From assembly GCA_020630175.1 (NCBI GenBank), contig JAHDBW010000002.1, positions 15,607-51,263 on the forward strand: DNA of 35,657 bases. The letters run 5' to 3'. Positions within the stretch are counted from its first letter, which is position 1, and every line of letters starts with the position of its first letter. Below, one piece after another: positions 1-35,657 of the stretch. The DNA comes from Anaerolineales bacterium. Lineage in GTDB: Bacteria; Chloroflexota; Anaerolineae; Anaerolineales; UBA6668. The position numbers were made by a program, and so were the translations under genes. The notes below the pieces were generated by a model, which did not search any database, was not told the origin of the DNA, and saw only the letters and a list, made by a program, of their open reading frames with translations.

Positions 1-38
1 CTTGATCTAAGATAAAGTCCGCCTCGACACAAGGTCAC

Positions 39-2906
39 ATGCCAACTTCACAACTTAAGATTCAGCTTTTTGGTCCACCCACCATTTACCTAAATGGTGT
101 TGAGATTCAGCAAGCACTACCGATCAAAGCTAGTGCAACCCTGTATTACCTTGCAGCAACACGCCGCACGCACCACCGCAGTCATCTAGCGGGCTTGTTG
201 TGGGCTGCGATGCCAGAAGCCCGCGCCCGCAACAACCTCAGTATTGTGCGTAACCGCTGGAAACAAGCCGGTATTTTGCCGCTAATGCACCTGACGAAAC
301 GCGAAATTGGGTTTGCAACTCCCCCAGAGACAGATTTACAGCGCTTTGAAGCCATCGCATTACGCCCTAGTGCTTACACCCTTGCAGATATTGAGGGCGT
401 TATTCAACACTATCGCGGGCTGTTTTTAGACGGCTTTATTTTGGATGATCCAGAGAATACTGAATTGTTTACAGAATGGCTCTACCCTCAACGCGAGCAT
501 TGGCGTCAGCAAGCCTTGAAACTTTTTAGCTATCTAGTCGAACAGCAGCTTGCCCAAAAAAGATCAAAGGCCGCACTTATAACTGCACGCAAGATTATTT
601 CTATTGAACCAGCGCAAGAAACAGCGCATCGCACAGCAATACGAATCTTAATGAGCAGTGGTCAACGCGAAGCCGCACGCAACCAATATGAGCAGTGTGT
701 ATCTATATTGGAGACCCAACTTGGCTTACTACCCAGCCCAGAAACGGTTGCACTCCACAAGCAAATCACAAGCGCAACATCCTTTTCGATTCCAGAAACA
801 GGGCTATTGGCTAAAAAACATGCCCCATTTCAAGCACCTCTTATTCCGACGCATTTTGTGGGGCGCCAGCAGACGATTGAGGCGCTGGTTGCTACACTCA
901 GCAGTCGGTCAACTACAGCAACAGCACTAGTTGGTATGGGTGGTATCGGGAAATCTACCCTTGCTGCTGCTGTTGCACATGCGGTGCGCGATAGGTTCCC
1001 TGATGGTGTCCTCTGGGCACATGCCTATCAGCAAGACCTTGCATCCATTTTGACAGACTGGGCAAAATTGTTTGACGTCGATTTACAACATCTAAATAGT
1101 TTGCAGAATCGGGCAGCCGCCTTTCTAGAGCTTATCTCTACAAAACAAGTTTTGCTCGTGTTGGATAACGTTGTTGCTGCCGATGATGTGCGTATAGTTT
1201 TGCCAAAAAGCCCCAATGTGCAGCTTTTGATTACAACACGTAATACCGATGTTGCTTACGCCCTTGGCGCCGAGCTTTTTCAGGTAGCGGTGTTAGCAAA
1301 TGGCATCCCTTTGCTAGAAAAGCTGATCGGGACAAAACGAATTCGTGCTGAAATAAAAGCGGCAACTGAACTCACAGAATTACTGGCACAGCTGCCGCTT
1401 GCACTAGAAATCGTCGGAAGACGGCTGCAATCTCGCGCAAGACTAAAAATTCAATTATTTGTTAATCAACTCAAACAACAACAATCGAGACTTGAGCCAC
1501 TAACACTTAGTAATTGGGCTGTACGCTCATCATTTCAAATAAGCTGGGATGCCCTTAACGACGAACTCAAGCATGTTTTTTGCGCATTGTCTGTGTTTCA
1601 GGGGCAGCCATTTCAAGCAGCAGCGGTTGCAGCGACAACCAACACTGATCTTGATAGTGCTGAGCTGAAATTAGATGACCTAGCAGCAATGTCTTTAGTC
1701 TCTGAAAAAGATGGGCTGCACTATCAGCAACATGCCCTGCTAGCAGAATTTGCAAAAGAACAAGCCAAAGCTTTTGAAATTTGGGATTCTTTACGCAATC
1801 GTTTTATTGCGTTCTACACGTTAGCTATTGAAAAAGAGCAAGTCGAAGTTGTACGAGAGGAATGGCATAGTTTTCACCTTGCAATTCGCCATGCGTATGA
1901 TTTGCATGCGTATCATATGCTCGTGACATTGGTGCAAAAGTTAATTCCAATATATTTTGCACAAGGCCTATATTCGCAAGCACGCGAATCCATCTCTATT
2001 GCGGTAGAAGCTGCAGAAAGCTTAGTAGATAGCGCTGCTCATGCAGTGCTGCTTTATCACTGGGGGGAGGCTTGTGTCGAACAAACTGATTACGCTGAAG
2101 CAAAGAACAAGCTACAAATGTGTCTGCAACTTATGGAGGCCAACCTTGACAGGCAAATAAGATCTGATGTGCAGCTATTACTGGGAAGAATTGCACAAGA
2201 AGAAGGCAATACAAAACTAGCAGAACAACTTCTGTTTCAGTGCAAAGCAGAAAAGAAACTACTCGCTGACGAATTTGGCATTGCCAAGGTAGATGAGCAT
2301 TTAGCTCGCTGGGCATTTCAGATTGGAGACTTCAAAAGTTCTCAACGGTTTGCAGAAAACGCCATTGCACGTTTCAGCGGTGTAAACAGCGTTTGGAAAG
2401 TCTGGGCGATGTTGCGCCTCGTTAGTTTAAGAATATATCAACGCGACTATCAGGGGGCTAGCCAGCTAAGTATTCAAGCCCTAAAAGAAGCGAACCTCAC
2501 AGATAATTATCCAGTGAAGGCAGAGGCTTTATATTTAGCATTAGTTTGTGCGGTCCGCATGAAGGCGAGTGGGGCTGCCACGCAATATGCTAACCGGTGT
2601 AGAACACTGTTTCAACAGATGGGGGCAAAAAAATATCAGGGCTTTATCCACCATGAAATGAGTGTCCTCTCTGCTAATTTAGGAAATCATCTAGAGGCTA
2701 TCCAATACGCCGCACAAGCCGAGGCCATTTTTAGATCACTTGACGCAACTTATGAACTTGTCACTGTTCTTGTCCAACAAGCACGATCTAAGCAAAAAAC
2801 ACGCGACTTTGCTTCAGCGAGGGCTTGCCTCACTGAAGCAAAATTGTTAGGGATTGCAACACAACATACGCAGTTAGAGGAAATAGAACAACTCTTGACA
2901 GCTTAA
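39..2906 (+). CDS. BTAD (SARP/AfsR-like) transcriptional regulator with NB-ARC STAND NTPase and C-terminal TPR-like repeats
   Basis: N-terminal winged-helix/BTAD pattern (LKIQLFGPPTIYLNG...HRSHLAGLLW...ARNNLSIVRNRWK), Walker A GMGGIGKST, Walker B VLLVLDN, TTR motif, helical repeat C-terminus. Confidence 0.9.
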   Translation: MPTSQLKIQLFGPPTIYLNGVEIQQALPIKASATLYYLAATRRTHHRSHLAGLLWAAMPEARARNNLSIVRNRWKQAGILPLMHLTKREIGFATPPETDLQRFEAIALRPSAYTLADIEGVIQHYRGLFLDGFILDDPENTELFTEWLYPQREHWRQQALKLFSYLVEQQLAQKRSKAALITARKIISIEPAQETAHRTAIRILMSSGQREAARNQYEQCVSILETQLGLLPSPETVALHKQITSATSFSIPETGLLAKKHAPFQAPLIPTHFVGRQQTIEALVATLSSRSTTATALVGMGGIGKSTLAAAVAHAVRDRFPDGVLWAHAYQQDLASILTDWAKLFDVDLQHLNSLQNRAAAFLELISTKQVLLVLDNVVAADDVRIVLPKSPNVQLLITTRNTDVAYALGAELFQVAVLANGIPLLEKLIGTKRIRAEIKAATELTELLAQLPLALEIVGRRLQSRARLKIQLFVNQLKQQQSRLEPLTLSNWAVRSSFQISWDALNDELKHVFCALSVFQGQPFQAAAVAATTNTDLDSAELKLDDLAAMSLVSEKDGLHYQQHALLAEFAKEQAKAFEIWDSLRNRFIAFYTLAIEKEQVEVVREEWHSFHLAIRHAYDLHAYHMLVTLVQKLIPIYFAQGLYSQARESISIAVEAAESLVDSAAHAVLLYHWGEACVEQTDYAEAKNKLQMCLQLMEANLDRQIRSDVQLLLGRIAQEEGNTKLAEQLLFQCKAEKKLLADEFGIAKVDEHLARWAFQIGDFKSSQRFAENAIARFSGVNSVWKVWAMLRLVSLRIYQRDYQGASQLSIQALKEANLTDNYPVKAEALYLALVCAVRMKASGAATQYANRCRTLFQQMGAKKYQGFIHHEMSVLSANLGNHLEAIQYAAQAEAIFRSLDATYELVTVLVQQARSKQKTRDFASARACLTEAKLLGIATQHTQLEEIEQLLTA

Positions 2907-2931
2907 TGCTCTGCACTTGTTCTTTAGGTTT

Positions 2932-4830
2932 TTAGCCTGGATGAATAACACCGCCAGGGCCTTCTTTCGTCCAACCATCTGATTCAAATACTGGCAGCCA
3001 TAATGCAATTGGCACACTTTTCAGCGCACCGTCAGACCGGCTAGCAAGCTCGCGTTGTATCTCAACAACAACATCGTGCCATGAAAATTGTGTCACGCGG
3101 ACTTCTGGATATACTTGCGGCACTTCAAGTTCTGCCAACAATGCCCTGAAAAGTATTGAATGCGATTCGCCAACACGTGTACCAACATTAGCCGAATGCT
3201 TGAGAATTGATGGTAATCCGCGCAATATCTTCTGGTCAATTTCTCGTGCAATTTTTCGCAGATTCTTAGCGGCATCTCTAACTAGCGTGCGTTGCGAATC
3301 TGGTGTCTGATCACCAGTTAGTTCTCGTTGCTTGGCAGTTAAGAATTTACTGTCTGCAAAGTGACCTTTAAGGTCTGTATCTTCATTTTGCAACTCAGCT
3401 TCAGTCTTCCACAGGCTATCTAGAATTTGGGACCGAATAAGCGCTGGTGGATATGTACCATCATCTAAATCTAATTCTTTAGGCGCATGATGCGTATGAA
3501 TATCATTCAGCATTTGCTGATTCACACTGTGCGTCATATTTTCGGCAAACACATCAGCAAAGACTTCTTCCACCCAACCACGTAAATAGTCAGGATAAGT
3601 GTCAGAATTTCTGAATAGCTTACCCAGTTCGCCAATGAGACGTTTAGGTGCCCCACTTCTTCTGTCTGTGACAACACCTTTCCAGAAAACCTGATGTGCC
3701 ACTTCATGTGGAATTGCTAATAAGTCTCGAATGTTGTTGATTGCAGTGTACGGCACAGCAATGAGCGCAATATTGGCATACGGTACAACCCGAATAGATG
3801 CCCCTAAATCAAAATAGGTAATGGCAGCGATTTTGTCGCCTTTTGCAGCTTCTTCTGCAAACAACCCATTGTCGCGTGCTACATCCAAGATTTGCATGGC
3901 AAGCGCATCTGACTTTGTGAGCGTTCTAAGGATGTCAGAGCCTTGTAGCTGCTGTCGCTGATAAAAGATCTGTTCCAAGACACCTATATCTATTGCGATT
4001 TGATCTAAGACAGACCGCAGTACATATTCTGCAGGCAAGATATCAGAGCATTCTAATTTGATATGGTCTAGTGTGATCTCTGATGACGGTACTGGGCTTA
4101 GCTGGCCGAGCGCTTCTTCCAAAGTTTGCCTTAGGGCATCCGAATCCAAGTCTGTATCTGCGAGGGCTTCGCAGACATGTTTATAAATTTCAGTAGGAGA
4201 CGCGGCCAATGCCTGACTATGACCTGCAGGCGTTGCATCTTCTTCGCTAATCAATCCACTTGCCCGATATTCTTGCAATAGCGTATGGAAGCTCTGTCGC
4301 GAGTGTTCACTTGAATCGTTTTGCAAAGTCGTATGCAGTTGGCGAATATGGCGTTGCAAGCGGCGGTTGGTAGCCTTTGGTCTTACAAAAGAAAAGTCCC
4401 TGTCCTTATTCGTTTGGTAGATTTCATTTACATACAGTTGGAACGCTGGTGATAATTTGGAAAAGCCTGCTGTTTTTTCATCTTTATCAGTATCGAGGAT
4501 CTTTAGCTTTGCCATGTACGTTAATGGCGTATCGTTGAATTTCCTAATTGCTGGATACCCAAGACGTCTAAACTCTTCCGCAACCTTCCGCATATCAATG
4601 GCTTGTTCAGAGTCAAAAACAGCATAATCATTACCCTTTATACAATCTGAGAAACCATTGTAAAAAAAGAAAAACTGTTTAGCACCAAACTTCAACAGCG
4701 CTTCTGTTGTCGTTTGCAACGCCTGACTTTCTTTAATATCTGAATTGCGCATAGCAGTCGCTAGCGACTTCATTCGTACTTCAAGCGCATTCCAACGTTT
4801 TTTCCAAACTTTCATTTCAGACTTTTTCAT
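2932..4830 (-). CDS. Uncharacterised protein with predicted gluzincin-like zinc metallopeptidase motif (HEVAH ... EEVFADVFA)
   Basis: 632 aa ORF; IPHEVAHQVFW followed about 45 residues later by WVEEVFADVFA; family not recognised. Confidence 0.75.
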   Translation of the reverse strand: MKKSEMKVWKKRWNALEVRMKSLATAMRNSDIKESQALQTTTEALLKFGAKQFFFFYNGFSDCIKGNDYAVFDSEQAIDMRKVAEEFRRLGYPAIRKFNDTPLTYMAKLKILDTDKDEKTAGFSKLSPAFQLYVNEIYQTNKDRDFSFVRPKATNRRLQRHIRQLHTTLQNDSSEHSRQSFHTLLQEYRASGLISEEDATPAGHSQALAASPTEIYKHVCEALADTDLDSDALRQTLEEALGQLSPVPSSEITLDHIKLECSDILPAEYVLRSVLDQIAIDIGVLEQIFYQRQQLQGSDILRTLTKSDALAMQILDVARDNGLFAEEAAKGDKIAAITYFDLGASIRVVPYANIALIAVPYTAINNIRDLLAIPHEVAHQVFWKGVVTDRRSGAPKRLIGELGKLFRNSDTYPDYLRGWVEEVFADVFAENMTHSVNQQMLNDIHTHHAPKELDLDDGTYPPALIRSQILDSLWKTEAELQNEDTDLKGHFADSKFLTAKQRELTGDQTPDSQRTLVRDAAKNLRKIAREIDQKILRGLPSILKHSANVGTRVGESHSILFRALLAELEVPQVYPEVRVTQFSWHDVVVEIQRELASRSDGALKSVPIALWLPVFESDGWTKEGPGGVIHPG

Positions 4831-4890
4831 TTCAATATTGTCCCTATTACTAACTGCAATGTCTTATGCATTACAAAACTAAGATGTTGC

Positions 4891-4931
4891 ATTGACTATA
4901 TATAGCTAGTCTTGATTGACTCTTGACAGAG
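4891..4931 (-). promoter_or_regulatory. Candidate promoter with SARP-type direct heptamer repeats upstream of the HEVAH protein gene
   Basis: Minus strand TGTCAAG-AGTC-AATCAAG-ACTAGC-TATATATAG: two heptamers with 11-bp period, then a -10-like TATATA. Confidence 0.4.
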
Positions 4932-4956
4932 CTTTCCCAACTTTTACCCTTAACGT

Positions 4957-4987
4957 AAAAAAGAGCACCTTTTCAGGTGCTCTTTCA
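4957..4987 (-). terminator. Intrinsic terminator-like hairpin (AAAGAGCACCT-TTTC-AGGTGCTCTTT), likely bidirectional
   Basis: Perfect stem flanked by A-run and T-rich sequence, between the 5020-6069 and 2932-4830 genes. Confidence 0.75.
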
Positions 4988-5019
4988 TTCAAATTCAATA
5001 ATTGACTTAGTTGTATTGT

Positions 5020-6069
5020 TTACGTCAGTTGGCGCTCAATAGCTTCCATTAGTGGATCTAGCCAAACGGTAACAAGGCGCTCTTTACGATCTTCAAGTAG
5101 CGTTTGCGGAGAGTTCGCGAGACGTCCTAGCCACTCTGTCATAAATTGCCACATAATAGCGCAGTCCAGTTCACGCAGGCTTTCTGTTTGATCAACAGTG
5201 TAACCAGTGAGACGTTGAATTTCGCGGCGGTAGGTTTTGACAAGCGTCACCGGATGCACTGGAAAAACTTCACGTTCCCAGCGGCTTTTTTGAATTAGAT
5301 TAACTACATCCAAAATTCCGGGCGCAATACCTGCCAACTGCCAGTCATACAACACATGGTCGCCATTCGCATCGATGCTAATATTCCCGGGCCAGTAGTC
5401 GCCGTGAATAAACGTTTGCGGTGATTTGCTCAGCAGCCCGGCAATCTTTTCAGCATTGTTCAGCATCAGGATCAGGCGGCTCAGGTGTTCATCTGAAGAG
5501 ACTAACCCACGGGCTAGAAATTTATCAAACGAGGTGCGCGCAGACTTGATGAAGACATCCGTATCCAGATGGAACGGGCGTGACATCCACTTGTAGAGGT
5601 TGAGATCTGACTCCAATTGCCAGAACCGATGATGCATCTTCGCAAGGTTATAGACCGCATCTAAGTAATGCTCACCCTGCCAATATTCCAAGGTTAGCCC
5701 AATTGGCAATGCGTCTAAGACCATCCAGTGGCCTATTTTATCGGCGGCAATTACAGAGGGGGTTGCAACGGGCAGCGTGTCTGTCATCCAGCGGTAGACG
5801 CCAACTTCACGGCGGCCCACGCCAGCAAGGCCAGCTTTGGTGCTATCGTAAGGCTCTTTTAGAACCACTAACTTGCCTGTCAGCACGCTTTCACTGATGT
5901 ATTCCACCATCATGCCACGAATCCGCCCTTGGCTAGGGCGTGCAAAAAGCACCTCTTCCCAAATGTCTGTGACAACTAAATCTGGTTTATTGAGGTGTTT
6001 GCGCAAGCCGGCTGTAATTTCGCCTCGAAAAAACGGCCACTTGGAGTCGTGAAGATCGGAACTAAGCAT
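5020..6069 (-). CDS. APH/phosphotransferase-family (aminoglycoside phosphotransferase-like) kinase
   Basis: FIHGDYWPGNISI ... VLYDWQ catalytic motifs; start placed at MLSSDLHD, longer ORF runs to 6132. Confidence 0.8.
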   Translation of the reverse strand: MLSSDLHDSKWPFFRGEITAGLRKHLNKPDLVVTDIWEEVLFARPSQGRIRGMMVEYISESVLTGKLVVLKEPYDSTKAGLAGVGRREVGVYRWMTDTLPVATPSVIAADKIGHWMVLDALPIGLTLEYWQGEHYLDAVYNLAKMHHRFWQLESDLNLYKWMSRPFHLDTDVFIKSARTSFDKFLARGLVSSDEHLSRLILMLNNAEKIAGLLSKSPQTFIHGDYWPGNISIDANGDHVLYDWQLAGIAPGILDVVNLIQKSRWEREVFPVHPVTLVKTYRREIQRLTGYTVDQTESLRELDCAIMWQFMTEWLGRLANSPQTLLEDRKERLVTVWLDPLMEAIERQLT

Positions 6070-6176
6070 AGACGGTACTACTATACAGCCCCACATGGTG
6101 CTGTCTACGTAAAGAGTGTAACCGATCAACAACCACTAAGTAAATAGAGGTTTAATTAAGGTTGATCAGGTTAGCA

Positions 6177-6488
6177 TTACGCATCTTCAACATCCCACTC
6201 GCGTTGATAATTGACATCAAGCTTCGCTAGCACGGCTGTTTCTAAGTCAATATCTGTGATTGAGGCTAACTGAATCAGGTAGAGCGCCACATCGGCCAAT
6301 TCACTGGCAAACTCAGCCTTGTTTTGCACGGTGTCCTGCCATTGAAAATGCTCTAACACCTCACTCGCCTCTAACACCAAAGAAGTGGCTATATTGCGCG
6401 GCGTTTGGGGCCGTTTACTGTCTGCGGCATACCAGCCTTTGTCGCCAACAAAGCGATGCATGTGGTCAGTGAGCGTCTTGATATCCAT
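6177..6488 (-). CDS. MazG-like nucleotide pyrophosphohydrolase
   Basis: LVLEASEVLEHFQW ... ELADVALYLIQLA motif; internal ATG (MDIKTL) preferred over ORF start at 6596. Confidence 0.85.
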   Translation of the reverse strand: MDIKTLTDHMHRFVGDKGWYAADSKRPQTPRNIATSLVLEASEVLEHFQWQDTVQNKAEFASELADVALYLIQLASITDIDLETAVLAKLDVNYQREWDVEDA

Positions 6489-6630
6489 TACTTGAATTGT
6501 AAGTGAAACTTGATAGAAATTGATTGTATTTGCAAGAGATTTCAACCCAATCCCATGCAAAACAGTGTAAAGTTTACAGAAATCATAAACGAACAACTTA
6601 TTACAAGAAAATCCACCTAAAGGAATCTCT

Positions 6631-8886
6631 ATGTCAATTACAAAACAAGATGCGTTGGATTACCATACGATTGGCGGGCGTCCGGGAAAAATTACCGTTG
6701 AAGCCACAAAACCACTCGAGACCCAACGGGATCTCTCACTCGCATATTCTCCAGGGGTAGGCGATGTTGTGACGCAAATTGCTGAACAACCTGCCGATGT
6801 TTTCAAATACACAGCTAAAGGCAACCTTGTTGCTGTTATTTCCAATGGAACCGCTATTTTGGGCCTTGGCAACCTTGGCGCTCTGGCAAGTAAGCCAGTG
6901 ATGGAAGGGAAAGGCGTCTTGTTCAAGAAATTCGCCGATATCGACGTGTTTGATATTGAAGTTGACGCAGAAGACGCGGAACATCTCATTAGCGTCTGTA
7001 AAGCCATTGCGCCAACATTTGGCGGGATCAATCTGGAAGACATCAAAGCGCCTGAAGCATTTGAAGTGGAACGCCGCCTCAAGGCCGAACTAGACATTCC
7101 GGTTTTTCATGATGATCAGCATGGGACTGCAATTATTTCTGGCGCGGGCCTAATCAACGCGCTTGAGATTGTGGGCAAAGCCCGTGAAGATGTAAAAATT
7201 GTTGTCTCTGGTGCTGGTGCTAGCGCGATTGCCACAACCACGTTTTATGTGTCTTTAGGCGTCAAGCGTGAAAATATCATCATGAGTGACATTCATGGTG
7301 TGATTTACAAAGGCCGCACTGTTGATATGTTCCCTGAAAAAGAGGCCTTTGCAACAGAAAGCACAGCCCGCACGCTGGCCGAGGCAATTGTTGGAGCAGA
7401 TGTTTTCTTAGGACTTTCCGTTGCCAATGTGCTCACCGCAGACATGGTCAAGACCATGGCACCGAACCCTATTATTTTTGCGCTGGCGAACCCTAGTCCA
7501 GAAATCCCATATGAGGTTGCCCGGGCAGCGCGCCCCGATGCCATCATTGCCACAGGCCGCAGTGACTACCCAAACCAAGTCAACAATGTACTGGGCTTCC
7601 CGTTTTTATTTCGCGGTGCACTAGACGTCAATGCGACCTCTATCAATGAACCGATGAAAATTGCTGCAGCCCATGCGCTGGCAGCATTAGCCAAAGAAGA
7701 TGTGCCGGACAGCGTGCTGGATGCCTATGGCGTGAAGTCGCTGAAGTTTGGCCGTGAATACATTATCCCGACACCATTTGACCCACGAGTCATTATTTGG
7801 GAATGTGTAGCGGTTGCCAAAGCGGCAATGGAAAGCGGCGTCGCCCGCCGTAACATCGATCTTGATGAATATCGCCTGTCGCTTGGGCGCCGGATGGGCG
7901 GCCGTGGTAGCGAAGTCAAACAACGCATTCTTAATAAGGCAATGCTCTCGCCAAAACGGATTGTTTTTGCGGAAGGGGAAGAGCCAAAGATCATTCGCGC
8001 CGCCGCCCGTATTGAAGCCGAGAAATTTGGTGAGACGATTTTATTAGGTCGGCCACGGGTGGTTGAAGACGCAATTGAAAAACTCGGCTTAGACTTTGCG
8101 CCAACGGTTATCAATCCGAAGAAATCTGAACATGCAGCAGCCTACGCCGAAACCCTTTTCAATATTCGTCAACGTAATGGCATGACCATGAAAATGGCGC
8201 TGGAGCGCATCAACAACCGTAACAACTACTATGGATTGATGATGGTAAAAGAAGGCGCTGCTGATGTGTTCTTATCTGGCCTAACAGCCAAATATCCAGA
8301 CGTATTGCGCCCAGCCTTGAAAATGTTTGGCACTAGCCCAGATGTCAGCAAGGCCATTGGTCTGTACATCATGATTGTGAATGATCGCGTGTACTTCCTG
8401 ACGGATACCACGGTCAACATCAAACAGTCAGCAGAAACGCTGGCCGAAGCCGCTATTCTGACCGCAGACTTTGCCCGCAAGTTAGAGATTGAACCGCAAG
8501 TTGCGATGGTCAGTTTCTCTAACTTTGGCAGTGTGCCGCATGAATACACGCGGAAAGTGCGCGAGGCTGTCACCTTAGTCAACGACAAACGCCCTGACAT
8601 TCAAATCGATGGTGAGATGCAAGCCGACGTTGCGCTCAACCCAGAATTGATGCAAGAGCTCTATCCGTTTAGCAACATCAAAGAAGCGAACGTGCTGGTG
8701 TTCTCTAACCTCGACACGGCCAACGCCGCGTACAAGCTACTGCACCAAATTGGTAACGCAGAAAAAATCGGCCCGATCCTACTTGGGATTGACGCGCCGG
8801 TCCACGTTTTGCAAGAGGCAGATGCCGTTGCCGATATTGTCAGCATGGCGTCTGTGGCCGTGATGGACGCCAACACGAGAAAGTAA
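6631..8886 (+). CDS. maeB: NADP-dependent malic enzyme with C-terminal phosphotransacetylase-like domain
   Basis: SLAYSPGVGDV, FHDDQHGTAII, GAGASAIA, PTA-like C-terminal half; SD-like AAAGGA upstream. Confidence 0.93.
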   Translation: MSITKQDALDYHTIGGRPGKITVEATKPLETQRDLSLAYSPGVGDVVTQIAEQPADVFKYTAKGNLVAVISNGTAILGLGNLGALASKPVMEGKGVLFKKFADIDVFDIEVDAEDAEHLISVCKAIAPTFGGINLEDIKAPEAFEVERRLKAELDIPVFHDDQHGTAIISGAGLINALEIVGKAREDVKIVVSGAGASAIATTTFYVSLGVKRENIIMSDIHGVIYKGRTVDMFPEKEAFATESTARTLAEAIVGADVFLGLSVANVLTADMVKTMAPNPIIFALANPSPEIPYEVARAARPDAIIATGRSDYPNQVNNVLGFPFLFRGALDVNATSINEPMKIAAAHALAALAKEDVPDSVLDAYGVKSLKFGREYIIPTPFDPRVIIWECVAVAKAAMESGVARRNIDLDEYRLSLGRRMGGRGSEVKQRILNKAMLSPKRIVFAEGEEPKIIRAAARIEAEKFGETILLGRPRVVEDAIEKLGLDFAPTVINPKKSEHAAAYAETLFNIRQRNGMTMKMALERINNRNNYYGLMMVKEGAADVFLSGLTAKYPDVLRPALKMFGTSPDVSKAIGLYIMIVNDRVYFLTDTTVNIKQSAETLAEAAILTADFARKLEIEPQVAMVSFSNFGSVPHEYTRKVREAVTLVNDKRPDIQIDGEMQADVALNPELMQELYPFSNIKEANVLVFSNLDTANAAYKLLHQIGNAEKIGPILLGIDAPVHVLQEADAVADIVSMASVAVMDANTRK

Positions 8887-8914
8887 GCAGCCCAAAATCA
8901 CCCCAACTTAAACA

Positions 8915-8944
8915 AAAAATGCCGCACAATGTGCGGCATTTTTA
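8915..8944. terminator. Bidirectional intrinsic terminator between maeB and metK
   Basis: AAAAAATGCCGCACAATGTGCGGCATTTTT. Confidence 0.85.
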
Positions 8945-8965
8945 TTTCTTCTAAACCAGTGGGGC

Positions 8966-10177
8966 TTACAGGCCAGCAGCAGCGGTAAGCGCAGCAGCTT
9001 TGCTTGTGTTTTCCCATGGTAGGTCAATGTCGGTGCGACCGAAGTGACCGTAGGCAGCCGTTTGGCGGTAGATTGGGCGGCGCAGATCCAATTCATGGAT
9101 GATCGCACCTGGGCGGAGGTCAAAGTGTTCGTCGACCAATGCGGCAATTTTTTCGTCAGCAATTTTGCCGGTGCCAAAGGTTTCAACGTTGATGCTCAAT
9201 GGCTTTGCAACGCCAATCGCGTATGCAAGTTGCACTTCACAGCGGTCTGCCAAACCAGCAGCTACCACGTTCTTTGCAACCCAGCGTGATGCGTAAGCCG
9301 CACTGCGGTCTACCTTGGTGCAGTCTTTCCCGCTGAATGCGCCACCACCGTGACGGCCCATGCCACCATAGGTGTCTACAATGATCTTGCGGCCAGTCAG
9401 ACCTGCATCACCCATAGGGCCACCAATCACAAAGCGACCGGTTGGGTTGGTGAAAATCTTGAGGTTATCGTCAACCAAATCGGCAGGCAAGGTTGGCATA
9501 ATGACGTGTTCAATCAAGTTGGTGCGGATATCTTCTTGACTAATTTCTGGCGCGTGTTGGGTACTGATCAACACGGTGTCGATGCGAGCTGGTTTCCCTT
9601 CACAGTATTCCACGGTGACTTGGCTTTTGCCGTCTGGGCGCAACCAAGGCAAGGTGCCGTCTTTACGTACTTGTGACAAGCGCAATGCCAACTTGTGTGA
9701 CAGAGCGATTGGTAGTGGCATCAATTCTGGGGTTTCGTTACAAGCGTAACCAAACATCATGCCTTGGTCACCAGCACCAACGGCGTCAATTTCTGCGTCG
9801 GTTGGGCCGTCTGTGCGGGTTTCTAGTGCAGCATCAACACCTTGGGCAATGTCTGGGCTTTGTGCAGCAACTGCAACTTGAACGCCACAGCTACTACCGT
9901 CAAAGCCTTTTTCGCTGGCGTCATAGCCAATTTCATTGACAACTTTACGTACTAGCGCGTCATAATTGATGACAGCTTTCGTGGTAATTTCACCGAGCAA
10001 CATCACAAAACCGGTCTTGATCGCGGTTTCACAAGCAACGCGTGACATTGGGTCTTGTTCAAAGCAAGCGTCCAATACAGCATCACTGATTTGGTCACAC
10101 ATTTTATCTGGGTGCCCTTCTGTCACTGATTCTGACGTGAAGAATAGGCTTTTTGAGGTCATAAAAGTAGAGCTCAT
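8966..10177 (-). CDS. metK: S-adenosylmethionine synthetase
   Basis: [55 protein letters not shown]. Confidence 0.97.
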
Positions 10178-10194
10178 TTTGATTTTCTCCTGAA

Positions 10195-10220
10195 ATAAAA
10201 AATCCCTTCATTAGAAGGGA
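10195..10220 (-). terminator. Riboswitch expression-platform terminator upstream of metK
   Basis: Minus strand TCCCTTCTAATGAAGGGATTTTTTAT, just downstream of the SAM-I aptamer. Confidence 0.8.
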
Positions 10221-10239
10221 CATGGTTTACTTAGTATTT

Positions 10240-10342
<103 letters not shown>

Positions 10343-10367
10343 TGTTTAGTTTTTTCAGTCGGGCGAG

Positions 10368-10396
10368 ACTATACCATAGGATAAAGTCTGCCTCAA
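10368..10396 (-). promoter_or_regulatory. Sigma70-type promoter for metK riboswitch transcript (TTGAGG-17-TATAGT)
   Basis: -35 at 10391-10396, -10 at 10368-10373, 17-nt spacer, about 28 nt upstream of the aptamer. Confidence 0.7.
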
Positions 10397-10441
10397 TAGT
10401 GTAAATGTCAATTCGCGCCAGCGGCACTTAGTCGTATAGCA

Positions 10442-11851
10442 TCAATAGCCTTGGCCGGTTACAGCCTGAACTGCGGTGCGCACGCAAATTTTGATATCCA
10501 GCCACAGCGACCAATGTTCAATGTACCAAAGATCGTACTTGGTACGCTCTTCGATTGATGAATCACCACGCAAGCCATTCACCTGCGCCCAGCCGGTTAG
10601 GCCTGCTTTTTCACGGTGCCGTTCCATATAGCGCGGAATGCTTTGGCGAAATTCTTGTACATACCGCTCTTGCTCTGGACGCGGCCCGACGAGGCTCATT
10701 TCACCCAGCAAGACATTTACAAACTGCGGCAGTTCATCCAATGAATACTTCCGGATGAAGGTGCCAATGCGCGTCCGACGTGGATCGTCTTTGACTGTCC
10801 AGGTGGAGAGCGCCTCAGCATCCGCCCGCATCGAGCGAAACTTGAGCACGCGGAACGGTTCGCCATCTAAGCCGACCCGCTCTTGAATGAACAGCGCCGG
10901 GCCAGGCGATTCAAGCTTGATCAGAATACCTAACAGCACCATGATGGGCGCCGTGAGGAACAGGCCAAACGCTGAGCCAAGAATATCGAAGCCGCGCTTG
11001 AGCGAAAGCCGCCAACCGCGCAAGGCAATGTCGCGCACGCTTAGCAATGGCAAACCACCAAGGTCAGCAACAGAGACTTCCCCAGCCATAATTTCAAACA
11101 CGTCTGGCAAGACCCGCACGCTTACCCGTCCACGGTGGCAATCTGCAATCAAATTCAACAGTTCTAAGCGCGTTGCTTGCGGCAGGGCGATAATCACTTC
11201 ATCAATTTCATTGGCATCGAGCAATTCGATGATATCTACCGTTGCGCCAATGACAGGTGCGCCTAGCATTTCTGGCGGATGCTCGCCGTTGTTGGCCACA
11301 ATCCCGATTAGGTCATAGCCTAAATTAGGGGACCATTGCAATTTTTGCACAACCACTTGCGAGACTTCATTGGTACCCACAACTAGCACGCGTTCGCGGC
11401 CAATGCCACGTTTTAGTAAGCGTTGGCGGATGCGCTGGTGAATGAAGCGCCCAATCGCGACGAATAAAATTGTGCTGAGCCAGGCGTAAATCAATAGCGC
11501 GCGTGGCAAGTTGGCCTCAAATGGCGTGTTCTGATAGCCCAGCGTGTTAAACGCCACCGCTAGCAACGTGCCGCCAGAGGCCGACAACAAGACTAACGAA
11601 AATTCATCAACCCGCGCAGAGGCACGCACTTGGTGATACATCCGATTGAGATACATCAACAAAATCACGGCGAGCACTTGTAAGGGCACAAAGCGCAACA
11701 GCGCCGCAAAAGAAGGTGAGTCTGCTAAGACTTCAGGGATTGGAATAGAGCGCCGCAACAGGAATGCAAAAAGCACAGCCAATGCAATCATTGCTGCGTC
11801 TAATGCTATTAGCGTTGCTCTTACCGTAAAGTCGTACCGTTCGCGGGACAT
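10442..11851 (-). CDS. Exopolysaccharide biosynthesis polyprenyl glycosylphosphotransferase (undecaprenyl-phosphate sugar transferase)
   Basis: N-terminal TM helices, C-terminal bacterial sugar transferase block (KRGFDILGS..., KFRSMRADAEA, RKYSLDELPQFVNVLLGEMSLVGPRPE). Confidence 0.92.
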   Translation of the reverse strand: MSRERYDFTVRATLIALDAAMIALAVLFAFLLRRSIPIPEVLADSPSFAALLRFVPLQVLAVILLMYLNRMYHQVRASARVDEFSLVLLSASGGTLLAVAFNTLGYQNTPFEANLPRALLIYAWLSTILFVAIGRFIHQRIRQRLLKRGIGRERVLVVGTNEVSQVVVQKLQWSPNLGYDLIGIVANNGEHPPEMLGAPVIGATVDIIELLDANEIDEVIIALPQATRLELLNLIADCHRGRVSVRVLPDVFEIMAGEVSVADLGGLPLLSVRDIALRGWRLSLKRGFDILGSAFGLFLTAPIMVLLGILIKLESPGPALFIQERVGLDGEPFRVLKFRSMRADAEALSTWTVKDDPRRTRIGTFIRKYSLDELPQFVNVLLGEMSLVGPRPEQERYVQEFRQSIPRYMERHREKAGLTGWAQVNGLRGDSSIEERTKYDLWYIEHWSLWLDIKICVRTAVQAVTGQGY

Positions 11852-11907
11852 TTTTATAGAAAGGATACAGAGACTGACCGCTATGCGAGCAGCTCAAACC
11901 GTTACAT

Positions 11908-13467
11908 TTATTTACTTGTTGGTAGCTTGGGAACCGCAGGTGCGGGCTTGTTCATGCGTGCCGCTAAAGCAGCTTGCATCGCAATGCGATCATCCCAAGG
12001 ATATTCTGTCGTGCCGAAGCACATCGATTGTTCGTGCGCTTTTCCGCAAGCGAGGACTACATCACCGGGCTGTGCTTTTTGCACGGCAAACCGAATTGCG
12101 CTTTCCCGATCTGGAACACGCCAGAAGGTCTCGTTTTCGCGGCCTCCCATTTTAGTACATCCTGCGGCCATTTCCGAAAGAATTTCGGTTAGGGATTCTG
12201 TTCGTGGATCTTCAGCCGTTAGGATTGTGTAGTCGGCATGCTGCGCCGCAACTTCGGCCATCCAACGTCGCTTTTCAACATCACGCAGGCCAGCGGAGCC
12301 AAATGTCACAATTACTTTTCCATCTGTAAGCGCTTGCGCCGTTTTAAGAATGGCCTCTAATGATTTGGGCGTGTGCGCAAAGTCAACAATTGCAATGAAG
12401 TCTTGGCCTGCGTCAAAGAGCTGCATCCGTCCGGCAACGCCCGCTAACGCAGCAACGCCTTGCTGAATCGTTTCGACTGGCAAGCGCTGCGCCAGCCCAA
12501 CCCCAATGGCGGCCAAACTGTTTGAAACGTTAAATAAGCCAATTAGCTGCGTTTTGAAAGATCGCCAAGCACCATTTAGCGTGACATCAAATGTGGTGCC
12601 AGATGCTGAGAATTTTGCGTTACACCCATGCAACCGCGCCACTTGTGAAAGCCCGTAGCCAATCACTTCAACATCCGTCCGGTCGCGCAACTCGGTGTAG
12701 CTACTGTCATCACGATTGAGCAGCGCTAGCTTACGAACGCCCGGCTTGCGGTAACTTGAAGCAAGGCCTTCAAACAAAAGCGCCTTGGCATCAAAATACG
12801 CCTCACGCGAGCCATGATAGTCTAAATGTTCATGCGTGATGTTTGTCACAACGCCGACATCAAATTCACAGGCCGTGACCCGATGTTGCGCTAAGCCGTG
12901 CGAGGTTACTTCTAATACGCAGTGGGTTAGCCCAGCGGCAACCATTTGCGCTAAATACGCTTGTATCTCATGCGCATCTGGCGTGGTTACATGCAGTCCA
13001 GTATCTTGTTGCGTGTCGCCGATCACGGCATTCACGGTGCTAATCAGGCCCGTTTTGAGGCCGCCAGTATGCAGCACGCTATAAATCAGATTACAGGTTG
13101 TGGTTTTACCATCAGTGCCCGTTACGCCGATCATGACCAACTGACGCGCCGGAAAGTTATGCAAGGCTGCGGCTAGCCAAGCGAGGGCGGGTTTGGCATC
13201 TGCAATTTGCAAGTATGGAATGTCCAGCGAAGTTTCTAACTCTGCATACGGCTGTTCACCGACAACTGCCGCAGCGCCGGCTGCCACAGCATTGGCAATA
13301 AAACGATGTCCATCAACGCTTTCGCCTTTACGCGCTACAAACAACGTGCCTGCAGCCACCTGACGCGAATCATGGGTGACGCTTGCAATCTCTGGGTCAG
13401 CGGTGCTTGCGCTGCTGTTGAAGGTAACTTGTTCTGCAACTGCCTGTAACAGGTCTGATAATTTCAT
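11908..13467 (-). CDS. murE: UDP-N-acetylmuramoyl-tripeptide synthetase (MurE ligase)
   Basis: GVTGTDGKTTT, EVTSHGLAQHRV, TAEDPRTESLTEI; start taken at ATG 13467. Confidence 0.93.
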   Translation of the reverse strand: MKLSDLLQAVAEQVTFNSSASTADPEIASVTHDSRQVAAGTLFVARKGESVDGHRFIANAVAAGAAAVVGEQPYAELETSLDIPYLQIADAKPALAWLAAALHNFPARQLVMIGVTGTDGKTTTCNLIYSVLHTGGLKTGLISTVNAVIGDTQQDTGLHVTTPDAHEIQAYLAQMVAAGLTHCVLEVTSHGLAQHRVTACEFDVGVVTNITHEHLDYHGSREAYFDAKALLFEGLASSYRKPGVRKLALLNRDDSSYTELRDRTDVEVIGYGLSQVARLHGCNAKFSASGTTFDVTLNGAWRSFKTQLIGLFNVSNSLAAIGVGLAQRLPVETIQQGVAALAGVAGRMQLFDAGQDFIAIVDFAHTPKSLEAILKTAQALTDGKVIVTFGSAGLRDVEKRRWMAEVAAQHADYTILTAEDPRTESLTEILSEMAAGCTKMGGRENETFWRVPDRESAIRFAVQKAQPGDVVLACGKAHEQSMCFGTTEYPWDDRIAMQAALAARMNKPAPAVPKLPTSK

Positions 13468-13524
13468 AGTCAACAGTGTATAGCGTCCCTGCGCTTACAA
13501 CAAGGTTTTATAGGCGTTCATTAA

Positions 13525-13562
13525 CAAAAAAGCCCCTGACACGCTAGGCGTATCAGGGGCTC
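13525..13562 (-). terminator. Intrinsic terminator closing the nuo-atp gene run
   Basis: GCCCCTGATACGCCTAGCGTGTCAGGGGCTTTTTTG on minus strand. Confidence 0.9.
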
Positions 13563-13590
13563 TTATTGTTACGAAACGTAAGTGTCGCGT

Positions 13591-14301
13591 TTAGCCAAGG
13601 CTACCAGCGAGGCTGTCCATTTTACGTTTTACTGAACCGTCGATTTCGCGGTCCCCTGAACGTACAACTAGACCGCCAAGCAGGCTTGGATCCACTTTGA
13701 ATGACACTGCATCAGCTTTCATACCAAGTTCTTTAGCAACTTTGCCTTGTTCTTTGGCACTAAGCGGTAATGCACTTACAACTTCAGCAGCTTCTGCACC
13801 TTCCAGTGCTGCAACGCCGCCTTCTACGCTTGAGAAGAAGTCGTCGATGAGTGCTTGTTGTTGTTTCTTGTCTAAGCTTGCGCCAACAACTTTGTTAGCA
13901 GCAGCCATAGCCAATGCGCTGATGTGAGGGCGGACGTCGTTCAACACGTTGTTACGTGCTTCTTCTAGGCCAGCTTCAGCAGCTGATTTGATATCAGCAG
14001 CTTCTTGTTCAGCAGCAGCTTTTAGATCAACACGAACTTTGTCAGCTTGTGCATTTGCTTCAGCGACAATCTTTGCGCGCTCTGCTTGAGCGTCAGCAAC
14101 GATTTTGCCTGCTTCTTTCTCGGCATTTGCGCGTGCTTCTTGTGCAACACGAGCATCTTCCAAGCCATCAGCGATGGTTTTCTTGCGCTTTTCCAACGCT
14201 TCTGTCAGTGGCTTCCAAGCAAGTGACAACACGAATGCAGCCAAGAGGAAGTTCAACAACTGAACCGTTAAGAAGCCAAGATTAATTCCTAATGCTTCCA
14301 T
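13591..14301 (-). CDS. atpF: ATP synthase Fo subunit b fused to a delta (OSCP) C-terminal domain
   Basis: N-terminal TM and charged helix (NFLLAAFVLSLAWKPLTEALEKRKKTIADGLEDA); C-terminal VDPSLLGGLVVRSGDREIDGSVKRKMDSLAGSL resembles delta C-terminus. Confidence 0.88.
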   Translation of the reverse strand: MEALGINLGFLTVQLLNFLLAAFVLSLAWKPLTEALEKRKKTIADGLEDARVAQEARANAEKEAGKIVADAQAERAKIVAEANAQADKVRVDLKAAAEQEAADIKSAAEAGLEEARNNVLNDVRPHISALAMAAANKVVGASLDKKQQQALIDDFFSSVEGGVAALEGAEAAEVVSALPLSAKEQGKVAKELGMKADAVSFKVDPSLLGGLVVRSGDREIDGSVKRKMDSLAGSLG

Positions 14302-14349
14302 TTGATAATTCTCCTTAGTGAATTTTCACTATGTCTTTGTGTTAGTTTA

Positions 14350-14585
14350 CTAAGCAGCAAAGATGAGAATGAGTGAGGTCGCGAGTGCGTAAATAGCTAC
14401 AGCTTCAGCAAACGCAATTGCAAGAATCATGTTTTGTTGAATTAGTGGTGCTGCATCTGGGTTACGACCAATTGCTTGTACAGCGCCGCTACCGAGGATA
14501 CCAATCCCCAAGCCTGCACCGATAGCACTAACCATTGATAGACCTGCGCCTACAAATTTGAGACCTTCAGCGATGTTACCTTCCA
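14350..14585 (-). CDS. atpE: ATP synthase Fo subunit c
   Basis: MEGNIAEGLKFVGAGLSMVSAIGAGLGIGILGSGAVQAIGRNPDAAPLIQQNMILAIAFAEAVAIYALATSLILIFAA; SD GGAGG upstream; track ORF over-extends to 14658. Confidence 0.95.
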
Positions 14586-14683
14586 TTTTGAGTGTCCTCC
14601 AGGAATTATTTGAGTAAGTTTTTTTGTTTTTTAATATTGATCTGGGCGCGTACAACACCCAGATCAGGAATTTTCAATTTCAA

Positions 14684-15772
14684 TTAGTGGTGTGCGTGAG
14701 TGGCTTGCGCCATGAACACCAACGTTAGAATTGCGAATACGTAAGCTTGGATTGAACCAACAAATGTTTCGAGCAAGAAGATACCGCCCGGCAAAATGAC
14801 TGGAACAAGCACACCGATAATCGCGAGTAGCAAACCACCCGCAAAGATATTACCGAATAGACGGAAGCTAAATGACAAGATCTTTGAGACTTCCGAGACG
14901 ATTTCGAGCAGGCCGACCGCAAAGTCGATTTTGCCCATGCCTGGTGAGCTAAGTGCTGGGATATTGATGAACTTTTGGAAGTAACCAATCCCTAGCGCTT
15001 GCACCCCAATCACTTGCACCATCACCATGACAACAATTGCCAGAGCGAACGTGAAGTTCATGTCAGTTGCAAGACCACGGAACCATGGGATAACTTCACA
15101 CAGGTGCTCACAGATTTTGCCAGTGTCTTCAGCAAGTACTGCACTCGCCAAAACGCCACCGGTTTCAACTGCACCATGATCATCGCCATGGTATAGCATA
15201 TCGTCTGTAACGCGAATGCCTTCACCATCGAGAGCATACACATTGCCAAACAAGTTTTGCGCATCGTACCCAGTTAGGCCCGCTTTGTGAACTTCTACAA
15301 AGTTCCCAATTGCTTCATAGCCTGGCACCAATTTACTCATGTTGGCGAACCAAACAACGAAGAAAATAGCGATAACCCAGTAGAAGATTTTCTTGGTGTA
15401 TTTCCCACCAACTTCGCTGGTTTGGTTCCACCAATATTCAATGATTGCTTCCCAAGCGTTGTACCAACCTGAGGGAGCGCTGGTTGCTGCAGTCTTCGCG
15501 CCGCGACGAATGGTAAGCACTAACATCACGATCAAAAGATCAACAATGATCATAGCCGTGTGTGTATTTACCAATGGCACGCCAAAAAATGACTTGATAC
15601 CAAAGATGTTGATTTTTTCAGCTGGCAGAATAACCGCTGGACTGCGTGGTGCCCATATACCACCAATCACAACTGCGGCAACCCCCAGTAGAATCAACGC
15701 AAGCATGGCAATAGTTCTACCATTGCCGCCTGATGATTGATCTGTTGTGGACGTATGACTGTGATCACTCAC
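14684..15772 (-). CDS. atpB: ATP synthase Fo subunit a, with extended internal loop
   Basis: ILSFSFRLFGNIFAGGLLL conserved Arg helix; 362 aa. Confidence 0.93.
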   Translation of the reverse strand: MSDHSHTSTTDQSSGGNGRTIAMLALILLGVAAVVIGGIWAPRSPAVILPAEKINIFGIKSFFGVPLVNTHTAMIIVDLLIVMLVLTIRRGAKTAATSAPSGWYNAWEAIIEYWWNQTSEVGGKYTKKIFYWVIAIFFVVWFANMSKLVPGYEAIGNFVEVHKAGLTGYDAQNLFGNVYALDGEGIRVTDDMLYHGDDHGAVETGGVLASAVLAEDTGKICEHLCEVIPWFRGLATDMNFTFALAIVVMVMVQVIGVQALGIGYFQKFINIPALSSPGMGKIDFAVGLLEIVSEVSKILSFSFRLFGNIFAGGLLLAIIGVLVPVILPGGIFLLETFVGSIQAYVFAILTLVFMAQATHAHH

Positions 15773-16088
15773 TTAGAGTGTCCTCCTGATCTGAATTTAA
15801 ATTTGTTTGATTTTGTTTTTTTTGATTGACCGCAATTTGCGTTACTGCGCGCATTGCAATCTTATATACCAACCACATATGTAGTGGTAGAGATATCAAT
15901 ATACCAGCCAATGTAAACATTGGCTTTGTGCCGAGTGTGCGATCGAGAATAATCCCTAACGCCAAGCCCGCACCAATAATGATGACAGACATCCCAGCAA
16001 TTTGCCCCATCACACCAGTTACTTCAGGCCCAATAAGTAGGCCTTGCATGTAACTATTTTCTGGTTGATTAGGTTTTTCTTCGCTCAT
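15765..16088 (-). CDS. AtpI/AtpZ-like ATP synthase-associated membrane protein
   Basis: Small two-TM protein directly upstream of atpB; GAGLALGIILDRTLGTKPMFTLAGILISLPLHMW. Confidence 0.75.
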   Translation of the reverse strand: MSEEKPNQPENSYMQGLLIGPEVTGVMGQIAGMSVIIIGAGLALGIILDRTLGTKPMFTLAGILISLPLHMWLVYKIAMRAVTQIAVNQKKQNQTNLNSDQEDTLSE

Positions 16089-16146
16089 TTTTAGACTCTG
16101 CTGGCGATTGCGGATTATATCACAATCAACTATACCAACTTCAAAT

Positions 16147-17616
16147 TTAGAACAAACTTGAAGCGCCAGCGATGGCCCAGTTATACCAAGGTGTTGCCGC
16201 AGTCCCCAGAACAATTACGCTGATGGTCAATGCCACCATTGCAATTTGATATGGGCGGGTAATGCTGATTTTGCTAGCGCCTTCTGGTGCTGGATCAACA
16301 TAAACAACTTTCATCACAATCAGATAGTAGTACAACGCCACAAGCGCATTGATTGCACCCACAATTGCTAACCAGTAAAGGCCCGCATCTACAACAACTT
16401 TGAAGATGAAGAACTTCCCTAAGAAGCCAGCCAATGGTGGAATACCTGCCAGTGAGAGGAAGGCAACGAGCATCATGTGTGCCAGGTAAGGTGAGCGGCG
16501 GCTCATGCCCGCATAGTCTTTGATTTCATCAGACCCAGCTGCGCGGGCAAATACGATAATGATCGCAAATGCAAGCAGGTTGGTCGCGATGTAGGTCATC
16601 AGGTAGAACGTTGCAGCCGAAACACTTTGTTCAGGTTGGCTTTCAAATGCGACAAATGCCATCAGGGTATACCCTGCGTGAGCAATTGAAGAGTAGGCCA
16701 GCAAACGTTTGATGTTTGTTTGGGCTAGCGCAACCAAGTTACCAATAGTAGTTGTGACTGCGGCAATTGCCATCATCAATGGCAGCCAGCCCGCAACGCC
16801 ACTATTAGTGGAAAGCGCAATGATAAAGACCCGGATTAGAACGATGAACCCGGCAGTCTTTGATGCCGTTGAGACAAACGCTGTAATTGGCGTTGGTGCC
16901 CCTTCGTATACATCTGGTGTCCAGAAATGGAATGGGAAGGCAGAGATTTTGAAGCCAATCCCGACCAAGATCATCACCGCGATACCAATTAGCGTTACAA
17001 ATGGAACATTGCCAGCGCCTAGGGCTTCTGCAATGCCGTACAAGTTTGTGTGACCAGTGAAACCGTAAAGCAGGCTAAACCCAAACAGCATGACCGTTGA
17101 GGTGACTGCGCCAAACAAGAAGTATTTCAGACCAGATTCTGCTGAACGATCACTGTTGAGCAAGAAGCCCGTGAGTGCGTATGCAGAGATACTTGTCGTT
17201 TCAATTGCCAAGTACAGCATGATCAGGTCAGAGGCAATTGCCATGAAGTTCATGCCAATTACTGCTGCGATCAATACCGCGTAGAAATCACCACGTTTGC
17301 CCAAGCCTTTGACATCCATTGTGATCAGGGCTGTAATTGCACCTGCAACCAAGAACATCATGCGGAAAACAAACCCTAGCATGTCGTGGCGGATGGTCCC
17401 ACCAAACAGTAGTTTAGGGTCGCCCATAGGCAGTGAAAAACCAATTCCAATGAACATCGCAGCCATCAAACCGATAGCAGTGACATAGCCCATCATGCGG
17501 CGGCTTTCGCCTTTCTGCACCACGTCCATAAACATGACGAGCGCAGCAACTGCGATGAGTACTATCTCAGGCAGGATGGCTAGGAAATGCGCAGCTTCGA
17601 AAGTTGTAAAATCCAC
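16147..17616 (-). CDS. nuoN: NADH-quinone oxidoreductase subunit N
   Basis: FKISAFPFHFWTPDVYEGAPTPITAFVSTASKTAGF; position at end of nuo run. Confidence 0.95.
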   Translation of the reverse strand: MDFTTFEAAHFLAILPEIVLIAVAALVMFMDVVQKGESRRMMGYVTAIGLMAAMFIGIGFSLPMGDPKLLFGGTIRHDMLGFVFRMMFLVAGAITALITMDVKGLGKRGDFYAVLIAAVIGMNFMAIASDLIMLYLAIETTSISAYALTGFLLNSDRSAESGLKYFLFGAVTSTVMLFGFSLLYGFTGHTNLYGIAEALGAGNVPFVTLIGIAVMILVGIGFKISAFPFHFWTPDVYEGAPTPITAFVSTASKTAGFIVLIRVFIIALSTNSGVAGWLPLMMAIAAVTTTIGNLVALAQTNIKRLLAYSSIAHAGYTLMAFVAFESQPEQSVSAATFYLMTYIATNLLAFAIIIVFARAAGSDEIKDYAGMSRRSPYLAHMMLVAFLSLAGIPPLAGFLGKFFIFKVVVDAGLYWLAIVGAINALVALYYYLIVMKVVYVDPAPEGASKISITRPYQIAMVALTISVIVLGTAATPWYNWAIAGASSLF

Positions 17617-17619
17617 AGC

Positions 17620-19125
17620 TTATGCTCCAAGGACCGCCATTACGCTGTCAACACCAGTCTTGATTACGGTATCCATCCAAGCAGGATAGAAGCCCAAGGC
17701 TAGCAATGACACCAGTAGGATGACGATTGCAGTTCGATCTTGCCAACGGATTGGCGTGAGTTCGTGTTCAATTTTTTCTGGGATCGGGCCGAAGAAGACC
17801 GCGCTAACAGCACGGATAATGTAAGCCGCTGTAATCACAATTGCGAGTGCAGAAATGATCGCGATCCAAGCGTAGTAATTTGCGATAAAGTCTGGGCCTT
17901 GCACACCTGCGCGCCAAGCACCCATAAAGATTGGTAATTCAGCAACGAAGCCAGAGAACAATGGCATCCCCATTGAAACCAAACCACCAATGATGAAGGC
18001 AACCCCAACCATTGGGAGTTTCTTCATTACACCACCCAGCTCTGGGATCATGCGGGTGTGAGCGCGGTCATAAACCATCCCGATACATGAGAAGAAGAGC
18101 GCCGTCATTGCCCCGTGAGAGAACATTTGCAGCCCAGCACCGGTCAGACCAATTTCGTTCATGGTTGCGATACCAAGTACCACCAACCCCATGTGCGAAA
18201 CAGAAGAGTAACCAATCATGTACTTCAAGTCTTTACGCGTCATTGCGATGAGTGACCCGTAAACAACGTTTACGAAGGCCAGTACCACCACATAAGGTAG
18301 CCAGAACTTTGCACCTTCAGGCAGGAGTACAACCCCAACCCGCAGTGCAGCGTAAGCACCCAGCTTCATCAATACCCCAGCATGGAACATAGACACTGCC
18401 GTCGGCGCTGCCACGTGACCAACCGGGCTCCAGTTGTGGAACGGGAACATCCCCGCCAACACAATGAAACCGATAAAGACAAATGGGAACCAAGTAATTT
18501 GGAATTCGCGGGTAAATTCGGCTTGCTCTTGAATAATGAACATGTCGAATGTGCCAAGACCAGATGCTGAATACATTGCCAGCGCACCAATCAGTGCGAA
18601 GAGCGACCCCACCACAAGGAAGAGGGTCAGCTTCATGGCTGCGTATTCGCGGGTCTTTTTCCAACCCCACATGGCAATCATGAGGTACATTGGGAACACT
18701 GCCACTTCATAGAAGAAGAACAGTGTGAACATATCTTGTGCAACGAACACACCCCACACACCCATCGCTAAGAAGAAGAGTAGTGCAAAGAATTCGCGTG
18801 GACGGTCTTCAATGCCCCAACTGATGAGCACACCGGTAACCATCACAATCCCGGTCAACAACACCATTGGCAGGCTTAGCCCATCAACAGCAACGATGTA
18901 GCTAATGCCGACAGCTGGGATCCAGTCAAAGCGATCTTCAAATTGGTACCCGCCAAGCTCGATGTCATAGCTGAAATACACAATGATAGAAAGCACCATA
19001 CAGACAATCGCCGCAATTAGCGAGGTCCAGCGGATGAGTTCTTTTTTATCTTCTGGGAAGGCTAGCAACGCTAAGCCAACAACGCCCGGAAGAAAAGTAA
19101 TTACTGAAAGAATTGGGAAGTCCAT
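17620..19125 (-). CDS. nuoM: NADH-quinone oxidoreductase subunit M, divergent paralogue
   Basis: FFYEVAVFPMYLMIAMWG, MFPFHNWSPVGHVAAPTAVSMFHAGVLMKLGAY. Confidence 0.92.
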   Translation of the reverse strand: MDFPILSVITFLPGVVGLALLAFPEDKKELIRWTSLIAAIVCMVLSIIVYFSYDIELGGYQFEDRFDWIPAVGISYIVAVDGLSLPMVLLTGIVMVTGVLISWGIEDRPREFFALLFFLAMGVWGVFVAQDMFTLFFFYEVAVFPMYLMIAMWGWKKTREYAAMKLTLFLVVGSLFALIGALAMYSASGLGTFDMFIIQEQAEFTREFQITWFPFVFIGFIVLAGMFPFHNWSPVGHVAAPTAVSMFHAGVLMKLGAYAALRVGVVLLPEGAKFWLPYVVVLAFVNVVYGSLIAMTRKDLKYMIGYSSVSHMGLVVLGIATMNEIGLTGAGLQMFSHGAMTALFFSCIGMVYDRAHTRMIPELGGVMKKLPMVGVAFIIGGLVSMGMPLFSGFVAELPIFMGAWRAGVQGPDFIANYYAWIAIISALAIVITAAYIIRAVSAVFFGPIPEKIEHELTPIRWQDRTAIVILLVSLLALGFYPAWMDTVIKTGVDSVMAVLGA

Positions 19126-19131
19126 TAAAGC

Positions 19132-20703
19132 CTATCCAAAAAGGTGCACAATTGCGTAATTGATCATATTCGCGATACTCGCTGGCCAGACACCGATCAA
19201 CAGCATCAGAACTAGCAAGGGCGCCATTACCGCAATTTCGCGCACGTTCATTTCCATGTTGTGATCAGCCCAATGCGGATTGATTGGACCGTGCAAGACT
19301 TTACGAATACCTTTCAATACGTAAGCACCAGTCATAAACAAACCGATCATGCTTAGCGCGGTATAGAAAGTAAAGATTGGCCAAGATCCACGGACAATTG
19401 CGAATTCGCCAACGAAGCCGTTCAGACCTGGCAACCCAAGTGATGCCATTGAAGAGAAGATCAGCATCCCACCGTAAATCGGTGCGTATTGCCAGATCCC
19501 ACCGCCAAGTTCATCAAGGTTGCGCGTGTGGGCACGTTCATACACCACACCAACTAAGAAGAACATTGCCGCAGCTGAAAGGCCGTGGTTGAACATTTGA
19601 ATAACTGCACCCGCGCCAGCCAAGGCCAACGTGGTTGGGTCAACAGCGTTTCCGGCAGCCCAAGCAACAACCGCCAACCCAAGAACAACAAAGCCCATGT
19701 GATTGACTGAAGAATATGCAACCAAGCGCTTGAAGTCTGTTTGACCGTAAGCAGAGTACGCCGCCAAGATGATTGAAAGCATCCCGAGCAGGGCGATGAT
19801 TGGCGCAGCGGCCGCCGATTGTTCTGGGAACAATGGGATAACCAAGCGTAGGAACCCGTAAGCACCCAGCTTCAGCAAAACGCCAGCCAAGATCATTGAT
19901 CCGGCGGTTGGTGCTTCAGTGTGTGCATCTGGTAGCCATGTATGGAACGGGAAGAGCGGCACTTTGATTGCGAACGCAACAAAGAAGGCCCAGAAGGCAA
20001 CCGTCTTGACTGTGCTTGCAGACGCAAAGTTCAAGAATGTTTCATTTGACGTTGGCCACGTTGCGTACAACGTTGGCAGGTCAAAGGTGCCTTGGGTAAT
20101 CCCAATAAGCTGAATGGCGAGCAACAAGCCCAAGCCAGCAGCCATGGTGTAGATCATAAATTTGAAAGACGCGTATTCGCGGGCTGGAACAATCCGACCG
20201 CGGCTAAGTTCGCGTTTGCCTTTCGGGCTACCCCATTGATTGATGAGGAAGTACATCGGCACCAAACCAACTTCGTAGAATGCGAAGAAGAGCAACAAGT
20301 CCAATGAAAGGAACACGCCCAGCGTACCCACTTGCAAAATGAAGAACAAGGCCATGAAGCCGCGAATGCGATCAACATTGAAAGAAGCCAGAATACACAA
20401 TGGCACTAGCAAGTTTGCCAGCAAGACCATTGGCACGCTCAGGCCGTCTACGCCAAGGTGGAAGCCTGCGTTTACAGACGGATACCAGCGTGCGTTGACT
20501 TCAAATTGGAAGCCGCCAGCAACAAAGTCGTAGTTTGCCCACAAATAGAGGGTAAGCAACAACGGAATGAGGCTAAATGCAAACGCAATGCGTGCAATTG
20601 TGCCTTTATTGTTAGGAGCCAACATCACCGCTGTCATGCCAAGTAATGGCGTGAACAGGATGAGCATCAGCAAGTTATTGTTGATAAATTCCATAATCGT
20701 CAA
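19132..20703 (-). CDS. nuoM: NADH-quinone oxidoreductase subunit M, canonical paralogue
   Basis: FYEVGLVPMYFLINQWG, AIKVPLFPFHTWLPDAHTEAPTAGSMILAGVLLKLGAYG. Confidence 0.95.
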   Translation of the reverse strand: MTIMEFINNNLLMLILFTPLLGMTAVMLAPNNKGTIARIAFAFSLIPLLLTLYLWANYDFVAGGFQFEVNARWYPSVNAGFHLGVDGLSVPMVLLANLLVPLCILASFNVDRIRGFMALFFILQVGTLGVFLSLDLLLFFAFYEVGLVPMYFLINQWGSPKGKRELSRGRIVPAREYASFKFMIYTMAAGLGLLLAIQLIGITQGTFDLPTLYATWPTSNETFLNFASASTVKTVAFWAFFVAFAIKVPLFPFHTWLPDAHTEAPTAGSMILAGVLLKLGAYGFLRLVIPLFPEQSAAAAPIIALLGMLSIILAAYSAYGQTDFKRLVAYSSVNHMGFVVLGLAVVAWAAGNAVDPTTLALAGAGAVIQMFNHGLSAAAMFFLVGVVYERAHTRNLDELGGGIWQYAPIYGGMLIFSSMASLGLPGLNGFVGEFAIVRGSWPIFTFYTALSMIGLFMTGAYVLKGIRKVLHGPINPHWADHNMEMNVREIAVMAPLLVLMLLIGVWPASIANMINYAIVHLFG

Positions 20704-22872
20704 CTACCCTGCAACCAAGAACCCGAACAACACACCGATGAGTGCAATTGCAATCACGGTATACATCAGATAGTTTTGAATGCGGCCAGTTTGAATGTAC
20801 TTCATTGCATCGCCTGTCCAGCGGACACCGTCAGCCATGCGATCTGGTGGCGCATCAACTGCGACTTGTTCGACAGCAGCAGAGCCAACGCCTGCCTTCC
20901 AGAAGAAACTAGCCACAAAGTGGATAATGCCATCGATAATGCCGCGATCAATAATTTTGAACGTCAACGTTTCGCCAATCCAGTGGGCTGGTTTGACAAA
21001 CGCGGCGTAGTAGAACTCGTCCACGTAGTATTTGTTTTCCAACATGGTCCACAATGGGCCGAGTAATTTTTTGACAGGGTCAACTTGATCAGCTGATTTG
21101 AGTGGGTTGCGGCCATAGACCAAGTACCCAACTAACAAACCGCCCAGCGCAACCGCAATTGACATAATGACCGGGAACCAAGTAAAGGTAAATGGCTTCG
21201 GTTGCATGTCTTTTGGTAGCGCACCAACTAACCAGTGTTCAAATGGATTGTTACCGAAGAGTTGACCCAGAACTGGGAACTCGCCGTGAACACCAATGAA
21301 ACCAGCGAAGATTGCAAAGAAAGACAGCACAACAAGCGGCAAGGTCATTGTCCAGTTGTTTTCGTGTGCGTGCTCTGCACTCTTTGTGCGTGGTTCGCCG
21401 TAGAACGTGAGTGAAATTTGGCGCATGGTGTAGTAAGCCGTTAGGAAGGCTGCAATACACAATACGGTAAATACAATGTAGTGATGGTGCGCCCAAGCGT
21501 CACCAAGAATTTCATCTTTCGACCAGAAGCCAGCGGTTACAAATGGGAACCCAGAAAGCGCCAGACCACCAATCAGGAATGTCCAGTAGGTAATTGGCAT
21601 GCGGCTTTTGAGACCACCCATGTTGCGCATGTCTTGCGGATCGATGTGTTCGTGCACATCGTGCATGCCGTGTTCAACACCGTGAATGATTGAGCCTGAG
21701 CCCATGAACAGCAACGCTTTGAAGAAGGCGTGCGTCATCAGGTGGAATGTAGCGGCGACATAAGCGCCCATGCCCAGCGCTGCGACCATAAAGCCGAGCT
21801 GAGAAATGGTTGAGTAAGCCAATACGCGTTTGACATCGTATTGCGCAATTGCAATTGTGGCCCCGAACAATGCAGTGAAAGCACCAATAAAGGTGATGAT
21901 TTCCATTGTTGGGTTTGGCCCGTGCGATCCGCCTGCAGAAATAATTGGGAACATGCGGATGATCATGTAGATCCCCGCTGAAACCATTGCAGCTGCGTGG
22001 ATCATTGCAGACACTGGCGTAGGCCCTTCCATTGCGTCTGGCAGCCAGACATGGAGTGGGAACTGCGCTGATTTACCGACTGTACCGATAAAGAGCAACA
22101 AGCCAATGAGGTTAGCAACGGTAAAGCCAGCAATCATTGACGGGTTGTGCGTCAAGTCATACATCAGCTCTTCATTGAAGAAAATATCGTGGAAGTTGAG
22201 CGTGCCAGCCTGTGAGTACAAGTAAGCAATCCCCAGCAACATCATTACATCAGCAACACGCGTTGTTAGGAACGCTTTGATTGCTGCAATGCGTGGTGGC
22301 GTTGCTTTTGGATCGTCGTATTCGCGGCCGTACCAGAAGCCAATCAGCAAGTATGAGCATAACCCCATCACTTCCCAACCAACAAAGAGTAGCAACAAGT
22401 TGTCTGCAACGGTCAGGGTGAGCATTGCGCCAGCGAACAATGACAAGAAGGCAAAGAACCGTGAATATAACGGATCAACACCATGATGTGGCGGTGTACC
22501 CGGCAGGTCATGGTCGTGTACAGGCTTCCCAAAGTTAGAGTAGCCAATGCTGTAAAGGAAAATCGCAACGATACAAAGCGGAACGAAGAACAACAGAATT
22601 GAATTCAAGTTGTCAACAGCCACACCCATGTCGAGATACGTAGTCCCCGTTGGCAGCCAGTGAATATAGCTGTGGAAAGGATTCTCTCCATAGTAATATC
22701 CCTTTGCAAACGCAGAAAACACCACGATCCAGCTCATGATCCAAGACATGATCACTGAAGTTAGTGCAATAGAGTGGCTCAGCGCTTTAGTACGATTTGC
22801 AAATAAAACAATCAGCAAAAACGAGATTAGCGGCGGAACCGGAATTAGCCAAATAAGAAGAGTTGTGTTCAT
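20704..22872 (-). CDS. nuoL: NADH-quinone oxidoreductase subunit L
   Basis: FVGWEVMGLCSYLLIGFW, GKSAQFPLHVWLPDAMEGPTPVSAMIHAAAMVSAGIYMI. Confidence 0.96.
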   Translation of the reverse strand: MNTTLLIWLIPVPPLISFLLIVLFANRTKALSHSIALTSVIMSWIMSWIVVFSAFAKGYYYGENPFHSYIHWLPTGTTYLDMGVAVDNLNSILLFFVPLCIVAIFLYSIGYSNFGKPVHDHDLPGTPPHHGVDPLYSRFFAFLSLFAGAMLTLTVADNLLLLFVGWEVMGLCSYLLIGFWYGREYDDPKATPPRIAAIKAFLTTRVADVMMLLGIAYLYSQAGTLNFHDIFFNEELMYDLTHNPSMIAGFTVANLIGLLLFIGTVGKSAQFPLHVWLPDAMEGPTPVSAMIHAAAMVSAGIYMIIRMFPIISAGGSHGPNPTMEIITFIGAFTALFGATIAIAQYDVKRVLAYSTISQLGFMVAALGMGAYVAATFHLMTHAFFKALLFMGSGSIIHGVEHGMHDVHEHIDPQDMRNMGGLKSRMPITYWTFLIGGLALSGFPFVTAGFWSKDEILGDAWAHHHYIVFTVLCIAAFLTAYYTMRQISLTFYGEPRTKSAEHAHENNWTMTLPLVVLSFFAIFAGFIGVHGEFPVLGQLFGNNPFEHWLVGALPKDMQPKPFTFTWFPVIMSIAVALGGLLVGYLVYGRNPLKSADQVDPVKKLLGPLWTMLENKYYVDEFYYAAFVKPAHWIGETLTFKIIDRGIIDGIIHFVASFFWKAGVGSAAVEQVAVDAPPDRMADGVRWTGDAMKYIQTGRIQNYLMYTVIAIALIGVLFGFLVAG

Positions 22873-22921
22873 ATGAATTAGGTAGTCAGTTAGCGCACTA
22901 TCAAATGCACCACCTCACTCA

Positions 22922-23230
22922 TTACCATTTCAATAGATTGAGATCGTTTGCAACAACCGTATCGCGGTTGCGATAAATCGAAATTGCAAGTGCCAACCCA
23001 ACGGTTGCTTCAGCTGCTGCTACCGCAAACACGATAACCGCAAACACTTGACCAGACAGGTTCGCAACGTTGCCATAACGCCAGAACGCAACTAAATTGA
23101 TGGTGATTGAGGTCATCATCAATTCCAAGCACATCATGATTGCAATTGCGTTGCGGCGTGCTAGCACACCATACAGACCAACGCAAAACAGCACTGATGA
23201 CAGGATTAGATACCATTCTAATGGGATCAT
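22922..23230 (-). CDS. nuoK: NADH-quinone oxidoreductase subunit K
   Basis: GLYGVLARRNAIAIMMCLELMMTSITINLVAF, AAAEATVGLALAISIYR. Confidence 0.95.
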   Translation of the reverse strand: MIPLEWYLILSSVLFCVGLYGVLARRNAIAIMMCLELMMTSITINLVAFWRYGNVANLSGQVFAVIVFAVAAAEATVGLALAISIYRNRDTVVANDLNLLKW

Positions 23231-23740
23231 TTAGCCTTCCTCTTCTCGCGGCATTGCGATTGCAATCCCACCAATCAACGCCGCAATCAGTAAGACTGAC
23301 GCAACTTCAAACGGTAAAATAAATTGGTTAGGGCTCACAAATGCGTTCCCCAAATCAACAATTTGATTTGATACGTCGCTGGCTGGGCGGGCTGGCAAGC
23401 TAACGCCGCTTACCATAAAGACCATGCCTACAAAGATCACAACCGACACAATCACCGCCATCCACCAATTGTCATTGGTTTGGGGTTCTGTATCGTTCAT
23501 CACTTTGCGCGTCAACATGACGGCGAACAAGATCAAAATCGCGATTGCACCGATGTAAACCACAATTTGGACAACTGCCATAAAGCCAGCGTCCAAGGTT
23601 GTGAAGACAGCCGCAACCATAAACAATGTCATTACAAGCCATAGCGCAGAACGCACTAAGTTACGACCTGTAACAACCATCAACGCCGAATAAACTGTCA
23701 ACGCTGAAATAATTAGAAAAGCAATTTGAGAACCAGACAT
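23231..23740 (-). CDS. nuoJ: NADH-quinone oxidoreductase subunit J
   Basis: VVQIVVYIGAIAILILFAVMLT. Confidence 0.93.
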   Translation of the reverse strand: MSGSQIAFLIISALTVYSALMVVTGRNLVRSALWLVMTLFMVAAVFTTLDAGFMAVVQIVVYIGAIAILILFAVMLTRKVMNDTEPQTNDNWWMAVIVSVVIFVGMVFMVSGVSLPARPASDVSNQIVDLGNAFVSPNQFILPFEVASVLLIAALIGGIAIAMPREEEG

Positions 23741-23766
23741 AAGCCTCTTTCTATCCGTACTCTAGA

Positions 23767-24966
23767 CTAGTCTGCTGCTGCAGCCTTTAGACGCTGATCA
23801 ACATCAGCTTGTTCACGTCGAGACCAACGCACCAGAATGCCCATTGTTACTAGGCCCAGTGCCAAGTTAGCGCCCAACAGGACTAACGCTTGCAACCAAG
23901 AATTTGGTTCAAACGGCAATTTCGCAACGATTGCGGTCACAATCAAGACTGCCAATGAAAGTGGCACCAAGAATTTCCAGTTGAAGTCATTCATTTGGTC
24001 AATGCGCAAGCGTGGCAATGTCAGACGGATCCACATGACAACGAAGTACATCAAGAATGATTTGAGTGTGAAGTAGAAGAACCCAAGAATTGGGAATGCT
24101 TCAGCACCAGGGCCGCGCCAGCCACCAAGGAACATAACGACGAACAAAGCGCCGATTGTGAAGGCGTGGGCAAATTCAGCCAAGAAGATCATGGCGAACA
24201 GTGAACCACTGTATTCAACGTGGAACCCAGCCACAATTTCACTTTCAGCTTCGACAGTATCAAAAGGAGCGCGACCAATTTCAGCGATGTTCGACACCAT
24301 AAAGATGAAGGCTGCAATTGGAGCGGCGAGGATGTAACCCGGAACAACCGTTTGTGCGTAGACAATGTCTTGCAAGCTCATTGAACCAGCCAACAGCACT
24401 GGCACCATGCCAGAAATGATGAGTGGCACTTCATATGAAACGAGTTGAGATGCTGCACGGAACGAACCGAGTAGTGCGTATTTGTTGTTACTTGCCCAGC
24501 CCATCATAATGACAGCCAAGGTACCGATGCCGCTCACTGCAATTACATATAAGAAGCCGGCGTCCATATCAAAGCCAATCATTGTTGACCCGAATGGCAT
24601 AACCGCCCAAATTGCGACTACAGACATCACCATTACTAATGGAGACATCCAGAAGATCGCTTTATCTGCACCGTCTGGCACAATAACTTCTTTTGTGAAG
24701 AGCTTCAGCGCATCTGCCACGGTCTGGAGCAGACCAAACGGCCCCACGCGGTTAGGACCGAGACGATCCTGCATGCGACCTGCGACTTTACGTTCCAACC
24801 AAATGTTGAACGCGGTAATAACAAGAACAAAGTTAGACGCAGCCAACGCAGCGATGATGTGACGCACAAGCATCACTACACCTTCTGGCGTCCCTGAGCT
24901 GCGCAACTGATGAAGAATAACTTCCATCAGCCAAACGGCAATGTTCCCTAATTCAAATTCCGGCAT
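23767..24966 (-). CDS. nuoH: NADH-quinone oxidoreductase subunit H
   Basis: ERKVAGRMQDRLGPNRVGPFGLLQTVADALKLFTKE; NIAEIGRAPFDTVEAESEIVAGFHVEYSG. Confidence 0.96.
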   Translation of the reverse strand: MPEFELGNIAVWLMEVILHQLRSSGTPEGVVMLVRHIIAALAASNFVLVITAFNIWLERKVAGRMQDRLGPNRVGPFGLLQTVADALKLFTKEVIVPDGADKAIFWMSPLVMVMSVVAIWAVMPFGSTMIGFDMDAGFLYVIAVSGIGTLAVIMMGWASNNKYALLGSFRAASQLVSYEVPLIISGMVPVLLAGSMSLQDIVYAQTVVPGYILAAPIAAFIFMVSNIAEIGRAPFDTVEAESEIVAGFHVEYSGSLFAMIFLAEFAHAFTIGALFVVMFLGGWRGPGAEAFPILGFFYFTLKSFLMYFVVMWIRLTLPRLRIDQMNDFNWKFLVPLSLAVLIVTAIVAKLPFEPNSWLQALVLLGANLALGLVTMGILVRWSRREQADVDQRLKAAAAD

Positions 24967-25006
24967 GTTGAAAAATCCCTGTAAAAACGGAAATAACGAT
25001 CAACGC

Positions 25007-25034
25007 AAAAAACTGCTAGTTATAAAACTAGCAG
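25007..25034 (-). terminator. Terminator-like hairpin between nuoA and nuoH
   Basis: Minus strand CTGCTAGT-TTTATA-ACTAGCAG-TTTTTT: 8-bp perfect stem then U6. Confidence 0.65.
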
Positions 25035-25053
25035 TCACTTATTAGCTATCTGA

Positions 25054-25410
25054 CTAAACCCACTCGAGGTCGCCTTTCTTCCATACATAGAAGAGACCAC
25101 CCGTCAGGATTAGAATAAAGATAATCCCTTCAACCACTGCGAACATCCCCAGCTTGTTATAAGCCACTGCCCACGGGAAGAGGAAAACACTTTCAACATC
25201 GAATACAACGAACATCAGCGCAAAAATATAGTATTGCACCTTGAACTGCACCCAAGTTTCACCAACGGTTTCTACACCGCACTCGTATGTAGCATTCTTG
25301 ATCGCATTTGGCTTACGCGGCCCCAAGAAAAGAGACGCAACAACCGGCGCACCAGGTAGTGCTACCGCAAAGACGAGAAAAATGAGAATGAAAAGCCAGT
25401 TGGTATCCAT
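25054..25410 (-). CDS. nuoA: NADH-quinone oxidoreductase subunit A
   Basis: YECGVETVGETWVQFKVQYYIFALMFVVFDVESVFLFPWA. Confidence 0.96.
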   Translation of the reverse strand: MDTNWLFILIFLVFAVALPGAPVVASLFLGPRKPNAIKNATYECGVETVGETWVQFKVQYYIFALMFVVFDVESVFLFPWAVAYNKLGMFAVVEGIIFILILTGGLFYVWKKGDLEWV

Positions 25411-25565
25411 AAAAAAAAGCGTATATCTAGTGATTTTAGGCTCGAGGTTTTGTCACTAACGAATCGTTAATTTACGACTGACAAACGTCGCAAATCATAC
25501 CAGCACTACTATAGTGAGTCAACGAGCATACGGTTGCACAACGCACCTACTATGCCTTATATACG

Positions 25566-25595
25566 GCACGAAACGACGTGCGTTGGCATCACGTC
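25566..25595 (-). promoter_or_regulatory. Overlapping inverted repeats in the nuoA upstream region (candidate operator or leader structure)
   Basis: GCACG-N6-CGTGC (25566-25581) overlaps GACGTG-N9-CACGTC (25575-25595). Confidence 0.35.
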
Positions 25596-25719
25596 TATTA
25601 CGATTGTGAATATTATCACATAGTCTAAAAAAGGCGAGTCATTCGTTGCAGTTGGCGACAACTAAATGCTAATCAGAAAGAATCAGCACCGAACTCTATT
25701 AGATGAAGTATAACAATGC

Positions 25720-25768
25720 AAAAAGACAGCGTCATTAGCAATATTCGCTGCCTGCAACGCTGTCTTTT
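25720..25768 (-). terminator. Intrinsic terminator downstream of methyltransferase gene
   Basis: AAAGACAGCG ... CGCTGTCTTT stem with flanking A/T runs. Confidence 0.7.
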
Positions 25769-25836
25769 ACATTGTGAGAATCAGTAGGATTTGGGACGCG
25801 TTCAGTGCACTTTTGCCACCCAAAGTGACGCAGATA

Positions 25837-26577
25837 TTACACAACTGCGGTAAGTGCATAAAGCGCCCAGCCAATGTATTCGCGTTGATAGCGAAAATAT
25901 TTGTTTTGCGAGGTTTGCAAGTGGTTCAAGACATCATTGCGTTCTGGATGCTGTGGATTTTCTTTTAGCCATGCAATTAGGCCGCGCCAGTTAGCAGATT
26001 GATACGCATCCCATTCATCCTGACTAGACGTAATCACGTCTGTTAGCGTAAACCCAGCCGTGCGCCAGATCCGCATCAGGTCGTATTCGGTATTTATTGC
26101 GCTCTCCCGCTGCGCATAGACTGGCGGCACCCGATCTGTTTTCCAATATTGCTCACCAATTGCGATGCGGCCATCTTTTGCATCAATTGCGCGCGCTAAC
26201 GCTTGCAACGTTGGCGCAACACCACCCCAGATAAACGTCGCGCCTAAGCAAACGGCAACATCAAATTCGCCATCTGCGAATGCATAGTCAGACCCGCTAC
26301 TACACACAATTTCAATTTGCTTCTCTAGCCCACGCGCCTGAATACGCGCATTCGCCCGGTCACAAGCGTATTGTCGAATATCGACCCCAACGCCGGAAAT
26401 GCCAAAATGTTCTACCCACAGCGTGAGTACTTCGCCAAACCCACAGCCAAAATCGATAACGTGCTGCCCCGGGCGCAAGCCAAGCTGCGCGCCAAGCTGA
26501 ATTATTTTTGCCGGCGTAGTGGGGTTAATGAGCGTCATCTCACGCTCAGCAATATTCACAAGATCAAAGAAGTTCAT
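25837..26577 (-). CDS. Class I SAM-dependent methyltransferase
   Basis: HVIDFGCGFGEVLTLW (motif I), GVGVDIR, FDVAVCLGATF. Confidence 0.85.
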   Translation of the reverse strand: MNFFDLVNIAEREMTLINPTTPAKIIQLGAQLGLRPGQHVIDFGCGFGEVLTLWVEHFGISGVGVDIRQYACDRANARIQARGLEKQIEIVCSSGSDYAFADGEFDVAVCLGATFIWGGVAPTLQALARAIDAKDGRIAIGEQYWKTDRVPPVYAQRESAINTEYDLMRIWRTAGFTLTDVITSSQDEWDAYQSANWRGLIAWLKENPQHPERNDVLNHLQTSQNKYFRYQREYIGWALYALTAVV

Positions 26578-26665
26578 AGTATTTGAGTAGACACAGCCGC
26601 CAACAGATTTGTAACACGCGCAAGGCCGCTACTGCTCGCAGTTGATATTCGTTATACTTTTAGCC

Positions 26666-27421
26666 ATGAAACGCTTAGCCAACAAAACGATTATCTTAGC
26701 TGGGGTTGGCCCCGGTATGGGCCGCGCCATGGCGCTCTTATTTGCCCAACATGGGGCGCAGGTCGCACTGATTGCCCGCAAACCTGCTGTCATTGCACCA
26801 ACTGTGGCCACCATCAACGCGGCTGGCGGCACCGCACTGGCAATCGACGCTGATCTTACCAATGAGGCACAAGTTGAAGCCGCCATCACCCAAGCCGTCA
26901 CGCACTTTGGCAAGCTCGATGCCTACTGTGCCTTAGCAGGTGGGTTTTATAAGCACCTCAAAGATCAGACTGAAATTGAGCCAGACTTCTTTGAACTAGT
27001 TTTGCGCAACCACCTGCAGACCTTGTTTTGGGGCACGCGGCATGCGACCCCGCATCTCAAAGCCAACGGGGGCGGCGCGATCTTAACTGTTGCCGCCGCT
27101 TACAAAACGCTGCGCGAAGCCAACATCGCCTACAGTACCGCAAAATCTGGGGTGATTGGGTTCTCACGCACGTTAGCCCGTGAATTGCATCCGCATAACG
27201 TTCGCGTCAACAGTATTTGTCCGGGGCTGATTCGCATCCCGTCAACTGCGACAACCATTGGCGCACCAACGCAGTCACTCCAACGGTTGGGGCAGCCCGA
27301 AGATATCGCGCACGCAGCGCTTTACTTGGTGAGTGATGAAAGTGCTTGGGTTACCGGCCAAACGTTAGATATTGACGGCGGTGACGGCATCTACGGCGGA
27401 CAAGACTGGGATATGCGCTAA
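26666..27421 (+). CDS. SDR-family oxidoreductase
   Basis: AGVGPGMGRAMA nucleotide-binding motif, YSTAKSGV catalytic Tyr/Lys; start chosen at ATG 26666 (MKRLANKT). Confidence 0.9.
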   Translation: MKRLANKTIILAGVGPGMGRAMALLFAQHGAQVALIARKPAVIAPTVATINAAGGTALAIDADLTNEAQVEAAITQAVTHFGKLDAYCALAGGFYKHLKDQTEIEPDFFELVLRNHLQTLFWGTRHATPHLKANGGGAILTVAAAYKTLREANIAYSTAKSGVIGFSRTLARELHPHNVRVNSICPGLIRIPSTATTIGAPTQSLQRLGQPEDIAHAALYLVSDESAWVTGQTLDIDGGDGIYGGQDWDMR

Positions 27422-27439
27422 GCAACCCACACTCTTAAA

Positions 27440-27481
27440 AAGAAAAAGCGCCAATGAACAGTCAAAGGCGCTTTTTTATTT
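27440..27481. terminator. Bidirectional intrinsic terminator
   Basis: AAAAAGCGCC ... GGCGCTTTTTT between convergent genes. Confidence 0.85.
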
Positions 27482-27494
27482 AACCGTTGTGCAA

Positions 27495-28508
27495 TTAGTT
27501 AATCAGCATTTCAACCGGTTCATTTGCTGAAAGCGGTCCAGTGCGCGTACGTGGGGGTAAGTCCATGGTGAGTTCATCAAAGCCAAGCTTTTCAGAAACA
27601 ATGTACAGCGGACGGCGTTTTACTTCGTTATAAATGCGGCCTAGGTATTCTCCAATAATGCCTAAGAAAATCAGCTGAATGCCACCGAGGAACATCACAC
27701 TGGCAAAGGTACTAGCTTGGCCCAGAAATGCAGTTTCCCAGTATAAACGCGCCAAAATAATCGCCGGAATACTTAGAAACGCCAGAATAGCAAAAATAAA
27801 CCCTAACGTGGTTGCCATTTGCAACGGCACATAAGAGAAGCTAGTAATGCCATCCTTGGCAAAGCGCAGCATTTTCTTGAGTGGGTATTTCGTTTCACCG
27901 GCGTAACGTTCGTGCCGAACATACTTCACTTCAGATTGTTTGAAGCCCACCCAAACAGATAGCCCACGCATAAAACGATGGTGTTCCCGCACTTGCTTCA
28001 GTGCGTTCACAACCTTGCGATCCATCAAGCGAAAATCGCCAGTATCAACTGGGATCTTGAGTTCTGTCATGCCATCAATCACACGGTAGAACATTGAGGC
28101 CGTAAACTTCTTGAACCAAGTTTCACCCAGACGCTTGGCCCGCACAGCCAGCACAACTTCAGCGCCACGCTCCCATTCTTCAATGAGTTCTAAAATGACC
28201 TCGGGCGGATCTTGCAGGTCAGCATCGATCACGGTGACCGTATCTCCCTGCGCATAATCAATCCCAGCCGTAATTGCCATTTGATGCCCAAAATTCCGTG
28301 AAAAACTCAGAACTTTGACGCGGCTATCTTGCTGTTGCAAGCGGCGCATAATTGGCAGTGATTCATCTGTGCTGCCATCGTTAACTAAGATCAGCTCTGT
28401 CTCACCATTGATGCGATCCATCACGGCAGACATACGCTTATACAGCTCCGGCAGCACCTCTTCTTCAAAATATATGGGTACAACAATGGAGTGGAAAGGA
28501 TTATTCAT
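27495..28508 (-). CDS. GT2 family glycosyltransferase (DPM1/GtrB-like with C-terminal TM helices)
   Basis: [54 protein letters not shown]. Confidence 0.93.
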
Positions 28509-28608
28509 AATAAAAATTTGGGTTAGACAATAAGTATGTGTGTGATTTCAGTATAAACCTATTTTTATTGCAATTTTCTTGTGAATTTGTTGAGAAGGGG
28601 TTTCAACA

Positions 28609-29565
28609 TCATTGCAATGGGTTACGGTTTACAAACACACCAACACAAATCAGCCCAATTATCGCTAGGGTTATGTCTCGCGCCCGAATTAGCGTGGCCG
28701 CAGCTAAGCCAATTGTTGGCGCAATCCCAAGTTGCTGCATGACCCAGATCTGCCCAGCCTCTAAGGTGCCTAACGCGCCCGGCATTGGCAGCAAAAACGC
28801 GACCCGTACAGCAGCCAACGCTGTAAACAAGTCTTGCCAGGCTAGCGTTGCGCCTAACAAATGCAGCATCAGCCAGTATTCCCCAATCTGCGCTAGCCAA
28901 GTGAGTAGTGTAACCAGTGTTGCCAGCCGCACAACCCGCTGATTATGACGCTGCAACGCTTGCAACTGCGCTTCACTTTCTGCAGCGGTTTTCACCCAAC
29001 GCCAGTGTGGCCGCTTGGACTGTACCCAATGTAACGGCTGATAGCCACGCAACAGCAGCATTAAGTAAAGCAGCGGCCCAATCAGCAGCACGGTCAGCCA
29101 GCCTGCATTTGCAATTTGAATAGAAAACCCGGTTGCGAGCGCGATCCCAAAGCTGAGGATCAGAATAAGTAAGCTCGCGGTCAGGTCATAAATCCGGTCT
29201 AAAACAAGGGCGGTTAGCGCGGCAGTTTTTGAGGCGTGACGCTGGCTTAACACGAGTTGTAGCGGTTCGCCGCCAAACTGCGGCCCCGGCGTCAGATAGC
29301 TAATGCTGTAGCCAGCAAGCCGATAGAGCGTGACGCGCAGAATGCCAATGCTCGCGCCCAGTGCTTGCAGAAACAGCCACCAACGCGTTGCCATCAATAC
29401 AATAATGATGACGTTCACCAACGCAAGAGATATAAATCCCCACCCGCCCACAGCCTGCAAACTCTGCCAAGCCGCGCGATACGAAACGCGTTGCGCCAGC
29501 CACCAAAGCAGAACAACGCCGCAGCCCAAGAACAAGGCAAACAGCCAATTTGTTCGTTTATGCAC
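28609..29565 (-). CDS. Lysylphosphatidylglycerol synthase TM-region/YbhN-like flippase-domain membrane protein
   Basis: About 8 TM helices, YSISYLTPGPQFGGEPLQ, AFLLPMPGALGTLEAGQ. Confidence 0.85.
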   Translation of the reverse strand: MHKRTNWLFALFLGCGVVLLWWLAQRVSYRAAWQSLQAVGGWGFISLALVNVIIIVLMATRWWLFLQALGASIGILRVTLYRLAGYSISYLTPGPQFGGEPLQLVLSQRHASKTAALTALVLDRIYDLTASLLILILSFGIALATGFSIQIANAGWLTVLLIGPLLYLMLLLRGYQPLHWVQSKRPHWRWVKTAAESEAQLQALQRHNQRVVRLATLVTLLTWLAQIGEYWLMLHLLGATLAWQDLFTALAAVRVAFLLPMPGALGTLEAGQIWVMQQLGIAPTIGLAAATLIRARDITLAIIGLICVGVFVNRNPLQ

Positions 29566-29577
29566 AGTGTCTCGTGA

Positions 29578-29793
29578 TCACTTGCTAAAAAAAGCCGCTA
29601 TTGCTTCCGCTAAGTTAGGGTTGTAAACGACTTTTTTCAAAATAGGAAATTTAGTAGACACATACTGTTCATCATTGACGACATAACTCTTTATTAACCT
29701 CTCAGATATAACAATACAACATGCTTTAGTACAGCAACGCTTCAAATCGCTAATTTCCTGCATGTTGCGCTCTTTATGTAGCTTGCGCTGCAC
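29578..29793 (-). CDS. Hypothetical small Cys-containing protein
   Basis: ORF 12 bp upstream of flippase-like gene, same strand; starts with GTG or internal ATG (MQEISDLKRCCTKACC). Confidence 0.35.
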   Translation of the reverse strand: MQRKLHKERNMQEISDLKRCCTKACCIVISERLIKSYVVNDEQYVSTKFPILKKVVYNPNLAEAIAAFFSK

Positions 29794-29942
29794 TGAATTA
29801 TTTGTGTATTATGAAAGTCGGGCAGTCAGCTTTTTTGTCAGAATTTTCCAATGTATTTATTCCAAACGCGAAATTTTTCGCACACTGACATTTTAGGCAC
29901 CGTTATTGCTGCCAATAGATGCGATAACAAATAGCAAATTAG

Positions 29943-31043
29943 ATGACTGAACAGTTAAACAACGTCCAAGAAAGTATATCGCTCGCATTTTCTGCACTCG
30001 CTGCAGAGCGTGCAGCCGTTGCTGCAACCAACGCCAACGGAGCAGCACCGCATATTCCCGCGCAACTATTTCCACGGTTAGGCACTTATCTATTGCGCAA
30101 CGGCATGGTAACGCGAGAGCAGCTAGACCATGCGTTAGCGTATCAAAAAGCGCAAAAAGCCGAAGGCAAAGACGTCCGTCTAGGCCAAACGCTTGTCGAT
30201 TTAGAACTCGTGACCCGCACCGATCTCGATCGTGTCATCATGGAGCAAATGATCGAACTGCAAAACGCACTCCAACAAAGCAACCGCGTGTTGGAACACC
30301 GCGTTGCTGAGCGTACCGCAGAATTACAAGAAGCACTCACCAAGTTGATGGAGCTAAATCAGCACAAAATCAACTTTATCTCCAACATCTCACATGAGTT
30401 ATTGACTCCGCTGGCAAAGATCAAAGGCTTTAGCATAATGCTTGCCGATCAAGCCCTCGGTGACATCAACGAAGATCAGCACAAAGCATTACACACCGTC
30501 AATCGGTCTGTGCTTTCGCTAGAACAACTCATCAAGGATCTAATCCGCTTTGCCAGCACGGCGCGCGGTGAGATCAAAGTCGATCTGCGACCAACCGACT
30601 TGCAAAAAGTCTACAAAGAGCTCTATCAAGACTTTGTCGCGAAGGCCCAACGTGAGCAACTCACGCTCTCGCTAGACCTTTCACCAGACTTCCCAGCCAT
30701 CAAGGCCGACGCGGAAAAACTCAATTGGGCGCTCCACCAGTTTCTAGACAACGCCATTAAGTTCACCAAACCCAATGGCCGCGTCATTCTAGGCGGACGT
30801 ACTAACGGCACGCACGCCCTGCTGTATGTAGAAGATACCGGCATTGGCATCCCAGACGATCGAATTTCCGAATTATTTGTCCCATTCCATCAGCTAGATG
30901 GATCGTCCACCCGCCACTTTGGCGGCACAGGACTAGGCTTGGCATTTGCGAAACGGCTCGTGCAAGCGCACAACTCGGACATTGAGCTTGAATCCAAGGT
31001 TGATGTCGGCACACGCTTCAGTTTCTTATTGCCACTGGCCTAA
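29943..31043 (+). CDS. Sensor histidine kinase with N-terminal MshEN-like domain
   Basis: Two RLGxx...LxxxLxxQ repeats at residues 45-68 and 79-102; FISNISHELLTPLAKIKGF H-box; DNAIKFT, VEDTGIGIP, GGTGLGLA. Confidence 0.9.
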   Translation: MTEQLNNVQESISLAFSALAAERAAVAATNANGAAPHIPAQLFPRLGTYLLRNGMVTREQLDHALAYQKAQKAEGKDVRLGQTLVDLELVTRTDLDRVIMEQMIELQNALQQSNRVLEHRVAERTAELQEALTKLMELNQHKINFISNISHELLTPLAKIKGFSIMLADQALGDINEDQHKALHTVNRSVLSLEQLIKDLIRFASTARGEIKVDLRPTDLQKVYKELYQDFVAKAQREQLTLSLDLSPDFPAIKADAEKLNWALHQFLDNAIKFTKPNGRVILGGRTNGTHALLYVEDTGIGIPDDRISELFVPFHQLDGSSTRHFGGTGLGLAFAKRLVQAHNSDIELESKVDVGTRFSFLLPLA

Positions 31044-31063
31044 GCTCTTCCCCCGCAAACACA

Positions 31064-31094
31064 TTAAAAGCCTCGCTATTGCGGGGCTTTTTTA
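31064..31094 (+). terminator. Intrinsic terminator after histidine kinase
   Basis: AAAAGCCTCGC-TATT-GCGGGGCTTTTTT. Confidence 0.8.
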
Positions 31095-31252
31095 GTTAAA
31101 TTACACAGCTATTCCTCAAAACACCCAAAATCCACACACAAATAGACACAAATTCACACAAACTTAAGCATTTCTATAGACATCTATCAACTTCTGAATA
31201 CCAAATCCGATACTATAAAGTGGGGATAGTTTTCAGGAGAGCGATTTGTAGA

Positions 31253-32983
31253 ATGCACTCAGAGCCAATCGAAACATTAACCGACATTCGGCACGCGTAT
31301 ACCCAAAAAATCATCAAGTATTGCGCCGCTATATTTTTGCCTGTGCTGATTTATGCCAGCGTCATGGCCGTTCGGCGTGACATTGCGTACATTGTCCCAA
31401 TTTATGCCGCCCTTTATGCCATCGTACTCTTGCTCGCATTGGACAAGAAGTACATCTCCACCCCTGTCAAGGCCGGCCTGATTACAGCGCTCCCATTCAT
31501 TGTTTGCAGTTATGAATTCTTCTTATTTGGGTTAGCTGGTAGCGCCACAATTTACTTGCCGTTACTGGTCTTCATTAGCATCGCAACCCTGAATCAGCGC
31601 GCCGCACTACTTAGTCTAGCCGCTTCAATTGTTGTGATGGGGATTGCCGGTTATTTCATTTTGACGATCCCAGGCTTCCTGCCAACAGACCGCCTGCAAA
31701 CTTCGCTATCCCCTGCATCTTGGATCATCCGTGGCGTCGAACTCATTGCCTTTTGTGGCGTGATGGCGACCGGCATGCAATACATCTTCAAGCGCATGAC
31801 AGCATCGCTAGACACGGCCCAACGGTTGAGCATCTCACTGGCTGAAAAACAAGAACACCTAGAAAAAATTATGGGCTCTGTACCAGGTGCAGTGCTCATG
31901 GTCGATCTTGACCACGTTGGGCAAATTCGCTGGAGCAACGCCGCCGCAACAACCATGTTTGACTGCGCTGAGCACACGCTCCATGCGCAATCGCTCACGG
32001 CTCTGCTCAAAGACAAAAGTGAATACACAACCCTAAAAAACGCCTTGCTCTCTAAGCAAGGGTTTTCTGGCGATGAATTACTCTTTACCGCGTGTTACAA
32101 AGGCCGTAGCTTTTGGGGGCAGGTCAGCGGGAGCATGCTAAACACTGAAGACGCACCCTCTGCCTTATTGATCATTCTCGATGTTGATGAACGCACGCGC
32201 GCCAAGCAGGCTATCAATCAAGCACAAAAGATGGAATCGCTTGGGCTAATGGCCAGTGGCATTGCACACGATTTCCGCAACATTCTTACCACTGTCAAAG
32301 CGCACACCGATATCGCCATTCGCGGCTTAGAGGATGGCGCTAAATCACACCAGCAACTCATCAAAGCCCAAAACGCGATTGACGCCGCCACAAGCCTCAC
32401 GTCATCACTGCTTACGTATGCCAGCAAAGAAGCGCCTTCAATTGCCGAATTAGACATTAACAACCTTGTTGGCGATATTGAAGAGCTGATTTCAATCAGC
32501 ATTCCACGGCAAATCGAGGTCAAACGCCAACTGTGTCATGAAGCGCCCGCAATTCTGGGGGACAAAAACCAGATGCAGCAAGTGGTTTTGAATCTGATGA
32601 TCAATGCCGCCGAAGCAATTGGCAATCGCCCCGGTTACATTACGCTTGTGACCGATGAAATTGAACTCCAGACGTGGCAAGCGCAGCAGTGGCAAATCGG
32701 CAATGATGAATTGCAAGGTGGGGCCTACCTGCTGCTAGAAATTTCAGACAGCGGCAGCGGCATGGACACCGCCACGCTCCAATCCATCTTTGACCCCTTT
32801 TTCACCACAAAAGAGTCCGGTACAGGCCTCGGTCTAGCCACCGTGTTTGGCATTATTCGCGCCCACTCTGGCGGCCTGCAAGTGGTCTCGCATCCGGGCA
32901 ATGGCACAACGTTCCGGCTCATTTTCCCAGTTGTCAACACGCCTGTTTTACATAACCTAACCGAAATCATCGCCGACGTTTAG
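31253..32983 (+). CDS. Membrane-bound PAS-domain sensor histidine kinase (NtrB-like core)
   Basis: N-terminal TM helices, GIAHDFRNILTTVKAH H-box, NLMINAAEAI, SDSGSGM, ESGTGLGLATV; start at MHSEPIE with GGAG upstream. Confidence 0.9.
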   Translation: MHSEPIETLTDIRHAYTQKIIKYCAAIFLPVLIYASVMAVRRDIAYIVPIYAALYAIVLLLALDKKYISTPVKAGLITALPFIVCSYEFFLFGLAGSATIYLPLLVFISIATLNQRAALLSLAASIVVMGIAGYFILTIPGFLPTDRLQTSLSPASWIIRGVELIAFCGVMATGMQYIFKRMTASLDTAQRLSISLAEKQEHLEKIMGSVPGAVLMVDLDHVGQIRWSNAAATTMFDCAEHTLHAQSLTALLKDKSEYTTLKNALLSKQGFSGDELLFTACYKGRSFWGQVSGSMLNTEDAPSALLIILDVDERTRAKQAINQAQKMESLGLMASGIAHDFRNILTTVKAHTDIAIRGLEDGAKSHQQLIKAQNAIDAATSLTSSLLTYASKEAPSIAELDINNLVGDIEELISISIPRQIEVKRQLCHEAPAILGDKNQMQQVVLNLMINAAEAIGNRPGYITLVTDEIELQTWQAQQWQIGNDELQGGAYLLLEISDSGSGMDTATLQSIFDPFFTTKESGTGLGLATVFGIIRAHSGGLQVVSHPGNGTTFRLIFPVVNTPVLHNLTEIIADV

Positions 32984-33049
32984 GCCATCCAAACAAATTC
33001 CTTACGAAATCGATATATATTCACCCCGTTCTTTAGGTACGATGGATAT

Positions 33050-33853
33050 ATGTTTGATGCTTTGCGCGAGACCGACTCGCTAGACTATGAATATTATGGC
33101 CTGATGGCCGCCACGTGGGATTTATTACGCGGCGATACGTCCAACTGGCCCGACCGCGCTTACTTCCGCGATCTTATCCGCATGTGCGGCACACCCGCCT
33201 TGATTGTTGGCTCTGGTACTGGCCGTTTGTTGCTAGACTATCTAGAATTTGGCTTAGACGTAGAAGGTGTCGATTGCTCGCCAGAAATGCTAGCCGTTTG
33301 CCACAAGAAAGCCACCGCACTTGGCTTAACGCCAACTGTCTACACGCAAGACGTCCAAACACTCAACCTGCCACAGCGTTACAACACGATTGTTGTGCCA
33401 TCGCAAAACTTTCAGCTGCTCACCCAACGTGATGACGCCCTAGAAGCCATGCGCAAACTCTATGCGCACCTCCAGCCGGGGGGCACGCTTGCCATTACGT
33501 TCATGAATAACAGCCCAGACGATCATCCTTCAATGGTCTACACCACAGAATGGGACCTGATCGGCGAAGCACTGCAACCTGACGGCACAATTGTCCGGCG
33601 CTGGTCGCGCTCCATGTTCGATAACATCCAACAGCTTGAACATACCGAAGACCGCTATGAAATCCTAGACGCGGGCGAAATCATCTATACCGAAGACCAT
33701 CGTCAATCGCCCGGCGCACGTTGGTACACCCCACACCAAGCTGAGGCACTCTTCAACGCGCTCGGCCTGCGTGATATTCGCGTACAGCGCAAGTTCTCCT
33801 TTGAATTTGTAGACGATGATGCGTGGCTCTTCACCGTGACTGGCCGCCGCTAA
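33050..33853 (+). CDS. Class I SAM-dependent methyltransferase
   Basis: ALIVGSGTGRLLLDYLEFGLDVEGVDCSPEML, YNTIVVPSQNF. Confidence 0.87.
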   Translation: MFDALRETDSLDYEYYGLMAATWDLLRGDTSNWPDRAYFRDLIRMCGTPALIVGSGTGRLLLDYLEFGLDVEGVDCSPEMLAVCHKKATALGLTPTVYTQDVQTLNLPQRYNTIVVPSQNFQLLTQRDDALEAMRKLYAHLQPGGTLAITFMNNSPDDHPSMVYTTEWDLIGEALQPDGTIVRRWSRSMFDNIQQLEHTEDRYEILDAGEIIYTEDHRQSPGARWYTPHQAEALFNALGLRDIRVQRKFSFEFVDDDAWLFTVTGRR

Positions 33854-33981
33854 CCACCCAGTTTTCCACCGTCCAACCGCATAATCAAAACAAGGTGTTG
33901 ACGCCGTTTTAACTGTCAGGCACAATCGGGGCGCACACGCTTGCTGTGCCCTAACGCGCATCTGTTTAAAACACCATCACT

Positions 33982-34803
33982 ATGTATCAACCAGACAACC
34001 CCAATCACGATTCAGACTTTCCACCAACGATGACCGGCTTCATGGTCAATAGCCACGGCGCTAATCTCAATGCGATTTGCTACCTGGCAAACGGCGCAGG
34101 GCCACACCCAACCGTCGTGCTATTACACGGCTATCCCGGCAATGAAAAGAACTTAGATCTGGCCCAAGCCATTCGGCGTGCTGGCTGGAATGTGATCTTT
34201 TTCCACTATCGAGGCGCTTGGGGTAGCGATGGTGAGTTCACAATCAAGCACTGCATGGAAGATATTCACACCGTGCTAGATCAGATCCAAACGCCAGACT
34301 GGCAAACCCGCATGCGCATTGATCCCACCCGCGTGGCCTTGATTGGGCACAGTATGGGCGCATATTTATCAGTAATGGTCGGTCAACAACGGACAGATGT
34401 GCAGCACGTTTGCTCTCTTGCTGGCGCGAATATGGTCAATTTTGTGAAGTGGGCGCTAGAAACAGACGCAAACCATCACGCACTAGAAGCAGACCTCAGC
34501 ACGGGCACCGCGCTCGGTGGCAAAACTGCTGCTGATCTCGTGACCGAAATTGGCCCGGCACTGGCTACTTATGACTGGCACACCAACATAGCCGGGCTAA
34601 GCGGCAAGCGCGTTCTCTTAGTGGGCGGCGCACTAGATACCACCGTTCGCAATGAAGATCATCTCCTCCCATTACAAGCAGACCTAAACACCGTTGAGAA
34701 CGTATCCCCTGATGTTGTTATTCTTGATGCTGACCACGCCTTCTCAACGCATCGCCTAGCCTTAGCAGATATTGTGTGTACTTGGCTAAACGAAACGACA
34801 TAG
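33982..34803 (+). CDS. Alpha/beta hydrolase
   Basis: VVLLHGYPGNEKN, ALIGHSMGAYLS nucleophile elbow, LDADHAFSTHR catalytic His region. Confidence 0.88.
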   Translation: MYQPDNPNHDSDFPPTMTGFMVNSHGANLNAICYLANGAGPHPTVVLLHGYPGNEKNLDLAQAIRRAGWNVIFFHYRGAWGSDGEFTIKHCMEDIHTVLDQIQTPDWQTRMRIDPTRVALIGHSMGAYLSVMVGQQRTDVQHVCSLAGANMVNFVKWALETDANHHALEADLSTGTALGGKTAADLVTEIGPALATYDWHTNIAGLSGKRVLLVGGALDTTVRNEDHLLPLQADLNTVENVSPDVVILDADHAFSTHRLALADIVCTWLNETT

Positions 34804-34873
34804 CGCTGGCACCTCTACTACTGACGATTGTCGTGCTGGGCCCGCAGCTAGCGAAACCACTGCAATTGGCAAT

Positions 34874-34911
34874 AAAAAAGGCCAACATCTGATCGATGTT
34901 GGCTTTTTTAT
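34874..34911. terminator. Bidirectional intrinsic terminator
   Basis: AAAAAAGGCCAACATC-TGATC-GATGTTGGCTTTTTTA. Confidence 0.85.
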
Positions 34912-34926
34912 TGTCGATGGTTCCAC

Positions 34927-35034
34927 TTACGCGCCTGTGTGACCAAAACCGCGCAAATCTTTAAGGCGATGTAGACAAATGCCTACAAAACCGGCAACAC
35001 ACAACCAAAGTACTTCTATAAAATTACTAAGCAT
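34927..35034 (-). CDS. Candidate 35-aa membrane microprotein
   Basis: ATG-TAA ORF read by eye: MLSNFIEVLWLCVAGFVGICLHRLKDLRGFGHTGA; single TM-like segment then basic tail; followed by terminator; weak SD. Confidence 0.3.
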   Translation of the reverse strand: MLSNFIEVLWLCVAGFVGICLHRLKDLRGFGHTGA

Positions 35035-35075
35035 TCTGATTTTCTAAAATGCGCCTAATAGGAGATACCACCCCA

Positions 35076-35657
35076 ATGATTATTAAGAAAAAATTTGCGT
35101 TTATAACCATTTTTTTGGCATTAGCAGTGATGCTGCCGTTAACTGTATTTGCGCAAGGCAATGCGAATCTCGTTATTCAAAATAAAACTTCACAAGGCTT
35201 GTTAGTTGTAGTTTCAGGCCCCGCAAGCGAAACAGCGAATGTTGAAGCTGGTTCAACAGCAACCATTTCGTTGCCAACCGGAACTTACAAAGTTGAGATT
35301 AATGGCCCTAATGGGCGTGCTGTCTGGGAAGGTTTATCAGTGTCACCAGACACCTTGATCGACATTGTTGAAACAAGCACCTCAGGTTACTTCAACGCAA
35401 GACTAGACGTCTATAGCATTGCACCAAATAGCGCATCTACAGCCACAGATGCAGCTGCGGAAGCCGCTGCTGCTGAACGAGCCGCCAATAATGCGCTAGC
35501 CGCCCAAGCCGCCGCAGATGCGTTAGCCGCCCTGCAAGGCGCAACCGTCTCGGCAACTAGTGGTGGCGGAACGTCTACTACAGCCGCAACTACTGATACC
35601 GCCGCCGCTGAAGCTGCTGCTGCCGAACAAGCTGCTGCGGATGCTGCCGCTGCTGAA
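35076..35657 (+). CDS. Secreted/exported Ala-rich repeat protein, partial (runs off window)
   Basis: ATG with upstream TAGGAGA; signal peptide MIIKKKFAFITIFLALAVMLPLTVFAQG; Ala/Glu-rich repeats (AAAEAAAAE, AAADAAAAE) to window end; missing from ORF track as it has no stop in window. Confidence 0.8.
   Translation, partial: MIIKKKFAFITIFLALAVMLPLTVFAQGNANLVIQNKTSQGLLVVVSGPASETANVEAGSTATISLPTGTYKVEINGPNGRAVWEGLSVSPDTLIDIVETSTSGYFNARLDVYSIAPNSASTATDAAAEAAAAERAANNALAAQAAADALAALQGATVSATSGGGTSTTAATTDTAAAEAAAAEQAAADAAAAE

Follow-up and report, generated by a model that had tools for sequence, protein, structure and literature searches.

How is the F1 head of an ATP synthase held in place when the only subunit delta sequence in a genome is its C-terminal domain (CTD), joined to the end of subunit b? 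An open reading frame of 236 amino acids raises this question in the window, by which we mean the whole stretch of 35,657 nucleotides of Anaerolineales DNA that was analyzed. Attachment of F1 to its stator is ascribed to the N-terminal domain (NTD) of delta. A whole order, with cultured isolates, that lacks a detectable delta-NTD is thus a natural test of the one-stalk rule, and it bears on whether the H+/ATP ratio evolves by stalk number instead of c-ring size and on the origin of A/V-like and N-like stators from F-type ones. In engineered enzymes, loss of the delta-NTD is the change that allows additional stalks and proton channels, according to PMC12229609.

A subunit b that ends in the C-terminal domain of delta

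The fused gene lies among the Fo genes, all on the minus strand:

11908..13473 (-), murE-like gene, conserved neighbor downstream of the fusion gene (61 of 80 named loci)
13591..14301 (-), b-deltaCTD fusion of 236 aa (atpF joined to the C-terminal domain of atpH)
13594..13797 (-), delta/OSCP CTD at residues ~169-236 (Pfam OSCP, CTD identity to class delta, fold match)
13885..14271 (-), subunit b part, residues 11-139, membrane helix and dimerizing coiled coil (Pfam ATP-synt_B; model helix 8-139)
14350..14586 (-), subunit c, atpE (Pfam ATP-synt_C, 5.5e-15)
14684..15772 (-), subunit a, atpB, 362 aa, enlarged (Pfam ATP-synt_A, 3.6e-34; closest solved relative 9itj_T)
15765..16085 (-), AtpI/gene-1-like small membrane protein (Pfam ATPase_gene1, 5e-7)
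16147..17616 (-), nuoN, conserved neighbor upstream of the Fo genes (Pfam Proton_antipo_M; 68 of 80 named loci)

The protein begins as an ordinary subunit b, with Pfam ATP-synt_B covering residues 11-139 (E 7e-20) and the F-type subunit b model TIGR01144 satisfied over residues 14-158 (92.8 bits, cut-off 65.5). The first-pass annotation had proposed that its tail is the CTD of delta without the NTD, and the profile search it called for found OSCP at residues 143-235 (E 6e-16), confined to positions 76-172 of the 172 in the profile. The interval that it singled out, 13591-13800, corresponds to residues ~168-236, that is, to the CTD itself. Matches of the same protein to A/V-type subunit E (26.3, above the cut-off of 24.2) and to FliH (19.9, just below the cut-off of 24.1) are expected, since a b-like coiled coil is followed by a delta-CTD fold. 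In an AlphaFold model built with 50 relatives (mean pLDDT 79.5), helices at 8-139 and 145-161 precede a strand-helix-strand-strand-strand-helix arrangement at 172-235, so that the long helix leads straight into the delta-CTD fold without a six-helix bundle between them; pLDDT is lower in the linker and CTD, where the blocks are mostly at a moderate 56-79. The fold of the model matches delta/OSCP chains, FliH of the FliH-FliI complex (5b0o), and a 70-residue piece of Chloroflexus aurantiacus delta (9itk_W, TM by target 0.67). The protein is thus confirmed as a subunit b that ends in the delta/OSCP CTD and lacks the delta-NTD. The mycobacterial b-delta fusion (PRK13428/NF009961, 445 aa) likewise carries b and delta on one polypeptide but, as the first-pass annotation had pointed out, it keeps a full delta, NTD included, and is accompanied by a second ordinary b; the window protein reaches 74.8 bits against NF009961 (cut-off 328), and its genome has one b gene.

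The fused reading frame is the sole OSCP match in its own genome, a draft (91% complete, 500 contigs), and the search for atpH returned no full-length delta. We extended the search to 61 genomes, comprising this one and 60 others related at the level of the order or closer. An OSCP match was present in 52 of them, almost always within a reading frame some 240-280 aa long, single-contig genomes included, and nearly always at profile positions ~103-172, which correspond to the delta-CTD. Recurrence in nearly all of these 52 genomes puts the architecture far beyond chance. A scan of named genomes identified the group carrying the fusion as Anaerolineales. The four named strains Leptolinea sp. HRD-7 (complete), Thermanaerothrix daxensis, Leptolinea tardivitalis, and Anaerolinea thermolimosa have no significant OSCP match but the fused gene, the only other match being at chance level (E=0.13). 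Across about 50 Anaerolineales genomes, no OSCP match other than the fused gene belongs to the main enzyme, a few genomes adding an N-ATPase copy, and each fused genome tested had a single b gene over the cut-off. No A-type ATPase (PF01992) was matched in 19 genomes, including our own. The fused enzyme is therefore the main rotary ATPase of the cell, a separate delta with both NTD and CTD, as in F-type enzymes, was not found, and the fusion is a real, conserved variant of order-wide occurrence.

The Fo genes are ordered atpI-a-c-b and in most of the 80 named loci are flanked by nuoN and murE; in not one of the 80 does alpha come closer than about 6 kb. In our genome a different contig carries the F1 genes, arranged alpha-gamma-beta-epsilon; the gene that precedes them is unrelated, and no delta adjoins alpha. 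In subunit c, the residue next after the ion-binding Glu is Ala rather than Ser/Thr, which suggests H+ coupling. Subunit a is about 90 aa longer than that of Escherichia coli and has a large hydrophilic insert; it is also enlarged in class relatives with a full delta. Farther along the same strand, by eye, two adjacent NuoM-like proteins (17620-19125 and 19132-20703, minus strand) lie between nuoN and a nuoL-like gene, and the window possibly encodes a complex I with duplicated NuoM.

Attachment of F1 and the number of stalks

We consider it probable that b-deltaCTD is the stator of the main H+-type F1Fo enzyme of Anaerolineales and that its CTD docks on the N-terminal helix of alpha, a reading that leaves the number of stalks open. 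Compared with a canonical enzyme, delta would have lost the six-helix domain at its N terminus, which caps the top of F1, and its CTD would have become the C terminus of subunit b, so that a single gene would make the whole peripheral stalk. Since b is encoded once, a b homodimer would carry two delta-CTDs, which might pair as in FliH or leave one idle. F1 would then be held by a delta-CTD on the retained helix of one alpha. We infer this most likely contact from two observations. In Bacillus PS3, PMC12229609 describes one alpha N-terminal region touching the delta-CTD while the other two touch the NTD, and the alpha N-terminal helix is kept, recognizably, in all groups (I..DLQKQIE.F.P in fused genomes versus I...LK.QIE.FEAP). 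The proposed docking would thus reuse a contact already present at one alpha of ordinary F-type enzymes and would resemble the hold of FliH on FliI. We relied on this retention of sequence rather than on the hydrophobic moment, which for the alpha helix comes close to the 95% point of random 13-mers, falls below that point in some groups, and is only 0.28 for the E. coli segment.

An insert of ~50 aa also follows the LERAA motif of alpha (L003:3933-5591 in our genome) in 48 of 54 rows with a fused stator versus 1 of 29 others. We considered this insert as a compensating feature and rejected it: the fused rows can be a single clade (p-AU 0.84), giving at most two independent pairs, and the insert is therefore no evidence of co-adaptation.

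Several known systems share parts of the proposed arrangement. FliH of flagellar export and A/V-type subunit E combine a coiled coil with a CTD of the same fold that grips the N terminus of an ATPase, but they are not membrane anchored, and the FliH match is below the Pfam cut-off. The engineered PS3 enzyme deltaDeltaN-alpha FoF1 (9jc1) has its delta-NTD deleted and the CTD covalently joined to a partner; there the CTD is on alpha and multiple stalks have been shown, whereas the Anaerolineales CTD is on b. PMC12229609 also describes a natural delta-alpha fusion in Acidaminococcus fermentans, in which the CTD is again tied to a partner, although that partner is alpha rather than b, and in the text consulted it names no b-delta case.

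The number of stalks is where two readings of this anatomy meet. One, to which we give an even chance and which overlaps with the stator arrangement preferred above, is that the enzyme, like ordinary F-type enzymes, has a single stalk, in which the two delta-CTDs of the b dimer pair in one FliH-like head. The FliH/FliI chains (5b0o) among the fold matches and the Pfam scores for FliH and for A/V-type subunit E are consistent with such a head. However, the domain reported to limit stalk number is absent here, and the same-phylum enzyme of C. aurantiacus appears from its PDB chain counts to have two stalks. As described in PMC12229609, PS3 FoF1 with the delta-NTD removed and the CTD fused to alpha remained coupled, assembled with as many as three stalks and a subunits, and reached an H+/ATP ratio of 5.8, from which it was concluded that the delta-NTD limits the number of stalks to one. 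The C. aurantiacus entries (PDB 9itj-9itu), the closest solved relatives of the window a, b, and gamma subunits, contain on average two a, four b, two delta, and one gamma chain each; the stoichiometry, and with it the two implied stalks, comes from these chain counts only. One modelled delta chain in that enzyme is a 70-residue piece that matches the CTD. Unlike the Anaerolineales protein, C. aurantiacus delta is a separate protein of 157 aa, not fused to b, whose NTD is short by only about 16 residues at its start.

Once the delta-NTD is gone from the threefold axis, no known constraint keeps the head to one stalk. Together, the PS3 result and the C. aurantiacus chain counts make a natural multistalk enzyme in Anaerolineales credible, and we regard it as plausible but no more than that. 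That the enzyme is multistalk and that delta-NTD loss, repeated in the class, is its genomic signature is a tentative reading to which we give somewhat less than even weight.

A separate cap, an N-ATPase, or an assembly gap

The first-pass annotation had offered two ways out for an enzyme without a fused NTD: a separate delta-N protein or a different contact between stator and F1. A highly diverged NTD-like or unrelated separate protein that caps F1 in trans is, in our view, unlikely. Very diverged helical proteins do escape sequence searches, and one relative has a subthreshold partial NTD match in a 279-aa frame (E 0.0036, positions 21-75). Yet a profile of the NTD alone, for which 18 deltas of the class served as input, recovered all 20 full deltas of the class that were fetched and detected the domain in all 5 control genomes (1e-18 to 1e-35), while in our genome and the other NTD-less genomes tested it returned only partial chance-level matches, the best being the one just cited. 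No separate delta-NTD gene was found beside alpha in the fused genomes examined; what lies upstream of alpha varies and, judged by eye, looks like unrelated housekeeping functions (M42 peptidase, RuvA, ProC, and BirA), with no conserved NTD candidate. Moreover, the delta-CTD-only genes of the class, which are directly between b and alpha, leave no space for an NTD. Of the two suggestions, the separate protein thus fared poorly, and we favor a different stator-F1 contact.

That the enzyme is an N-ATPase is very improbable. N-ATPases share the idea of a b-deltaCTD stator, having a long b with a delta-CTD/E-like C terminus and no delta-NTD (PMC11738941, PMC5706428). The window gene shows their trait of a delta "absent or fused with b," it has a weak match to TIGR03321 (56.7 bits), and ProAD labels the sole rotary ATPase of the Chloroflexota genus T78 as H+-N-type. 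Against this, every alt_F1F0 (N-type) cut-off tested was failed, both for Fo (b, 56.7 bits against 224.7; c, 34 against 131; a, 88.6 against 302) and for F1 (alpha, 557 against 750.5; beta, 569 against 752; gamma, 92 against 282), whereas alpha, beta, gamma, and epsilon passed those of the F-type equivalogs (TIGR00962, 730.6 against 484; TIGR01039, 763 against 463; TIGR01146, 281 against 194; TIGR01216, 117.5 against 67, respectively). We therefore take the enzyme to be the main F-type synthase. The N-ATPase operon order, beta-epsilon-Q-R-a-c-b-alpha-gamma, is also absent, the Fo and F1 genes being split. In the alpha tree, N-ATPase rows split off with 100% support, and the window's alpha groups with other Anaerolineales (31 rows, 97-98%). 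Finally, genomes of family f13 encode both enzymes: second OSCP matches there and in G018 belong to N-ATPases and adjoin an alpha gene. In G018, G028, G040, and G052, the fused F-type enzyme occurs together with an N-ATPase, which is separate and has a fused b of its own. The b part of the window protein is 37% identical to the best F-type b of the class versus 26% to N-ATPase b, and its CTD is 49% identical to the best class delta versus 38% to N-ATPase b; the fusion therefore most likely arose inside the F-type lineage.

A normal atpH missing from the draft assembly, with the tail being generic b sequence, is an explanation that finished genomes refute, despite the incomplete and fragmented state of our own, since the tail is a strong OSCP match and the outcome is the same in the single-contig genomes G013, G040, G059, G226, G069, and G238 and in Leptolinea sp. 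HRD-7.

Although b-deltaCTD stators are already known in N-ATPases (PMC5706428, PMC11738941), we found no paper on b-deltaCTD as the standard F-type stator of an order, in a search that was thin on subscription journals and preprints. The Anaerolineae-class draft genome RBG-9 was reported as missing delta (PMC3971608), which the fusion probably accounts for.

Loss of the delta N-terminal domain across the class

We surveyed 200 genomes of the class, judging the state of delta from the listed entries. Among these, that state is uniform within families, some having a full delta and others b-deltaCTD; other classes of the phylum retain a full-length delta. Twenty loci with a full delta are contiguous (a-c-b-delta-alpha-gamma). 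In four further families of the class, delta is only 84-121 aa long, consisting of the CTD and a short leader, and is encoded directly between b and alpha:

L104:2687-2941, L087:2708-3064, L097:2265-2624, and L102:2451-2816, free-standing delta-CTD-only proteins of 84-121 aa, between b and alpha

Two of these CTD-only families, f51 and f41, are nested in the full-delta clade of the alpha tree (98%), and a single clade for all fused rows is compatible with that tree, as given above. Given class relatives with a full delta or with the delta-CTD alone, the NTD appears to have been lost more than once, and the simplest reading would be that fusion happened once and that the NTD was lost independently at least twice more. 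The free-standing CTD-only families are possible further candidates for multistalk enzymes. Elsewhere in the phylum, families f71, f81, f104, and f106 have markedly weaker delta matches, several of the listed cases starting at OSCP position 38-55. These deltas resemble the shortened delta of C. aurantiacus, and it is possible that they belong to other two-stalk enzymes.
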